Below, one piece after another: positions 1-64,000 of a stretch of DNA of 64,000 nt (position 1 is the first letter of the stretch; every line of letters starts with the position of its first letter). Made by a program: the position numbers and the translations under genes. The stretch covers positions 726,059-790,058 of the forward strand of contig JAVKHP010000001.1 of assembly GCA_031459855.1 (NCBI GenBank). The letters run 5' to 3'. Source of the DNA: Armatimonadota bacterium. Its GTDB lineage: Bacteria; Sysuimicrobiota; Sysuimicrobiia; Sysuimicrobiales; Humicultoraceae. The notes under the pieces are model-generated. The model saw nothing but the letters and a program-made list of their open reading frames with translations, had not been told where the DNA came from and ran no database searches.

Positions 1-588
1 CTCCTCCAGCACGCGGCTGACCACTTCCCGCGAGGTGCCCAGTTCCGCCGCGATCTGCTGGTGGGTCACCCGGACCGGGTTGTGCCCCCGGGCCCGCGTC
101 AGCAGCCAGGCGGCCAGACGGGTATCCAGCCGGCGGAAGGCCACCTGGTCCAGCACGTCCAGCAGGCTGGCCAGCCGCTGCGCCAGCATGTCGAACACGA
201 AGTCGCGCCACAGGTCGAACCGGTGCACCCAGCGGCGGAACGTGTCCGCCGGCACCAGCACCGCCTCGGCGTCCTGCTCGACGGTCGCGATGGCGGGAAA
301 GGTCCTGCGGTGGAGAATGGCGCTCGCCGTAAGCACGCACGACTCGCCCAGGCCGAACCGGTAGAGGGTGATCTCGCGACCGGACTCCCCGATCTTGTAG
401 ACGCGCACCCTCCCCGACAGCAGCAAGGCGATGGCCTCCACCCGATCGCCCTCGGCGAAGACGTCGCTGCCGGCGGGCAGGCGCACCAGCGTGGCCGCCT
501 CCCGGAGCTCGCGGACCAGCTGCGGGTCGGCGCGGCGCAGCACGGGCAGGGCGCGCACCACGCGGGCGTAGTCGTGGTCGTCGATCAT
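1..588 (-). CDS. CRP/FNR-family transcriptional regulator (C-terminus beyond window)
   Basis: Reading the minus strand from an ATG at 588 gives 196 codons that run off the window start. Residues about 30-120 form a cyclic-nucleotide-binding-like beta-roll sensor domain (LPAGSDVFAEGD, then LSGRVRVYKIG). Residues about 125-150 are the long dimer helix. The C-terminal part is a typical CRP winged helix-turn-helix (THQQIAAELGTSREVVSRVL). The sensor contains only one cysteine (ESCVL), so an FNR-type 4Fe-4S cluster is unlikely; the ligand is unknown. Such regulators often control respiratory operons. This one could be the reader of the palindromes found at 35160, 51754 and 59184, but that is inference. 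Confidence 0.9.
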   Translation of the reverse strand, partial: MIDDHDYARVVRALPVLRRADPQLVRELREAATLVRLPAGSDVFAEGDRVEAIALLLSGRVRVYKIGESGREITLYRFGLGESCVLTASAILHRRTFPAIATVEQDAEAVLVPADTFRRWVHRFDLWRDFVFDMLAQRLASLLDVLDQVAFRRLDTRLAAWLLTRARGHNPVRVTHQQIAAELGTSREVVSRVLEE

Positions 589-791
589 CGGCAGACGCCC
601 GGTCCGACGGACGGGCGGTAACCGGCAGCGCGCAGTCACCCCCCGGCGCGCGGCCCCCTCAGCGAGTACGACGGGTGTCTTGGGGATCCTGCCCGGGCGC
701 GCAGGTGGGTGCAGGCGGTTGTGGCCTCGCACGCGCCGCTCTACGATGGACGCGATGGCCATCAGCAGGTCCGATCTCCTGGCGCTCGTAC

Positions 792-1016
792 GTGGCACAG
801 GTCTTCGCGCGGGAGTTCCTGGCACCGGCTGCATGGGACGTCCGCCTTCGCGACACGGGGTGTGTCGTGGTGCGAGCGGGACAGGGCGTGTACCAGGTGC
901 GTGGGCCGGTGCCGCTCTTCGTCGTCACCAGCCGGCGCAGCCTCGTCGCCAACCTCGGCCAGTGTCTGCGGCGAGCCCATCGGGCGGCCAGCGAGCGCGT
1001 GGAGGTGCAGCGGTGA
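792..1016 (+). CDS. hypothetical protein, about 74 aa
   Basis: Short unrecognised protein. The reading frame is open from 675, but the stretch before 792 does not look protein-like. From the GTG at 792 the sequence becomes plausible: an amphipathic start AQVFAREFLAP, then beta-rich GCVVVRAGQGVYQV and FVVTSRRSLVANL. Its TGA overlaps the GTG of the next gene, so the two are probably co-translated. No signal peptide or membrane segment is seen and no ribosome binding site is obvious. The start is uncertain. Confidence 0.45.
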   Translation: MAQVFAREFLAPAAWDVRLRDTGCVVVRAGQGVYQVRGPVPLFVVTSRRSLVANLGQCLRRAHRAASERVEVQR

Positions 1017-1339
1017 GCCTCTGGCGCAGGCTTGGGGCCTTCCTGCGGGCACGGGCACCGACGGAAGACGACACGGCCATCGTCTTCTACGTACGGTGCG
1101 ACCGGTGCGGCGAGGTGATCGCCGTGCGGGTGGACCGCCGCTGGGACCTCGTACAGGAGTTCGACGATGGCATCGTCGGGTACTCGCTGCACAAAGAGGT
1201 CCTGGGCAGCCGGTGCAATCGCCTGCTGACCGTTCGTATGACCTTCGACCGTCACTACGCGCTCGTGGAGCGGGAGGTCGAGGGAGGGCGGTTCGCGACG
1301 CGCGAGGAGTACGACGCCGCCCGTACCCAGAGGGGGTAG
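1013..1339 (+). CDS. small hypothetical protein with CxxC motif, 108 aa
   Basis: The GTG start overlaps the previous stop (GTGA). The protein is soluble. It has a short basic N-terminus, a CDRCG zinc-ribbon-like knuckle near residue 30, a later lone cysteine (GSRC) and an acidic, charged C-terminus (REEYDAART). With only one complete CxxC pair, a metal site is possible but not certain. It is followed four bases later by a strong hairpin, so it ends a two-gene transcript. Function unknown. Confidence 0.6.
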   Translation: MSLWRRLGAFLRARAPTEDDTAIVFYVRCDRCGEVIAVRVDRRWDLVQEFDDGIVGYSLHKEVLGSRCNRLLTVRMTFDRHYALVEREVEGGRFATREEYDAARTQRG

Positions 1340-1342
1340 GCC

Positions 1343-1362
1343 GCCGCCCGCCTCCGGGCGGC
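1343..1362 (+). terminator. GC hairpin after the small gene pair
   Basis: Perfect 8-bp inverted repeat GCCGCCCG / CGGGCGGC with a four-base loop, starting four bases after the stop at 1339. There is no following T-run, as is usual in DNA this GC-rich. Probably a transcription end or mRNA-stabilising hairpin. Confidence 0.55.
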
Positions 1363-1526
1363 CGGACACACCGCGTGACGCGGCGGGACGCGCCTGACCG
1401 GACGACCCCGCGGGCGGCCACCTGCTGCGGTTCGCCCGGACGGCGCGCCTCCCTGCCGTGATGGGCCGCTGCGCCAGGGCGGCGCCGGCGCCATCGAGCG
1501 TCCACCTGCGGACCGCCCCCGGTGCT

Positions 1527-1547
1527 GTCGGGAAAACTGCGCCCGAC
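1527..1547 (+). promoter_or_regulatory. inverted repeat GTCGGG-N9-CCCGAC upstream of the psr-like operon
   Basis: A 6-bp inverted repeat with nine-base spacer lies about 60 bases before the receiver-like gene, in the 267-base gap 1340-1606. It resembles the half-sites of the ATCGGG-N6-CCCGAT palindromes elsewhere in this window, but the spacing differs. It could be a weak operator or just a hairpin. Nothing else stands out in this gap. Confidence 0.25.
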
Positions 1548-1606
1548 CTTTCCAGGAATCCCTGATTTTCGCCACCGCCCAGGGGCGCCACCATGGGAGC
1601 GGTGAC

Positions 1607-2086
1607 GTGGCCGTGGCGTTCCGCCTGCTGATTGCCGAACCCCATCCGGAGCTGCAACAGACGGTCGCCGAAGTCGTGGCGGCGGCCCGGTCGCTGCTCC
1701 CGCTGGACCTCGAGGTGGCAGACGCCGCGACCCCCGCCGAGGTCCGGGCCCGCGTGGCCACCTGGCGGCCTCACGCGGTGCTGCTGGACTGGGACATCGC
1801 CGTGGACGCCACGCCGCGGTTCGTGGACGAGATGTGCCACCACACGCCGGACCTGCGCGTCCTGGTGCTGCTGCCTGCCAGCGAGTCCCAGTACCGCGCC
1901 GCCGTGTGGGACGCCGGCGCCTGTGCCGGCATCCCGCGCGACCGCATGGACGGCGAGTGGCTGGCCACTGCCGTCTGCCTGGTGCGGCGGGCGATGGAGC
2001 GGGAGCGGGGCCTGTGGCACCGGGCCGTCGCCCGCTGCCCGGTGCTGCGCGAGCTGCCGCAGGACCTGGAGGTCGGTGCCCGATGA
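1607..2086 (+). CDS. response-regulator receiver-like protein, 159 aa
   Basis: Single-domain protein shaped like a CheY receiver. A first beta strand FRLLIAEPH is followed by PHAVLLDWD, where the aspartate of LLDWD sits at the phosphoacceptor position. A later strand LRVLVLLPAS has serine near the usual Thr/Ser, and AGACAGIPRD stands where the conserved lysine is expected; that lysine is missing. It may therefore be a pseudo-receiver. The GTG start is preceded by GGGAG at suitable distance. Its stop overlaps the ATG of the catalytic subunit gene, so it is the first gene of the psr-like operon and probably regulates or assists it. Confidence 0.6.
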   Translation: MAVAFRLLIAEPHPELQQTVAEVVAAARSLLPLDLEVADAATPAEVRARVATWRPHAVLLDWDIAVDATPRFVDEMCHHTPDLRVLVLLPASESQYRAAVWDAGACAGIPRDRMDGEWLATAVCLVRRAMERERGLWHRAVARCPVLRELPQDLEVGAR

Positions 2087-3258
2087 AACTGTCGCGGCGC
2101 GAGTTCCTGATCGTCACGGGCAGCACGGCGGCCGTGGCCGCCGCGGCGTCCGCGCCCGCGGTGCGCCGCCTGCTGCCGCCCAGGCGGCGGTTCTGGTACC
2201 AGCAGCCCACCACCGCGGTCCCCACGGTGTGCGAGATGTGCCTGTGGCGGTGCGGGGCGATCGCCTACGTGGGCGGGGGCCGGGTGTGGAAGCTCGAGGG
2301 CCATCCCGACAACCCCAAGTCCAACGGCCGGCTGTGCGCCCGGGGCCTGGGTGGAATCGGCGAACTCTACGACCCCGACCGACTGCGGTGGCCGCTGATC
2401 CGTACCGGCGCCCGCGGCGAGGGGAAGTTCCGCCAGGCGACGTGGGACGAGGCCCTCGACGTCACGGCCAGGGCGTTGCTGCGCATCAAGGAACAGTACG
2501 GGCCGGAATCCGTGGCGTTCTTCGGGCACTACGCGGGCGACCGCTGGTTCGTCGACTACCTGGCCCCGGCGTGGGGCTCGCCCAACGCCGCCAAACCGTC
2601 GGTCGGCATGTGCACCACCCCGCGCGAGGTGGCGGCGCTGCTGACCTTCGGCCGCCCGCTGGGCGGGCACGAGCCCGTGGACTGGGAGCATACCCGCTAC
2701 ATCGTGCTGCTCGGTACCCACATCGGCGAGAACGCCCACAACACCATGATGCAGGAGTTCGCGGCCGCACGCGCCCGGGGCGCGAAGGTCGTGGTGGTGG
2801 ATCCCCGCTTCTCGACGGTGGCCGGCAAGGCCGACCGCTACCTGCCCATCAAGCCCGGCACCGACACTGCGCTCCTGCTGGCGTGGCTGCACGTGCTGGT
2901 GACCGAGGAGCTCTACGACCGGGACTACGTCGCTCGCTGGACGGAGGGCTTTGAGCAGCTGGCGGCCCACGTGCGGCCGTTCACGCCCGCCTGGGCCGCG
3001 GCCATCACCGAGCTGCCGGCCGAGGTCATCGCCGAGGTGGCCCGCGACCTGGCGCGCTACCGCCCGCGCGCGGTGGTGGTGCCCGGCCGGCACGTGGTCT
3101 GGTACGGCAACGACACCCAGCGCCTGCGGGCGCTCTACCTGGTCAACGTCCTGCTGGGCAACTGGGGGCGACCCGGGGGCTTCTACATCCCCGAAGCGCC
3201 CTACGTCGACGAGTACCCGCTGCCGCCCTTCCCCATCGGCTCTGAGGCCGGGGGCTGA
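2083..3258 (+). CDS. polysulfide/thiosulfate-reductase-like molybdopterin oxidoreductase, N-terminal part up to in-frame UGA
   Basis: Catalytic subunit of a PsrA/PhsA-like enzyme of the DMSO-reductase family. It begins with a twin-arginine signal (SRREFL then a hydrophobic stretch), so it is exported folded. Cysteines 50, 53, 57 and 85 form the 4Fe-4S site, and Cys177 (VGMCTT) is the likely molybdenum ligand. Conserved blocks follow (LLGTHIGEN, VVVDPRFS, LPIKPGTDTALL). The frame stops at a TGA at 3256-3258 in a loop region after GNWGRPGG, but the same frame continues with the rest of the enzyme. Either a nonsense mutation, a sequence error or UGA recoding explains this. The ATG overlaps the preceding stop. 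Confidence 0.85.
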   Translation: MKLSRREFLIVTGSTAAVAAAASAPAVRRLLPPRRRFWYQQPTTAVPTVCEMCLWRCGAIAYVGGGRVWKLEGHPDNPKSNGRLCARGLGGIGELYDPDRLRWPLIRTGARGEGKFRQATWDEALDVTARALLRIKEQYGPESVAFFGHYAGDRWFVDYLAPAWGSPNAAKPSVGMCTTPREVAALLTFGRPLGGHEPVDWEHTRYIVLLGTHIGENAHNTMMQEFAAARARGAKVVVVDPRFSTVAGKADRYLPIKPGTDTALLLAWLHVLVTEELYDRDYVARWTEGFEQLAAHVRPFTPAWAAAITELPAEVIAEVARDLARYRPRAVVVPGRHVVWYGNDTQRLRALYLVNVLLGNWGRPGGFYIPEAPYVDEYPLPPFPIGSEAGG

Positions 3259-3289
3259 GCGGGCCCGACGGCCTCCGGTCCGGAGGTCC
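3256..3289 (+). other. in-frame UGA followed by a GGUC-loop hairpin
   Basis: TGA at 3256-3258 interrupts the oxidoreductase at codon 392. Eleven bases later begins a hairpin with stem CCTCC/GGAGG (3272-3276 and 3282-3286), extendable by G-U and G-C pairs, and loop GGTCC. UGA, an 11-base gap and a GGUC loop resemble the bacterial selenocysteine insertion element of E. coli fdhF. However, the position is not the molybdenum ligand and I know of no conserved cysteine there, so a simple nonsense change or sequencing error remains more likely. Confidence 0.35.
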
Positions 3290-4461
3290 CCGCAGGACGG
3301 AAGCCCAGGGCCGACGGCGGTCGCACCCGGTTCCTGCGCGGCGGGATCGCGATCCAGGAACTGATCGAGCCGATGATCACCGGGAAGCCGTACCCGATCA
3401 AGGGCCTGGTCACCTACGCCGTCAACCTGTTCCACTCGCTGCCCAATCCGGCCCGCACGCGCCAGGCGCTGGACGCCCTGGACTTCCACGTGGTCATCGA
3501 CATCCTGCCCCAGGACCACCTGCGCTGGGCGGACGTGGTCCTGCCCGAGTGCACCTACCTGGAGCGCTACGACGACCTGATCACGGTGGCGCACAAGCGG
3601 CCGTTCATCGCCCTGCGCCAGCCGGTCGTATCACCGCTGTACGACACCAAGCCTGGGTGGTGGATCGCGCGGGAGTTGGGCCTGCGCCTGGGGCTCCAGC
3701 AGTACTTCCCCTGGACCACCATCGAGGAGTACCTGGAGCAGCGGCTCAACTCCATCGGGCTGACGCTCGAGGAACTGAAGAAGACCGGTGTGCACGTGCA
3801 GAAAGGCAGGCCCTACCTGGAGGACTGGACGACCCGCTCACCGTTCCCCACGCCGAGCGGGAAGATCCAGCTCTACTGCGAGGAGCTGGCCCGGGCGGGG
3901 CTGGACCCGCTGCCGCGATACGAACCGATCCCGGAGCCGCCCGAAGGCTACTTCCGCCTGCTGTACGGCCGTGCGCCCGTGCACACCTTCGCCCGCACGC
4001 AGAACAACCCCATCCTGGCCCGCTTCATGGAGACCAACGAGGTCTGGGTGAACCGCCAGGCGGCCGCCGCCCTGGGCCTGCGCACCGGCGACCAGGTCAT
4101 GCTGGTCAACCAGGACGGCGCCCGCAGCGGTCCGGTGACGGTACGCGCCACGGCCCGGATCCGGCGCGACTGCGTCTACATCGTCCACGGCTTCGGGCAC
4201 GATGCGCCGGGCATGCGCCGCGCCCACGGCAAGGGCGTCTCGGACACGGCGCTGCAGACCCGCTATGCGCTCGATCCCATCAGCGGCGGCGCGGGCCTGC
4301 GGGTCAACGTCGTGCGGCTGGAGCCGGTGGGGACCTCCGGCGGGGCGACGCGGCGGCGGCCAGCCGTGCAGGATCGGAGCGCGACGGCGCCAGCGGCCAC
4401 CCCGGCGCGCCGGGCTGCAGCGGCAGCCATCACGCCGCGGGACGCCGACGGGAGGCGCTGA
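3259..4461 (+). CDS. molybdopterin oxidoreductase, C-terminal part in the same frame after the UGA
   Basis: Same reading frame as the N-terminal part. Homologous sequence already resumes before the first ATG at 3373 (RADGG, IAIQELIEP), so independent initiation at 3373 would lose conserved residues. Recognisable family blocks are KPYPIKGL, WADVVLPECTYLERYD, FPTPSGKIQLY and the C-terminal molybdopterin dinucleotide domain (EVWVNRQAAAALGL, GDQVMLVNQDG). Counted through the UGA, the whole protein would be 792 residues, normal for PsrA/PhsA. The C-terminal 45 residues are Ala/Arg-rich and poorly conserved. The gene is followed two bases later by the electron-transfer subunit. Confidence 0.8.
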   Translation, partial: AGPTASGPEVPAGRKPRADGGRTRFLRGGIAIQELIEPMITGKPYPIKGLVTYAVNLFHSLPNPARTRQALDALDFHVVIDILPQDHLRWADVVLPECTYLERYDDLITVAHKRPFIALRQPVVSPLYDTKPGWWIARELGLRLGLQQYFPWTTIEEYLEQRLNSIGLTLEELKKTGVHVQKGRPYLEDWTTRSPFPTPSGKIQLYCEELARAGLDPLPRYEPIPEPPEGYFRLLYGRAPVHTFARTQNNPILARFMETNEVWVNRQAAAALGLRTGDQVMLVNQDGARSGPVTVRATARIRRDCVYIVHGFGHDAPGMRRAHGKGVSDTALQTRYALDPISGGAGLRVNVVRLEPVGTSGGATRRRPAVQDRSATAPAATPARRAAAAAITPRDADGRR

Positions 4462-4463
4462 CG

Positions 4464-5075
4464 ATGCCACGCTACGGCATGGCCGTCGACCTCGACCGCT
4501 GCATCGGGTGCCAGGCGTGTGCCGTGGCGTGCGCCGTCGAGAACCAGGTGCCCGAGGGGTTCTTCCGGCGACGGGTGGGCGAGGTCACAACGGGCGACGA
4601 CCCCGCGACGCTGCGCCTGACGTTCCTGCACCTGCAGTGCTACCACTGCGAGCGTCCGCCGTGCGTGCCGGTCTGCCCCACGGGGGCCACCTACGTCACC
4701 CGCGACGGCCTCTGCCTGGTGAACTACGACATCTGCATCGGGTGCCGGGCCTGCGTGACGGCGTGCCCCTACGGCATGCGCTACCCGCATCCGCGTGGCG
4801 TCGTGGACAAATGCTCGCTGTGCGACCACCGCATCGCCGCCGGACGGCTTCCGGCGTGTGTCGAGGCCTGCCCGACGCGCGCGCTGGTCTTCGGCGACCT
4901 CGACGATCCCGCCAGCCCCCTCCGGCAGGCCATCGCCGCGGCCGCGCGCGTGGAGGTCGACCGACCAGAGCTGGGGACACGGCCCAAGTTCTTCCTCCTC
5001 AACGGCCGGGTGAGCCTGCCGGAAGCGCGTGGCGAGGGCATGCCCGCTCAGGCGGCGGAGGTGACGGGACGATGA
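4464..5075 (+). CDS. 4Fe-4S ferredoxin-type electron-transfer subunit (PsrB/NrfC-like)
   Basis: About 203 residues carrying four cysteine clusters: CIGCQACAVAC near residue 13, [14 protein letters not shown] near 60, CIGCRACVTACP near 90 and CSLCDHR...CVEACP near 110-130. This is the four-cluster pattern of PsrB, PhsB and DmsB. It passes electrons between the NrfD-like quinone-handling membrane subunit and the catalytic subunit. No signal peptide is present, as expected for a subunit exported together with the Tat-signal partner. The ATG lies two bases after the catalytic subunit stop, and its own stop overlaps the next start (ATGA). Confidence 0.9.
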   Translation: MPRYGMAVDLDRCIGCQACAVACAVENQVPEGFFRRRVGEVTTGDDPATLRLTFLHLQCYHCERPPCVPVCPTGATYVTRDGLCLVNYDICIGCRACVTACPYGMRYPHPRGVVDKCSLCDHRIAAGRLPACVEACPTRALVFGDLDDPASPLRQAIAAAARVEVDRPELGTRPKFFLLNGRVSLPEARGEGMPAQAAEVTGR

Positions 5076-6121
5076 CCGTTGTGACCGCGACGGTGCCATC
5101 GAGCGGTTGCCGCCGCAGGGGCGCTGCGGCGTCCGCAAGCGCCGCGGTGATGGCGGCGGTCGGCGGCGGGGTCGCGCCGGCGGTCGAGCGCCACGGCGAC
5201 GTGTTGAACACGCACCTCGACCTGTGGGGCTGGGAGGTGGCCGCCTACCTGTTCCTGGGCGGCCTGGCGGCCGGCCTGCTGATCGTCGCGTCGTGGGCGG
5301 TGCTGGCCGGGCGGCGCCGCGAGTACCTGCCCGCGGTGCGCGTGGCGACCCTGCTCGTCCCGCCGCTGATCGGGGCAGGACTGGTGCTGCTGTGGCTGGA
5401 CCTGGGGAGCAAGCTCACGCCGTTCTGGCTGTACGTCACCCTGCGGCCGACCAGCCCGATGTCGTGGGGGGCATGGATCCTGCTGGCGGTTCTCCTCACC
5501 TCCTCCCTGGCGGCGATCCCTGCCCTCCTCGCGATGCGGGCCCGCGCGAGCGTCCCCTGCAGGCTCCCGCGACTCCACCGCGTTCTGGAGCACGTCGGGC
5601 GGTGGGCAGCCCGACACGGACGGTGGCTGGCGTGGATCAACCTGTGGCTTGGCGTGGGCCTGGGCCTGTACACCGGCATCCTGCTGGGCACCATGGTCGC
5701 GCGACCGGCCTGGAACAGTCCGATGCTCGGACCGCTCTTCCTGGCCTCGGGGCTCTCGGGTGCCGTGGCGCTGCTGCTCCTGCTGCGCCCGCGCGGCCCG
5801 TGGGCGCCGGTGTTCGTACGGGCAGAGGTGGGTCTGCATGCGACCAAGCTGGCCCTGCTGGGCCTCTACCTGACCGGGCTGGCGACCTCGGGCGCCGCCC
5901 CCCAGGCTGCGGCCGCCGCCCTCGTGCGCGGGGTGTGGGCGCCGGCGTTCTGGACCCTCGTCGTCGGCGCTGGCATGGCGGTCCCGCTGGCGGTGGGACT
6001 GCGCGAGGTGACGGTGCACCGCTGCCCGCGGCGGCTGGCCGTGGCTTCGTGCACGCTGGCGCTGGCAGGCGGCCTGGCGCTGCGCGTGGTGTTGGTCTAC
6101 GCGGGCCAGCACGGGCTGTGA
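5072..6121 (+). CDS. NrfD/PsrC-like membrane anchor subunit
   Basis: 349-residue polytopic membrane protein with about eight to nine hydrophobic helices, for example WEVAAYLFLGGLAAGLLIVA, ATLLVPPLIGAGLVLLWL and WINLWLGVGLGLYTGILLG. These are typical of the NrfD/PsrC family, which oxidises or reduces menaquinol at the membrane for a periplasmic molybdenum enzyme. The start ATG at 5072 overlaps the stop of the Fe-S subunit. The N-terminal 40 residues are Ala/Arg-rich and probably cytoplasmic. With the two genes before it, this completes a psrABC-type complex. Confidence 0.9.
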   Translation: MTVVTATVPSSGCRRRGAAASASAAVMAAVGGGVAPAVERHGDVLNTHLDLWGWEVAAYLFLGGLAAGLLIVASWAVLAGRRREYLPAVRVATLLVPPLIGAGLVLLWLDLGSKLTPFWLYVTLRPTSPMSWGAWILLAVLLTSSLAAIPALLAMRARASVPCRLPRLHRVLEHVGRWAARHGRWLAWINLWLGVGLGLYTGILLGTMVARPAWNSPMLGPLFLASGLSGAVALLLLLRPRGPWAPVFVRAEVGLHATKLALLGLYLTGLATSGAAPQAAAAALVRGVWAPAFWTLVVGAGMAVPLAVGLREVTVHRCPRRLAVASCTLALAGGLALRVVLVYAGQHGL

Positions 6122-6269
6122 GGGGCGGGCGGCGGTAGCCCGTGGAGGCTGAGAGCGCCCGGCCCGTGCCGGGGCAGCGAACGGGAGGTGATGCAACGCC
6201 GGCGGTGAGCTCGAGGAGATTCTGACGATCCGGGGCGGAGGTCATCAACACACCAGGGAGGGAGCGATC

Positions 6270-6719
6270 ATGCGCAAGTCGCTCGTCGTGGCCATGGCGG
6301 TGATTGTGGCCCTGACCGTCGTCGGTCCGGCGGTCACCAAGGAGTGGATCGAGAAGCCGTTGCTCGTGGCGGCCGAACGCGTGCTGACCACGATGCCGGC
6401 CGACTTCTACCAGATCGACCCGCAGGCAGCCGAACGCCTGATGGAGACGGCGAAGCCGCTGGTCCTCGACGTGCGCGAGAAGGCCGAGTGGGACACCGAG
6501 CGCATCGCGGGCGCGGTGCACGTGCCCATCCGCGAGCTGCCCAAGGCGCTGGACCGCCTGCCCGACAGCCGTGGCGCCCCGATCATCGTCTACTGCGCCA
6601 TCGGCGTGCGCGGGGCCATGGCGACCACCGTCCTGCGCATGTGGGGCTACACCAACGTGCGCAACCTGCGGGGCGGGCTGAACGGCTGGAAAGCGGCGAA
6701 CCTGCCCGTGGTCAGGTAG
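6270..6719 (+). CDS. exported rhodanese-like sulfurtransferase
   Basis: 149 residues: an N-terminal signal peptide or anchor (residues 4-22) and one rhodanese domain with LVLDVREKAEWD, HVPIRELP and the active-site loop YCAIGVRG, whose cysteine is the catalytic residue. The start has a strong GGGAGGGAG ribosome binding site. Located 148 bases after the PsrC-like gene on the same strand, it probably handles polysulfide or thiosulfate sulfur for that reductase, like the Sud protein of Wolinella. That role is inferred from family and position. Confidence 0.85.
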   Translation: MRKSLVVAMAVIVALTVVGPAVTKEWIEKPLLVAAERVLTTMPADFYQIDPQAAERLMETAKPLVLDVREKAEWDTERIAGAVHVPIRELPKALDRLPDSRGAPIIVYCAIGVRGAMATTVLRMWGYTNVRNLRGGLNGWKAANLPVVR

Positions 6720-6969
6720 TGCGCAGCACGGCCCGGCCCGGAGTGCCCTCGTCCGTCGGGCCGGACCCCCGCGGGCGGGGCACCGGGCCGGACCCGTCGC
6801 GCAGCGGTGTGGACGACGCCCGGGGCGCGGACATGGCACGTGCGCGACGGCCGGCGCGGGCCCCACCGGTGCGACCGGGGTGGTGCCTGCCGGTGCTCCG
6901 CGGCCGGGACGCCGAATCGGGCCCTCGCCGGATGGCGAGAGAAGGCCAGCCGTCCTACGCTGAAAAGGT

Positions 6970-7005
6970 GACGGGGCACGAACCCCGTCGCAGCCATCGT
7001 GCCCC
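6970..7005 (+). promoter_or_regulatory. mutually exclusive hairpins in the leader of the sugar-binding protein gene
   Basis: In the 327-base gap 6720-7046, GACGGGG (6970-6976) can pair with CCCCGTC (6983-6989). Alternatively GGGGCACGA (6973-6981) can pair perfectly with TCGTGCCCC (6997-7005). The two pairings share bases, as in an attenuator or riboswitch switch helix. A ribosome binding site (GGAAAGGAGG) and the ATG at 7047 follow 30-40 bases later. Earlier in the gap GGGCCGGACCC occurs twice (about 6759 and 6786). No known riboswitch class was recognised. Confidence 0.4.
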
Positions 7006-7046
7006 GGTGGGCTACGGACCACCGGATACGGAAAGGAGGACGGCAA

Positions 7047-8084
7047 ATGAGAATACGGACGGCGCTGGTCACGGCGGTCCTGCCGGCGCTCCTCACCGCT
7101 GCGCTGATCGTCCCGACCCTCGTCGCTCCGCGTGCCGCCGCCCAGGCTCGGCAGGAGGTCGTCGTGGTGGTGAAGATCACCGGTATCCCGTGGTTCAACC
7201 GCATGGCCAAGGGCGTCGAGGAGGCCGGCCCGAAGTTCAACGTGAAGGCTTCCCAGGTCGGGCCGTCGACGGCGGACGCCGCGGCCCAGGTCTCCATGGT
7301 CGAGGACGTGGTCAACCGCGGCGTCGGGGCGGTCGCCGTGGTGCCCACCGACGCCAAGGCGCTGGCGCCCGTGTTCACCCGGGCCCGCGAGAAGAAGATC
7401 GTGGTGCTCACCCACGAGTCGCCCTTCGAGACCGCTGCCATCGACTACGACATCGAGATGATCGACAGCGACGCCTACGGGCGCCTGGCCATCGACGAAG
7501 TGGACCGGGGGCTCAAGCAGCTCGGCATCCGCTGCTCCACGGCGTCGCCGTGCGGGTTCGTCATGCTCGTCGGCGGCCTCACCGTTCCCCTGCACAACTA
7601 CTGGGCCGACGTGGCCCTGAAGTACGCGCGGGAGAAGTACCCGTACCTCAAGGAGCTCACGTCGCGCCTGCCCACCGCCGAGAGCGTGGACGACTCGCGC
7701 AAGGCCGTGCTGGACCTGACCAAGACCTACGGGGAGCGCCTCCACGCCGTCATCGGGTGGGGCAGCCTGGGCCCGCTGGGCGCCGCGGCCGCGGTCCGCG
7801 AGAAAGGGCTCCGGAACAAGGTGGTCGTCGGCGGCAGCGCGATCCCCTCCTCGGCCGTCGCGTACCTGGCCGATGGGTCCATGAAGTGGGCGCAGCTGTG
7901 GGATCCGCGGGACGCCGGCTACGCCATGGTGGCCGTGGCCAGCACGATGCTCAAGGGCACCCCGCTCGCCACGGGAATGGAGGTGCCCGGGCTGGGGAAG
8001 CTGGCCATCAAGGGGAAGGTCATCAGCTTCAACAAGATCCTCCTGATGCGCAGCGCCGACGACGCGCGGAAGATGGGCTTCTAG
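7047..8084 (+). CDS. periplasmic sugar-binding protein of an ABC importer (RbsB/LsrB type)
   Basis: 345 residues. A signal peptide (residues 1-35, basic start then hydrophobic, ending AAAQA) is followed by a type-I periplasmic binding fold: VVVVVKITGIPWFNRMAKGVEEAG, DVVNRGVGAVAVVPTDAKAL, EMIDSDAYGRLAIDEV and KGKVISFNK. The DSDAYGR block resembles the autoinducer-2/sugar-binding LsrB and YtfQ group, but the substrate cannot be fixed. The ATG has an excellent GGAGG site. It heads the four-gene importer operon and is separated from the ATPase gene by a hairpin, which usually raises binding-protein yield. Confidence 0.88.
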   Translation: MRIRTALVTAVLPALLTAALIVPTLVAPRAAAQARQEVVVVVKITGIPWFNRMAKGVEEAGPKFNVKASQVGPSTADAAAQVSMVEDVVNRGVGAVAVVPTDAKALAPVFTRAREKKIVVLTHESPFETAAIDYDIEMIDSDAYGRLAIDEVDRGLKQLGIRCSTASPCGFVMLVGGLTVPLHNYWADVALKYAREKYPYLKELTSRLPTAESVDDSRKAVLDLTKTYGERLHAVIGWGSLGPLGAAAAVREKGLRNKVVVGGSAIPSSAVAYLADGSMKWAQLWDPRDAGYAMVAVASTMLKGTPLATGMEVPGLGKLAIKGKVISFNKILLMRSADDARKMGF

Positions 8085-8123
8085 CACGCCCGCGTGCTCG
8101 GCGCGTGCGGGATGTCACGAGAC

Positions 8124-8152
8124 GAGGGGATGGGCGCGCCTCCCATCCCCTC
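8124..8152 (+). terminator. intergenic hairpin between binding protein and ATPase genes
   Basis: Perfect 11-bp inverted repeat GAGGGGATGGG / CCCATCCCCTC around a seven-base loop, nine bases before the ATPase ATG. Probably a partial terminator or 3'-end stabiliser that makes binding-protein mRNA more abundant than the downstream cistrons. The right arm occupies the place where the ATPase ribosome binding site would be. Confidence 0.6.
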
Positions 8153-8160
8153 CGCGTCCG

Positions 8161-9648
<1,488 letters not shown>

Positions 9649-9653
9649 CGGCC

Positions 9654-10664
9654 ATGGATGGGGTGGTCCGGCGACTGGCGCGGCGTACCGAGACGTACCT
9701 GGTCGCGGTACTGGTAGTCCTCGCGGCCATCGTGACCGCGGGGCGCCCCGAGTTCCTCACCGCCGAGAACGCCTTCGACGTCCTGCGGAACAATGCGTTC
9801 CTGGGCATCGTCGCCCTGGGCCAGCTGGTCGTGCTGGTCTCGGGCGGCATCGACGTGTCGTTCACCGCGGTCGCCACGGTAGCGCAGTACCTCATGGGGT
9901 TGGTGCTCACCACCCGCGGGATCACGTCGGTATGGGTCGCCCTGCTGATCCCGCTGCCCATCGGGCTGACGTTGGGCCTCGTCAACGGCCTGCTGGTCCA
10001 CTACGCCCGCGTGCATCCCGTCATCATCACCATCGCGACCCTGAGCACGTTCTACGGCCTGTTGATCGTCTTCACCGGCGGCACCTGGATCACCGACCTG
10101 CCGATGCCGTTCCAGGAGTTCGCGCAGTACAAGCTCGTCCGGTTCACCACCGCCGGCGGCGCCGAGTACGGCCTGTCCACCCCCATCCTCTTCTGGGGCG
10201 CCGCCGCGCTCCTCACCTGGGTCGTCCTCAACTTCCTGGCCGTGGGCCGCCGGATCTACGCGCTGGGCGGCAACGCGGAAGCTGCACGGCGGGCAGGGTT
10301 CCCCATCCTGCGCCTGCAGCTGTTCGTGTACGCGTACATGGGCCTGCTGGCCGGGATGGGAGGGTTCGTCCAGGCACAGCTCGCCCAGATCATCCAGCCC
10401 AACGCCATCGTGGGACGCGAGCTGGACGTCCTGGCGGCGGCGGTCCTGGGCGGCGCCAGTGTCTTCGGCGGTGCGGGGACGGTCGGCGGGACCATCCTGG
10501 GCGTGCTGCTCATCGCCGTGATCCGCAACGGCCTCATCTTGCTGCGCATCTCGTCCTACTGGCACGACGCGGTGATCGGGCTCCTCATCGCCGCCGCGGC
10601 GGCCATCACGGCCGCCCAGGAGCGCCGCCGGCGCGCACGGGCGGTGCGGATCCACGATGCATGA
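9654..10664 (+). CDS. sugar ABC transporter permease 1 (RbsC family)
   Basis: 336-residue membrane protein with about nine to ten helices. RbsC-family signatures are LVSGGIDVS near residue 60, ARVHPVIITIATLSTFYG, ALGGNAEAARRAGF and LGGASVFGGAGTVGGT. It forms half of the transmembrane pore with the next permease. The ATG at 9654 lies shortly after the ATPase stop, and its TGA is overlapped by the following gene start. Confidence 0.92.
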   Translation: MDGVVRRLARRTETYLVAVLVVLAAIVTAGRPEFLTAENAFDVLRNNAFLGIVALGQLVVLVSGGIDVSFTAVATVAQYLMGLVLTTRGITSVWVALLIPLPIGLTLGLVNGLLVHYARVHPVIITIATLSTFYGLLIVFTGGTWITDLPMPFQEFAQYKLVRFTTAGGAEYGLSTPILFWGAAALLTWVVLNFLAVGRRIYALGGNAEAARRAGFPILRLQLFVYAYMGLLAGMGGFVQAQLAQIIQPNAIVGRELDVLAAAVLGGASVFGGAGTVGGTILGVLLIAVIRNGLILLRISSYWHDAVIGLLIAAAAAITAAQERRRRARAVRIHDA

Positions 10665-11628
10665 CCGCCAGGCGACCTGGATCGCCCGGTACGGCGAACT
10701 GGCCGTCCTGGGCGCGATGCTGGTGGTGGTCACCGGGCTGCTGGCCGTCGTCACCGACGGTCGGCTCCTGGGTCTGGAGAGCCTGGCCTCGATGGCGATC
10801 CAGATGCCGCTGCTGGGGATGCTGACGCTGGCGCAGTTGCTGCCCATGCTCACCGGCGGCATCGACCTCTCGATCGTGTCCACGGCCAACCTCGCTGGCA
10901 TCACCGCTGCGTACGTGCTCACGCAGAGCGCGGGCTGGTACGCGACGCCCGCCGCCGTCGTCCTGGGGCTGATGGCGGCCCTCGCCGTGGGTGTCACCAA
11001 CGGCGCGATCGTGGCGTATCTCGACGTGCCGCCCATCATCACCACCCTGGCGTCCATGATCTTCGTCAAGGGGATCGCCCTGGCCGTCACCCGCGGGGCC
11101 GTCCTGGCGGGCTTTCCCGCGTCCTTCCTCTTCCTGGGTGGCGGCACACTGCTGGGCGTCCCGGTGCCCTTCCTGCTCTTCGCCGGCGCCGCCACGGCGA
11201 TCGCCGTGGTGCTGCACCGGACGCCCTTCGGCGTGGTGGAGTACCTCCTGGGATCGAACCCCACGGCCACCCGCTTCTCCGGCGTCGACGTGCCGGTGAT
11301 GCTCTTCCGCACGTACCTGACCTCAGGTGTCCTGGCCGGCATCGCCGGCCTGCTGCTCATCGCCCGCTTCAATGCCGCCCAGGCCGACTACGGCTCCTCC
11401 TTCCTGCTCCTGACGGTCCTCATCGCGGTGCTGGGCGGCGTGGATCCCTCGGGCGGCGCGGCGACGATCACCGGCCTGGTGGTGGCCGTGGCGATCCTGC
11501 AGGTGGTGGCCACCGGTTTCAACCTCATGGGACTCAGCGCCCACCTGGCCAACGCCCTGTGGGGCGTGATCCTGGTGCTGGTGATCATGCTCCGCCGCCT
11601 GGTGCAGGCCCGCAGCGGCCGGACGTAG
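10657..11628 (+). CDS. sugar ABC transporter permease 2 (RbsC family)
   Basis: 323-residue membrane permease, paralogous to the previous gene: LTGGIDLSIVS, LDVPPIITTLASM, LLGSNPTATRFSG and LGGVDPSGGAATITG. Two different permeases with one double-domain ATPase is the arrangement of LsrCD or YtfT/YjfF-type importers. This supports a pentose, autoinducer-2 or galactofuranose-like ligand more than ribose. The start overlaps the previous gene by eight bases. It ends the operon. Confidence 0.92.
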   Translation: MHDRQATWIARYGELAVLGAMLVVVTGLLAVVTDGRLLGLESLASMAIQMPLLGMLTLAQLLPMLTGGIDLSIVSTANLAGITAAYVLTQSAGWYATPAAVVLGLMAALAVGVTNGAIVAYLDVPPIITTLASMIFVKGIALAVTRGAVLAGFPASFLFLGGGTLLGVPVPFLLFAGAATAIAVVLHRTPFGVVEYLLGSNPTATRFSGVDVPVMLFRTYLTSGVLAGIAGLLLIARFNAAQADYGSSFLLLTVLIAVLGGVDPSGGAATITGLVVAVAILQVVATGFNLMGLSAHLANALWGVILVLVIMLRRLVQARSGRT

Positions 11629-11679
11629 CCCCCCAAGCGCACCGCCGGCCCCATGCCGCCCGGGAGCGACAGCCGATGG

Positions 11680-11692
11680 TATGATGATGGTG
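11680..11692 (+). promoter_or_regulatory. extended -10 promoter placed for leaderless transcription
   Basis: TGGTATGAT is an extended -10 (TGn plus TATGAT at 11680-11685) ending seven bases before the GTG at 11692. Transcription would therefore begin at or next to the start codon. No Shine-Dalgarno sequence precedes that GTG. No convincing -35 is visible, as is usual for extended -10 promoters. Confidence 0.5.
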
Positions 11693-12045
11693 TGGAACTC
11701 TTTCGCGTCGCCGGCCGTCTCGCCGGGCCGACGGGCATCGTCGAAGACGTGGACTTGCTGGTCGACACCGGCGCCACGCTGTTGGTGGTTCCGCGCGACC
11801 TCGCGGACCGGCTGGCGTTGCGCCCCACACGGCAGCACCCGGTGGTGCTGGCCGGCGGCCGGCGCGACGTCTGGCCCGTCGCAGAAGTGCGGCTGACGTT
11901 GAACGGGCAGGAGGTCACGACCCCCTGCTTCGTCGCACCCGGCGGTCCGCCGTTGCTCGGCGCCGTCGCTCTGGAGAGCCTGTTGCTCGCCGTCGATCCG
12001 GTGGCGAAGCGGCTGGTGCCCGTCGAGGGGTTTGTCGGCGCGTAG
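11692..12045 (+). CDS. clan AA (retropepsin-like) aspartic protease-family protein
   Basis: 117 residues forming one retropepsin-like monomer. The catalytic motif is LLVDTGATLLVVP near residue 24, then a flap region and GAPPLLGAVALESLLLAVD, the second hydrophobic-glycine motif (PPLLGAVAL). Cellular bacterial members act as small dimeric proteases or are of unknown role. An in-frame ATG at 11653 gives a longer form, but the -10 element ends just before the GTG at 11692, favouring that start and a leaderless mRNA. It is monocistronic, with a 42-base gap before the ferritin-like gene. Confidence 0.7.
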   Translation: MELFRVAGRLAGPTGIVEDVDLLVDTGATLLVVPRDLADRLALRPTRQHPVVLAGGRRDVWPVAEVRLTLNGQEVTTPCFVAPGGPPLLGAVALESLLLAVDPVAKRLVPVEGFVGA

Positions 12046-12087
12046 AACGGGTCCACGCGAACACCATCTCGTCGCGAGGAGGGTCCG

Positions 12088-12573
12088 ATGGGACAGACCG
12101 GACGTGCTATCGTCGAGCTCGACGTTGAGCAGCTGCTCGCCGAACTGCGGAAGGCCTACCTGGACGAACTGCTGGCCTTCTACTCCTACTGGATTACGGC
12201 CCTGGTCGCCGAGGGCTGGCACGGGGAAGAGTTGACCGAGCACTTCAAGAACGAAGCCCGTGACGAGCTCGGCCACGCGGAGAAGCTCGCCACCCGCATC
12301 ATCGAGCTGGGCGGCGACCCCGTCGTGCACCCGGTCGACTGGGAGCGGGGTGCCAACGGCCCGTGGACCGCGCCGCGCGCGGACCGGGCCGACGCCGACG
12401 GCATGGTGGCCGACCAGCTCAAGGCCGAGGCCGCGGCGATCCAGGCCTACCAGCGTCTGGCCAAGATGACGTTCGGGAAGGATCCCGTCACCTACCAGCT
12501 GGCCACGGAGCTGCTGGCAGACGAGGTGCGGCACGAGGAGTTCCTGGAGAACCTGCTGAGCCGGAAGCGCTAG
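12088..12573 (+). CDS. ferritin-like diiron protein
   Basis: 161 residues, four-helix ferritin-like fold. Iron ligands appear as Glu in YLDELLAFYSYW, ExxH in NEARDELGHAEKL, Glu in LKAEAAAIQAY and ExxH in LADEVRHEEFLE. This is the erythrin/bacterioferritin-like group (PF00210/PF02915 type) rather than a large storage ferritin. It probably binds iron or detoxifies oxidants in the cytoplasm. GAGGAGG precedes the ATG. Two tandem hairpins follow, facing the convergent histidine kinase gene. Confidence 0.8.
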   Translation: MGQTGRAIVELDVEQLLAELRKAYLDELLAFYSYWITALVAEGWHGEELTEHFKNEARDELGHAEKLATRIIELGGDPVVHPVDWERGANGPWTAPRADRADADGMVADQLKAEAAAIQAYQRLAKMTFGKDPVTYQLATELLADEVRHEEFLENLLSRKR

Positions 12574-12609
12574 GCCGCCACCGACCGCACCCATCCTCGA
12601 CCCGGATCA

Positions 12610-12667
12610 CACGGTGCCGCAGCACCGTGCCGTGGGGCGCTGCGGTGCTGTGGGCAGCGCCCCACGG
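12610..12667. terminator. double hairpin between convergent genes
   Basis: Two directly adjacent perfect stem-loops. The first has CACGGTGC / GCACCGTG with a CGCA loop (12610-12629). The second has a 14-bp stem CCGTGGGGCGCTGC / GCAGCGCCCCACGG with a ten-base loop (12630-12667). They lie between the ends of the ferritin-like gene (plus) and the histidine kinase gene (minus), so they likely terminate transcription from both sides. Confidence 0.75.
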
Positions 12668-12720
12668 GTGAACGGCCACCAGCGCCCTCGGGCCCCGTGC
12701 CGGTGGCGGGCACCCGCGGA

Positions 12721-14082
12721 TCAGCCGCCAGCGGACGGTGCGCCAGCCCGGACCCCTGGCGCGACGGGCAGGGTCAGGGTGAACGTGCTGCCTTCGCCCA
12801 CGCGGGTGGACACCGTCACCTCGCCCCCGTGGAGCTCGGCGACGTACTTCACGATGGCCAGCCCCAGGCCGCGGCCCGGGGCCAGGTGCCGCGTGCGCTC
12901 GGCGCGGTAGAACTCCTCGAAGATGTGCGGCAGGTCTTCGGGCGCGATACCGGGCCCGTCGTCGGCCACGATGACCCGCAGGCGGTCGGCGTCGACGTCG
13001 ATCCGGGCCGTCACCCGTCCGCCGGGACGGCCGAAGGTCAGGGCGTTGCGCAGCAGGTTGCGCAGCGCCTGCGCCAGCGCGGGCCCGTTGGCGAACACCG
13101 GGGGCACGTGGGCGGGGACCTCGACATCGAGGGCGACCCCCCGCGCCGTCGCGACCTCGCGCAGGTCGGCGGCGGCTTCGTAGAGCAGCCGCGGCACGTA
13201 GACGTGGGTCCGCGGCAGCTCGCCGGCGGCCCGGAGGCTCGAGAGGTCCAGGACGTCGCGCACGAACGTCTCGAGCCCTGCCAGCCAGGTCTGGACGCGC
13301 GCCAGCATGGCCCGCGCGCGCTCCGACACTTCCCCGCGCATCTGGCCGTCGATGACCGCCAGCGCCTGGCGGACGTCGCCCAGCGCGGTGTCGACCGTGT
13401 GGGCCACCATGAGCACGTACTGCGACTTGCGGCGCTCGGAGGCGGCCAGCAGGTCGGTGGCCGCAGCCAGCGCCCGCTCGCGATCGGCCAGCCGTCGGGC
13501 GATCGTGGCCGTGATGTAGGCCGTCGCGGCCAGCAGCACTGTCAGCGAGAGCAGGACGTTGCCCACGTACGCAGGGTGGCGGTACAGGTCGGCGGGCAGC
13601 AGGCGCACCAGCGGCCGGTGGGGGAGCACGCCGGTCATCTCGGCCACGGCCAGGACGACGGCCAGGAGCAGCCCGGCACCCGCCACCAGGAACGCGGCCC
13701 GCGGCGAGAGCAACATGGCGGCGATCACCACGTGAAAGACGTAGGCCACGATGAGCGGATTCTCGACCGTGCCGCTGGCATGGAGGAGCGCCGAGAGCGC
13801 CCCCAGGTCCAGCGCGATCTGGACCACCACCGCGGCACGCACCTGGCCGGCGGGCGCCTCCCGGCGGCGCCACCGAACCCAGAAGACCGTGTTGTAGGTG
13901 GCGATGGCAGCCGCCAGGGCGGCCACCGGACCGGTGGATCCCACCACTGGGACACCGACCTGCGCCGCCGCCGCGGGGAGCGTCAGCGCTGCCAGCGCCA
14001 CCCCCGCGGCGGCCAGCCACCGCACCCGGATCAACCAGCGGATCCCCGCTGCCGCACCGTCTGCAGGCGCGCGCCCCATCAC
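12721..14082 (-). CDS. membrane sensor histidine kinase coupled to the V/A-ATPase operon
   Basis: 453 residues. Five to six hydrophobic helices occupy residues 15-195 and have no large extracellular loop. A dimerisation helix carries His228 (MVAHTVDTALGD). The catalytic ATPase domain has N-box LRNLLRNAL, G1 DDGPGIAPED, F-box IFEEFYRA and G2 GRGLGLAIVK. The H-box has lost the usual E-L-R-T-P residues after the histidine, so activity may be altered. The GTG start overlaps the stop of the ATPase D subunit gene, which implies co-transcription. No response regulator gene is adjacent. Confidence 0.85.
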   Translation of the reverse strand: MMGRAPADGAAAGIRWLIRVRWLAAAGVALAALTLPAAAAQVGVPVVGSTGPVAALAAAIATYNTVFWVRWRRREAPAGQVRAAVVVQIALDLGALSALLHASGTVENPLIVAYVFHVVIAAMLLSPRAAFLVAGAGLLLAVVLAVAEMTGVLPHRPLVRLLPADLYRHPAYVGNVLLSLTVLLAATAYITATIARRLADRERALAAATDLLAASERRKSQYVLMVAHTVDTALGDVRQALAVIDGQMRGEVSERARAMLARVQTWLAGLETFVRDVLDLSSLRAAGELPRTHVYVPRLLYEAAADLREVATARGVALDVEVPAHVPPVFANGPALAQALRNLLRNALTFGRPGGRVTARIDVDADRLRVIVADDGPGIAPEDLPHIFEEFYRAERTRHLAPGRGLGLAIVKYVAELHGGEVTVSTRVGEGSTFTLTLPVAPGVRAGAPSAGG

Positions 14083-14702
14083 GGCGACGTCGCCTCGTCC
14101 TGCTGGCCGAGCAACAGCAGGCGAAACAGGTCTTCGCGCTCTTGCTCGTCCAGGGCGGCCGCGATGGTCCGTGCCTCCCGGGCCAGGCGCGGGAGCAGGA
14201 CGTACCGCAGGGTGTTCACCTTGCGGCTCGTCCGGCGAATCTCAGCAGCCAGGCGGCGCAGCCGCACCTCGCGCGGCGTGTGCTCGAGGGCAAACCCCAC
14301 CAGTCGCTCGAACGCGCCCGCGGCGTCGTCGACGCTCGCCGAAGTCCCCAGCAGCCCGTAGCCGCGGTCGGCCGGCCGCCGGACCACGGGCGCCGCGCGC
14401 ACTGCGGGCACGCGCACCCCCCACACGTTGCGCACCTCGACATCGACCAGGACCTCGCGCCTGGCTGCCGCCGCGGCGGCGCGCAGGCCCTCGGGGCCCT
14501 CGTGCCCGTGGGCCGCCGTCAGTGCCGTCACCGCCTCGGCGGCCAGCGCCGCCAGATCCTGCCGCGCGGCCAGCACCTCCTGAGCGCTACGCAACATCTC
14601 CTGCAGCAGCGCGTCGCGCTTGCGGGCGAGGACCTCCTGGCCCCGTGCAGCCAGCGTGTACGCCGCGCGGGCCGCCAGGAGGGCGGTGCGCGTCCGCTTC
14701 AC
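14079..14702 (-). CDS. atpD: V/A-type ATPase subunit D (central stalk)
   Basis: 207 residues. The N-terminal helix ([20 protein letters not shown], then [13 protein letters not shown]-like) and the C-terminal helix ([20 protein letters not shown]) form the long antiparallel coiled coil of subunit D, the rotor shaft in the A3B3 head. The [11 protein letters not shown]-type motif is diagnostic. The GTG start overlaps the stop of subunit B, and the stop overlaps the histidine kinase start. It is the last ATPase gene in the Thermus-like order. Confidence 0.9.
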
Positions 14703-16090
14703 GGTGCGGCTGGCTCCGATGGGCCGAGGTAGCGGTCGAGCAGCCGCGAATCGATGCGGCTGAGCTCGCCACGCGGCAGCCGCCGCAGCAGGTCCCAGCC
14801 CAGGTCCAGGGTCTCGACGAGGGTGCGGGGCTGCCGCCCCTGCCCGACGAAGCGCTCCTCGAACTCGTCGGCGAACGCCAGGTAGGCCCGATCCAGCTCG
14901 CTCAGGGCGTCGGCGCCCACGATGTCGCGCAACCGGCGTGCGTCGACGCCGCGGGCGTAGGCGGCGTAGAGCTGGGCGGCCAGCGCCTTGTGGTCCTCCC
15001 GGGTCCGCCCGGGCCCGATGCCCAGGTGCATCAACCGCGACAGACACGGGAGCACGTCCACCGGGGGGAAGATGCCGCGGCGGTGCAGTTCGCGGCTCAG
15101 CACGATCTGCCCTTCGGTCACGTAGCCCGTGAGGTCCGGAATGGGATGGGTGATGTCGTCGTCGGGCATGGTGAGGATCGGCACCTGCGTGATGGAACCG
15201 GCCCGGCCCTTGATGCGGCCGGCCCGTTCGTAGATGGTGGCCAGGTCGGTGTACATGAAGCCGGGGAAGCCCCGCCGGCCGGGCACCTCGCGCCGCGCGA
15301 GCGCCACCTGCCGCAGGGCCTCGCAGTAGGTGGTCATGTCCGACAGCACCACCAGCACGTGCATCTGCAGGTCGAAGGCCAGGTACTCGGCCAGCGTCAG
15401 CGCGAAGCGCGGCACCAGCAGGCGTTCCACCGCCGGGTCGTCGGCGCGGTTGAGGTAGAGCGTGGTGCGCTCCCGGGCGCCCGACCGCTCGAACGTCTCG
15501 AGGAAGAACTCGGCCTCGTGCCCGGTGATCCCGATGCCGGCGAAGATGACGGCGAAGGGCTCGCCCCCGGGTAGCTGGGCGTGCTCGATGATCTGCGCCG
15601 CCACCTCGTGCGCCGGCAGCCCGGCACCCGAGAAGATGGGTAGCTTCTGCCCGCGCACCAGCGTGTTCATGCCGTCGATGACCGACAGGCCGGTCTGCAC
15701 GCACTCCGCCGGCTCGTCGCGCGCGTAGGGGTTGAGGGGCGCGCCGGTCGCCGGCAGCAGGCGGTCGGGAACGACGGGCGGCAGGCCGTCCAGCGGCGCG
15801 CCGATCCCTGTGAACGCCCGGCCCAGGCAGCGCCGGCTCACCTCCACCAGGACCTGGGCCTCCCCGAGCCGCACCGCCGTGGTGCGAAGATCGAGTCCCT
15901 CGGTGGTTTCGAAGACCTGCACGCACGACAGGTCCTCGGCGGCGTCGATGACCTGCCCCCGTCGGCGGCTGCCATCCTCGAGCACGAGCTCGACCACGGC
16001 GCCGTAGGTGGCCTGGCGCACGCCGCGCACGAAGACCAGCGGGCCCGACAGCCGCGTAAGGGTGCGATACGTCAGCACGGGGCCGGTCAC
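14699..16090 (-). CDS. atpB: V/A-type ATPase subunit B
   Basis: 463 residues, the non-catalytic nucleotide-binding-like subunit of the head. Visible blocks are [37 protein letters not shown]-like ([14 protein letters not shown]), [56 protein letters not shown] and [18 protein letters not shown]. These are near-invariant in V/A-type B subunits. The GTG start overlaps the end of subunit A, and the stop overlaps the start of subunit D. Confidence 0.95.
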
Positions 16091-17907
16091 GGTTCCTCCC
16101 CTCCGCCAGGGCGCGCCACCTCCGGCTGCGCCCCGCGCGCGCCCTGGTCGACGGTCGCCTGCGCCGTGCCGCCCGGGGCGGCCGCGTCGCGCAGGGCCGC
16201 GAGCTCGGCGTCGAGCGCGGCCGCCGTCGCCGCGAACGCGTCGTGGGGGACGTCGCGCAGCCGCAACAGCCGCTCGCGCAGCGGGTGTGCCAGCAGGTGC
16301 TCCAGCGGCAGGCCGTCGCGCAGGGCGGCCGCGGCGTGCTCGTGGTAGTCGAGGATCAACCGCAGCATCGTCACCTGCCGCGGCAGCGGGCACGGCGTGT
16401 CGACCGGGTGGAAGCCATCCTGCTGGAGGAAACCCTCGCGGAGCAGGCGCGCCGCGTCCAGGAGCAGACGCTCCTCGTCGGGCAGCGCGTCCATCCCGAC
16501 GACCTGGACGACCTGCTGCAGCTCCTGCTCCTGCTGCAGCAACCGCACGGCCCGCGCCCGCAGCCGGGGCCACGCCGGCGAGCCGTGCTCCACGAACCAC
16601 CCCTCCAGCCCCGGTACGTACTGGGAGTAGCTGGCGACCCAGCTCACCGCCGGGAAGTGCCGCCGGTGGGCCAGGTCGACGTCCAGGGCCCAGAGGGCTC
16701 CGGCCACGCGCAGCGAGGCCTGGGTCACGGGCTCGGAGAAGTCGCCACCCGGGGGCGAGATGGCGCTCACCACGGTCACCGAGCCCTCGCGCGCGGGCAC
16801 CCCCAGGCACCGCACGCGGCCCGCGCGCTCGTAGAACTCCGCCAGCCGCGCCGCCAGGTACGGCGGGTAGCCTTCCTCGCCGGGCATCTCGCCCAGCCGG
16901 CCGTGGATCTCGCGGAGCGCCTCGGCCCACCGGCTGGTGGAGTCGGCCATCAACGCCACGTGGTACCCCATGTCGCGGTAGTACTCGGCCACGGTCATGC
17001 CCACGTAGATCGAGGCCTCGCGCGCCGCCACGGGCATGTTGCTGGTGTTGGCCACCAGCACGGTGCGCTCCAGCAGCGGCCGGCCGGTGCGCGGGTCGAC
17101 CAGGCGCGGGAACTCTGCGAGCAGCGTCGTCATCTCGTTCCCGCGCTCCCCACATCCCACGTAGACGATCACGTCCACGTCGGCATGCTTGGCCAGCAGG
17201 TGCTCCACCACGGTCTTGCCGGTGCCGAAGCCACCCGGCACCACGGCCACGCCTCCTCGCGCGACGGGGAAGAAGGTGTCGAACACGCGCTGGCCGGTAA
17301 GCACCGGCTCGCTCGACGGCCGCCGGCCCTGGTGCGGCCGGGCCCGCCGCATCGGCCAGCGGTGGGCCAGACGCACCGGCGTGCCGTCGTGCAGCAGCAC
17401 CACGGCGTCGTCGACCCGCGCTGGCCCGGACCGCACCGTCGCCACCACCCCGCGCACCCCCGGCGGTACCAGGATCAGGTGACGCAGCCCACCCTCCTGC
17501 ACCCAGCCCACCGCATCGCCCGCATCAACGGTCGCCCCTTCGTCGACCAGCGGGGTGAACAGCCACTCGCGCTCGCGGTCCAACGGCGCCGCGACGATGC
17601 CCGGCTGCATGAACGCCCCACCGGTGGCGAACACCGCCGGCAGCGGCCGCAACAGCCCGTCGAAGATGCTGCCCAGCAACCCGGGACCGAGTTCGACCAC
17701 CAGGGGTGCACCCAGGTCTTCCACGGGTTCGCCCAGGCCCAGTCCTGCGGTATCCTCGTAGACCTGGATGCTGGCGCGCGCCTCGTCCACGCGGATCACC
17801 TCGCCGGTCAGCCGCCGGTGGCCCACGGCCACCAGGTCGTTGAGCCGGCAACGCTCCATCGCGTCGGCGACGACCAGTGCGCCCGTGACCCTGACCACCC
17901 TGCCCAT
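16087..17907 (-). CDS. atpA: V/A-type ATPase catalytic subunit A
   Basis: 606 residues, the catalytic subunit. It contains the extra non-homologous region typical of V/A enzymes (about residues 110-190), Walker A GGFGTGKT at 225-232, [25 protein letters not shown] and SWVASYSQY. Length is normal for the family (about 580-610). The C-terminal 25 residues are Gly/Ala/Pro-rich and variable. It is preceded by subunit F with a 16-base gap and overlaps subunit B. The complex sits on the inner membrane face and either makes ATP or pumps ions. Confidence 0.95.
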
Positions 17908-17923
17908 CGGTCCGCCCGGCCTC

Positions 17924-18241
17924 CTACCGCAACCGTACGTGGTACCCGATCACCCGTCGGAGCATCTGCTCGAGATACTCGCGCTCCAGCGCGCCGCCCC
18001 GTCCCATGGGCACCGGCACGACCAGCGGCCGATCGCTCTCCTCGACCACGCGCCGCATCGGCGCCTCCAGCGCCTCGATCAGCGCGTCGTCGACCAGCAC
18101 CACGCCGACCTCGGCCGACCGCACGAGCGTCAGGAGGTGGTCGCGTCCCTCGCGTGACGTGGTGTACGCTCGCGTCTCCACGCCCGCCAGCGCAAACCCC
18201 GGAGCCACGGACGCCGGGCAGACCGCCACGACCCTACGCAC
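17924..18241 (-). CDS. atpF: V/A-type ATPase subunit F
   Basis: 105 residues with the F-subunit pattern: a first strand RVVAVCPASVAPGFALAGVE, then VGVVLVDDALIEAL and RPLVVPVPMG. F binds the D-subunit shaft and moderates activity. The start was set at the GTG (18241), which overlaps the TAG of subunit C; the longer upstream frame is a shadow of subunit C. Position between C and A matches the Thermus operon. Confidence 0.85.
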   Translation of the reverse strand: MRRVVAVCPASVAPGFALAGVETRAYTTSREGRDHLLTLVRSAEVGVVLVDDALIEALEAPMRRVVEESDRPLVVPVPMGRGGALEREYLEQMLRRVIGYHVRLR

Positions 18242-19241
18242 TGACCAGCTCCTCCTGCACCAGCGACGGCGGCAGCCCGGCAGCCAGCCCGGCGGCCACC
18301 GTGCGCAGGTCGCGCACCTCCGCCTGCGTGGCCGCGAGCACGAAGCTGACCGGCGCCACGCCGAGCGGATCGCTGGCGAACACCAGCCGGCGGTGCAGGG
18401 CCAGCACACGTCGCTCGAGGGCGCGTTCGATCCGACGCCAGGACGTCGGCGCACCGCCCTCCAGCACGCCGGCATACGGGGTCGGCGCGAGCCACGCTGC
18501 CGCCACGGCGGGATCGGGGTCGTCCGCAACAGCGCGCAGCAAGTCGTCGTGGAGGTAGCGTCCGCCCGGTAGGAAGGTCCTGCGTTCGCCCCCGCCCCGC
18601 AGGGCCGCCAGCAGGTTGCGCACGTCGATCTCCCATCCGAGCACCTCGCGCACCACGCGGCCGTTGGGTCCCTCCCCGCAGCGCGCCAGGACGTCCTCCG
18701 CCCAGGCCAGGTCCAGACGGTCCTCCAGGTCCGCAAGGCGCGCAGGGAGGCCGGCCCGCAGCACCCGGGCCAGTGCCGTCCCGGTCGGCCCCGTCATCGC
18801 GAGCCGGTCGGCGAGCGCCTGCACGCTGCCGGCGGCGTCGAGCGCCTCCAGGGTCTGGGCGTCGAGCACGCCGACCGCCGGGGGATGCCAGACGCCGGCC
18901 TCGCGCGCGTGCCACCGTCGCAGCACCATCTTGACAGCCTCGACGTCGTTGCGGCTCAGCAGGATGCTCACCAGCACCCGCGCTTCGCCGCCCGCCGCCG
19001 TCCACAGCAAGCGGGCCACGCGGGCCCGGTGGTGGTCCAGCGCCTGCGTGCAAACCTCGAGCGGTGGTGCGCTGCCGGCCACCGCGGCCACGTCCGCTGC
19101 GTAGCCGGGTGTGGCCGCCAGCTCCGCGACCAGCGCCTCGACGCCGTCGAGGGCACAGAACGCGCGCACCCGCTCGGCTGGCAACAGCCGTCCCAGCAGG
19201 CCGCGCGCGCGGGCGCTCAGGTAGTCGTAACCGACCGTCAC
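18234..19241 (-). CDS. atpC: V/A-type ATPase subunit C
   Basis: 335 residues, alpha-helical and Ala/Arg-rich. Its DYLSARARGLLGRLL start and repeated ALDHHRARVARLL, NDVEAVKMVLRRWHA and GWEIDVRNLLAALRG blocks fit the vATP-synt_AC39 family. C links the rotor ring to the central stalk. The GTG start (19241) overlaps the stop of subunit E by the GTGA arrangement seen throughout this operon. Confidence 0.88.
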   Translation of the reverse strand: MTVGYDYLSARARGLLGRLLPAERVRAFCALDGVEALVAELAATPGYAADVAAVAGSAPPLEVCTQALDHHRARVARLLWTAAGGEARVLVSILLSRNDVEAVKMVLRRWHAREAGVWHPPAVGVLDAQTLEALDAAGSVQALADRLAMTGPTGTALARVLRAGLPARLADLEDRLDLAWAEDVLARCGEGPNGRVVREVLGWEIDVRNLLAALRGGGERRTFLPGGRYLHDDLLRAVADDPDPAVAAAWLAPTPYAGVLEGGAPTSWRRIERALERRVLALHRRLVFASDPLGVAPVSFVLAATQAEVRDLRTVAAGLAAGLPPSLVQEELVSA

Positions 19242-19816
19242 GGCTCCAGCAGGCGCCCGACCTGCACGCGCAGCCGGTGCGCCTGCGCCTGCAGGCGTGC
19301 CTCCAGGGTGTTGTCGGCGACGAATGCGCCGTCCCACGCTTCCACGATCACGCCGCCCGCGCAGCGCAGGTCGCCGACGACCCGCACCTCTGGCGGCAGG
19401 ACCGCGGCCGCGGCCAGCGCCGCATCCCGCGCGTCCACGTGCACGGTGATCGGGCCGGGACGCGGTGCCTGCGCCAGCGCCTCGTCGAGCAGGCGCTGGA
19501 AGATCGCGGGGTAGTCGGACCGCTCCCGGACGGTCGCGAGCATGTCGGCGGCACGGGTGAGCGCCTGCTGGACTGCAGCGTCCAGCAGGCGCGCTTCGTT
19601 CGCGAGCAGCTCCATCCGCGCACGGCTGCACAGGCGCGCGGCTTCCCGACGCCCGCGGGCCTGGCCGGCGGCCGCGGCGGCGGCCCGCACGACCTCGGCG
19701 TCGGCCTGCGCCCGCGCCCGCAGTGCGGACGCCGTGGCCGTAGCCTCCGCCAGCACCTGCGCGCGCTCGGCCTCGGCACGGCGCAGGATCGCCTCGGCCA
19801 GGGCCCGGTCCTTCAC
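19238..19816 (-). CDS. atpE: V/A-type ATPase subunit E (peripheral stalk)
   Basis: 192 residues. The first 90 form one long Ala/Arg/Glu-rich helix (RRAEAERAQVLAEATATAS and following), the coiled coil that pairs with the G/H subunit in the peripheral stalk. The rest is a compact alpha/beta domain (ITVHVDARDAALA, GDLRCAGGVIVEAWDG) that contacts subunit B. GTG start with a 37-base gap after subunit K. The stop overlaps subunit C. Confidence 0.88.
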   Translation of the reverse strand: MKDRALAEAILRRAEAERAQVLAEATATASALRARAQADAEVVRAAAAAAGQARGRREAARLCSRARMELLANEARLLDAAVQQALTRAADMLATVRERSDYPAIFQRLLDEALAQAPRPGPITVHVDARDAALAAAAVLPPEVRVVGDLRCAGGVIVEAWDGAFVADNTLEARLQAQAHRLRVQVGRLLEP

Positions 19817-19853
19817 CCGCGGTCTCTCCCTGCGGTGCCGCGCAGCCCCGGCG

Positions 19854-20072
19854 TCACCGCAACAACAGCAGGATCATCGTGGCCACCACGAACCCGAGGA
19901 TCACCGCGGTCTCAGGGATGGCCATGAGGATCACGCTGGGCCCCATCAGCTCCGGACGCTCGGCCATCGCCCCAAGCCCTGCGGCGCCGATGCGCGCCTG
20001 CGCGTACCCCGTCCCCAGCGCCGACAGCCCCACCGCAAGCCCTGCGCCGAGCGCGATGCCAAACACCTCCAT
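19854..20072 (-). CDS. atpK: V/A-type ATPase subunit K (rotor ring proteolipid)
   Basis: 72 residues, a single helical hairpin. Helix 1 is IALGAGLAVGLSALGTGYAQ, the polar loop is AERPE, and helix 2 carries the ion-binding glutamate in AIPETAVILGFVV. The two-helix size is like the Thermus L subunit rather than the four-helix Enterococcus NtpK. Glutamine in helix 1 and threonine after the glutamate are residues also seen in sodium-binding rings, but this is not enough to assign the coupling ion. Confidence 0.9.
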   Translation of the reverse strand: MEVFGIALGAGLAVGLSALGTGYAQARIGAAGLGAMAERPELMGPSVILMAIPETAVILGFVVATMILLLLR

Positions 20073-20076
20073 GCCC

Positions 20077-21942
20077 TCACGCCCCTTTCCGTGCGAAGGG
20101 TTGGTAGACGACGCCTCCCGGTTCGTAGAACTTGGAGAAGCACTCGACGTAGTGCAGGCGCAGCGCCTGGATCGTCGGGCTGAACGTGCCCATGACCAGG
20201 TTCAGCGCGTGGAGCAGCACGCCCACGATGAGCCCGACGACGACGCTGCCCGCAGCCCCGCCCAGGCGATTGGCGACCTCCGCCAGCATCAGGGAGGCCA
20301 GGCCAAGGGCCATCAGCCGGGCGTACGACAGGACGTTCCCCACGACCCCGATCGCCTCGATGGCGCCCAGCAGCCCCCCGGCGTACATCAGCACCGGCAG
20401 TGCGGCCACCAGCAGCGCCACGCCCGGCCCCAGGAGCGCCCGGGGCAGCAGTCCCGCCAGGGCCCCCGCGACGGCGAACAACGTGACGAGCAGCGCCAGC
20501 AGCGCGCCACGCTCCACGGCCCGATGCGGCTCGCGCAGCCGCCACGCCTGCACGATGCCCAGCGCGGCCCCCAGCGCCGTGTGGGCCAGCCCGATGGACA
20601 GCGCCAGGACCAGGAACGCCAGCATGGCTTCCTTGCGGTCGAAGAGCACCGGGCGCAGGTAGGGCCGTGCCAGGTCGCCGAAGCACTCGCCGAACAGCAC
20701 GCCGAAGAGCACGGCGCTCCCGCCCATGGCCACCAGCAGGTGCCGCACGGTGCCGGCCCACGGGCTGCGCCACCGGCGCGTCAGCGCGGCGCCCAGGAGC
20801 AACACGGCGCCATAGCCGGCGTCGCCCAGCATGAGGCCGAAGAACAGTGGAAAGAAGAGCGCCAGGACCCAGGTGGGGTCCAGCGTGCCGTAGGCAGGCG
20901 GCCGCAGCGGCCGGAGCAGCACCTCGAACGGCCGCACGGCGCGCGTGTTGTCCAGCAGCACCGGCACCGCCGCGCGCTCGTGGGGCGCCGGCGGCCGCAC
21001 CCACACGAACACCTCGCCCGGGAACGCGCGCTCCAGGGCGTCGCGCAGACCGGCGGCCCGCGCTGCGGGCACCCATCCGGCCAGCGCCACGGTGCGGCGC
21101 GAGGCCACGCCCTGGGTGGCGGCGCGTAACTCGTCGAGGCGATCGGCCGCGACCGCCCGCGCGGCCCGCAGGAAGCCGGCATGCACCTGACGCGCGCGCC
21201 GGGCGGCGCTCTCCGCCTCCTCGATCTGCCTGGGGAGGACAGCTCGCCGCGCCGCGATGGTCTGCAGCACGTCCTCCAGCGGCCTGCCGAGGAACTCCGG
21301 GGGCAGCGCGAGCCGCTCCACGCCCTGCCCCCACAGCAGGTCCTCCACGGCCCGGCGGTGCCGCTGGTCGTAGAGCAGGACCGCCGCCAGCCGCTCGGCG
21401 TCCAGCACGGCCACCGCCAGTTGCATGCGGCCGCGCGTTTCGCGCTCCAGCGCCGCGCGCAGGCGCGGAAGGTCGGCCTCGCGGCTGCGATCCAGGATCA
21501 AGCCGGTCGCCGCCCAGTCGGGCCGCCAGTCGAAGGCGTAGGTCTGCGCCAGAAAGGCTTCCAGCAGGTACGCGTACTGGGGCAGGAGGCGGAGCTCGTC
21601 GCGCAGGCGCTGGAGGTGCGCGTCGGCGCGCTGCAGGGCGTCCAGGCGCTCGCGCACGGCCGCGTGGAGGGCTTCGGTGGACATCCCGGCCAGGGCTGCA
21701 GTGTCGTCGGCCGGTCCTGTCCCCACCGCCTCGTCCACTGCCCGCACGAGCTCGTCCAGCAGGGCGCGCTCACGCTCGGCCGCCTCGTCCAGCCGCAGCG
21801 GGACCAGGCGCTGGACTTCCGGGGTCGGCGGCGGGCGCCAGGGCACCAGGTGGACGACTCCCGCCTCGTGCAGGAACGCGAGGACGTCGCGGAAGCGCTC
21901 GCGCAGGCACACGATGTCCACACGCGCCATGGGAGCGATCAC
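20077..21942 (-). CDS. atpI: V/A-type ATPase subunit I (membrane stator, a-subunit)
   Basis: About 621 residues. The N-terminal cytoplasmic half (residues 1-320) holds long charged helices that bind the peripheral stalks. The C-terminal half has seven to eight membrane helices with the conserved FFPLFFGLMLGDAGYG, FGVLFGECFGD, GNVLSYARLMALGLAS (the arginine facing the ring) and VMGTFSPTIQALRLHYVECFSKFYEPGG split by short loops. GTG at 21942 overlaps the stop of the preceding gene as in the rest of the operon. An ATG twelve bases on (21930) is the alternative start. Confidence 0.92.
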   Translation of the reverse strand: MIAPMARVDIVCLRERFRDVLAFLHEAGVVHLVPWRPPPTPEVQRLVPLRLDEAAERERALLDELVRAVDEAVGTGPADDTAALAGMSTEALHAAVRERLDALQRADAHLQRLRDELRLLPQYAYLLEAFLAQTYAFDWRPDWAATGLILDRSREADLPRLRAALERETRGRMQLAVAVLDAERLAAVLLYDQRHRRAVEDLLWGQGVERLALPPEFLGRPLEDVLQTIAARRAVLPRQIEEAESAARRARQVHAGFLRAARAVAADRLDELRAATQGVASRRTVALAGWVPAARAAGLRDALERAFPGEVFVWVRPPAPHERAAVPVLLDNTRAVRPFEVLLRPLRPPAYGTLDPTWVLALFFPLFFGLMLGDAGYGAVLLLGAALTRRWRSPWAGTVRHLLVAMGGSAVLFGVLFGECFGDLARPYLRPVLFDRKEAMLAFLVLALSIGLAHTALGAALGIVQAWRLREPHRAVERGALLALLVTLFAVAGALAGLLPRALLGPGVALLVAALPVLMYAGGLLGAIEAIGVVGNVLSYARLMALGLASLMLAEVANRLGGAAGSVVVGLIVGVLLHALNLVMGTFSPTIQALRLHYVECFSKFYEPGGVVYQPFARKGA

Positions 21943-22283
21943 GGCGTTGGTCCTGCGGAGTGCGGGCCGCCCACCACCGTCTCCACGACGGCCGCGGCGG
22001 CCTCGGCGAGGCGCGCGGCGATCCGCGCCTCCAGGACCTCCCGCCGCGCCGGCCACTGCGCGCGCAACGCGTCGGCCTCCGCGCGGCCGCGCGCCACCTC
22101 GTCGTCGAACGCGCGCCGCTCGATCTGCGGAGCCTCCTCCCGGGCTGCCCGCAGGATCGCATCGGCGTCCCGGCGCGCTTCGTCCACCAGCCGGCGCGCC
22201 TCCGCCCGCGCCGCGTCGACCAACAGGTCGGCCTCGCGCTCCAGGTCGGCGATCAGGGGTAACGGCGACGTATCGGGCTCCAT
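21939..22283 (-). CDS. atpH: V/A-type ATPase subunit G/H (peripheral stalk)
   Basis: 114 residues, almost entirely one charged helix (LEREADLLVDAARAEARRL, DEARRDADAILRAAREEA), the coiled-coil partner of subunit E. This first gene of the operon begins at ATG 22283 and overlaps subunit I at its stop. The order G/H-I-K-E-C-F-A-B-D is identical to the Thermus thermophilus V/A-ATPase operon. The frame is open far upstream, but that part covers a repeat-rich intergenic region and is not coding. Confidence 0.82.
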   Translation of the reverse strand: MEPDTSPLPLIADLEREADLLVDAARAEARRLVDEARRDADAILRAAREEAPQIERRAFDDEVARGRAEADALRAQWPARREVLEARIAARLAEAAAAVVETVVGGPHSAGPTP

Positions 22284-22612
22284 GGACCACCCCCTCCCAC
22301 CGTAGCGTGCCCCCTCACGAGGCCGGTATCGGGTTTGGGACGGATCTTGGCCGCGACGAAGACCAAGCCGACGGCGAAGCCCAAGAGGACTGGTCGCCGT
22401 GGCCCCCACCACGGCGCCCGAGTCGGGGTTGGGAGGATCCTGACCGCGCGGTACGCGCACACCCCGACCGCCAGGGGGCCGCCGGTGGGCATGGCGATCG
22501 ACGAAGAGGGTGGCGATCTCACGGCCGTCGCGCAACGGACCGCCGCTGGCCGTGGCGATCGACGGGGGTAGGGACTGCGAGACCCGGAGATCGACGGGCC
22601 TGCAGCACGGGC
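22284..22612. repeat. repeat-rich spacer upstream of the ATPase operon
   Basis: No convincing gene. Two diverged direct copies lie about 60 bases apart: on the plus strand, the stretches ending GGCATGGCGATCGACGA (about 22463-22505) and GGCCGTGGCGATCGACGG (about 22522-22565), each preceded by CGG/GGACCGCCG-type sequence. A second related pair on the minus strand contains GATCCGTCCCAAACCCGA (about 22320-22355) and GATCCTCCCAACCCCGA (about 22410-22445). The spacer may be decayed tandem small genes or a regulatory leader for the ATPase operon. Confidence 0.4.
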
Positions 22613-23095
22613 CTACAGTTTGTAGCCGAGCTTCCGAAGCAGGGCCTTCCGCTGGGCCACGTCGTCGTCGCCCTCGACGCCCCGGGACTTCACGCCGTCG
22701 ATCACGCCCAGGATCCCCCGGCCCTGCGCCGTCTCCGCCAGGACGACCTCCACGGGGTTGGCCGTTGCGCAGTAGATACCGCACACCTCCGGCACCTGCT
22801 TGATGGCGCCAAGCACGTTGATGGGATAGGCGTTCCCCAGGAAGATCACGAAGCAGTGGCCTGCCGCCAGGCGGAGCGCCGTCTGCCGCGCCAGCTCCAC
22901 CAGGTCGGGGTCGGTCCCGCTCCAGCGCACCAGGGCCGGGCCCGACGACTCGCAGAACGCCAGGCCGAACTTCACCCCGGGGACCGCCGAAACGAGCGCC
23001 TCGTGCACGTCCTCGACGGTCTTGATGAAGTGCGCCTGGCCCAGAATGACGTTCACCTCGGCAGGTTTCTCGATGGTGACGGTCAGTAGCTCCAT
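22613..23095 (-). CDS. adenosine-specific kinase family protein (PF04008)
   Basis: 160 residues matching the small Adenosine_kin family, common in archaea and thermophilic bacteria: ILGQAHFIKTVEDVHEAL, GVKFGLAFCESSGPALVR, HCFVIFLGNAYPINVLGAIK and EVCGIYCATANPVEVVLA, ending RKLGYKL. Family members are described as adenosine-specific kinases, but the activity has little experimental support. The ATG at 23095 has a strong GGAGGAGGA site. It stands alone upstream of the ATPase operon and may share its transcript. Confidence 0.88.
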   Translation of the reverse strand: MELLTVTIEKPAEVNVILGQAHFIKTVEDVHEALVSAVPGVKFGLAFCESSGPALVRWSGTDPDLVELARQTALRLAAGHCFVIFLGNAYPINVLGAIKQVPEVCGIYCATANPVEVVLAETAQGRGILGVIDGVKSRGVEGDDDVAQRKALLRKLGYKL

Positions 23096-23230
23096 CGTCT
23101 CCTCCTCCGGTGTGCCCGATGTCCCGTAGCCACCGCGACGTATCCCACCGTGGCGGCACACGGGAGTTCGACTCTCGTTCACCGTGCGGCGGTCGAACCC
23201 GAGGAGCAGTTCGGGGTCCGCCGGGCCCGT

Positions 23231-23344
23231 CTCCTGGCGAGGGCCGCCGACAGGGCACTGCAACCGTGCAGTGACGGTGAGGTGACACCATGCGACCGGC
23301 ATCCAGCTGGCGACGGCTGCCGACGGGGCACTGCAGCCGCGCAG
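23231..23344. repeat. 40-bp direct repeat with embedded hairpin
   Basis: Two copies of about 40 bases, 73 bases apart (23231-23271 and 23304-23344), share CTGGCGA.GGC.GCCGAC.GGGCACTGCA.CCG.GCAG with a few changes. The first copy holds a perfect hairpin CACTGCA-ACCG-TGCAGTG; the second has a shortened version. They fill part of the 387-base gap between the kinase (minus) and the toxin-antitoxin pair (plus). Apart from the promoter at 23422 nothing else is evident in the gap. Confidence 0.5.
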
Positions 23345-23421
23345 GCGCGCTGGTCGGCGCGAGACGCGCACCGTCCGGCAGGGCAACGGGCAGGGCTCCC
23401 TGGGCGCCGTCCACCGGATCC

Positions 23422-23450
23422 TGGACGCTGTGGCCTCAAAAGCCTACAAT
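23422..23450 (+). promoter_or_regulatory. promoter of the toxin-antitoxin pair
   Basis: TGGACG (23422-23427), 17 bases, then TACAAT (23445-23450), 33 bases before the antitoxin GTG. A good AGGAGG ribosome binding site (23469-23474) lies between. The -10 is strong; the -35 is moderate. Confidence 0.5.
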
Positions 23451-23482
23451 GTGACCACCAGCGTTATCAGGAGGACGAGCGC

Positions 23483-23755
23483 GTGGCTACCCGGGTGAAT
23501 GTTCGCGAGCTCAAGAGCCGCTTGAGCGAGTACCTCCGGCGAGTGAAAGCAGGGGAGACCGTGGAAATCGCCGTGCGCGGCACGCCCGTGGGCCGCATGG
23601 TGCCGGTCGAACGTCCCCTCGCTGACCGCCTCGAGGCCATGCGCCAGAGTGGGCTGGTCCGGTGGAACACGCGCAGGCTGAAGCGCGCTGCCCCTGTGGC
23701 GCGTGCACGCGGAAGACGCACCGTAGCGCAGCTCCTTGTCGACAACCGAGGATGA
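23483..23755 (+). CDS. Phd/YefM-type antitoxin
   Basis: 90 residues with the Phd/YefM DNA-binding N-terminus: VNVRELKSRLSEYLRRVKAGETVEIAVRGTPVGRMVP split by short loops. The C-terminal tail (about residue 50 on) is basic and would wrap around the toxin. GTG start behind AGGAGG. The stop overlaps the toxin ATG, the usual coupling in toxin-antitoxin operons. It probably represses its own promoter at 23422. Confidence 0.88.
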   Translation: MATRVNVRELKSRLSEYLRRVKAGETVEIAVRGTPVGRMVPVERPLADRLEAMRQSGLVRWNTRRLKRAAPVARARGRRTVAQLLVDNRG

Positions 23756-24189
23756 TCGTCTACCTCGACGCCAGCGCTCTCGTCAAGCGGTACGTGGCGG
23801 AAGCGGGCTCAGCCGACGTTGGACGCTTGCTCGCCCGCGCGGAGGCGGTCGGGACGGCCACCGTCAGCCGGGCCGAAGTGGCGGCGGCCCTGGCGCGTGC
23901 GTATCGCACAAACGTCTTGCAGCACGACGAGGCGCGGTCCGCCCTACAGGTCTTCACAGCCGAATGGGACGACATCATCCGCATTCAACTTACGGAGGGT
24001 GTGGTGAGCCGGGCTGCCGCGCTTGCCTGGGATCACGCCCTGCGCGGCTATGACGCCATCCACCTGGCTGCCGCCCTGTCCTGGCAAGACCTTCTGGGCG
24101 AGACCGTTACCGTCGCGACCTACGACCGCCAGCTGTGGGAAGCCGTCCGGCGCAGTGCGCTGGTCGCGTGGCCCACACGCCTGCGGTGA
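23752..24189 (+). CDS. PIN-domain toxin (VapC family)
   Basis: 145 residues, PIN nuclease. Acidic active-site residues are Asp6 (VYLDASALVKRY), Glu in SRAEVAAALARA, Asp in LRGYDAIHLAAAL and Asp in VATYDRQLW. VapC toxins cleave tRNA or rRNA in a metal-dependent way and are neutralised by the adjacent antitoxin. The ATG overlaps the antitoxin stop. All four carboxylates are intact, so it is probably active. Confidence 0.9.
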   Translation: MIVYLDASALVKRYVAEAGSADVGRLLARAEAVGTATVSRAEVAAALARAYRTNVLQHDEARSALQVFTAEWDDIIRIQLTEGVVSRAAALAWDHALRGYDAIHLAAALSWQDLLGETVTVATYDRQLWEAVRRSALVAWPTRLR

Positions 24190-24208
24190 GCCCGAACGAG
24201 AACGATTG

Positions 24209-26131
24209 TCATCCTGCGAGGCGCGAAGCCAGGTAGTCCGCCAGGCGGTCCAGCTCGTCCCAGGAGAACCAGGGGACGGTCGCCTCGGTGAGCACATCGC
24301 CGACGCCCGCCAGGAACGGCCCCGGGGGATCGGGCCGATCGGCGCTTGTCCCTGCCCGGCGCACGAGGATCTTCGGCAGCGCCGCATCACTGAACCCTTC
24401 CACCAGGACCAGCTCGCCAGGCGCGGCCCACCGCAGGATGTCGTCGAGCGTCGGGCCGGCAGGCTGTGAGCCTGCGGCATCCGTGCCAGCGCCGGCCCGC
24501 CAAGGTTCAGCCGGGATGGCCTCCCGCATGCCTGCCACGCCTGCCCGGTGCCCGCCTGGCGAGGGTGGCGATGGCGGTCCAGCAGGCGACCGTCCCGCCA
24601 GCAGCGGTGGCGCCGGCTCGCGGATGACGACGCCGGCGGGCCCCGCCAGGATCGTGCGCGTCGCGCCCGCCGCCGCCGCCCGGGCCGTGTCGGTGCCGGC
24701 CTCGTCGAGGGCCACCAGGTGGGCGTGGTGCTTGACCACCGTCACCCGCACCCCGCGCGCCGCCAGCAGCGGGATCAGACGCTCCACCAGCGTGGTCTTG
24801 CCCGCCCCGCGCGCGCCGACGATGCCCACCGCCGTCGGCCCCTGCGCGGCGCGCGCGGGCGACGGCGCGGGGAGCGCCCCCAGCAGCAGGACCGGCACCG
24901 GCGTGCCGGCCGGCAGATCGCCGGTCGCCGGGTCGAGCACGATGAGCGCGTTGGCATCAGCGGACGAACGCAGGGCCGCCGTGCTCTGCACGTACAGCGG
25001 CGCCACCGTCAGGCCCCAGGGCCCCAGCCGTGCGGCGCCCCAGAGATACCGCGCGCGGCCGGGCCGCACGCGCACCGGCGCCTCCAGCTGCGCCACGCCC
25101 TGCGGCCGCGGCGGATCGGCGCAGCCCAGCATGACGCCCAGGGCCGGGACCACCAGCACCTCGAACGCCACGCGGCATGCGCTGGGCGTGCCGGGCAGGG
25201 CGAACACGGGACGGGAGGCTGCAGGCAGACCTGGCCCGACGACACCGAACGCCGCGGGCGCGCCCGGCTTCATGGCCACGCCTTCGAAGGCGAACTCGAC
25301 GCCCGCGCGGCGCAGGACCGGTCGGATCAGGTCGCGCTCGCCCACCGACAGGCCCCCGCACGTGATCAGCACATCGCCCACTTCCAGGCCGCGGCACACC
25401 AGCGCGTCGAGCTCGGCCGCGTCGTCGCGGGCGCGGCCTACGACGAGCGGCACCGCGCCCAGCGCGCGCACCTCGGCGGCGATGGTGAACGAGTTGCTGT
25501 CGCGCACCAGCCCCGGCCGCAGCGGCGCCTCGGGCGCCACCAGCTCGTCGCCGCACGTCACGATGGCCACCACGGGTCGCCGCACCACCGGGACCTGCGC
25601 CCACCCAATCGACGCCAGGAGCCCGATGTGGCCACCGTGCAGGACGGTGCCTGGCGCCAGCACCTGCTCGCCTGCCCGAACGTCCTCTCCCGGCGGGAAG
25701 ATGTGCTGCCCCGGTGGCGCCGGCCGGTCGACCAGCACCGCGCCCGGCTCCCACCGCACGGCTTCCTGCGGGATGACCGCATCGGCCCCCGGCGGAATCG
25801 GCGCGCCGGTGGCCACGCGCGCGGCCTCGCCGCTGCCCAGCTGCTGCGGGGAGGGCTGCCCCGCGTACGCCGCGCCCGTCAGGCGCAGGCGCACGGGGCG
25901 CTGCGGCGAGGCCCCCGCCACGTCGGCGGCGCGCACGGCGACGCCGTCCATGGCGGCGCGCGGGAAGGGCCACAGGTCCTCGGCGGCGACCACCGGGGCA
26001 GCCAGCACCCGCCCAGCGGCCTCCGCCAGGGGCACCTCTTCCACGGGGGCGCGGTGGACGGCGCGCATCACCAGCGCCAGTGCCGTGTCGACGGTGACCG
26101 GGCGTGCGACTGCCTCGGCGCTCACGCACAC
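24209..26131 (-). CDS. MoeA-MobB fusion: molybdopterin molybdotransferase plus MGD-synthesis GTPase adaptor
   Basis: 640 residues. Residues 1 to about 420 are MoeA (FPRAAMDGVAVRA, ARVATGAPIPPGADAVI, PVVAIVTCGDEL, LITCGGLSVGERD, ALPGTPSACRVAFEV), which inserts molybdate into molybdopterin. After an Ala/Pro linker comes MobB with Walker A GARGAGKTTLVERL and VVKHHAH, a GTP-binding helper for forming the dinucleotide cofactor. About 55 residues of Pro/Gly/Ala-rich sequence are inserted inside the MobB part, before LDDILRWAAPGELVLVEG. It supports the several molybdenum enzymes in this window. The start is GTG 26131 or a GTG six bases later. Confidence 0.9.
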   Translation of the reverse strand: MCVSAEAVARPVTVDTALALVMRAVHRAPVEEVPLAEAAGRVLAAPVVAAEDLWPFPRAAMDGVAVRAADVAGASPQRPVRLRLTGAAYAGQPSPQQLGSGEAARVATGAPIPPGADAVIPQEAVRWEPGAVLVDRPAPPGQHIFPPGEDVRAGEQVLAPGTVLHGGHIGLLASIGWAQVPVVRRPVVAIVTCGDELVAPEAPLRPGLVRDSNSFTIAAEVRALGAVPLVVGRARDDAAELDALVCRGLEVGDVLITCGGLSVGERDLIRPVLRRAGVEFAFEGVAMKPGAPAAFGVVGPGLPAASRPVFALPGTPSACRVAFEVLVVPALGVMLGCADPPRPQGVAQLEAPVRVRPGRARYLWGAARLGPWGLTVAPLYVQSTAALRSSADANALIVLDPATGDLPAGTPVPVLLLGALPAPSPARAAQGPTAVGIVGARGAGKTTLVERLIPLLAARGVRVTVVKHHAHLVALDEAGTDTARAAAAGATRTILAGPAGVVIREPAPPLLAGRSPAGPPSPPSPGGHRAGVAGMREAIPAEPWRAGAGTDAAGSQPAGPTLDDILRWAAPGELVLVEGFSDAALPKILVRRAGTSADRPDPPGPFLAGVGDVLTEATVPWFSWDELDRLADYLASRLAG

Positions 26132-26167
26132 ATTCTACGGCACCCGCAGCGACGGGAGAATCGGTGG

Positions 26168-27301
26168 TCAGTCGCCCAGACGCACGATCTGGCGAACCAC
26201 CTCGCCCTGCGCCAGGGCGTCGAACGCCTCGTTGATCTCCGACAATGCCACGGTCCGCGATCGTAGGGCCTCCACAGGCAGCAGACCCGCGCGGTGCATG
26301 GCGATGAACCGCGGGATATCACGGCGCGGCACGGCCGATCCCATGTAAGAGCCCATCACCGTACGCTCCTCGGCGGCCAGCGTCACCGCGGGCACACTGA
26401 ACAACCGTTCGGGATGCGGCAGGCCGATCGCAACGGTCGTCCCGCCCCGCCGCGTGGCCTGGAACGCCTGCACCAGCACCCGCTCGCTGCCCACGCTCTC
26501 GAACACCCAGGCTGCGCCGCCGCGCGTGAGCTCCTTGATGGCCTGGACCGGATCCTGATGCCGCGCGTCGACAACGGCTGTGGCCCCCAGACGTCGGGCC
26601 AGCTCCAGCTTGACCGGCACGACGTCGACCGCCACGATGGGTGACGCCCCCACCGCTCGCGCGCCCATCACCGCACTGAGCCCCACCCCGCCCAGCCCGA
26701 ACACGGCCACCGAGGCACCGGCCGGAACCCGCGCGGTGTTCACCACCGCCCCTACCCCGGTCACGACGGCGCACCCGAAGAGGGCAGCGGTCTCCAGCGG
26801 GACGTCCGCGTCCAGGGGCACCAGCGACTCCTGGGCGGCCACCGTAAAGCGCGAGAACGCCGAGACCCCGAGGTGATGGTGCAGGATCCGTCCGGCACCG
26901 TCCACGAAGTGCCGGCTGCCGTCCAGCAGGCTGCCCGCGGCGTTGGCGGCGTTGCCCCGCTCGCAGAGGGCGGGGCGTCCGACCAGGCAGAATTCGCACC
27001 GCCCGCACGCTGGCACGAACGAGAACACGACGTGATCGCCGGGACGCACGTCCCCGACCCCCGGGCCGATCTCGCGCACCACGCCGGCCGCCTCATGGCC
27101 CAGCGCCATGGGCATCACCCGCGGCCGCGACCCGTCGATCACGGAGAGATCCGAGTGGCAGACCCCCGCGGCGACGACCTCCACCAGCACCTCGCCCGGC
27201 CCCGGGCCGAGCACCTCCACTTCGTCTACCAGGAGAGGCCGCGTCTCGGCGTACGGACGGGGCCGTCCCATCTCGTAGAGCACGGCCGCCATGGTCTTCA
27301 T
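26168..27301 (-). CDS. zinc-dependent alcohol dehydrogenase (class III-like MDR)
   Basis: 377 residues. The catalytic zinc site has Cys in AAGVCHSDLSV, His in LGHEAAGVV and Cys in LFGCAVVTGVGAVV. The structural zinc site is CGRCEFCLVGRPALC. The NAD-binding fold is AVFGLGGVGLSAVMGA, with Asp in VAVDVVPVK favouring NAD. Proteins of this type oxidise alcohols or S-hydroxymethyl conjugates. The ATG overlaps the stop of the LivF-type ATPase gene, so it belongs to the importer operon and may act on the imported compound. Confidence 0.88.
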   Translation of the reverse strand: MKTMAAVLYEMGRPRPYAETRPLLVDEVEVLGPGPGEVLVEVVAAGVCHSDLSVIDGSRPRVMPMALGHEAAGVVREIGPGVGDVRPGDHVVFSFVPACGRCEFCLVGRPALCERGNAANAAGSLLDGSRHFVDGAGRILHHHLGVSAFSRFTVAAQESLVPLDADVPLETAALFGCAVVTGVGAVVNTARVPAGASVAVFGLGGVGLSAVMGARAVGASPIVAVDVVPVKLELARRLGATAVVDARHQDPVQAIKELTRGGAAWVFESVGSERVLVQAFQATRRGGTTVAIGLPHPERLFSVPAVTLAAEERTVMGSYMGSAVPRRDIPRFIAMHRAGLLPVEALRSRTVALSEINEAFDALAQGEVVRQIVRLGD

Positions 27302-27954
27302 CCTTGCACCCCGACGATCTCGCCCCGCTCGATGGTGTACGTCCGTGCAGCGAGCCGCCCGACGTGGAGCAGCTCCGATTCGGCCACCAGCACCGCCGTC
27401 TGTGAACCGGCCAGGCGCTGCAGCACCCCGGCGATCTGCTCCACCAGCGCCGGGGCCAGCCCTTCGAACGGCTCGTCCAGCAGGAGCACCTCATCCCCCA
27501 CCATCAGCGCCCGGGCCAGCGCCACCAGTTTCTGCTGCCCGCCGCTCAGCTGGCCGGCGCGACGAGGGGCGAACGCCCGCACCCCCGGCAGCACGTCGTA
27601 GACGCGTTGCAGGCGCTCGCGCCCGTCGGGCAACCGGTTGGCCCAGACGGGCACCAGCAGGTTCTCCTCCACCGTGAGCTGTGGGATCAGGCGCCGGTCC
27701 TCGGGCATGTAGCCCACGCCCAGCGTCGCCCGGTGGTGCGCGGGGCGGGCGCGCAGGTCCGTGCCGTTCAAGGCCACCGCGCCCGCGGCGATGGGCACCA
27801 GGCCCATGATCGCGCGCATGGTCGTGGTCTTCCCCGCGCCGTTGCGCCCCACGAGGGCCACGACGGTCCCGCGCGGCACCTCCAGCGTCACCCGCCGCAG
27901 CAGCACCAGCTGGCGGACGACGACGCGCACCTCGACGAGCCGCAACCCGCTCAT
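27298..27954 (-). CDS. livF: branched-chain amino-acid/amide-type ABC ATPase (LivF)
   Basis: 218 residues, ABC ATPase: Walker A GRNGAGKTTTMRAIMG, LivF-type YMPEDRRLIPQLTVEENL, signature LSGGQQ and Walker B EVLLLDEPFEGLAP. The H-loop position reads VLVAESELLHV, with glutamate/serine rather than the switch histidine; LivF-group members often vary here. It is coupled at both ends by ATGA overlaps to livG and the alcohol dehydrogenase gene. Confidence 0.9.
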   Translation of the reverse strand: MSGLRLVEVRVVVRQLVLLRRVTLEVPRGTVVALVGRNGAGKTTTMRAIMGLVPIAAGAVALNGTDLRARPAHHRATLGVGYMPEDRRLIPQLTVEENLLVPVWANRLPDGRERLQRVYDVLPGVRAFAPRRAGQLSGGQQKLVALARALMVGDEVLLLDEPFEGLAPALVEQIAGVLQRLAGSQTAVLVAESELLHVGRLAARTYTIERGEIVGVQG

Positions 27955-28697
27955 CGGTGTCCCGCCGGCGCCTGCCGGACCGTCGGCCCGTCGAGCACGG
28001 CCGCAGGAGGCCCGTCGGCCACGATGCGCCCGCTGTCCAGCACCAGCACACGGGTGGCGTACCGCCGCACGACCTCCATGTCGTGTTCCACGAAGATGGC
28101 GGTCACGGCCCCGGCGCGCAGCACGCCCGCCAGGGTATCCATGACCGGGAACTTCTCCTGCGTGCTGACGCCGCTGGTGGGTTCGTCCATGAGCAGCAGC
28201 CGCGGCCGCAGCGCCAGCGCCAGCGCCACATCCAGCAGCTTGCGCCCGCCCTCGGGGAGTTCGCCGGCCAGGCGTCCCGCGTCGCCTGCGAGCCCCAGCG
28301 CGCCCAGCAGCTCCTGTGCGGCAGCAAGTCGCCCGCGGCCGTACAGCGGCCGCCAGACGTCCAGCGCCTGGCGTGACGCACAGGCCAGGGCCACCAGCAC
28401 GTTCTCCAGGACCGTCAGCCGCAAGAAGAGCTGCGGGATCTGAAACGACCGCCCGATCCCCAGGGCCGTGATCTGGTGCGGGTGCAAGCCCACGATGTCC
28501 CGTCCCAGGAACCGGATGCGCCCCGCTTCTGGGCGGTGGTACCCCGTGATCAGGTTGAGGAGGGTGGTCTTCCCCGCGCCGTTGGGGCCGACGATGCCCA
28601 CGAACTCCCCGGGGGCCACCGCCACGGTTTCACGCTCGGCGGCGGTCACGCTGCCGAAGTGCAGCGTGAGGTCCGTGACTTCCAGGATGGGCGTCAT
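27951..28697 (-). CDS. livG: branched-chain amino-acid/amide-type ABC ATPase (LivG)
   Basis: 248 residues: Walker A GPNGAGKTTLLNLITG, Q-loop GRSFQIPQLF, a degenerate signature LPEGGRKLLDVALAL, Walker B RLLLMDEPTSGVS and switch histidine FVEHDMEVV. The start ATG at 28697 overlaps the livM stop; the longer open frame reads back into livM and is rejected. It pairs with LivF to power the permeases. Confidence 0.9.
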   Translation of the reverse strand: MTPILEVTDLTLHFGSVTAAERETVAVAPGEFVGIVGPNGAGKTTLLNLITGYHRPEAGRIRFLGRDIVGLHPHQITALGIGRSFQIPQLFLRLTVLENVLVALACASRQALDVWRPLYGRGRLAAAQELLGALGLAGDAGRLAGELPEGGRKLLDVALALALRPRLLLMDEPTSGVSTQEKFPVMDTLAGVLRAGAVTAIFVEHDMEVVRRYATRVLVLDSGRIVADGPPAAVLDGPTVRQAPAGHR

Positions 28698-29635
28698 CCG
28701 CGGCGGCGGTGCAGCGTCCGCTCCAGCGGCGCCCACAGGCCCTCGGGCCGAAAGAGGATGATGGTGAGCATGATGGCCCCCATCAGCAGCTGCCAGGCGA
28801 ACGGCGCGTACTTGAACGCGTAGCTCTTGATCAGCTCGTAGACCACCGCCCCCGCCAGCGGCGCCAGGACGCCCTCGGCGCCGCCCAGGAGGGCGATGAA
28901 GACGAACTCCCCTGACGTGGTCCAGTAGGCCAGGTTGGGATCGATGTGCCCCACCGTCAGCGCGACCAGCACGCCACCCAGGCCGCCGAGGCCGGCCGAC
29001 AGGACGTAGGTCCGCAGGATGGCGCGAGGCACCGACGCCCCCAGGTAGGCCACGCGGACCTCGTTGTCGCGAATGGCCTGCATCACGTATCCCAGCGGGG
29101 CGCTGGCGTAGCGCATGGTGAAGGCGGCGACGCCCGCCACGGCGGCCAGCGCCACGTAGTACAGCGCCAGCCGCGCCTGCGTCAGCGGCGGATGCAGGCC
29201 GCCGATGGTGGGGACCGGGATGCGCAGGCCGTCGCTCCCGCCGGTGAGGGTGTAGGCCTTGATCAACACCCCGTAGAGCACCATGGAGAACGCCAGGCTG
29301 AGCATGGCAAAGAAGATCTCGCGGTAGCGTGCGGCGAGCAGGCCGGTCACCAGGCCCAGCGCCAGCGCGGCGCCGACGCCCACCACCACGAGTCCCGCCG
29401 CCTCCCGCATCCCCCAGAGCTTCGCGGCAAACCCCGCCGCGTACGCGGCGCCGCCGAAAAACAACCCGTGCCCGAAGGAGACCAGCCCGGCTCGCATGAG
29501 GATGACCACGGCCAGGACCGCCAGGCCTTTCGCCAGGGCCAGGGTCAGCACGAACACGAGCCAGCCCGGCAGGATGGCGCCCAGCACGGCCAAGAGCCCG
29601 AGCGCGGCGGGCGGGAGCAGACGCGGCCAGGTCAT
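28694..29635 (-). CDS. livM: branched-chain amino-acid/amide-type ABC permease (LivM)
   Basis: 313 residues with about nine membrane helices and the LivM hallmarks SFGHGLFFGGAAYAAGF, LTGGSDGLRI, AIRDNEVRVAYLGA and GLGGLGGVLVALTVGHIDP in the conserved region. The start is ATG 29635, overlapping the livH stop. Upstream codons in the same frame belong to livH in another frame and are not used. Confidence 0.9.
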   Translation of the reverse strand: MTWPRLLPPAALGLLAVLGAILPGWLVFVLTLALAKGLAVLAVVILMRAGLVSFGHGLFFGGAAYAAGFAAKLWGMREAAGLVVVGVGAALALGLVTGLLAARYREIFFAMLSLAFSMVLYGVLIKAYTLTGGSDGLRIPVPTIGGLHPPLTQARLALYYVALAAVAGVAAFTMRYASAPLGYVMQAIRDNEVRVAYLGASVPRAILRTYVLSAGLGGLGGVLVALTVGHIDPNLAYWTTSGEFVFIALLGGAEGVLAPLAGAVVYELIKSYAFKYAPFAWQLLMGAIMLTIILFRPEGLWAPLERTLHRRRG

Positions 29636-30528
29636 ATCCGCCGGGCTTCTCCCCGGGCGAACAACCCCTGGGGGCGTACCAGCAGCACCGCGGCCATGAC
29701 CACGTAGATGGTGAACAGCTCGACGGCGGGGAACAGGTGCACCGCCGCCGAGCGCACCAGCCCGATCAGGAGGGCGCCCACGGCCGCGCCTTCCAGGCTG
29801 CCGAGTCCCCCCACGACGACCACCGCGAACGCCACCACGATGACCTCCACGGCGATGCCCGGGACCACCGAGATCATCGGCGCCGTGAACGCCCCGCCCA
29901 GCGCCGCCAGGGTGGTGCCCAGGGAGAACGCCAGCGCGTGGACCCGTGGCAGGTTCACGCCCAGCGCGGCGCTGATCTCGGGATCGTGGATCACCGCTAC
30001 CAGCAGGCGGCCGAAGCGACTGCGGTTCACGAGCGTCCACAGGCAGACGCCGGCCAGCAGCGCTGTGCCTGCCAACACCAGGCTGTAGCGCGAATAGGCC
30101 ACGGCGCCGATGGTGACCTGACCCAGCATCGCGTAGGGGCGGTACGCATAGTAGGGGCTGGGCCCCCAGATGAGCTTGACCGCGTCTTCGAAGATCAAGA
30201 AGAGCGCGAAGGTGACCAGCAGCTGCAGCACCTGCTCGCGCCCGTAGATGCGGCGCAGCACGCCGCGCTCCACGGCGGGGCCGATGACCGCACCGACCAG
30301 CACCGCCGCCAGCCCCAGCATGGCCAGACTCCCCGGCGGCCACCGGTCGCCCTCCACGTAGCGGAGGACCAGCACGGCCCCCGTGTACGCGCCCAGGGCG
30401 TAGAAGCTGCCGTGGGCGATGTTCAGGATGCGCAACACGCCGTAGATGAGGGTGAGCCCCACCGACACCAGGAAGAGCCACGAGGCGAAGACCACGCCGT
30501 CGACGGCGATCACCGTGGCGGTATTCAT
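29632..30528 (-). CDS. livH: branched-chain amino-acid/amide-type ABC permease (LivH)
   Basis: 298 residues with about eight membrane helices and LivH blocks: GLTLIYGVLRILNIAHGSFYALGAY (split), NRSRFGRLLVAVIHDPEISAALGVN and VVVVGGLGSLEGAAVGALLIG. It starts at ATG 30528, about 120 bases after the upstream binding-protein gene; that short gap shows nothing notable. Part of the livHMGF order. Confidence 0.9.
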   Translation of the reverse strand: MNTATVIAVDGVVFASWLFLVSVGLTLIYGVLRILNIAHGSFYALGAYTGAVLVLRYVEGDRWPPGSLAMLGLAAVLVGAVIGPAVERGVLRRIYGREQVLQLLVTFALFLIFEDAVKLIWGPSPYYAYRPYAMLGQVTIGAVAYSRYSLVLAGTALLAGVCLWTLVNRSRFGRLLVAVIHDPEISAALGVNLPRVHALAFSLGTTLAALGGAFTAPMISVVPGIAVEVIVVAFAVVVVGGLGSLEGAAVGALLIGLVRSAAVHLFPAVELFTIYVVMAAVLLVRPQGLFARGEARRI

Positions 30529-30647
30529 GGGCTCACACGGACACGGTGCATCTCACCCCGGCGCAGCGCAACGTGCCTGACGAGCCAGCCACCTGCGCGT
30601 ACTCCGCCTGACCGTCGCGGCGCACGGGCGACGCTCCCGACCGCCTG

Positions 30648-31982
30648 CTACGGACACCGGGCGCCCGGAAAGCCTTGGGCGATCCAGTCGGCGCTCTTGA
30701 CCCCCTCCGGCGGGTTGACACACTCCGCCGGAAACGTGATGACGCGGGTCAGTTCGAACTCCTTCAGGGCGGTGTTGTACCGGCCGGTGACGCCGTAGGC
30801 GACAGGCTCCACCGCCTGGTGGCCGCCGCCCAGCGCCATCCGAATCGTCCCGCTGGGCGTCTCGAACGTCAGCCCCTCGAACGCCGCAATGAGCTGCTCT
30901 TTGGTGGGCCACCCGCCGCGCGCGGCGGCCTTCTCGTAGGCCGCTTTGACGCCCAGCAGGGCCTGCGACATGTGGTAGGACGGGTACACCGGCCGCGTGC
31001 CGAAGCGGGCGGTGTACGCCTGCTTGAACCAGCGGTTGAGCGGCACGTCCGGGGCCAGGGCTCCGTGGGGGCCGCGGGCGCCGATGACGACCCCCGGCGG
31101 CATGTCCCGGCCCAGCCGTGGCAGGACCGTGTCGCCGGTGGTCAGGACCAGCAGGCTCTGGGCGTAGATGCCGCGAGGCAGGCCCTGGATGAGGAAGCTC
31201 TCCAGGTCACCGCCCCAGAAGCTGGTGTGGATCACGTCGGGGCGTGCGGCCAGCAACGCCGAGAGCTCGGCCGAGTACTCGCCGGCGAACAGCCGCGGGA
31301 ACTGTTCGGCCAGTACCCGCACGTCGGCCTTCAGTTTGCGCATCGAGTCGCGGAACGTCGTCCACGAGTCCTGGCCCCACGCATAGTTCTGGTTGATGCC
31401 GGCGATGGTGGCGACTGCGGACTTCTGGCGCAGGACGTACCGGGCGGCGCCCACGTTGTCCAGGATCTGGTGTCCGTGGGTTCGAAACACGTAGCGGTAG
31501 CGGCGTTCCTCGAAGATCTGGTTTGTCCCGCAGTCGAACATCACCAGCAGGGCCCGCAGTTCCTCGGCGACCGGCGCCACCGCCAGGCAGTCGGCGCTGG
31601 AGATGTAGCCGATGACCAGATCAACTCGCTCGTCCAGGATCAGGCGGCGGAACTCGGCGACCTGCTTGTCCGCGCCGCCGGCTTCGTCGACGACGACCGT
31701 GCGGATGGGCACCCCGTTGATGCCCACTTTGTTGTACGGGGCGGGCACGCGCCCGGCGTTCAACTCGTCGACCAGCACCTCGGCGGCATTCCGGGCCGGG
31801 ATGCCGAACGGCGCAGCCGCGGCCCCCGAAAGGAAGGTCACGATCCCCACCTTCACGGCCCCGGGTGCCGGCGCCGCGGCCACCACCGGACGGACCGCAC
31901 CGCTCAGCACCAGGACCAGCAGCACCGGCAGCGTCCACCGCCCTCCTCGTGCCCGTGCTGTTCCCCCACGCGTTGGCACCAT
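30648..31982 (-). CDS. exported substrate-binding protein for the Liv-type importer
   Basis: 444 residues. A signal peptide (basic start, LPVLLVLVLSGAVRPVVA) is followed by a type-I binding fold of the Peripla_BP_6 family: VKVGIVTFLSGAAAAPFGIP, DLVIGYISSADCLAVAPV, YVFRTHGHQILDN, YAWGQDSWTTFRD and HTSFWGGDLESF. FWGGD-containing members of this family bind amides, urea or other small polar compounds as well as amino acids; the substrate is not decided. It lies upstream of livH. Confidence 0.87.
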   Translation of the reverse strand: MVPTRGGTARARGGRWTLPVLLVLVLSGAVRPVVAAAPAPGAVKVGIVTFLSGAAAAPFGIPARNAAEVLVDELNAGRVPAPYNKVGINGVPIRTVVVDEAGGADKQVAEFRRLILDERVDLVIGYISSADCLAVAPVAEELRALLVMFDCGTNQIFEERRYRYVFRTHGHQILDNVGAARYVLRQKSAVATIAGINQNYAWGQDSWTTFRDSMRKLKADVRVLAEQFPRLFAGEYSAELSALLAARPDVIHTSFWGGDLESFLIQGLPRGIYAQSLLVLTTGDTVLPRLGRDMPPGVVIGARGPHGALAPDVPLNRWFKQAYTARFGTRPVYPSYHMSQALLGVKAAYEKAAARGGWPTKEQLIAAFEGLTFETPSGTIRMALGGGHQAVEPVAYGVTGRYNTALKEFELTRVITFPAECVNPPEGVKSADWIAQGFPGARCP

Positions 31983-31998
31983 GCCCGTTCCTCCTCCG

Positions 31999-33240
31999 TT
32001 ATGACGTGGCGGGTTGTCCCCGGACCCTGGCCTCTTCCCGCGCCCTGCGAATCTCGTCCTCCGACGGCAGCGCGTCGGCGGCCCCGATCACCTCCCACTG
32101 CCCCAGCAGCACCCGTGCAGGGGGAAACGCGTCCGACGGCTCGCTGACCCCGATGTACATCTCCTGGACGACCTGGTGGTCGATGGGCCGTATCCACGAG
32201 GGGGCGCCGGGGCGGTCCCGCGGCGTGGGCACCACCAACCCTTCCGCGGCCCGGACGACCTCCTCGACGTCCACCGTGCCGGCCCGCGTTACCGCCCGTG
32301 CGATGAACTGCACGCCGACATACGCCCCGTGCGCCGTGTAGGATGGGAACCGACGCGTCCGCTGCCAGAACGCGTGTACGAAGCGGCGGTTGTCCTCGGT
32401 GGGTGGGAAGTTGTTGTGGTGGCGGGCGCTCAGCACCAGCCCCGTGGGCATGCGGTCGCCCAGTGCCTCGAAGACCTCGTAGTTGCCCCCGGCGTCGAAG
32501 CTCATGACCCGCGTGCGCTCGAACAACCCGGCTTCCAGTCCCTGCTGGAGGAAGGCAATGGTGTCCCCGCCCCAGAACCCACACACCAGCACGTCGGGGC
32601 CGGCGGCCAGGATGGCGCGCACGTAGGGGCGGTAGTCGCGCTCGTAGAGCTTGGGCCACGCCAGCCCCACCACGCGGGCGTCCGGGCGCAGCCGCAGGAG
32701 GTGCTCGCGGAAGTCCTGCCACTGCCGGTGTCCGTACTCGTAGTCGGGCCCGATGTAGTAGAGCGTGTGCCACGGACGGCGACTGAGGTAGATGGCCCCT
32801 GCCCGCATCGACTGCGCGGTGTTGTTGGTCACACGGAAGTAGTACGGCTGAAACTGTTCCACGGTCAGCCGCGTCGACGCGTGGTCGGTGCCGACGAAGA
32901 TGACACCGAAGTGCCGGGAGACCTCGGTCACCGCCAGCGCCACCGCGCTGCTGACCACGCCCATGAGCACGTCCACCCGGTCTTCCACCACGTACCGCTG
33001 CGCCACCTTGACCGCGTAGGTGGGATCGGATCGGTCGTCGGAGAACAGGAGGCGCACCTCGCGCCCCAGCACGCCTCCGGCCTCGTTGACCTCGTCGGCG
33101 GCCATCTCCGCCCCGACGATCGCATCGTGGCCATACCGCGCCGCCCTCCCGGTGAGCGGGTACAGACACCCGACCGTGAGGACATCGCTAGCCCGGGACC
33201 GTCGCGGCCCGCGCCCCATGGTGGCGTCCATCCTATCCAC
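31999..33240 (-). CDS. second Peripla_BP_6-type binding protein without signal peptide
   Basis: About 413 residues (GTG 33240) or 406 from the ATG at 33219. It shares the fold of its neighbour: VGCLYPLTGRAARYGHDAI, MGVVSSAVALAVTEV, YYFRVTNNTAQSMRAG, DYEYGHRQWQDFREH and CGFWGGDTIAF. The N-terminus (MGRGPRRSRASDVLTVG) has no hydrophobic segment or lipobox. The protein may therefore stay in the cytoplasm as a ligand sensor, like AmiC, or the start is misplaced. A candidate promoter (TTGATT, 18 bases, TAGGAT at 33235-33230) would give a nearly leaderless mRNA from the ATG at 33219. Divergent from the PucR gene. Confidence 0.78.
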   Translation of the reverse strand: MDRMDATMGRGPRRSRASDVLTVGCLYPLTGRAARYGHDAIVGAEMAADEVNEAGGVLGREVRLLFSDDRSDPTYAVKVAQRYVVEDRVDVLMGVVSSAVALAVTEVSRHFGVIFVGTDHASTRLTVEQFQPYYFRVTNNTAQSMRAGAIYLSRRPWHTLYYIGPDYEYGHRQWQDFREHLLRLRPDARVVGLAWPKLYERDYRPYVRAILAAGPDVLVCGFWGGDTIAFLQQGLEAGLFERTRVMSFDAGGNYEVFEALGDRMPTGLVLSARHHNNFPPTEDNRRFVHAFWQRTRRFPSYTAHGAYVGVQFIARAVTRAGTVDVEEVVRAAEGLVVPTPRDRPGAPSWIRPIDHQVVQEMYIGVSEPSDAFPPARVLLGQWEVIGAADALPSEDEIRRAREEARVRGQPATS

Positions 33241-33290
33241 ACGACCGAGCAGGAATCAACGGGCCAGCGTCATAGTTTTGGGTGCAAATG

Positions 33291-33309
33291 CTTGTGACAG
33301 GATCACAAG
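33291..33309. promoter_or_regulatory. palindromic operator CTTGTGA-N5-TCACAAG
   Basis: Perfect 7-bp inverted repeat with five-base centre, in the 86-base region between the divergent binding-protein and PucR genes, 18 bases before the probable PucR start. The halves look like CRP half-sites (TGTGA/TCACA), but spacing is five rather than six. Autoregulation by the PucR protein or control by a CRP-family protein are both possible. Confidence 0.6.
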
Positions 33310-33326
33310 AAGAGGGCTCCATCCCC

Positions 33327-34970
33327 ATGACGGCCCGTGCACCGGAACCGCGCCCTCCGCAGCCAGCACCGGAGGACCGCTCGAAGCCGCTCACCGTGGC
33401 AGACATCCTCGGCCTCGACGTCATGCGGGGCGTTCGCGTGCGCGCCGGGCACGACCTGCGCCGCGAGGTCCGGTGGGTCCACACCTGGCCTGAGGTCCTG
33501 CCGTGGTTGCACGGTGGGGAGCTGTTGCTGACCACAGGGTACAGCTGGCCCCCGGAAGCCGACGAGCAGCGGCGCATCGTGCGGGACTTGGAGCGCACCC
33601 GGGTAGCAGCCCTCCTCTTCCGCGTTGGCGGGCCGTTCTTCCCGCAGGTGCCCGACGCGGTCGTCGACGAAGCGACGCACGTGGGCCTGCCCGTCCTCGA
33701 AACCGGTGAGGACGCCTCCTTCGTCGAGCTGACCGAAACCCTCAACCGGGAGATCATCCGGAGTCAGGTCGCGTTGCTCGAGCGGTCGGAGCAGATTCAC
33801 CGCACACTGACCGCCGCCGCGCTGGACGCCGAATCGGTGGCCGACATCGCGGCGCGCCTGGACCACCTCATCGACTGCGACGTCCTCATCCTGGACCGTC
33901 GGATGCAACCGCTCAGCCCGCCCATCCCGGCGTGGGACCAGCTCCCGCGCCACGTGGCGCTGACGGTGGCGGCCGAGGGCCACGCCGCGCGTCTTGCCCT
34001 CGAGCCCGCCGGCGAGGCGATCCTGCAGCCCGTGCGCGTGGGCCGTGACATCCCCGCGGTGATGCTCGTGGCTACCCGCCACGGGCGCCCCCTGACGGAA
34101 CTCGACCGGCGTGCCACGGAACACAGCGCCGTGGTCGTCGGGTTGCACCTGCTGCGCCAACAGGCCGTGGCCGACGTAGAGACCCGCGTCCGCAACACCT
34201 TCGTGGAAGCGGTGCTCCAGGGCCGGCTGGAGCGCGAATCGGCACTGCGCGAGCGCGCTCAGCTCCTGGGGTTCGACCCCGACGGTACCTACGCGGTGGG
34301 CATCGTCATCCCCGTCGATGGGGACGGCGTCGTCCGACCGCGAGCGCTCACGTCGGCTGCCGAGTTCGCATCGCGCGTGCAGCTCGGCCAGGCGGTGCAG
34401 CACGCCCTCGAGCGTGAGCAGCTCCCGGTGCTCATGGCGTATGCCCTGAACCAGGTCGTGGTGATCCTTCCGGCGGGGGAGCCGATCGCCCGAAGGCGCG
34501 AGCGCTTCCACCGGATCTGGCGGACGGTCCAGGACGCGGCATCCGCGCAGGCGGTGGCCGTCGTGCTCGGCGGCGCGCAGCGGGGCCCCGCCGGCGCGCC
34601 GGTCAGCTTTCGCCAGGCGCAGGCCGTGCTCCCGGTGGCCCGCGGGGCTGGAATCTGGTGGTACGAGGATCTCGCTGTGCTGCGCATCCTGGACGCCTGC
34701 CAGGATCGACAAGTGTTGCAGGACCTCTACGACGCCACCGTCGGCGTGCTCCGCGCCCACAGCGCCGCGCTGTACGACACCGCGCGCACCCTGATCGCCG
34801 CAGGGTTCAACCAGCGGCTGGCCGCACGCCGACTCGGCGTGCACTGGAACACCATGCGCAACCGGCTCGCGCGCATGGAGGCGCTGCTGGGCGGGCACCT
34901 CGACGATCCCGCCCTGCGGCTGCGCGTGCAGCTGGCCTTCGAGATCGAAAGCCTGCTGGCACGAGGGTAG
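33327..34970 (+). CDS. PucR-family transcriptional regulator
   Basis: 547 residues from the ATG at 33327 (AGAGGG ten bases before); an in-frame GTG and ATG upstream (33282, 33288) would add 13-15 residues over the operator. An N-terminal PucR domain (LTVADILGLDVMRGVRV, then LTTGYSW, ALLFRVGG, LPVLETG) precedes a central GAF/GGDEF-like region. The C-terminal PucR HTH is LIAAGFNQRLAARRLGVHWNTMRNRLARMEALLG. Such regulators control purine, amide or amino-acid catabolism. Divergent placement implies it regulates the Liv-type importer operon. Confidence 0.88.
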   Translation: MTARAPEPRPPQPAPEDRSKPLTVADILGLDVMRGVRVRAGHDLRREVRWVHTWPEVLPWLHGGELLLTTGYSWPPEADEQRRIVRDLERTRVAALLFRVGGPFFPQVPDAVVDEATHVGLPVLETGEDASFVELTETLNREIIRSQVALLERSEQIHRTLTAAALDAESVADIAARLDHLIDCDVLILDRRMQPLSPPIPAWDQLPRHVALTVAAEGHAARLALEPAGEAILQPVRVGRDIPAVMLVATRHGRPLTELDRRATEHSAVVVGLHLLRQQAVADVETRVRNTFVEAVLQGRLERESALRERAQLLGFDPDGTYAVGIVIPVDGDGVVRPRALTSAAEFASRVQLGQAVQHALEREQLPVLMAYALNQVVVILPAGEPIARRRERFHRIWRTVQDAASAQAVAVVLGGAQRGPAGAPVSFRQAQAVLPVARGAGIWWYEDLAVLRILDACQDRQVLQDLYDATVGVLRAHSAALYDTARTLIAAGFNQRLAARRLGVHWNTMRNRLARMEALLGGHLDDPALRLRVQLAFEIESLLARG

Positions 34971-35159
34971 CCGGCGCGAGACGCCACCGCGTGCCCCGTC
35001 GCTCCGTCGAACTCCTGCCGGTGCGGGGTGGCCCCCTGGCCGTCCGCCTGTCTCACGACCCGCGACTGCGCGCCGACCCGCGCGCACCGATCGGCTGGCG
35101 TCGATCACCCGCAGGCTCCCGCCCACCCGTCAGCGTGCCGGGCGGTAGTTCCGAAGAAG

Positions 35160-35206
35160 ATCGGGCCCCCGCCCGATTGCCGCCCGCCGTCCGGCGTCGC
35201 CATGCT
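35160..35206 (+). promoter_or_regulatory. palindrome ATCGGG-N6-CCCGAT and putative promoter of the GltD-like gene
   Basis: Perfect 6-bp inverted repeat (35160-35177) followed by TTGCCG, which overlaps its last base as a possible -35, then 18 bases and CATGCT (35201-35206) as a weak -10. The same palindrome plus TTGC occurs at 51754 and 59184. Here the -10 is the least convincing of the three. Gap 34971-35245 otherwise holds nothing I recognise. Confidence 0.55.
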
Positions 35207-35245
35207 TGCTCCCGGGACCGTTTCGCCACACCCTGGAGGCTCGCG

Positions 35246-36730
35246 ATGGCCCGACCCGACAAACGCACCCGGCTGACGCTGCCCCACCAACCCCCACCCA
35301 AGCGTCCGCCGGGCGATCGCCTCGCGGACTTCTGCGAGGTCACCCTGCCCTACACGCCCGAGCAGGCCGTGGCCGAAGCGTCCCGGTGCGTCGAGTGCGT
35401 CAAGGCGCCGTGCGTGCAGGCCTGCCCGCTCCACAACCCGATCCGCGAGTGGCTGACACTCACCGCCGAGGGGCGGTTCCTGGAGGCCGCGCACCTGTCC
35501 CGTACGACCAACCCCATGCCCGAGATCTGCGGCCGGATCTGCCCCCAGGACCGGCTGTGCGAGGGCGCCTGCATCGTCGGCGTCAAGCACGAACCGGTCG
35601 CGATCGGCGCCATCGAGCGCTTCATCAACGACTACGCCATGGAGGTGGAAGGGCTGCCGCTGCCGCCCACGCCCCCGGCTACCGGCTACCGGGTGGCCGT
35701 GGTGGGCGCCGGCCCTGCGGGGCTGGCGTGCGCCGGCAGCCTGGTCCAGCGGGGGCACCACGTCACCGTCTACGATGCGCACCCCGCACCGGGCGGGTTG
35801 CTGCGCTACGGCATCCCGGCCTTCAAGCTGGAGAAGGCCGTCGTCGACCGGCGCGTGCGCTACCTGGAGGCGCTGGGGGTCGAGTTCGTGTGTGGGGTAC
35901 GGGTGGGCGACGACGTGCGCCTGGACGAGCTGCGCGAGGCCGGCTACCACGCGATCTTCCTGGCGCCGGGGGCGACCACGCCCAAGCGCGCGCACATCCC
36001 CGGCGAAGAGCTCGACGGCGTCGTCGACGCGCTGCCGTTTCTGATCCGCAACGCCATGGAGAGCCCCCACCCGACGGCGCCGGACGACCTGCGCGGCCGG
36101 CGGGTGGTGGTGCTGGGTGGCGGCGACACGGCCATGGACTGCGTGCGCACGGCCCGGCGGCTGGGAGCCGTCAGCGTGACGTGCGTCTACCGGCGCGACG
36201 AGGAGAACATGCCGGGCAGCCGCCGGGAGGTGCAGGCGGCCAAGGACGAAGGCGTGACGTTCCGCTGGCTGGCCGCGCCGGTGCGGTTCCTGGACGACGG
36301 CACGGGCAGGGTCTGCGGCATCGAGTGCGTGGCGATGCGTTTGGGCGCTCCGGATGCCAACGGCCGGCGCCGGCCCGAGCCCGTGCCGGACAGCACGTTC
36401 GTCGTCGACGCCGACCTGGTGATCCTGGCCTTCGGGTTCGACGGCTCACCGGTACCCGCCGACGACGGCCCGGCACGCACGCCCTGGCAGACCTACGAGG
36501 TCAATGACGACCTGGCGACGACCGTCCCCGGGGTCTTCGCGGGCGGCGACGCCATCCGGGGCCCCGACCTGGTGGTGACGGCGCTGCGCGACGGGCTGCG
36601 GGCGGCCGAGGCGATCGACCGTTACCTGCGCGGGGCCGGCATGGATCCGACGGCTGCAATGCTTGCGGAGCGCTCCCGCAGGCCGTCGCTGCTTTTGGAT
36701 GCGCCGGGGCAGGGGCGGTCGTCTCCCTGA
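35246..36730 (+). CDS. GltD-like NAD(P)H-dependent Fe-S flavoprotein oxidoreductase
   Basis: 494 residues. The N-terminal domain has two 4Fe-4S sites (CVECVKAPCVQACPLHNPI; CGRICPQDRLCEGAC). A FAD-binding GAGPAGLACAGSL lies near residue 155 and a NADPH-binding GGGDTAMDCVRTARRLGA near 290. The C-terminal block is VFAGGDAIRGPDLVVTALRDGLRAAEAID. This is the small subunit type of glutamate synthase, also used as NfnB/SudA or PreT (dihydropyrimidine dehydrogenase) subunits. No large subunit or second subunit is adjacent, so the electron acceptor is unknown. ATG behind GGAGG. The promoter carries the shared palindrome. Confidence 0.88.
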   Translation: MARPDKRTRLTLPHQPPPKRPPGDRLADFCEVTLPYTPEQAVAEASRCVECVKAPCVQACPLHNPIREWLTLTAEGRFLEAAHLSRTTNPMPEICGRICPQDRLCEGACIVGVKHEPVAIGAIERFINDYAMEVEGLPLPPTPPATGYRVAVVGAGPAGLACAGSLVQRGHHVTVYDAHPAPGGLLRYGIPAFKLEKAVVDRRVRYLEALGVEFVCGVRVGDDVRLDELREAGYHAIFLAPGATTPKRAHIPGEELDGVVDALPFLIRNAMESPHPTAPDDLRGRRVVVLGGGDTAMDCVRTARRLGAVSVTCVYRRDEENMPGSRREVQAAKDEGVTFRWLAAPVRFLDDGTGRVCGIECVAMRLGAPDANGRRRPEPVPDSTFVVDADLVILAFGFDGSPVPADDGPARTPWQTYEVNDDLATTVPGVFAGGDAIRGPDLVVTALRDGLRAAEAIDRYLRGAGMDPTAAMLAERSRRPSLLLDAPGQGRSSP

Positions 36731-36901
36731 CCGCCCCCCCACGACGCCGCGCCGCTGCCCGATACCACGTGATGGCGCGTGCTCGGGCCTGCGCGTGCTC
36801 GACGATCGGTGCGGGGTCGTCCTGGCTGATGACGGTGACCATCGACGCGGTGGCAGCAGCCCTCACCGAAGACGGCCGACCGACGGCCAGGGCCCGTCGG
36901 C

Positions 36902-36968
36902 GTTGACGAACCCATCGCCCACATTTCACGCTCCCTTCACCCTCCAGGTCCCGCTGTGCACGTAGGCT
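36902..36968 (+). promoter_or_regulatory. Pho-box-like 11-bp direct repeats upstream of pstS
   Basis: In the 318-base gap 36731-37048, hexamers recur every 11 bases: GTTGAC (36902), a degenerate unit (36913), TTTCAC (36924) and CTTCAC (36935). A TAGGCT that could be the -10 lies at 36963. The pattern fits the (G)TTCAC-type direct repeats bound by PhoB/PhoP regulators. It is 110 bases before the pstS start. The rest of the gap shows nothing clear. Confidence 0.6.
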
Positions 36969-37048
36969 GAAGACGGTCGCGGTGGCCGGGTGGACGTGCA
37001 CACCGACCATCGCGAACCAAACCGCGTGCAGATCTCTGGAGGTGGTAT

Positions 37049-38182
37049 GTGGTGACAACCTCAAAGGTCCGCTCGGCGGTGCTCGCCGCCGCGTTGGTCT
37101 TGCTCCTCGCCAGCGCAGGGGTGACGCAGGAACGCCCCGGCGCCACCGCCAGCCCACCCGGCACGATCGTGATCGACGGCTCCAGCACCGTGGGGCCGCT
37201 CACCAGTGCGGTCGCCGAGGAGTTCCGGAAGACCCCCGCAGGCCGGACGATCCGCATCACCGTGGGGATCAGCGGCACAGGGGGCGGATTCAAGAAGTTC
37301 TGCGCGGACAGCCCTCAGTCGCGGACCGACATCCAGGACGCGTCGCGGCCGATCCAGGCGACGGAGGACGAAGCCTGTCAGCGCAACCAGGTGAGCTACG
37401 TGGAGGTGCCCGTGGCCATCGACGGCCTGAGCGTGGTCGTCCACCCGCGGAACACCTGGGCCACCTGCCTGACAATGGGTGAGCTCAAACGCATCTGGGA
37501 ACCGGGCGCCGAGCGGCGCATCACCAGCTGGCGCCAGGTGCGCGCCACCTTCCCCGACCGGCCGCTGCGGCTCGCCGGGGCGGGTGCCGACTCGGGAACC
37601 TTCGACAGCTTCACGGAGATGGTTGTCGGCAAGGCCAAGGCCAGTCGCGGCGACTACCTGGCCACCGAGGACGACAACGTGACCGTCCAGTTCGTGCAGC
37701 GGGATGACGGGGCCATGGGCTACTTCGGCCTCGCCTACCTCGAAGAGAATCAGGGCCGGGTCAAAGGGGTCGCCATCGACCCCAGCGGCCGCGTCGACCT
37801 CGCCTCCGACGCTGACTGCAAGGGGGTCCAGCCTGACTTCGACACGAGCAAGACGGGACGCTACCCCCTGACCCGGCCGATCTTCATCTACGTCAATCGC
37901 ACCAGCGCGCTGTCCAAGCCAGAGGTCCGGCAGTTCGCCGCCTGGTACGTCGGGCAGGGCACGGGTGTCGCCCTGACCGTCGACGACCCGCGCCAGCCTG
38001 GCAAGCGGACCAACCTCACCAGGGCGGTCGGGTACGTCGAGTTGCCGGATGCGGTCTACGTCGCAGCCAGACAGTGCCTCGCGCGCCTGACACCGGGGAC
38101 GGCTTTCAAGGAAGGTGGCAAGGCGGCAGGGCATGCCTCCCTGGCGCAGCTGAGCGGCAGCTACGTGGCGCACTGCCGGTAG
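37049..38182 (+). CDS. pstS: phosphate-binding protein PstS
   Basis: 377 residues. A signal peptide (residues 1-28, [16 protein letters not shown]) precedes the PstS fold: [60 protein letters not shown] and [15 protein letters not shown]. The phosphate loops with Ser/Thr/Gly are intact. GTG start at 37049 (a second GTG follows at once), with GGAGG just upstream. First gene of pstSCAB; the repeat array upstream predicts phosphate-starvation control. Confidence 0.93.
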
Positions 38183-38257
38183 CGGCATGCGCGCGTCACC
38201 GGCCGGCACGGTACGAGCGTCCATCCGCGCCCGCAGGACGCTGCCGGGAGGCCCAAG

Positions 38258-39298
38258 GTGAAGACGACCACAGCAGCCGGGGCCGAAAGCAAGAACAAGG
38301 CCCCGGCTGTGAGGCTGCGACGTCGACAGCGGGATGGACGTCTGATCGCAGCGGTCCTGGCTGCCAGTGCGTACGTCTCGGTGGCGGTGACCCTCGGTAT
38401 CGTCGGCGTGCTGGCCTATGAGGCCGTGCAGTTCTTCCGCCTCCCGCTGGACGCCGCCGGTGCGGGGCGTCTGGCGGGACGGGCCGACCTGCAACGGTTC
38501 GCGGAGGCCCGCCCGGACCTGCTCGGACGCCCGCTGGCCCTGGTCCGGGAGTTCTTCACCGAGACGACCTGGAGTCCGCTGTTCGCCAGCAAGCGGTTCG
38601 GCGTGCTCCCGCTGGTGGCCGGAACGATGGTCACCAGCGCCATTGCCCTCGCGGTCGCCGTTCCCCTGGGGCTGCTGGCGGCCATCTTCTTGAGCGAGTT
38701 CGCGACGCGGAGACTGCGGGACCGACTCAAACCAAGCCTGGAGGTGCTCGCCGGCGTTCCCACCGTCGTGTACGGGTACTTCGCGTTGACGTTCGTCACA
38801 CCATGGCTGCAGGACCACGTCTTCGGGCAGGCCCTGGCCGGGCAGAACGCGCTGGCCGCGGGGCTGGTCATGGGTGTCATGATCCTCCCCCTGGTGGCGT
38901 CGTTGAGCGAGGACGTCATGCGCGCTGTGCCCGCGGACCTGCGCCACGCCGCCTACGCCCTGGGGGCCACGCCGCTGGAGGTAACGCTCCGAACCGTGCT
39001 GCCCGCCGCCCTTCCCGGCATCGGCGCAGCGTGCATGCTGGGTCTCGCGCGGGCCCTGGGGGAGACCATGATCGTCGCCCTGGCAGCCGGGCAGTCGCCG
39101 GCGTGGACCGTCAATCCCCTGGAGCCGATGATGACGCTCACCGCCTTCGTCGTGCAGGTCAGCCTCGGCGACACGCCCTACGGGTCGGTGGAGTACCGCA
39201 CGCTGTTCGCCACCGGCGCACTCCTGTTGGTCATGACGCTGGCGATCAACGCGACCAGCATCGCGGTGATCCAGCGCGTCCGCCAGCGCTACGCATGA
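38258..39298 (+). CDS. pstC: phosphate ABC transporter permease PstC
   Basis: 346 residues. A basic cytoplasmic N-terminus is followed by six membrane helices with PstC landmarks: [80 protein letters not shown] and [15 protein letters not shown]. It starts at GTG 38258 with GGGAGG upstream. The stop overlaps the pstA start. The insert between helices 1 and 2 ([16 protein letters not shown]) is usual in long PstC forms. Confidence 0.93.
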
Positions 39299-40176
39299 GC
39301 GTGCGCTCCCTGCCCACGGTCACCCCCCGACCACGGACCGTCCGCGTGCGTCGGGCGCGCTGGTTCGTGGCTGGTTGCCAGGCCGCCACGCTGGTGGGAC
39401 TGCTGTTCCTCGGCGTGCTGCTGGCCGATGTCGTGCGCGACGGCGCGCCGATGCTGCGGCCGCACCTCGTCACGCACTTCCCGTCGCGCTTCCCGGCACA
39501 GTCCGGGTACGCCAGCGCCCTGGTGGGGACCGTCCTGGTGATCAGCCTCATGGCGTTCCTGGCGTTTCCGCTGGGCGTGGCGGCGGCCGTGTACCTGAGC
39601 GAGTACGCGCGCCCGGGGCGGCTGGCGACCCTGCTCCACGTCAACATCGCCACCCTGGCCGGGATCCCGTCGGTCGTCTACGGCCTCCTGGGCCTTGGGC
39701 TGTTCGTCGAGCTGGGGCGCATGGGCAAGAGCGTGCTTGCGGGAGCCTGCACACTGGCGCTGCTGGTGTTGCCCCTGACGATCCTCACCGCCCGCGAGGC
39801 CATCGCTGCAGTACCCAGGAGCGTACGGGACGCAGCCTACGCTCTGGGGGCAACGCGCTGGCAGGTTGTCCGCTACCAGGTGTTGCCCTACGCCGCGCCC
39901 GGCATCCTGACGGGGCTGATCCTTGCGCTCTCCCGCGCCGTCGGCGAGACGGCGCCGCTGATCATGCTGGGTGCCCTGCAGTACGTCCCGTTCCTGCCCC
40001 GAAGCCCGCTGGACTACTTCACCGTCCTGCCGATCCAGATCTTCAACTACGTGTCGCAGCCGCAGCCCGCGTTCCATGCGGTCGCCGCGGCCGGTATCAT
40101 CCTGCTGCTGGCCGTCCTGCTCTTGCTGAACGCAACGGCGATCTGGCTGCGCACGCGCTGGCAGGTACGCTGGTAA
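39295..40176 (+). CDS. pstA: phosphate ABC transporter permease PstA
   Basis: 293 residues with six membrane helices: [40 protein letters not shown] (split), [56 protein letters not shown] and [16 protein letters not shown]. The ATG at 39295 overlaps the pstC TGA. It partners PstC in the phosphate channel. The next gene, pstB, follows after 18 bases. Confidence 0.93.
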
Positions 40177-40194
40177 CTGACCGGAGGTGGTACG

Positions 40195-41022
40195 GTGCAA
40201 TCCACAGTAGACGCGCGCCCCAGGCTCCACGGGCACGCCGAGGCCGTCGCGGAACCACCCGGCACGGACGCTGTGCTGGAGACTGACGCGCTACGGGTAT
40301 GGTACGGAGACCGGGCCGCGGTGCAGGGCGTCACCCTAAAGGTCCCCGCGCGGCGCATCACCGCCATCATCGGGCCGTCGGGATGCGGCAAGAGCACGCT
40401 GGTGCGGTCCTTGAACCGCTTGAACGATCTCATCCCCGGGGCACGCGTCGCCGGACGAGTGCTGTTCTGGGGCCAGGACGTCTACGCCCCTGATGTGGAC
40501 CCCGTGGAGGTCCGCCGCCGGATCGGCATGGTGTTCCAGAAACCCAACCCGTTTCCCACGTCGGTGTACGACAACGTCGCGTTCGGGTTGCGTCTGCACT
40601 ACCGGCTCTCCCGCCGGGACCTGGACGCGCGCGTGGAGCGTGCGCTCCGGCAGGCCGCCCTGTGGGACGAGGTCAAGGACGTCCTGCATCGGCGCAGCGG
40701 CCTCGAGCTCTCGGGAGGACAGCAGCAGCGGCTGTGCATCGCCCGGGCGCTGGCCGTGGAGCCGGAGGTGCTGGTGATGGACGAGCCCTGCTCTGCGCTG
40801 GATCCCACTGCGACAGCCCGCATCGAGGAGCTGATGACCCACCTGGCCCGCGAGTACACCATCGTCATCGTCACCCACAACCTCCAACAGGCCGCCAGGG
40901 TTTCGCACTTCACCGCCTTCCTGCTGGACGGCCACCTGGTGGAAGCGGGCCCGACCGCCGAGCTCTTCGCCCGCCCCCGGGACCCGCGCACCGAGGCGTA
41001 CGTGACCGGTCGGTTCGGATAA
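40195..41022 (+). CDS. pstB: phosphate ABC transporter ATP-binding protein PstB
   Basis: 275 residues: Walker [20 protein letters not shown], the PstB-specific [21 protein letters not shown], signature [15 protein letters not shown], Walker [14 protein letters not shown] and switch histidine [13 protein letters not shown]. The N-terminal 30 residues before LRVWYGD are variable. GTG start behind GGAGGTGG. Last gene of pstSCAB; the following regulator gene has its own promoter. Confidence 0.94.
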
Positions 41023-41184
41023 TCCGTATCCTCCGCGGGCGTCGCGTCCGGATGCCCGCACGGGTGCCTTCCTGGGACGTGCGCGCGGCAGGACCCGCGG
41101 CCGCGCCGCCACGGGGGCGGGGGTACGAACGACCTGCTGCGTCGCGAGAAGCGCGGGAGACACCAGGTGACGCCCGGGCCCACG

Positions 41185-41228
41185 TTTCACGTAGTCTTGA
41201 CGCAAGGTTCACGAACTGTTGGTATCGT
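41185..41228 (+). promoter_or_regulatory. Pho-box-like repeats and promoter of the DUF47-wHTH gene
   Basis: Three hexamers exactly 11 bases apart, TTTCAC (41185), CTTGAC (41196) and GTTCAC (41207), followed after ten bases by TATCGT (41223-41228) as the -10. This is the layout of PhoB-activated promoters, in which the repeats replace the -35. The ATG of the fusion gene follows at 41264, with CGGAGGA upstream. Autoregulation is suggested. Confidence 0.7.
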
Positions 41229-41263
41229 GTCAAGGGCGGGCGCGCGCATCCGGAGGATGTTGC

Positions 41264-42208
41264 ATGGCCGTATCACCGTCGTTCTCCGCCAAGCCGTCGG
41301 CGTCACCCGAGGAGCGGGAGTACGCCCTGCTGGACGAGATGGCGACGGCCATCGAGCAGGCGGCGATCGCGCTGGAGGCGCTCCTCGACGGGCGCGCCGC
41401 GGCGGCGGCGACCTGGCACACCATCCGCGACCTCGAGCACAAGGGCGACGCCATCGCCCGCGACCTGTTCGACTTACTCGGCACGGCACCGAGCGACCGA
41501 CAGGATCGGGCGGCCCTCCAGACCCTGGTGGGGTTGCTGGACGACGTCCTGGACGCCATCGAGGCCGCCGCCGCACGGCTGGCCATGCACCGCATCCGGC
41601 GCGCCATCGCGCCCGCGCGCACGATGGGGCAGGCCGTCCTGGCCGCGGCGCGGGACCTCCGCCTGGCGATGGGGAGCCTGCGGCGCGCCAGCGACGTGTT
41701 CCCGCACACACGAGCGCTGCACCGCCACGAGAACCTGGCTGACGACGCCCTCCGCGCGGCGATCGACTACCTCTTCACCAACGGCGCGAGCGCCAGGGAC
41801 ATCATCAAATGGAAGGACATCTGTGAGTTCCTGGAGGCCGCGACCGACCGGTGTGAGGACATCGCCAACGTGGCGGAGACGCTGGCCGTGCGCTCCGGCC
41901 GGGAGGGCCGGCTGGTCGCCGGGCAAGTGGTCATGGACGTGGAACGGCATGAGGTCACGGTGGCGGGCGCACCGGTGCCGTTGTCGGTCAAGGAGTTCGA
42001 GGTGCTGCGCCTGCTGCTGCGCCACCAGGGCAAGGTCGTCCGCCGGCAGCGCCTCCTCCACGACGTCTGGGGCGACGACTACGTTGGCGACACGCGGACC
42101 CTCGACACGCACATCGGCTGGTTACGCAGGAAGCTCGAGCCTCGTGGCCAGGTCCGTATCGTGGCGATGCGCGGCGTGGGCTACCGCCTGGACTTGATCC
42201 CAAGCTAG
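41264..42208 (+). CDS. fusion of DUF47/PhoU-like domain to OmpR/PhoB-type DNA-binding domain
   Basis: 314 residues. Residues 15-210 are a complete DUF47 (PhoU-related) helical domain with two E-x3-D metal motifs (LEHKGD around 58-62 and HENLAD around 156-160) and the family end DICEFLEAATDRCEDIANV. Residues 216-311 are a winged helix of the Trans_reg_C type: VPLSVKEFEVLRLLLRHQGK, RQRLLHDVWGDDY, RTLDTHIGWLRRKLE and MRGVGYRL. No receiver domain is present. Such a protein could sense phosphate status through the Pst complex and bind Pho boxes directly. Its own promoter carries three Pho-like repeats and it follows pstB. No PhoR/PhoB genes are visible here. Confidence 0.85.
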   Translation: MAVSPSFSAKPSASPEEREYALLDEMATAIEQAAIALEALLDGRAAAAATWHTIRDLEHKGDAIARDLFDLLGTAPSDRQDRAALQTLVGLLDDVLDAIEAAAARLAMHRIRRAIAPARTMGQAVLAAARDLRLAMGSLRRASDVFPHTRALHRHENLADDALRAAIDYLFTNGASARDIIKWKDICEFLEAATDRCEDIANVAETLAVRSGREGRLVAGQVVMDVERHEVTVAGAPVPLSVKEFEVLRLLLRHQGKVVRRQRLLHDVWGDDYVGDTRTLDTHIGWLRRKLEPRGQVRIVAMRGVGYRLDLIPS

Positions 42209-42299
42209 CGCCGCGGGCGGGACTGCCGACCCGGCGGTACGTGCCGCGTCGCCCCGACCGGCCGCCGCCGGGCGGGTTCCCCGAGGCCCGCCGGCGCCC

Positions 42300-43739
42300 C
42301 TACAGCAACTCGACGTCGTGGGGCAGGCTCTCCCGCAACCCCGCGGGCGTGATGCGGATGAACTCGGCGTTGGCCCACAGCTCGGGAATGGTGCGGGCCC
42401 CGCAGTAGCTCATCCCCGAGCGCAGCCCGCCCAGCAGTTGCTGGAGCACGTCGGCGACCTTGCCGCGGTAGGGCACCAGGGCCTCGACACCTTCGGCCAC
42501 GATCTGGCTGAGGTCCTCGTCATCCACCGGCGCGTCCAGCGCCCGGCGGCGCGCCGTGGCCCACAGGCTGGCCATGCCGCGGTAGGTCTTGTACTGGCGA
42601 CCGTTGCGGACCACCGTGGCGCCCGGGCTCTCCTCAGTGCCGGCCAGCAGGTTGCCCAGCATCACCGTGCTCGCGCCGGCGGCCAGGGCCTTGGTGATGT
42701 CACCCGAGCCGCGGATCCCGCCGTCGGCGATGATGGGCACCCCGGTGCCGGCGGCGGCGCGGGCGCAGTCCATGATCGCCGTGAGCTGCGGCACGCCGGC
42801 ACCGGTGACGATGCGGGTGGTGCACGTGGAGCCGGGACCAACCCCCACCTTGACCGCGTCGGCGCCCCGGGCAATGAGGTCGCGCGTGCCCTCGGCCGTG
42901 GCCACGTTGCCGGCGACGAGCGGCACGTCGGGGAACCGGGCCCGGAGCCGCTCCAGGGCGGCCAGCGCCGTCTCGGTGTGCCCGTGGGCAACGTCCAGCA
43001 CCAGGGCGTCGACCCCCTCGGCCACCAGCGCCGCCGCGCGCTCGAGGTAGTCGCCGCGAATCCCCACCGCCGCCCCGACCCGCAGGCGCCCGCGCTCGTC
43101 CTTGGTGGCCTCAGGGTGCTGGAGGCGACTGCGGATGTCGCGGCTGGTGATGAGGCCGGCCAGGGTACCGTTGCCGTCCACCAGCGGCAGCTTCTCGATG
43201 CGGTGCGCGTGGAGGATCCGGCGCGCCTCCTCCAGGCCGGTGCCCGGGGGCGCGGTCACCAGGCGCTCCCGGGGGGTCATGACCGCGGCCACGGGCTTGT
43301 CCAGGTCGTCTTCGAACAGCAGGTCGCGCGCCGTCACCATCCCCAGCAGGTGCCCGTTCTCCACCACCAGCAGCCCGGCCGAGCCGTGCTCGTCCATGAA
43401 CGCGAGGGCATCGCGGATGGGCCGGGTGGGCTCGATGGTGTAGGGTTCCTCGATCACGACGCTCTCGGCGCGCTTGACGCGCCGCACCTCGGCCACCTGC
43501 CGTTCGATGGGCAGGAAGCGGTGGATGATTCCCATGCCGCCCTCGCGGGCGATGGCGATGGCCATCTCGCTCTCCGTCACCGCGTCCATGTTGGCGCTCA
43601 CGATGGGGATGGCCATGCTGATCTGCCGGGTGAACTGCGTGCGGGTGGACACCTGCGCGCGGGTCTCCACCGCGGAGCGCTTGGGCACCAGCAGCACGTC
43701 GTCGAACGTCAACCCCACGCGGATCTCGTCCTGTCGCAT
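42300..43739 (-). CDS. guaB: inosine-5'-monophosphate dehydrogenase
   Basis: 479 residues, full-length: [35 protein letters not shown], two CBS domains (about 95-215), [21 protein letters not shown] with the catalytic cysteine, [20 protein letters not shown] and flap-region YRGMASLWA. It converts IMP to XMP, the committed step of guanine nucleotide synthesis. The start ATG at 43739 was chosen by the family start [15 protein letters not shown]; the open frame upstream is a shadow of the ZIP gene. Monocistronic, with a possible promoter at 43868. Confidence 0.95.
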
Positions 43740-43862
43740 GTCGCGCGCTCCACCGAACGAACCCCTGTCGTGGACGCCCCAACCGGGACCGTGCACACCG
43801 TGACCGGGCGGGTCTCCCCCGCACCGCGTCCTGCGCACGCCACGGCCCGGCGTCCCACGACC

Positions 43863-43868
43863 ATTGTA
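43863..43868 (-). promoter_or_regulatory. possible -10 of guaB
   Basis: TACAAT on the minus strand, 124 bases before the guaB start. No good -35 at the right spacing is visible. If real, the leader is long; no structured element was recognised in it. Confidence 0.3.
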
Positions 43869-43906
43869 CGCCTCGCCCCGGCCACCGGTGTATGCCCTGC
43901 CCCGGG

Positions 43907-44671
43907 CTACTGCAGCACGTTCTGCAGCAACATCATCAGCAGGAAGCCGACCAGCACCGCGGCGGCGGCGTCGTTGCGGTCGCTGTGCTCCAACGCTTCG
44001 GGGAGCATCTCGCCGAACACCAGAAAGCCCATGGCCCCGGCGGCGAACCCGAGGCCCAGGGGGACCAGCGGGGAGAACAGCGCCACGGCCAGCGCCGCCG
44101 GCACGGCCAGTACCGGCTGGGGCAGACTGGTGAAGATCGCCCACCAGATGCAGGCCCATCCCGAGAACCCCTCGGCCCGCAGCGGCAGGGAGACCGCCAG
44201 CCCCTCGGGGACGTTGTGGATCGCCAGTGCGATGGTCAGCAGCACGGCCAGGGTCATCTCGCCCGAGCCGAACCCCACGCCGATGGCCACGCCCTCGGAG
44301 ATGCTGTGGACGAACATCGCGCCGATGACCAGCAGCGCCCGGCGCGCCGGCGCGCCCTGCAGATGGTAGAAGTTGGGGTGCGCGTGGCGTAAGCGTCGCT
44401 CGGCTACCCAGAAGAACAGCGCGCCCAGCGCCGCGCCCGCCGCCACGGTGGTATGGCCCGCACGCTGGACGCCCTCGAACACCAGGTTGAACACCGAGGC
44501 CGACAGCATCATGCCGCCGCTGAAGCCCCAGGCCAGGCCCAGCAGCCGTTGGGGGAGCGCGGAGACGAACAGGAAGGGCACCCCGCCCAGTCCCGTGGCG
44601 ATGGCGGTGGCCAGGCCGGCCAGGAAGGTGAGCAGGGCGAGGGCGTCGGGGGAGAGCGTGCTGGGATCCAT
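43907..44671 (-). CDS. ZIP-family divalent metal transporter
   Basis: 254 residues with eight predicted membrane helices and both ZIP metal-site motifs: HSISEGVAIGVG in helix 4 and HNVPEGLAVSLPL in helix 5. The loop between helices 3 and 4 has histidines (RRLRHAHPNFYH). This is the GufA/ZupT-like subgroup that moves zinc or other divalent metals. ATG at 44671. A repeat cluster with a perfect palindrome lies 60-115 bases upstream and may be its operator. Confidence 0.88.
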   Translation of the reverse strand: MDPSTLSPDALALLTFLAGLATAIATGLGGVPFLFVSALPQRLLGLAWGFSGGMMLSASVFNLVFEGVQRAGHTTVAAGAALGALFFWVAERRLRHAHPNFYHLQGAPARRALLVIGAMFVHSISEGVAIGVGFGSGEMTLAVLLTIALAIHNVPEGLAVSLPLRAEGFSGWACIWWAIFTSLPQPVLAVPAALAVALFSPLVPLGLGFAAGAMGFLVFGEMLPEALEHSDRNDAAAAVLVGFLLMMLLQNVLQ

Positions 44672-44731
44672 ACTCCTCCACTATGCCCGGTCGGCCGCCC
44701 ACCCTCAACCGGTGCCAGCGCACGTCGGGCC

Positions 44732-44785
44732 GCACCTGCAGGTGCTACCTTGGCGGCTACCTTGGCGCTACCTCACGGCGCTACC
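44732..44785 (-). promoter_or_regulatory. tandem GGTAGC repeats and 14-bp palindrome upstream of the ZIP gene
   Basis: GCACCTGCAGGTGC (44732-44745) is a perfect palindrome. Directly beside it, GGTAGC on the minus strand occurs four times at 11-13-base spacing (plus-strand GCTACC at 44744, 44756, 44767 and 44780). The cluster is 60-115 bases before the ZIP start on the same strand, a good place for a metal-responsive operator. Confidence 0.45.
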
Positions 44786-44833
44786 ATACAAAGAGCAGAT
44801 CGCTGCCCCTCAGGCCCTGCTACAGGACACCCG

Positions 44834-44874
44834 CCGGGCCGCACCCCGGGTACTCCCCCGTTGGTGCGGCCCGG
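44834..44874 (-). terminator. hairpin after the PepSY gene
   Basis: 12-bp perfect inverted repeat CCGGGCCGCACC / GGTGCGGCCCGG with a 17-base loop, 42 bases beyond the stop of the PepSY gene. No T-run. Likely separates that gene from the ZIP gene downstream. Confidence 0.55.
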
Positions 44875-44915
44875 TTGGGCGTCAGCGGGCCACAGACATG
44901 CGGCCCGTGCGTTCG

Positions 44916-45725
44916 TTAGAAGTGCTTCTCCCTGATGAAGGTCCCGTGCCAGGTGTGGTACCAGACCTGGCCCGTGTAGGCGTTGACGCTCAGCATGCCG
45001 ATCGTCTTGCCCGCCCGCTCGACGTCGAAGGTGAAGTAGCCATAGAAGGCGGTGCCCTCATCGGGGACGGCTCCGGGCAGGACCTGCGCCAGGTACTCCG
45101 CCGCGAGGGCGCGGGCGCGGTCCCGTGTGATCGTGGGGGTAGCCGCAGGCGCACCGGGTGCCGCACCGGGCCCACCCTGCACGCACCACCCGCCGCCCAT
45201 CATGCCGGGACCGTACGGGCCCGGCCCACCAGCGCCGCGGCCGGGCGTCCCGCCCGGTCCCATCATGCCCGGACCCCGGGGACCACCGCCCATCATGCCC
45301 GGGCCATACGCGCCACGGGCTGCCCCTGCGAAGCCCCCAACCCCGGCCATGTGTCCGTACTTCGTGTTCCACATCATGTTCGGCCCGGGCTCTGGCCGTA
45401 CTGCCCCGTTCCGCGCGACCAGGAGCTCGAACGCCCCGAGGCCGGTGCTCTTCTCGACGACGACCGCGTAGAAGTGGTTGGAGAACTCCATGATCTCTTT
45501 GAGTGCCAGGTCCGGGTTGCCCCATGCCGCCAGCACCTGCCGGACGCGCTCGGCGGCGGCATCGATGGTGAGCGCGCCCCCGCCTGCCGCGGGAGGCGCG
45601 GACCACCACCACCCGTGCATTCCCCACGCCGGGAACCCTGGCCCCGGCTGCGCGAGGACAGGTACGGCGAGGGCGGCCACGACGGCCAGCACTCCCGCGC
45701 TCAGGTAGACGTGTCGACGACTCAC
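44916..45725 (-). CDS. exported Gly/Met/Pro-rich protein with PepSY-like ends
   Basis: 269 residues. A signal peptide (residues 1-25, ending VLAQP) is followed by a first helical region AAERVRQVLAAWGNPDLALKEI and FSNHFYAVVVEKSTG, PepSY-like. A low-complexity centre has three GPGMMGGG/GPGMMGPGG repeats. The C-terminus (DRARALAAEYLAQVLPG, FYGYFTFDVERAGKTIGMLSVNAYTGQVWYHTWHG) is PepSY-like again. Methionine-rich repeats could bind copper, or the region may be only a linker. The GTG start has AAGGAGGG upstream. Four Pho-like repeats and a -10 precede it. Confidence 0.7.
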   Translation of the reverse strand: MSRRHVYLSAGVLAVVAALAVPVLAQPGPGFPAWGMHGWWWSAPPAAGGGALTIDAAAERVRQVLAAWGNPDLALKEIMEFSNHFYAVVVEKSTGLGAFELLVARNGAVRPEPGPNMMWNTKYGHMAGVGGFAGAARGAYGPGMMGGGPRGPGMMGPGGTPGRGAGGPGPYGPGMMGGGWCVQGGPGAAPGAPAATPTITRDRARALAAEYLAQVLPGAVPDEGTAFYGYFTFDVERAGKTIGMLSVNAYTGQVWYHTWHGTFIREKHF

Positions 45726-45767
45726 GGTGCCTCACCCTCCTTGGAACATCCAGTCTCCCCCTGTCCC

Positions 45768-45822
45768 ACGCTAGCGGGCCCGTGCGAACCCGTCATGAAC
45801 GACGTGTGAACCGCCCGTGAAC
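45768..45822 (-). promoter_or_regulatory. four 11-bp GTTCAC-type repeats and promoter of the PepSY gene
   Basis: On the minus strand GTTCAC (45822-45817), GTTCAC (45811-45806), GTTCAT (45800-45795) and GTTCGC (45789-45784) follow each other at exactly 11 bases. After ten more bases comes TAGCGT (45773-45768), and the start codon is at 45725. Spacing from last hexamer to -10 is the same ten bases as at 41207-41228. This is the best Pho-box-like array in the window. The adjoining stretch 45823-46056 shows nothing else. Confidence 0.75.
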
Positions 45823-46056
45823 CGCATCGCTACCCGCAGGCACGCTGACGTGGGGCCAGCCGAAGAACCCGGAGCAGCGCAGCGTGGGACGCAGGCGACC
45901 CTCGTCGGGCACGCGGACACGTGGCCCGGCAGGCCACGGGGCCCGGTTCGGGACATACTGGCCGGCGGCGTCCGGAGCGTGTCTACAGCGTGTCTCCCAA
46001 GACAGCGCGTCGACGTCGCGCCGCCGACGCTGCGGGCGCGCTGGCCCGACCGTTTC

Positions 46057-46443
46057 CTACCGCGACCGCGGCTGCAGCGGGCAGAGCACCCCGGTGAACG
46101 ACCGCTCTTTGGCCCACGCGGCCCAGGCGCGCTCGCCCAGGCTCGCCCGCATGGCGGCCGAGACGACGCGCTCGCCCGGCTTGGGATCGTGGGCGCTGAA
46201 GAGCAGCAGCAGGTGGCAGGGGAACTCCGGGCACACCCCGCAGTGCTCCACCCCGCGAATGCGGGCGCAGGTATAGATCGGGCAGATGTTCCGCAGGTCG
46301 ACTTCCTCCTGGCGTGAGCAGGCAGGCACGTTCTGCTCGAACCAGGAATCGCCCTCGAAGTAGGCCCCGCAAATCCCGGCGAAGCGCCGCCCTCCCAGTT
46401 CCTCGTCGGCGCGGCGAATGGCCTCTTCCCGTGTGGTGACCAT
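46057..46443 (-). CDS. DUF3795 cysteine-rich protein
   Basis: 128 residues with a cysteine-rich core typical of DUF3795: GICGAYFEG, NVPACSR, ICPIYTCARIRGVEHCGVCPEFPC (split). These probably form zinc sites. The remainder is helical and basic. Family function is unknown. ATG start with GGAGGG upstream. Alone on the minus strand, divergent from glnA. Confidence 0.8.
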   Translation of the reverse strand: MVTTREEAIRRADEELGGRRFAGICGAYFEGDSWFEQNVPACSRQEEVDLRNICPIYTCARIRGVEHCGVCPEFPCHLLLLFSAHDPKPGERVVSAAMRASLGERAWAAWAKERSFTGVLCPLQPRSR

Positions 46444-46562
46444 GGCCGGCCCTCCTGTGATTCCACGGTAGCCCCTGGCGGTGCGGGTGTCTATCGAGCG
46501 CCCGCTGTATTCGGCCTCCGCGCCTGCGCCACGGCGTCCGGACGGTGCCGCCCCAGGTAGGC

Positions 46563-46609
46563 ACCACCTGGCCAGCCCCCTTCCCGGGCCCCGCCCCAGG
46601 TGGTATCGT
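46563..46609 (+). promoter_or_regulatory. inverted repeat flanking a candidate glnA promoter
   Basis: ACCACCTGG (46563-46571) and its exact complement CCAGGTGGT (46596-46604) enclose 24 bases. TATCGT (46604-46609) follows directly as a possible -10, with a weak TTCCCG at -35 distance (46581). A repressor bound to both halves would loop or cover the promoter. The glnA start is 192 bases downstream; the rest of gap 46444-46800 is featureless to me. Confidence 0.4.
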
Positions 46610-46800
46610 GCAGCTGGACCCCGGGTGGACCCTCGTCAGGCCGGCGTTTCCCGCTCGCAGGACAACGAGGTCGCGCGCCCGCAACCGGCCGTCGCGCGTT
46701 CGCGCGCGGCCTGCGCTGACGTGAGGGGGAGGCGTCACGGGCCCCGCCGGCAGCAGCGCCAGCAGCGTCCAGACCATCCCGTGGGCCAGGAGGCGACGCC

Positions 46801-48123
46801 ATGACCACAGCACAGGTCCTCGAGCAGGCCGCCGCGCGCGGCGTGCGGTTCGTACGGCTGCAGTTCACCGACATCCTGGGCGTCCTCAAGAACGTCGAGA
46901 TCCCCGTGGACGAGCTGGAGAAAGCGCTGAACAACGAGATCATGTTCGACGGCTCCTCGATCGAAGGGTTCGTGCGCATCGAGGAGTCGGACATGTACCT
47001 GATCCCCGACCCGGCCACGTTCGCCGTCTTCCCGTGGAAGGATCAGGAGGGGATCACGGCGCGCCTGATCTGCGACGTCTACACCGCCGACGGGGAACCC
47101 TTCGCCGGTGACCCGCGGTCGGTACTCAAGCGGGCCATCGCCGCCGCGTCGCAGCGGGGCTTCACCATGATGGCCGGACCGGAGTGCGAGTTCTTCCTCT
47201 TCCCCCTCGACGCCAGCGGCCAGCCCGTCCTGCAGACGCACGACCGTGCCGGGTACTTCGACCTGGCGCCGGTCGACAAGGGCGAGGAGGCCCGGGCCGA
47301 CATGGTCACGGCGCTGTCGGCCATGGGGTTCGAGGTGGAAGCCGCCCACCACGAGGTGGCGCCGGGGCAGCACGAGATCGACTTCCGGTACGCCGACGTG
47401 CTGCGCACCGCCGACAACGTGGCGACGTTCCGGTTCGTGGTGCGCACCATCGCCAGGCGTCACGGCCTGCACGCCACGTTCATGCCCAAGCCCCTGGCCG
47501 GCATCAACGGCTCGGGCATGCACACCCACCAGTCGCTCTACCGCGGTGGCACCAACGCCTTCTACGACCCGGACGGCCCCTATCAGCTGAGCGCGGTCTG
47601 CCTGCACTACACCGGTGGGCTGCTGGCCCACGCCCGGGGCATGACCGCGGTCACCAACCCCCTGGTGAACTCCTACAAGCGGCTGGTGCCGGGCTACGAG
47701 GCGCCGGTCTACATCGCGTGGGCCGAGCGCAACCGCTCGCCGCTGGTGCGCATCCCCGCGGCGCGGGGCCCCGCCACCCGCGTGGAGCTGCGGATGCCCG
47801 ATCCCTCCTGCAACCCGTACCTGGCCCTGGCCGTCATGCTGGCCGCCGGGCTCGACGGCATCGACCGGCGGCTGGACCCGGGGCCACCGCTGAACCGCAA
47901 CATCTACGCCATGACCGAGGACGAGCTGGACCAGCTGGGCATCCAGGTGCTGCCCCGCAACCTGGACGAGGCCATGCGGGAGCTGCTGGCCGACGAGGTG
48001 GTCTGCGCGACCCTGGGCGGGCACATCGTCGACCACCTGCGCCAGGCCAAGCGGCTGGAGTGGCGGGAGTACGTCAGCCGGGTCCACCCGTGGGAGGTCG
48101 ATCGCTACCTGACGACGTTCTGA
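46801..48123 (+). CDS. glnA: glutamine synthetase, type I alpha
   Basis: 440 residues, the short GSI-alpha form of Bacillus and Thermotoga. The block MFDGSSIEGFVRIEESDM contains the arginine used for feedback regulation in that group. Active-site blocks are GPECEFFLF, VAPGQHEIDFRY, FMPKPLAGINGSGMHTHQSL, NSYKRLVPGYEAPVYIAWAERNRS (split) and RVELRMPDPSCNPYLA. The adenylylation-site NLYDLP motif is absent, so control is by feedback or a GlnR-like protein, not adenylylation. AGGAGG precedes the ATG. The 3' end overlaps the convergent nucleotidyltransferase gene by 50 bases. Confidence 0.96.
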   Translation: MTTAQVLEQAAARGVRFVRLQFTDILGVLKNVEIPVDELEKALNNEIMFDGSSIEGFVRIEESDMYLIPDPATFAVFPWKDQEGITARLICDVYTADGEPFAGDPRSVLKRAIAAASQRGFTMMAGPECEFFLFPLDASGQPVLQTHDRAGYFDLAPVDKGEEARADMVTALSAMGFEVEAAHHEVAPGQHEIDFRYADVLRTADNVATFRFVVRTIARRHGLHATFMPKPLAGINGSGMHTHQSLYRGGTNAFYDPDGPYQLSAVCLHYTGGLLAHARGMTAVTNPLVNSYKRLVPGYEAPVYIAWAERNRSPLVRIPAARGPATRVELRMPDPSCNPYLALAVMLAAGLDGIDRRLDPGPPLNRNIYAMTEDELDQLGIQVLPRNLDEAMRELLADEVVCATLGGHIVDHLRQAKRLEWREYVSRVHPWEVDRYLTTF

Positions 48124-48448
48124 GGTCTTCCCAGACCGTCACCCCGTCGCGGACCGCCTCGGCCACCGTCGAGATCTCCCGGGCCTTTCGCGCAAACTCT
48201 TCGGGCGTGTAACAGAGCGGCTCCAGCTCCACGTCGAGGTCCCAGAGATCCAGGACCGCCCGGAGCCGAGCGGTCCACGCCACGCCCGCGAATGCCGGCG
48301 AGACGAAGAGCAGGTCATAGTCGCTGTCGTCCAGCTCGTCGCCTCGCGCCCGGGAACCAAAGAGGATGACCCGCACCAGGGGCAGCCGTGCGTGCACCCG
48401 GCGCAGAAACCGCTCTAGTCTCGGCCGGTCAACGCCGAGGTGACCCAC
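48074..48448 (-). CDS. MNT-type minimal nucleotidyltransferase (antitoxin-like)
   Basis: 124 residues. The nucleotidyltransferase motif is ILFGSRARGDELDDSDYDLLFV, with both metal-binding aspartates, and a third acidic position lies in LDVELEPL. In MNT/HEPN pairs this enzyme modifies and neutralises the HEPN ribonuclease. GTG start at 48448, inside the end of the HEPN frame. The C-terminus runs 50 bases into glnA on the other strand. The HEPN partner is broken (next entry). Confidence 0.85.
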   Translation of the reverse strand: MGHLGVDRPRLERFLRRVHARLPLVRVILFGSRARGDELDDSDYDLLFVSPAFAGVAWTARLRAVLDLWDLDVELEPLCYTPEEFARKAREISTVAEAVRDGVTVWEDLRTSSGSDRPPTGGPG

Positions 48449-48804
48449 CGACGTACGCGTTCGGCCGCCTGCAGCAACCCGGAGGCCTTGCGTTCATCGT
48501 AGTTCTCCGTAGGCACCCCGTTGGCCGCGTCGGGATAGCGCGAGGCGGCCTACTCCGGATTGAGCAGCCGCAGGTCGCTCATGACCTCCTCCGGCACCTC
48601 CAGCGTACGGCCCAGTTCGACCAGGTTGGGCGTTCGGGGTGGCATGGTCCGCCGGAGTTCGATGATCGCGCCTTTCAGCCACTTCGCGGTCGCCTGGTGG
48701 CATGCGAACGCGGCCGCGAAGTAGAACCCTGCCTGCGCGCTGGCCCGCGCGTGCGCCATGTCGGCGTCGGCCTGTGCCAACCACCGCCGTGCTTCTTCAC
48801 GCAT
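48415..48804 (-). pseudogene. HEPN-domain gene interrupted by an amber codon
   Basis: From ATG 48804 the frame gives 84 residues of a HEPN protein (EEARRWLAQADADMAHARAS, FYFAAAFACHQATAKWLKGAIIEL) and stops at TAG 48552-48550 right after LLNPE. The same frame then continues with AASRYPDAANGVPTENYDE and LLQAAERVRRWV to a TAG at 48417, exactly the missing HEPN C-terminus. NPEY is normal there, so a tyrosine codon has become TAG. The truncated product lacks the RYPD region near the ribonuclease site. Either a recent pseudogene or a sequence error. Confidence 0.8.
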
Positions 48805-48950
48805 CCGTGCCTCCGGCGCGACCCGACGTCGTCACGACCTCTCCTACGCATACTACCGCAGACGGTGAACCCGAGCGCGGCCCGCTCTGCCGGGCCGATC
48901 CATGGCGCCCACCTGGACGGGGCCCGCTGTCGTCCCCTCGTCCCGCCGGG

Positions 48951-49679
48951 CTACCGCAGATCCACCGGGCGGACGTACGAGAGGGTCTGAGGCCCTCGGT
49001 AGGCCGGAATCCGCACCCGCTCGGCGCGCGTCACGCGCACCGGGAAGCCGAAGGCGCGCAGGTAGTCCAGGTAGCCGCCCCGCCGGGAGACGTACTCCGC
49101 CAGCTGCGTTGCATCCCCGATCGCCGCGATCTGCAGCGGCGGGGTCATCCGGCGGCCGTTCACGCGGAAGGTGTGGAACAGGCTCTGGATCCCGGTGGTC
49201 GCCACGACCCGTTCCCCGTTGATCGCGACGGCTTCGGCGCCCGCGCCCCACAGGTCGTGCAGCACCATGGCCACGTCGTAATTGTGGAGGATCACCTCGT
49301 TGGGGTCCTCACCCGGCCGCAGGGGACGGGGGTTGTCCGCCAGGTCCACCACGATGCCCGGCCCCTCCAGCGCGGTCATGCCCGCCCGCGCGCGCAAGGG
49401 CTCGAGGTCGCGCAACAACGCACCGACGCCGTGGCGCTGCCCTGCGGCTGCGTCCTGCAGGGCAGCGATCCGCGCCCGCAGCGTCTCGACCTCGGCGCTC
49501 AGGGCGGCAATGGCGCGATCCTGCACCCGCAGGCGGTAGGCCAGCTCCTCCAGCCCAGGCGGCGGCACGCCAAACGTGGAGCGGATCGCCAGCGCGGTGC
49601 GCAGCTGGGTGCCCATGCCAAGCCCCAGGGCGAGGCTGACGGCGGCCATGGCGAGCTGCAACGTGGTGCGCGTGTGCAC
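48951..49679 (-). CDS. DUF881 family membrane-anchored protein
   Basis: 242 residues from GTG 49679. One N-terminal membrane helix (LAMAAVSLALGLGMGTQL) is followed by a coiled coil (RLRVQDRAIAALSAEVETLRARIAALQ) and the DUF881 core GMTALEGPGIVVDLADNP, EVILHNYDVAMVLHDLWGAGAEAVAINGERV (split), and PLQIAAIGD. Related to YlxW/YlxX proteins found near cell-division genes; function unknown. The open frame upstream of 49679 is Arg/Cys-rich and not coding. Divergent from DUF420. Confidence 0.82.
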   Translation of the reverse strand: MHTRTTLQLAMAAVSLALGLGMGTQLRTALAIRSTFGVPPPGLEELAYRLRVQDRAIAALSAEVETLRARIAALQDAAAGQRHGVGALLRDLEPLRARAGMTALEGPGIVVDLADNPRPLRPGEDPNEVILHNYDVAMVLHDLWGAGAEAVAINGERVVATTGIQSLFHTFRVNGRRMTPPLQIAAIGDATQLAEYVSRRGGYLDYLRAFGFPVRVTRAERVRIPAYRGPQTLSYVRPVDLR

Positions 49680-49858
49680 GGCGGTCCACCGGCACCTACA
49701 GCGTGGTTCGCCGGACCGGCGGGAGTTCCTGGGCGCGCCTGCGATTCGGCACGGCGGGCACGACGATCCCGTCCGGACTCCCCGCCATCGGTGGACGGGT
49801 ACCACTCTCGTGCCGGCACAGCAGGGAACGCGCTGCCCGCAGGCCGAACCCCTTTGTG

Positions 49859-50428
49859 ATGGCACGCAGGAATCCCACCGACACTCCTGGGGCGTCCCTG
49901 GCCGGCACCGCAGCGATCACCCTGGTAGCCTACGCGGTGCTCGGCTACGTGCTGTCGCGGCGGCCTCCCGCCGAGGTGTCCCCCCAGGTTCGCCACGCGC
50001 TGGGGATCCTCCCGACCCTGATTGCCCTGGTCAACGCCACGGCCCTGGTCTTTCTTCTGGCCGGCTGGAAGGCCGTGCGCGCCGGGCGCATCGCCGCCCA
50101 CCGTCGGTTCATGCTCGGGGCCGTGGCGCTGATCGCGGTGTTCCTCGTGCTGTACGTGACGCGGGTGGCGCTGGGCGGGGTGAAGGCGTTCCCAGGGCCG
50201 CCCGAGGTCCGCCGCTACGTCTACCTGCCCGCGCTAACGGTACACGTCGTGCTCTCGATCCTGACCGTGCCGCCGGTCGTCTTCAACGTCCTGACGGGTC
50301 TGGGCCGGCGCATCGACGAGGTGCCGACGACCGCGCACCCCCGGGTGGGGCGGGTGGCCGTCACGCTCTGGTCGGTCAGCCTGGCCCTGGGAATCCTGGT
50401 CTACTTCCTGCTCAACGTGTTCTACTAG
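49859..50428 (+). CDS. DUF420 family membrane protein
   Basis: 189 residues with four to five membrane helices and the DUF420 histidine pattern: NATALVFLLAGWKAVRAGRIAAHRRFML, LPALTVHVVLSI and AHPRVGRVAVTLWSVS. Family members such as YozB/CtaM assist assembly of haem-copper oxidases. ATG 49859 was chosen over an upstream open frame that lacks hydrophobic character. The cupredoxin-like gene across the next gap fits an oxidase-related theme. Confidence 0.82.
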   Translation: MARRNPTDTPGASLAGTAAITLVAYAVLGYVLSRRPPAEVSPQVRHALGILPTLIALVNATALVFLLAGWKAVRAGRIAAHRRFMLGAVALIAVFLVLYVTRVALGGVKAFPGPPEVRRYVYLPALTVHVVLSILTVPPVVFNVLTGLGRRIDEVPTTAHPRVGRVAVTLWSVSLALGILVYFLLNVFY

Positions 50429-50525
50429 CATCGTCTGCCGGCATCGCCTGGACACCGGGCAGCGCGGAGGACCGAGCGCGCGGGCAATCGGCCGGGGGCA
50501 GGTCGCGTGTCCCCGTCGCGTGTCC

Positions 50526-51191
50526 TCATGGCTCCACCACGAACGCCCCGGGGGCGATCATCCACTTGTGTCCCCACCCGCACGTCCCTGTGCCCGCCAG
50601 CGGGTCGGCGTCGAGGCAGATGACATCGAACCGGCCCGACCGCCCCGCGGTGAAGGTCACACTGACGATCGCCGGGGCGCGCTGGCGCACGGCGTCCTGC
50701 ACCGTGGCCGGCGCCGGCGTCTGCGGGGGCCGTCCTCTGAGCGCCTCGGCCACCCTGGTCGTGACGTAGACGGGATGGCCCGCGATCCCGACGATGTGCT
50801 CTACGTTCCCCAGCGCCACGTCCTCCAGGATCCGCGCCTGGATCCTGGGGTCTCCTGGCGCAAGACCGGCGATCCCCTGCTGTACGGTGCGCCGCGCGTA
50901 GGCCAGAAACGTCTCGCGCCGCAGCGCGAGCGCGGGGACGATGTGCAGGGTGACCTGCTCGCCGGTCCGCACCCTGATGGCCGCCACTTCGACGAGGTCC
51001 TGATCGTAGAACGCGAACCCGTAGTGGTAGGGGACGACGTAGAACGTCCGCCCCGCCGCACGCGGCGTCGGGGGTGGTACCCGCCCCCGCCCCCACAGGA
51101 ACAGCACGGCGAGCCCGGTGGTAGCCGCCAACAGCAGCGTGGCCGCGAACCGGCGTCCCGGGCGCCAGCGCCAGCTGCGTCGAAGCATCAT
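50526..51191 (-). CDS. membrane-anchored cupredoxin-like protein
   Basis: 221 residues. An N-terminal membrane helix (FAATLLLAATTGLAVLFLW) is followed by an external domain: YVVPYHYGFAFYDQ, IRVRTGEQVTLHIVP, and a C-terminal metal site FDVICLDADPLAG...TCGWGHKWM. The end C-x3-H-x2-M matches the last part of a CuA or blue-copper site, while the other cysteine lies twelve residues before, farther than the C-x3-C of true CuA. It is probably a cytochrome oxidase subunit II-like copper protein without the rest of an oxidase here. ATG ATG start behind GGAGGTGG. Confidence 0.6.
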   Translation of the reverse strand: MMLRRSWRWRPGRRFAATLLLAATTGLAVLFLWGRGRVPPPTPRAAGRTFYVVPYHYGFAFYDQDLVEVAAIRVRTGEQVTLHIVPALALRRETFLAYARRTVQQGIAGLAPGDPRIQARILEDVALGNVEHIVGIAGHPVYVTTRVAEALRGRPPQTPAPATVQDAVRQRAPAIVSVTFTAGRSGRFDVICLDADPLAGTGTCGWGHKWMIAPGAFVVEP

Positions 51192-51420
51192 CCCACCACC
51201 TCCAGCATCGTGACCCCGTGGCTGCCGTCGGCGACGGCGGATGCGTTCTGTGACGTGTGCGCACCTCCTCCCGACCGCCGCGCAGCGTGCCGTTCCCTCT
51301 CCGCGCGATCCTGGTGTGCGCTGACCTAAACACCCTTGAAAGGGGCATCGACCTAGCAAAGAGGGTGGCCACTGCCGCGCGCTGCTGCGCGCACGAGCCG
51401 TCCGCCGCGATGCGGACGCC

Positions 51421-51762
51421 GTGACCCTGAACTTCACGCCCGCGCGCTGCACCGCGTGCGAGCTGTGCGTGGGAACATGCCCGGGACGAGGTGTCCTGGC
51501 CGTTGCGCGCATCACCGACCTCCAGCAGCTCAGCGGCGGCTCCGTGGTCCTGGCCCGCAGCGCGCACCAGTGGTGCGCGGCCTGCGGCGCGCTGTTCGCT
51601 CCGGAGGCCATGGGAGCCAGAGTAGCCGCGCTGCTCGGCGCGGCGTCGTCCTCCGCCCGGCTGGTCACGGGCCTGTGTCCTGCCTGCCGGCCGGTGGCCA
51701 TCGGGTCTGCGCCCGATATGCCGGGGCTCCCGCCCGGTGCCGCCACCCGCAGGATCGGGTAG
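51421..51762 (+). CDS. small 4Fe-4S/zinc-ribbon protein
   Basis: 113 residues. A ferredoxin-type cluster motif CTACELCVGTCPG starts at residue 10, followed by WCAACGALF and LCPACRP, two CxxC knuckles that look like a zinc ribbon or second cluster. GTG start. The gap 51192-51420 before it contains TTGAAA and other AT-richer words but no clear promoter. It sits just upstream of the ttr-like operon, and its stop lies inside the loop of the palindrome at 51754. It may be an electron carrier or assembly factor for that system. Confidence 0.65.
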   Translation: MTLNFTPARCTACELCVGTCPGRGVLAVARITDLQQLSGGSVVLARSAHQWCAACGALFAPEAMGARVAALLGAASSSARLVTGLCPACRPVAIGSAPDMPGLPPGAATRRIG

Positions 51763-51799
51763 ATGCCCGATTGCTGGCACAGGGGTCCTTCTCTAGGCT
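51754..51799 (+). promoter_or_regulatory. palindrome ATCGGG-N6-CCCGAT and promoter of the ttr-like operon
   Basis: Perfect inverted repeat (51754-51771) whose last T is the first base of a -35 TTGCTG (51771-51776). Exactly 17 bases later comes TAGGCT (51794-51799), 31 bases before the ATG at 51830. The repeat centre is about 43 bases before the expected transcription start, the class II activator position used by CRP/FNR-type proteins. The identical arrangement occurs at 59184-59229. Confidence 0.7.
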
Positions 51800-51829
51800 C
51801 GACAGCAGAACCGCCCCGGGAGGAGGACC

Positions 51830-52804
51830 ATGGTGCCCACACGGGCTCACCCGACCGGCACGCGCCCAAAGACCGCGGGCATGCGCTCCACCACTGCCGA
51901 CGACCCCACACCGCACGCACGCGCGACGGCCCCACGACGCCAGTTCCTGCAGACCCTGGGTGCCGGCGCGGCCACACTGCTGGCGCTGGACGTGCTGGAG
52001 AGCCTCGCGGCTGCGCCCGCAGCGGCCGCCCCACCGCCTGCCGCGCCGGCTGTGCAGGCCACGACGCCGGGCCCGCCGCCGGCTGGGGGGCCCGACCCCG
52101 CGCCGCAGGACGTGCTGGTCCGCATGCGGGCCGACCTGGAGCGGGCCCTGCGCAAGCCCGCCACCCAGCGCCAGTGGGTGATGGTCATCGACCTGCGCAA
52201 GTGCGTCGGGTGCAGCGCGTGCACCATCGCCTGCGTCGCGGAGAACAAGCTGCCACCGGGCGTGGTCTACCGCCCCGTCGTCGAGGAAGAGCTCGGTACC
52301 TACCCCCACGTGACGCGACGGTTCCTCCCGCGGCCGTGCATGCAGTGCGACAACCCGCCCTGCGTGCCCGTCTGCCCGGTGGCGGCCACGTACAAGCGCC
52401 CTGACGGCATCGTGGCCATCGACTACGACCGGTGCATCGGGTGCCGGTACTGTCTCGTGGCCTGTCCGTACAACGCGCGGACCTTCGACGCCGGCGAGCG
52501 GTACACCGACGGGACCCCCGAGACGAGCCCGGTGGAGCGGCTGCCGGCGTTCGAGTACGGCCAGCGCCGCACGCGCGAGCACGACGCCTCGCCCGTGGGC
52601 AACGCCCGCAAGTGCCACTTCTGCACCCACCGGCTGGAGGCCGGACTGCTGCCGGCCTGCGTCAGCACCTGCATCGGCCGGGCCACGTTCTTCGGCGATG
52701 CCAGCGACCCGGACAGCCTGGTCAGCGAACTCGTGGCCAAGCCCAACGTCATGCGGCTGAAGGAAGAGCTGGGCACTCAGCCGCGCGTCTACTACCTGCT
52801 GTGA
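51830..52804 (+). CDS. TtrB-like 4Fe-4S electron-transfer subunit
   Basis: 324 residues. A Tat signal ([19 protein letters not shown]) follows a 35-residue leader; a Pro/Ala linker extends to about residue 100. The ferredoxin domain has four clusters: [43 protein letters not shown] and [20 protein letters not shown]. The order Fe-S subunit, NrfD subunit, catalytic subunit is that of tetrathionate reductase ttrBCA. GGGAGGAGGA precedes the ATG. A TtrB-type protein with its own Tat signal is usual for this group. Confidence 0.85.
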
Positions 52805-52814
52805 GGGAGATCCC

Positions 52815-54044
52815 ATGAAGCGCGCGCTGTACGTGCTGTGGGCTGTCGCCTTCGCCCTGGGCGCCTGGGGCGTGTGGGAACGGCTGACCCTGGGCCACCG
52901 CCTGGCGGGGTACGGCTCCTACGTGGTGTGGGGGCTCTGGGTCTCGGCCTACATCTACCTGGTGGGGCTCTCGGCGGGGGCATTCCTCCTGTCGTCGCTC
53001 GTGTACGTCTTCGGCCTCCAGCGCCTGGAACGCATCGGCAAGCTGGCGCTCTTCACCGCCATCGTGACGCTCCTGGTGGCCCTGCTGTCCATCTGGTTCG
53101 ACCTGGGGCACATGGCGCGGTTCTACCGGGTGTTCACCTCGCCCAACTTCAGCTCCATGATGGCCTGGATGATCTGGCTATACACCGCCTACTTCGTCCT
53201 GCTGCTGGCCGAAGCGTACCTGGCGTTCCGCCCCGACCTGGTCCGGTGGAGCCGCGATGCGGCCCGCACCCCCATCCAGCGCGTGGTCGCCCGCTGGCTC
53301 ACGCTCGGGCGCACCGCCCTGGACCCGGCCACGGTGGCCGCCGAGGGCCGCGCCGTCAGGATCCTGGGCACCATCGGTGTACCGCTCGCCGTGGCCTTCC
53401 ACGGGGGCGTCGGTGCCCTCTTCGCCACCGTCAGCGCCAAGCTCTACTGGCACCAGTCCATCGTGCCCATCCTGTTCCTGACCGGCGCCCTGGTCTCGGG
53501 CGGAGGGTTGCTCACGGCCGTCGTCGCGTTCGCGTGGGCCCCGCGCGACGACGCCTGGCGGCAGCTCACGGCGCTGCTCGGCCGCCTGCTCCTGGTGCTG
53601 GTCCTGGTCGACGTCCTCCTGGAGTGGGCCGAGTTCTCGATCCCGCTCTGGTACGGCACGAGCCCCGAAGGCCACTTGCTGCGCCAGGTGCTGTGGGGGC
53701 CGTACTGGTGGGTCTTCTGGATCGTGCACCTGGGACTGGGCACCGCGATCCCCACGATTCTACTGGTCGCCCGCGGCCGTGACCCCATCGCGGTGGGGAC
53801 GGCCGGCCTGCTGGTCGCGGCCACCTTCATGAGCGTGCGTCTGAACGTGGTGATCCCCGCACAGCTGGAACCGGCGCTGCGCGGCCTGGAGCGGGCGTTC
53901 GTCGGGCCGCGCCTGGTGTTCCAGTACGCGCCGACGGTGCACGAATGGCTGGTGACGCTCTTCGTGCTGACCGTCGGGGCCGCGCTGTTCTGGCTGGGAG
54001 CCAGGATCCTCCCGCTGATCGACGCAAAGGAGGTCGTGCGATGA
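52815..54044 (+). CDS. TtrC/NrfD-like membrane subunit
   Basis: 409 residues with about nine to ten membrane helices: [61 protein letters not shown] and [20 protein letters not shown], typical of NrfD-family quinol-binding subunits. It starts 10 bases after the Fe-S subunit (GAGGGAG site). Its stop overlaps the ATG of the catalytic subunit. It delivers quinol electrons to the periplasmic partners. Confidence 0.88.
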
Positions 54045-57000
54045 GCGAGCGCTCGCTGTCCGTCGGCTCGCCTGGCCGCCTGCGGGTCACCCGGCGGCAG
54101 GTCCTCAAGGCCACCGCGCTGGCCGGCAGCGGGACGCTGCTGGGCCGGATGCCGGGCCTGGTCGGCAGGCTCCAGCAGGCCGGCGCCCAGCCGCCTGATG
54201 TCCGCTATCCCCTCGCCCGGCCGGAGAACGTCCTCTACTCGGCGTGTCTGGGCTGCAACACCGGCTGCGGCATCAAGGTGGGCATCGTCGACGGGGTGGC
54301 CGCCAAGATCGACGGGAACCCCTACAACCCGTTCACGCTGGTACCCCACCTGCCCTACGCCACCGCGCCCGCCCAGGCCGTGGGCGTGGAGGGCGCCATT
54401 TGCCCCAAGGGCCAGGCGGGCCTGCTGACAGTCTACGACCCGTTCCGCATCCGCCGGGTGCTCAAGCGCGCCGGCCCCCGAGGCTCCAACCGCTGGCGCA
54501 CCATCCCCTTCGAGCAGGCGGTGACCGAGATCGTGGAGGGCGGGCGGCTGTTCGCGGACATCGGCGAAGATCGCCACGTCCCCGGCCTGCGCGAGGTGTG
54601 GGCGCTGCGGGACCCCAAGGTCGCCAAGGCCATGGACGCCGCCGTCGGCGCGATCCGCGCCGAGAAGGATCCGGCGAAGAAGCGGGCGCTGGTCGAGCAG
54701 TTCAAGCGTGATTTCCGCGAGCACCTCCACACGCTGATCGACCCCGACCATCCCGACCTGGGGCCCAAGAACAACCAGTTCCTGTACGTCTTCGGACGGC
54801 AGAAGGCAGGGCGCGCCGAGTTCGTGCGGCGGTTCGTGGTCGACAGCTTCGGCTCGGTCAACTTCCACGGCCACACCACCGTCTGCCAGGGGTCGCTCTA
54901 CTTCGCCTGCAAGGCCATCAGCGAGCAGTACCAGCTCGACCCCAAGAGCGGCAAGATGAAGTGGACGGGCGGGGCCAAGGCCTACTGGCAGGGCGACGCG
55001 GAAGGCGCCGAGTTCATGATCTTCGTGGGAGCCTCGCCCTTCGAGGGCAACTACGGGCCGTCCAACCGCGTCCCGCGGATCACCGAGGGCCTGGTCAGCG
55101 GTCGGCTGAAGTTCGCCGTGATCGACCCGCGGCTCTCCAAGACCGCCGCCAAGGCCTGGCGGTGGGTGCCGGCACGGCCCGGCACCGAGGCGGCGTTCGC
55201 GCTGGGCATGATGCGGTGGATCATGGAGCACCGCCGCTTCGACGAGCGCTTCCTGCGCAACGCCAACAAGGCGGCGGCCGCGGCCGACGGCGAGCCGTCG
55301 TGGACCAACGCCACCTGGCTGGTGAAGCTCGACCACGGCAAGCCCGGCGCGTTCCTGCGCGGCTCCGACCTGGGGATCAAGCCCGCCACGCGCACCGCCA
55401 CGGTGAAGGACAAGACCGTGGAGTACGCGTTCGATCCCTTCGTGGTGCTCAGCGGCGGCCAGCCCGTGCTGGTCGACCCCTACGACGAGCAGACGCCGGT
55501 CGAGGGCGACCTCTTCGTCGCGGGCACCGTCGGCGGGCACCAGGTCAAGAGCGCCCTGCAGCTCCTGTGGGAGGAGGCTGCGGCGCGCACCATCGAGCAG
55601 TGGGCCGAGATCTGCGGGGTCCGCCCCGCGGACATCGTCGACCTCGCCCGGGAGTTCACCAGCCACGGCAAGAAGGCCGTGGCCGACATCCACCGCGGCG
55701 TCAGCCAGCACACCAACGGGTTCTACAACGTGGTGGCCTGGATGAGCCTGAACGCGCTGATCGGGAACATCGACTGGAAGGGCGGCTCGGCCTACGCCAA
55801 GGTCTACGACATCAGCGGCAGCAAGGAGGGCCAGCCCTTCCCGCTGGCCGACCTGCACCCGAAGAAGACCACGGCGTTCGGCATCTCGCTGATCCGCCAC
55901 GAGACCACGTACGAGGAGTCGACGCTCTTCGCCGGCTACCCCGCCCGGCGGCCCTGGTACCCGCTGGCGTCGGACATCTACCAGGAGATCGTGCCCTCGC
56001 TGGGCGACGGGTATCCGTATCCCATCAAGATCGCCTACCTGTACATGGGCTCGCCGGTCTACGCCCTCCCCGGGGGCCACACGAACATCGAGATCCTCAA
56101 GGACCCCGAGAAGCTGCCGCTGTTCATCGCGTGCGACATCACCATCGGCGAGACCTCCATGTACGCCGACTACATCATCCCCGACCTCTCGTACCTGGAG
56201 CGGTGGGAGTTCCACGGCTCGCACCCCAACATGACCGTCAAGGTGCAGCCGGTCCGGCAGCCCGTCATCCCACCCATTCCCGAGACCGTCCGCGTCTTCG
56301 GCGAGGAGATGCCGGCCTGCCACGAGGCGTTCTTCCTGGCCTGCGCCGAGAAGCTCGGCCTGCCCGGCTTCGGCAAGGATGGGTTCGGCCCGGGGATGGA
56401 CTTCCGGCGCCCGGAGGACTTCTACCTGAAGCAGGTGGCCAACCTCGCCGCGGGCGAGAAGCCCGGCGACGCCGTGCCCGACGCCGACGACGCCGAGGTC
56501 CGGCTCTTCCTCGAGGCGCGCCGGCACCTGCCCGGGACCGTGTTCGACCCCGAGAAGTGGAAGGCCGCAGTCGGCGACGCGTGGTGGCGCAAGGTCGTCT
56601 ACGTCCTCAACCGCGGCGGCCGGTTCCAGGACCACGCGAAGGCGTACAAAGGAGCGCAGCTCGGCAACCCCTACGGCAAGCTGTTCAACCTCTACCAGGA
56701 GAAGACCGCCAAGACCAAGGACTCGATGACGGGCAAGCCCTTCCCCGGCCTGGCGACGTACCTGCCCGGCCCGGTGGACGTGACCGGCAAGCCCATCGAC
56801 GACGCGGCGGCAGGATACGACCTGCGCCTGATCACCTACCGGGAGGTGACCCACACCAAGTCGCGCACGGCCAGCAACTACTGGCTGCTGGCACTGTTGC
56901 CCGAGAACAGCGTGCTGGTGTCTCGCCAAGACGCCGAGCGCCTGGGGCTGCGCGACGGGGACAGCGTGCGGGTGACCTCGGCCAGTAACCCCGAGGGCAT

Positions 57001-57295
57001 TTGGGACCTCGGCAACGGGCAGACCAAGCCCATGGTCGGACGCGTCAGGATCACCGAGGGCCTGCGCCCCGGCGTGGTGGCGTTCTCGCTGGGCCACGGC
57101 CACTGGGCCTACGGCGCCACCGACGTGGTCATCGACGGGAAGACGGTCCGGGGTGATGCGCGCCGCGGCCGCGGGATCCACGCCAACGCCGCGATGCGCC
57201 TGGACCCGGTGTTGAAGAACACGTGCCTGAGCGATCCGGTGGGCGCCAGTGCGGTCTTCTACGATACGCAGGTGAAGCTGGTGAAGAGCGCATGA
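54041..57295 (+). CDS. TtrA-like molybdopterin oxidoreductase (tetrathionate/selenate reductase group)
   Basis: 1084 residues. A Tat-type signal ([16 protein letters not shown]) is followed by 4Fe-4S cysteines 69, 72, 76 and 121, and Cys282 (TTVCQGS) as probable molybdenum ligand. Other blocks are [34 protein letters not shown] and [15 protein letters not shown]. Length and the ttrBCA gene order point to tetrathionate reductase or the related SrdA/arsenate-type enzymes; the exact acceptor cannot be read from sequence. The stop overlaps the ATG of the DUF411 gene. It contains no internal stop, unlike the PsrA-like gene. Confidence 0.85.
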
Positions 57296-57870
57296 CCGCC
57301 CGGGACGGGCACGCTGGAGCAGCCGGCCGGGGACGCGTTCGGGGTCAGCGCCGGGTGGGCCGACGCCGGGGCCCGCGGTGGGGAGCGTGGGTGGCGGGTG
57401 CTGCGGGGCTGGTGGCTGCGGTCGCGGCGCTGGTGCTGCTGGTGACGCGCCCGCCGACGGTCCCGGCGCCCGCGCCGGCTGCCCATCCCTCGGGCGCCGC
57501 GCCCTCGGCGACGCTGGTCCTCTACCAGCCGCCCACCTGAGCGTGCTGCGCCAGGTACGCAGCGTACCTGGCAGCGTCGGGGGTCCCGACGCAGGCGATC
57601 ACGACCGACGCGCTGGACGAGGTCAAGCACCGCCACCGGGTCCCCCATGAGCTCGCGAGCTGTCACACCGCGGTGGCAGGACGGTACTTCGTTGAAGGTC
57701 ACGTGCCCGTGGCCGCCATCGCGCGGTTGCTGCGCGAGCAGCCGGCGATCCGGGGCATTGCGTTGCCGGGCATGCCGCCCGGGTCGCCGGGCATGGACGG
57801 GGTCCAGGCCGGGCCGCTGATCGTCTACGCGGTATCGGACGCCGGGATCCGCGAGTTCGCGCGGTTCTGA
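57292..57870 (+). CDS. candidate selenoprotein: membrane-anchored DUF411 (CopG-like) protein read through UGA at codon 83
   Basis: ATG 57292 overlaps the TtrA stop. One frame runs to TGA 57868 with a single internal TGA at 57538. Read through, it gives 192 residues: a membrane anchor (about 33-53), a Pro/Ala linker, then DUF411. Its motif normally reads YKSPTCGCC; here it is YQPPT-U-ACC, so UGA falls on the first motif cysteine. The rest is intact: [12 protein letters not shown] with Cys124, VEGHVP and [14 protein letters not shown]411 proteins bind copper or other metals through these cysteines. A hairpin starts five bases after the UGA. Without recoding the domain would be lost. Confidence 0.75.
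57538..57575 (+). promoter_or_regulatory. candidate bacterial SECIS element after the DUF411 UGA
   Basis: UGA 57538-57540 is followed by a stem-loop: CCAGGTAC (57551-57558) pairs perfectly with GTACCTGG (57564-57571) around a GCAGC loop. GCTG (57545-57548) pairs with CAGC (57572-57575) below a two-base bulge. UGA to loop is 18 bases, within the range I recall for bacterial SECIS elements, and the loop begins with G. The hairpin lies wholly in coding sequence, as bacterial SECIS elements do. Confidence 0.6.
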
Positions 57871-57888
57871 CGCAGGCCCGTTGGCGCT

Positions 57889-58677
57889 GTGGGGAGACGG
57901 AACCCACCAGAAGTCTCGGTCCCCCTCCCTGCGCCCCTCGTCCCCGTGACGGTGATCGTTCGCCGCAACCGGTTCGCGGTCGACGTCCGACAGGGTCGGC
58001 GGCGCCTGCGGCTGCACCTTCCCAACCCCGGCCGCATGGAGGAACTGCTCGTGCCCGGCGCGCGCGGCCTGGCCGTGCTCACCCCCAGGCGCGGACGGCG
58101 GACCGCGGGCACGCTCCTGCTCGTCCGCCACCGCGGCCGGTGGGTGGGCATGGACGCCCGCCTGCCGAACCGTCTCTTCGAGGAAGCGTTGCGGCAGGGG
58201 GCGCTGGTGCCCTTTCGCGGGTATCTGCGGTGGCGGCGCGAGGTAGCACTCGGGGGCTCCCGCATCGACTTTGTGCTGGAGGGCCCCGCTGGCCGCTGCC
58301 TGGTGGAAACCAAGTCGTGCAACCGGGTGGACCACGGCGTCGCGCTCTTCCCCGACGCGCCCACGGCGCGGGGCGCCGTGCACCTGCGGCTGCTGGCCCG
58401 CGCCGCTCGGGCGGGCCGGCGGGCCGCAGTGGTGTGGTTCGTGCAGCGCGACGACGCGCGCGCGCTGCGGCCGTTCGCGGAGGTGGACCCGCAGTTCGCG
58501 CAGGCTGTGGCGCAGGCCGCGCGGGCCGGGATCGAGCTGTACGCCTACGCGTGTCGGGTGACGCCCCAGGCGGTAACGATCGGCCGCGCGATCCCCGTGA
58601 TCGGCTCCTCCACGCCGGCGCACGGCACCGGGCGGGCCTGGCACTCCCGCCAGTGGTCACCGGTGGGCGCGCGCTAG
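57889..58677 (+). CDS. sfsA: SfsA-family DNA/sugar-fermentation-stimulation protein
   Basis: 262 residues (GTG 57889), or 243 from GTG 57946. The SfsA pattern is complete: FAVDVRQGRRRLRLHLPNPGRMEELL (split), DARLPNRLFEEAL, SRIDFVLEG with the nuclease-like aspartate, CLVETKSCN (E-x-K) and LFPDAPTARGAVHLRLL. The E-x-K fold resembles PD-(D/E)XK nucleases. The later start is attractive because family homology begins at MTVIVRRNRF. It lies 18 bases after the DUF411 gene. The last codons overlap one copy of a hairpin repeat. Confidence 0.9.
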   Translation: MGRRNPPEVSVPLPAPLVPVTVIVRRNRFAVDVRQGRRRLRLHLPNPGRMEELLVPGARGLAVLTPRRGRRTAGTLLLVRHRGRWVGMDARLPNRLFEEALRQGALVPFRGYLRWRREVALGGSRIDFVLEGPAGRCLVETKSCNRVDHGVALFPDAPTARGAVHLRLLARAARAGRRAAVVWFVQRDDARALRPFAEVDPQFAQAVAQAARAGIELYAYACRVTPQAVTIGRAIPVIGSSTPAHGTGRAWHSRQWSPVGAR

Positions 58678-58730
58678 AACTGAGCCGACAGGGCGCACAA
58701 CACTGGGCGGGCCTAGCACTCCCGCCAGGG
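58630..58730. repeat. 24-bp direct repeat containing a hairpin, two copies
   Basis: GGGCGGGCCTGGCACTCCCG (58630 on) and GGGCGGGCCTAGCACTCCCG (58707 on), each continuing with CCAG, differ by one base and lie 77 bases apart. Each can fold through GGCGGG/CCCGCC. The first copy is inside the end of sfsA, the second after it. Duplicated terminator or small palindromic repeat. Confidence 0.6.
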
Positions 58731-58753
58731 CTGCTGAAGCGATTCCAGCACGG

Positions 58754-59269
58754 CTATTCGAGGCAGGCGAACAGGGCGACCAGCGACAAGACCAGGGCGG
58801 CGAGTGGCGGTTCGCCGCGCACGACCTCGCCGACGGCGTAGCGCGTCGCCCCGCCCCGGGTGTGGGCGGTGAAGGTACGCCGTTCTGGGTCCACGATCCA
58901 GACCGCGGTGGCACCCGCCCGGAGAAAGTCTGCGATCCTCGCCGCCACCTCGCCGGGGCGGTCGTCGGGGGAGAGCACCTCGACAGCCAGGTCGGGAGCG
59001 CCCGGGAAGAACGCACAGGGGATCGGCGAAGGCACCCGGTGGCGCAGCACCACGGCCACGTCAGGCGCCCATACGGTGGAAGGGTCGACGCCCAGGACGA
59101 ACCCCGTCTCGACCAGGACGATCCCGCCCCTCGGGGCTCGGTGCGCTCGTCGCCGATCCCCTCGCGCGCTTGGTGAGGGGAAAATCGGGTGGGCGCCCGA
59201 TTGCGCACCTCGGGCGCACGCCGTAGGACAACAGCAAAGGGACCGGCGGAATTGGACCGTTTCCTCCAC
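58754..59269 (-). pseudogene. 5'-truncated Uma2-family (DUF820) endonuclease-like gene
   Basis: The frame is open from 59269, but Uma2 homology begins only near residue 50 (position about 59122): LVETGFVLGVDPSTVWAPDVAVVL, GAPDLAVEVLSPDDRP, VAARIADFLRAGATAVWIVDPERRTFTAH. The normal N-terminal third is missing and the first 48 residues are Cys/Arg-rich and unlike the family. That region instead holds the promoter and palindrome of the downstream nxr-like operon on the other strand. Catalytic Asp and Glu-x-Leu residues of the remaining part are present. Confidence 0.65.
59184..59229 (+). promoter_or_regulatory. palindrome ATCGGG-N6-CCCGAT and promoter of the nxr-like operon
   Basis: Perfect inverted repeat (59184-59201) whose last T begins TTGCGC (59201-59206). 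Exactly 17 bases later is TAGGAC (59224-59229), 85 bases before the ATG at 59314. Offsets between palindrome, -35 and -10 are identical to those at 51754-51799. A shared activator of both respiratory operons is the simplest reading. Confidence 0.7.
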
Positions 59270-59313
59270 ATTCGGGCGGCGCGCGCCGGCGGCCGCACTC
59301 CCAGGGGGACCTC

Positions 59314-62300
59314 ATGGGAACCGACGATGCGACCCTGTCGGCCAGGGCGGCCACCACGGAGGGAGCGGCACCGGTGCCCGATCGCGACGATCGCTGCGCT
59401 GAACGCGACCAGGCCGCCGATAACGACGTCGTACCTCCGCCCGCGCGCCTGCGTCGCCGGGAGTTCCTCCAGCAGGCCGGCACGCTGGCCGGGGGCGCGG
59501 TCCTGGCGCAGGCCCTGCCGCTCCAGCTCCTGCAGACGCTGTCCACCGTCACCAACCCGCTGGAGGCCTACCCCGACCGCGCCTGGGAACGCGTCTACCG
59601 CGACCAGTACCGCTATGACAGCAGCTTCACGTTCGTCTGCTCGCCCAACGACACCCACCACTGCCGGCTGCGGGCCTTCGTGCGCAACGGCGTCATTGTC
59701 CGCATCGAGCAGAACTACGACGTCGACCGCTACCGCGATCTGTACGGCAACCGCGCCACGCCGGCGTGGAACCCCCGGGGGTGCCTGAAGGGCTACACGT
59801 TTCACCGGCGGGTCTACGGCCCGTACCGGCTCCGCTACCCGATGATCCGGCGGGGCTGGAAGCAGTGGGCCGACGACGGGTACCCCGAGCTCACCGACGA
59901 GCTGCGCCGTCGCTACCGCTTCGACAGCCGGGGACAGGACACGTTCGTCCGCGTCTCCTGGGACGACGCGTACGCGTACGTGGCGTCGGCGTTCATCGCC
60001 ATCGCGCGCCGGTACAGCGGCGAGGAGGGCGCCAGGCGCCTGCTGGCCCAGGGCTATCCGCCCGAGATGGTCGAGGCGATGCACGGCGCCGGCGTGCGCA
60101 CCTTCAAGTTCCGCGGCGGCATGGGGCTGCTGGGCGTGATCGGCAAGTACGGCCTGTGGCGGGCCGCCAACATGATGGCACTGCTGGACGCCCACGTGCG
60201 CGGCGTCGGCCCCGACGAGGCCCTGGGCGCGCGCAAGTGGAGCAACTACACCTGGCACGGCGACCAGGCGCCCGGGATGCCCTTCGTGCACGGCCTGCAG
60301 ACCTCCGACGTGGACTTCAACGAGCTGCGGCACGCCCGGCTGCACATCCAGGTCGGCAAGAACCTGGTCGAGAACAAGATGCCCGAGAGCCACTTCTTCA
60401 TCGAGCTGATGGAGCGGGGGGCCACGATCGTCGTCATCACCCCCGAGTACAGCCCGCCCGCCACCAAGGCCGACTACTGGATGCCGATCCGCCCCCAGAC
60501 CGACGCCGCGCTGTTCCTGGGCATCACGAAACTCCTGATGGACCGCGGCTGGTACGACGACGCCTTCGTGCGGCAGTTCACCGACTTCCCGTTGATCGTC
60601 CGGACCGACACCCTGACGCGCCTGCGGGCCCACGAGGTCTTCCCCGACTACCGGTCCGGGCTGGCACCCGACGGACCCAGCGTCCGACGGCAGAACCTGC
60701 AGCCCGACCAGTACGCGCGGCTGGGCGACTTCGTGGTGTTCGACAAGACCACCGGGCGGCTGCGCGCCATCACCCGCGACGACGTCGGGCAGCGCATGAC
60801 CGCCAAGGGTATCGCGCCAGCGTTGCGCTGGCGCGGCAGGGTGCGGCTGACGGACGGCAGCGAGGTCGAGTGCCTTACGCTGTGGGAAGCCTACCGCGAC
60901 CACCTGCGGGACTACGACCTGGACACCGTCGCCGAGATCACCCACGTGCCCACGCGGATGATTCAGCGCCTGGCCCGCGACATCGCCACCCGCAAGCCGG
61001 TGGCCATCCACATCGGCGAGGGCATCAACCACTGGTTCCACGCCACGCTGGCCAACCGGGCCTTCTACCTGCCGTTGATGCTCACGGGCAACATCGGCGT
61101 CCCGGGCGCCGGCTGCCATACCTGGGCCGGGAACTACAAGGCCGGCATCTTCCAGGGGTCGCCGTGGACCGGCCCGGGCATCACGGGCTGGCTGTTCGAA
61201 GACCCGTTCCAGCCGACGCTGGACCCCAACGCCCACGGCAAGACCATCAAGGTCCGCAAGTACCTCAAGGACGAGGAACCGGCCTACTGGGACCACGGTG
61301 ACGTGCCCCTGGTCGTCACCACCCCCAAGGCCGGCCGGAAGGTCTTCACCGGCCAGACCCACATGCCCACACCCACCAAGGTCATCTGGTACAACAACGT
61401 CAACCTCATCAACAACGCCAAGTGGGCCTACGGCGTCATCAAGAACGTCAACCCCCGGGTCGAGCTCATCATCAACCAGGACGTGGAGATGACGGCCTCG
61501 GCCGAGTACGCCGACGTGATCCTCCCGGCCAACACCTGGGTGGAGTTCCAGTCGTGGGAGCTCACGGCGTCGTGCAGCAACCCCTTCCTCCAGATCTGGA
61601 AGGGCGGCATCCGGCCCCTGTTCGACACCAAGGACGACGCCCTGATCATCGCCGAGGTGGCGGCCAAGCTGGCGGTCAAGACCGGCGACCGCCGGTTCCG
61701 GGACTACTTCCGCTTCATCCTCGACGGCCGCCCCGAGGTCTACATCCAGCGCATTCTGGACAGCAGCACCTCCACCGTGGGCTACCGCTTCGCGGACATC
61801 GTGGCCGGCAGGTACGGCGAGCCCGGCGCGGCCCTCATGCTCTTCCGCACCTACCCCCGGGTGCCGTTCTACGAACAGGTGCACGACAGCGAGCCGTTCT
61901 ACACCGACACCGGCCGGCTCAACGCCTATTGCGACATCCCCGAGGCCATCGAGTACGGTGAGAACTTCGTGGTCCACCGCGAGGGGCCCGAGGCGACGCC
62001 CTACCTGCCCAACGTCATCGTGTCCAGCAACCCGCTGGTGCGGCCCGAGGACTACGGCATCCCGCTCGACGCCCTCCACTGGGACCTGCGGACGGTGCGC
62101 AACGTGAAGCTGCCCTGGACCAGGGTCAAAGAGACCACCAACCCCCTGCGCCAGCGCGGCTACCGGTTCTACTGCCTGACCCCCAAGACCCGGCACCGCG
62201 TCCACTCGTCGTGGAGCAGCACCGACTGGAACCTGATCTGGGACTCCAACTTCGGCGACCCGTACCGGCTCGACCGGCGCACGCCGGGCGTGGGCGAGCA

Positions 62301-62889
62301 CCAGCTGCACATGCACCCGCAGGCGGCTCGCGACCTGGGCATCAACGACGGCGACTACGTCTACGTCGACGCCTTCGCCGCGGACCGGCCCTACCTCGGG
62401 TGGACCCCCGCCGACCCCTTCTACCGCGTGGCACGGTGCATGGTGCGCGTCAAGTACAATCCCGCCTACCCCTACGACGTCGTGATGATGAAGCACGCGC
62501 CGTTCATCGCCACCGAGAAGTCGGTGCGCGCCCACGAGACCCGCCGTGACGGCCTGGCGCAGTCGGCCGACACGGGCTACCAGGCCAACCTCCGCTACGG
62601 CAGCCAGCAGTCGGTGACCCGCGACTGGCTGATGCCCATGCACCAGACCGACACCCTGTTCCACAAGGCCAAGGGAGCGGTGGCGTTCGTCTTCGGGGGT
62701 GAGGCCGACAACCACGCGGTCAACACGGTGCCCAAGGAGACCCTGGTGAAGATCACCAAGGCCGAAGACGGTGGCCTGGGCGGCCGGGGCCTGTGGGAGC
62801 CGGCGCGCACGGGCCACACGCCGGGGCGCGAGCGCCCGTTCATGCGGCGCTACCTGGCCGGCCGGCTCGTCACCATCTCGAGGGGCTGA
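59314..62889 (+). CDS. NXR/Nar-type molybdenum oxidoreductase alpha subunit, Tat-exported
   Basis: 1191 residues, type II DMSO-reductase family. A Tat motif RRREFLQQAGTLAGGAVL near residue 48 predicts export. The Fe-S site reads Cys109, Asp113, Cys117 and Cys157, with aspartate where NarG has a cysteine. WHGDQAPG supplies Asp317, the expected molybdenum ligand of the nitrate reductase/nitrite oxidoreductase branch. Other blocks are QVGKNLVENKMPESHFF, GEGINHWFHATLANRAFYLPLM (split) and YADVILPANTWVEFQSWEL. The beta subunit downstream closely resembles Nitrospira/anammox NxrB, so a periplasmic nitrite oxidoreductase or nitrate reductase is likely. Direction and substrate remain open. Confidence 0.85.
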   Translation: MGTDDATLSARAATTEGAAPVPDRDDRCAERDQAADNDVVPPPARLRRREFLQQAGTLAGGAVLAQALPLQLLQTLSTVTNPLEAYPDRAWERVYRDQYRYDSSFTFVCSPNDTHHCRLRAFVRNGVIVRIEQNYDVDRYRDLYGNRATPAWNPRGCLKGYTFHRRVYGPYRLRYPMIRRGWKQWADDGYPELTDELRRRYRFDSRGQDTFVRVSWDDAYAYVASAFIAIARRYSGEEGARRLLAQGYPPEMVEAMHGAGVRTFKFRGGMGLLGVIGKYGLWRAANMMALLDAHVRGVGPDEALGARKWSNYTWHGDQAPGMPFVHGLQTSDVDFNELRHARLHIQVGKNLVENKMPESHFFIELMERGATIVVITPEYSPPATKADYWMPIRPQTDAALFLGITKLLMDRGWYDDAFVRQFTDFPLIVRTDTLTRLRAHEVFPDYRSGLAPDGPSVRRQNLQPDQYARLGDFVVFDKTTGRLRAITRDDVGQRMTAKGIAPALRWRGRVRLTDGSEVECLTLWEAYRDHLRDYDLDTVAEITHVPTRMIQRLARDIATRKPVAIHIGEGINHWFHATLANRAFYLPLMLTGNIGVPGAGCHTWAGNYKAGIFQGSPWTGPGITGWLFEDPFQPTLDPNAHGKTIKVRKYLKDEEPAYWDHGDVPLVVTTPKAGRKVFTGQTHMPTPTKVIWYNNVNLINNAKWAYGVIKNVNPRVELIINQDVEMTASAEYADVILPANTWVEFQSWELTASCSNPFLQIWKGGIRPLFDTKDDALIIAEVAAKLAVKTGDRRFRDYFRFILDGRPEVYIQRILDSSTSTVGYRFADIVAGRYGEPGAALMLFRTYPRVPFYEQVHDSEPFYTDTGRLNAYCDIPEAIEYGENFVVHREGPEATPYLPNVIVSSNPLVRPEDYGIPLDALHWDLRTVRNVKLPWTRVKETTNPLRQRGYRFYCLTPKTRHRVHSSWSSTDWNLIWDSNFGDPYRLDRRTPGVGEHQLHMHPQAARDLGINDGDYVYVDAFAADRPYLGWTPADPFYRVARCMVRVKYNPAYPYDVVMMKHAPFIATEKSVRAHETRRDGLAQSADTGYQANLRYGSQQSVTRDWLMPMHQTDTLFHKAKGAVAFVFGGEADNHAVNTVPKETLVKITKAEDGGLGGRGLWEPARTGHTPGRERPFMRRYLAGRLVTISRG

Positions 62890-62895
62890 GCGACG

Positions 62896-63225
62896 GTGCC
62901 CGACAAACCCTTCGAGCCCGACGACCCGCTGGCGCTGGTTGGCGTGGCGGTCGACGCCGACGCCGCGGCGGCGGAAGCCATGGCCAGGTGCCTGGTGGAG
63001 GAGTACCTGCGGGAGGGGTGGACGCCCGACCGCCTGCTGGCGCTGTGCCGCAACCCGTTCTACCAGGCGCTCCACGCCATCTACCGGGAGCGCGGGGAGG
63101 ACGGCGTGCAGGCGTTGATCGCCGAGGCCGCGGCCACCTGGGGCGTCTGGCGCACCACGGTGGGCCCGGTGCGCCCCCACCGGCCCGGCACACCCGATGC
63201 GGCGGGAGGTCGCGACGATGCCTGA
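62896..63225 (+). CDS. small protein between nxr-like alpha and beta genes
   Basis: 109 residues, GTG start six bases after the alpha stop. Its end overlaps the beta start by eight bases, so it is translated with them. Soluble and helical: LALVGVAVDADAAAAEAMARCLVEEYL, TPDRLLALCRNPFYQALHAIYRERG and VQALIAEAAATWGVW. No metal motif or signal peptide. By position it may be a maturation chaperone or accessory subunit, but it does not show the TorD/NarJ signature I would expect. Confidence 0.65.
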   Translation: MPDKPFEPDDPLALVGVAVDADAAAAEAMARCLVEEYLREGWTPDRLLALCRNPFYQALHAIYRERGEDGVQALIAEAAATWGVWRTTVGPVRPHRPGTPDAAGGRDDA

Positions 63226-64000
63226 GGTCTACAACTGGCAGCTGGGCCGCAAAATGACCTACCGCTTCCCGGAGCGGCACAGCCGCTGGCAGTTCGCGGC
63301 GGTCTTCAACATCAACCGGTGCATCGCGTGCCAGACGTGCACCATGGCGTGCAAGAGCACCTGGACCCACGCCCGCGGCCAGGAGTACATGTGGTGGAAC
63401 AACGTGGAGACCAAGCCCTACGGCGGCTACCCGCACTTCTGGGACGTCAAGACCCTGGAGTTGCTGGAGCAGGCCAACCCGGGCGGGCAGACCTGGACGC
63501 TGGCCGGGCGGGACGGCCGGCGGGCACCCTACGGGGTCTACGGCGGGAAGACGATCTTCGAGGCGGCACCGCGGGGCCAGGACTACGTGGGCTACCTGCC
63601 GACCGACGACGAGTGGCGGGCGCCCAACCTGTACGAGGACACCTCCACCGCCTACCCCACGGGGCCGGGCCGCTACCACCCCACCGGCGAGACGCTACCC
63701 CAGCACCGCACCTGGTTCTTCTACCTGCAGCGGATCTGCAACCACTGCACCTATCCGGCGTGTCTGGCGGCCTGTCCCCGCAACGCCATCTACAAGCGCC
63801 CCGAGGACGGCATCGTCCTCATCGACCAGCAACGGTGCCGCGGGTATCGCAAGTGCGTCGAAGCGTGCCCGTACAAGAAACCGATGTTCAACGCGTTCAC
63901 CCGGGTGGCCGAGAAGTGCATCGCGTGCTACCCGCGCATCGAAGGCCGGGACCCCCTCCACCCCGGCGTGCCCATCGAGGCCCGGTGCATGGCAGCGTGC
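63218..64000 (+). CDS. NXR/Nar-type beta subunit, 4Fe-4S protein (C-terminus beyond window)
   Basis: 261 codons visible. It starts PEVYNWQLGRKMTYRFPERH and continues NINRCIACQTCTMACKSTW and WWNNVETKPYGGYP, a start I recognise from Nitrospira/anammox nitrite oxidoreductase beta subunits. Later clusters are CNHCTYPACLAACPRNAIYKRPEDG, CRGYRKCVEACPYKKP (Tyr replaces a cysteine, as Trp does in the NarH 3Fe-4S site), CIACYPRIEG and ARCMAAC. It relays electrons from the alpha subunit. No signal of its own, so it is exported with alpha. ATG behind GGGAGG. Confidence 0.92.
   Translation, partial: MPEVYNWQLGRKMTYRFPERHSRWQFAAVFNINRCIACQTCTMACKSTWTHARGQEYMWWNNVETKPYGGYPHFWDVKTLELLEQANPGGQTWTLAGRDGRRAPYGVYGGKTIFEAAPRGQDYVGYLPTDDEWRAPNLYEDTSTAYPTGPGRYHPTGETLPQHRTWFFYLQRICNHCTYPACLAACPRNAIYKRPEDGIVLIDQQRCRGYRKCVEACPYKKPMFNAFTRVAEKCIACYPRIEGRDPLHPGVPIEARCMAAC

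Follow-up and report, generated by a model that had tools for sequence, protein, structure and literature searches.

Introduction

CopG-type proteins, which belong to the DUF411 family (PF04214), are copper proteins reported to have a tetranuclear copper cluster held by a CxCC motif and two methionine residues, a part in anaerobic copper resistance and a proposed oxidation of Cu(I) (PMC7558416, PMC8456105); the methionines are given as Cu ligands in PMC7558416. Selenocysteine (Sec) has been reported in other metal-linked bacterial proteins, namely the SO_0444 family Cu/Zn efflux transporter (with a UxC motif), CopZ-like 2Fe-2S proteins and a putative mercuric transport protein (PMC13188914, Table 1). 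Here we describe a DUF411 gene in which the first cysteine codon of the CxCC motif is replaced by an in-frame TGA. Sec insertion at this codon is very likely, and the gene was found to belong to a recurrent class of such genes.

Results

The DUF411 Gene and Its In-Frame TGA

The whole stretch of DNA analysed, 64,000 nucleotides in length, is referred to below as the window. A reading made earlier from the letters of the window, without database searches (the sequence-only reading), had proposed a single DUF411 frame broken only by a TGA at 57538, on the first cysteine of the CxCC motif and with the remainder of the domain in frame behind it. The frame was confirmed at 57292-57870: it runs from the ATG at 57292 to a TGA at 57868-57870, and its sole interruption is the TGA at 57538-57540. 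The features of the gene are the following.

57292..57870, + strand: Sec-DUF411 (CopG-like) gene, 192 residues, with UGA as putative Sec at codon 83; PF04214, E = 2.8e-24
57385..57447, + strand: hydrophobic N-terminal segment, a probable membrane anchor or signal, judged from the sequence and from relatives with signal peptides or lipoprotein-like N-termini
57538..57540, + strand: in-frame TGA, inferred Sec codon, position 1 of CxCC; TGA or Cys in relatives, never TAA or TAG
57544..57549, + strand: the remaining two Cys codons of U-A-C-C, invariant among 43 aligned proteins
57661..57669, + strand: Cys-His-Thr motif of DUF411, invariant in the alignment of 43 proteins
57772..57795, + strand: Met-PPGSPG-Met motif with two conserved methionines; Met89 and Met96 of the domain are invariant in the alignment

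The Pfam match downstream of the TGA covers the complete domain and scored 85 bits against a curated cut-off of 27, which bears out the in-frame continuation of DUF411; no NCBIfam model matched the protein. The placement of the TGA on the first cysteine of the motif was likewise upheld, since the invariant Cys-His-Thr lies 41 codons after the first CxCC codon, in the window gene as in its relatives, and the alignment with P. aeruginosa CopG has no gaps across this stretch. TGA also serves as the true terminator of the DUF411 gene and ends the TtrA-like gene preceding it; UGA is therefore not generally reassigned.

The AlphaFold model of the DUF411 domain had a pLDDT of 96.8. Its best structural match was P. 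aeruginosa CopG (6wje/6wis; TM 0.89, E 1e-11, 36% identity), followed by thioredoxin/glutaredoxin-like folds with E values above 0.005. DUF411 is CopG, a copper-cluster protein, and by this structural analogy (TM 0.89) the metal- or redox-binding function suggested by the sequence-only reading can be given a more specific, if still putative, form. The window protein retains the other motif cysteines, the Cys-His pair and both methionines. Taken together with the homology to CopG, these residues would place Sec at a position that in CopG is a copper ligand or a redox residue, and copper may thus be bound by Sec.

Selenocysteine Machinery of the Host

The host genome (3.19 Mb, 97.7% complete) was searched for selA, selB, selC and selD, and all four were found. 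The tRNA-Sec (selC) scored 66 bits and has the anticodon TCA; SelB scored 349 bits and is adjoined by SelA (E 1e-141). SelD (388 bits; C1:1149867-1150790, L166) contains one in-frame TGA of its own, which we take to mark the known Sec form of SelD, itself a selenoprotein. With tRNA-Sec, SelA, SelB and SelD present, decoding of UGA as Sec is expected in the host cell. An FdhA-type selenoprotein was also searched for in the host genome and was not found.

Recurrence of TGA at the Same Codon

A total of 84,980 bacterial and archaeal genomes were scanned for the pattern TGA-NNN-TGY-TGY at fixed spacing to Lys/Arg, Pro and Cys-His-Thr. The scan gave 105 places with TGA at the first codon of CxCC, and 102 of these are DUF411 genes, which continue with the EGHVP and GMPxGSPGM blocks, protein conservation running on to the C-terminus; the other three (L095, L096 and L103) are chance matches. 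Such recurrence, about 100 genes with TGA at one codon, far exceeds chance. Two of the 102, both from Chloroflexi (L030 and L049), have an additional downstream stop or frameshift and are possibly decaying copies. According to the record titles the carriers belong to about ten phyla and comprise Chloroflexota, Acidobacteriota, Rokubacteria/Methylomirabilota, Actinomycetota (Acidimicrobiia), Gemmatimonadota, Desulfuromonadales, Deltaproteobacteria labelled Myxococcota, SAR324, Campylobacterota (three Helicobacter species) and Pseudomonadota. Parendozoicomonas callyspongiae and Deltaproteobacteria bacterium IMCC39146 are examples of cultured carriers. No match to the same TGA pattern was obtained in viral contigs. 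DUF411 is common on plasmids, mostly of enterobacteria, where it is annotated as ordinary DUF411 proteins.

The specificity of the codon was examined in two surveys with an open first position. When 350 sampled Chloroflexota were searched at the protein level, no more than seven matches came up (three with TGA, four without a stop), and a pattern survey was therefore used instead: with T[AG]N at this codon, 396 Anaerolineae genomes yielded 33 matches, made up of 14 TGA and 19 TGC/TGT. The open-codon survey of 396 Acidobacteriota genomes gave two TGA, 11 TGC and nothing else. Over the 792 sampled Anaerolineae and Acidobacteriota genomes this amounts to 16 TGA and 30 Cys codons, with no TAA, TAG, TGG or Tyr codon at the first position of CxCC. 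The absence of TAA and TAG argues against an origin by decay, since a decaying stop would not avoid them.

SelB was detected in 45 of the 47 TGA-DUF411 genomes tested (44 over the cut-off, and one, G084, split at a contig end), in six of seven additional ones and in G041, a genome of the window's own order. None of the three genomes with chance matches to the pattern had SelB over the cut-off. The SelB search gave no match in three TGA-DUF411 genomes (G058, G065 and G711), a lack possibly due to the incompleteness of these sampled assemblies. Within Anaerolineae SelB is equally common in genomes with Cys-DUF411, nearly all those tested having it, so that there it is necessary but does not discriminate between the two forms.

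Relatives and Exchange between Sec and Cys

Among 43 genomes of the phylum a matching DUF411 was found in seven, the window genome included. G041, from another family of the same order, has TGA at the identical codon and is a second, independent case, and G034, G035, G036 and G040 have Cys at this column; the homologues thus show Cys or UGA and no other stop, an outcome that supports the sequence-only reading. At the UGA codon, TGC or TGT is found in G035, G036 and G040, whose proteins are closest to that of the window. In the Cys-type gene of G034 (L022) the CGCC portion is out of frame with the domain, through a frameshift or an assembly error.

A tree was built from 131 proteins (99 Sec and 32 Cys), and many of its forks are open owing to the short alignment. 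Sec and Cys forms interdigitate in it, with 14 label changes, at least three of which are forced by well-supported branches. The window protein clusters, at a support of 96, with Cys proteins from the order to which it belongs, which indicates an exchange of Sec and Cys within that group, gain and loss being indistinguishable from the tree. Two placements disagree with the record labels (L061/L071): the DUF411 of a contig labelled Halieaceae falls in the Chloroflexota branch, and that of another labelled Gemmatimonadetes falls in the Acidimicrobiia branch, through either gene transfer or misbinned contigs.

The Hairpin Following the UGA

A stem-loop lies behind the UGA.

57545..57575, + strand: SECIS-like stem-loop with a perfect 10 bp core stem (57550-57572) and the loop CAG at 57560-57562

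The core hairpin (57550-57572) consists of GCCAGGTACG, the CAG loop and CGTACCTGGC, forming ten perfect pairs, and three more pairs across a bulge lengthen it to 57545-57575. The hairpin reported earlier at these positions is therefore real, with the correction that its loop begins 19 nt past the UGA and not 18. An equally long stem occurs near about 2.3% of random TGA in the window (25/1094), so that the hairpin by itself is modest evidence. The published bSECIS model has a loop of 3-9 nt starting 16-37 nt after the UGA, a stem of 4-16 bp, an MFE of -7.5 or lower and a G as first or second loop base (PMC13188914). When the window hairpin was compared with this model, its spacing of 19 nt, its 10 bp stem and its energy lay within the limits, but the CAG loop departs from the loop-G rule as folded and agrees with it only if the closing G-C pair opens.

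The class was compared using 59 non-redundant UGA genes and 26 Cys genes. Perfect hairpins of at least 5 bp with a loop starting 13-30 nt after the codon were present in 47/59 UGA genes versus 10/26 Cys genes (Fisher p 3e-4), and the first or second loop base was a G in 39 of those 47 hairpins versus five of the ten from Cys genes; the Helicobacter UGA-DUF411 genes have a GGUC loop. The published loose bSECIS criteria did not separate the two sets (32/59 versus 15/26 pass). Folding of the 45 nt after the UGA was slightly stronger than expected from synonymous shuffles (mean z -0.42), an effect too weak to be used alone, and covariation in the common hairpin gave small, not decisive z values against column shuffles. 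The hairpin following the UGA is accordingly supportive of the Sec reading and not decisive, a weaker case than the sequence-only reading made of it.

Genomic Context

The DUF411 gene follows a row of genes resembling a tetrathionate or polysulfide reductase operon.

51830..52804, + strand: 4Fe-4S electron-transfer subunit (TtrB/DsrO-like, Tat signal)
52815..54044, + strand: NrfD/PsrC-like membrane subunit (PF03916, E 9e-38)
54041..57295, + strand: TtrA-like molybdopterin oxidoreductase with a Tat signal; the DUF411 gene follows it directly

The best model for the TtrA-like protein was TtrA, at 489 bits and thus below the cut-off of 1750 bits. The ATG of DUF411 overlaps the stop codon of the TtrA-like gene (ATGA), which in turn overlaps the NrfD gene in the same manner; these overlaps make translational coupling probable. 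In the Cys relatives G035, G036 and G040 DUF411 is found with a molybdoenzyme operon, and G041 has a TtrA-like fragment about 6 kb away from it. In the window's order DUF411 is in or near an operon with genes for molybdopterin oxidoreductase, 4Fe-4S and NrfD proteins together with accessory genes. The neighbourhood survey outside this order found diverse neighbours and no common operon partner, which limits the link with the reductase to the window's order; DUF411 proteins of other phyla have signal peptides or lipoprotein-like N-termini. On the simplest view, an exported copper/redox protein was recruited to the reductase operon in this order. From the gene order the protein may function with the TtrA-like reductase, alongside which the sequence-only reading has it made, but the case is weaker than stated there.

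Other genes in the vicinity may be recorded. A second molybdoenzyme operon follows directly (59314-64000), in which the alpha subunit is DMSO-reductase-type-II/NarG-like (TIGR03479, 360 bits, below the cut-off) and an iron-sulfur beta subunit starts at 63197 and runs past the end of the window. On the minus strand, small adjacent genes at 48074-48448 and 48550-48804 resemble, by eye, an MNT nucleotidyltransferase/HEPN toxin-antitoxin pair.

Discussion

The explanation that we prefer, with a probability of about 0.9 taken as a whole, is that of a Sec-containing CopG/DUF411 protein with a copper/redox role, co-translated with a reductase-like complex. SelB and tRNA-Sec would read the UGA of codon 83 as Sec, giving U-x-C-C instead of C-x-C-C in a membrane-anchored and probably extracytoplasmic protein. 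By homology with CopG, U-x-C-C and the two conserved methionines would bind copper and cycle redox, with the selenolate probably at a copper-ligand or redox position. The window gene would be one member of a widespread family in which Sec and Cys have repeatedly been swapped, and is probably co-translated with the tetrathionate/polysulfide-reductase-like complex. The frame, its conservation, the specificity for TGA, the Sec machinery and the fold are results of computation; we infer the actual insertion of Sec and, from homology and gene order, copper binding, the copper/redox role within the Ttr-like operon and a function with the reductase.

Three other accounts of the TGA were weighed. It could be a real stop, leaving either a pseudogene or a deliberately short peptide with a non-translated remnant; TGA is a normal terminator in the host genome, the DUF411 gene's own end included, and the adjacent hairpin could be a chance occurrence at the frequency given above. 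This is very improbable given that about 100 genes share the exact codon, always as TGA and never as TAA or TAG in the two sampled surveys, with full conservation downstream and SelB almost always in the carrier genomes. Equally improbable is that an ordinary Cys-DUF411 gene was misread at 57538 in sequencing or assembly. The TGC or TGT of the closest relatives would suit it, but the error would need to have hit a Sec-prone codon, yielded TGA, and done so in a genome with Sec machinery and beside a 10 bp stem; G041 of the same order also has TGA, as do about 100 other genes of the class. Other recodings of UGA occur in bacteria, and by this precedent UGA might be reassigned throughout the genome (as in codes 4 and 25), or readthrough might insert a different amino acid, Trp or Gly for instance. 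We consider this extremely improbable in view of the TGA terminators of the DUF411 and TtrA-like genes, the anticodon TCA of the tRNA-Sec and the surveys, in which TGG (Trp) was absent and only Cys, the usual partner of Sec, was found beside TGA.

A further alternative opposes the functional half of the preferred explanation and leaves the Sec reading intact: the protein could be a general periplasmic thiol/selenol oxidoreductase that serves the Ttr-like reductase, for example in the reduction of polysulfide or tetrathionate adducts, and carries no copper in vivo. Its thioredoxin-like fold would agree with such a role, as would the molybdoenzyme, iron-sulfur and NrfD set near DUF411 in both Sec and Cys relatives of the order, and most selenoproteins are thiol oxidoreductases (PMC13188914). 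We hold it to be unlikely, though a serious contender, as the other motif cysteines and both copper-site methionines are kept, the solved DUF411 protein is a copper-cluster protein, and such an operon was not seen outside the window's order. Going beyond the preferred explanation, it may tentatively be suggested, with rather less than even confidence, that Sec coordinates the copper of a CopG-type cluster directly through its selenolate, making a copper-selenium cluster, in mostly uncultured bacteria of about ten phyla, coupled in this lineage to a sulfur-oxyanion reductase.

An inventory of 119 families of prokaryotic selenoproteins from 2026 (PMC13188914) contains neither DUF411/PF04214 nor a UxCC motif, and a search of open-access papers found nothing joining DUF411 with selenoproteins or, in a relevant way, CopG with selenium. 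Sec-DUF411 is a probable selenoprotein family that we did not find in published inventories, by which the prokaryotic selenoproteome would gain a family of about 100 genes in public genomes. Automatic annotation would cut these genes short at the UGA. The use of selenium would be tied to the handling of copper, at the site where the Cys form is reported to hold a tetranuclear copper cluster in a crystal structure. With this structure of the Cys version the reason for the choice of Sec is directly testable through matched Sec and Cys proteins, and the repeated exchange supplies natural pairs for the comparison.

Among known selenoproteins, the SO_0444 family, the CopZ-like proteins and the mercuric transport protein likewise have Sec for Cys in a metal-binding or redox motif, but belong to different families. 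The KCU-star/DUF466 selenoprotein of Epsilonproteobacteria was likewise a DUF family recognised through comparison of UGA and Cys forms together with a hairpin, and it also occurs in Helicobacter relatives; it differs in its C-terminal Sec and unrelated domain (PMC4607533). The Sec-containing SelD shares with the window gene an in-frame TGA in the same genome, but is an enzyme of the Sec pathway with an unrelated fold. CopG of P. aeruginosa (PF04214; 6wis/6wje) and CutG of Rhodobacter capsulatus resemble the window protein in domain, fold, CxCC spacing, Cys-His-Thr and GMPxGSPGM motifs and in being exported. The window protein differs from both in that the first Cys of its CxCC motif is encoded by UGA and in that its gene lies beside a Ttr-like reductase and not beside copper-efflux genes.
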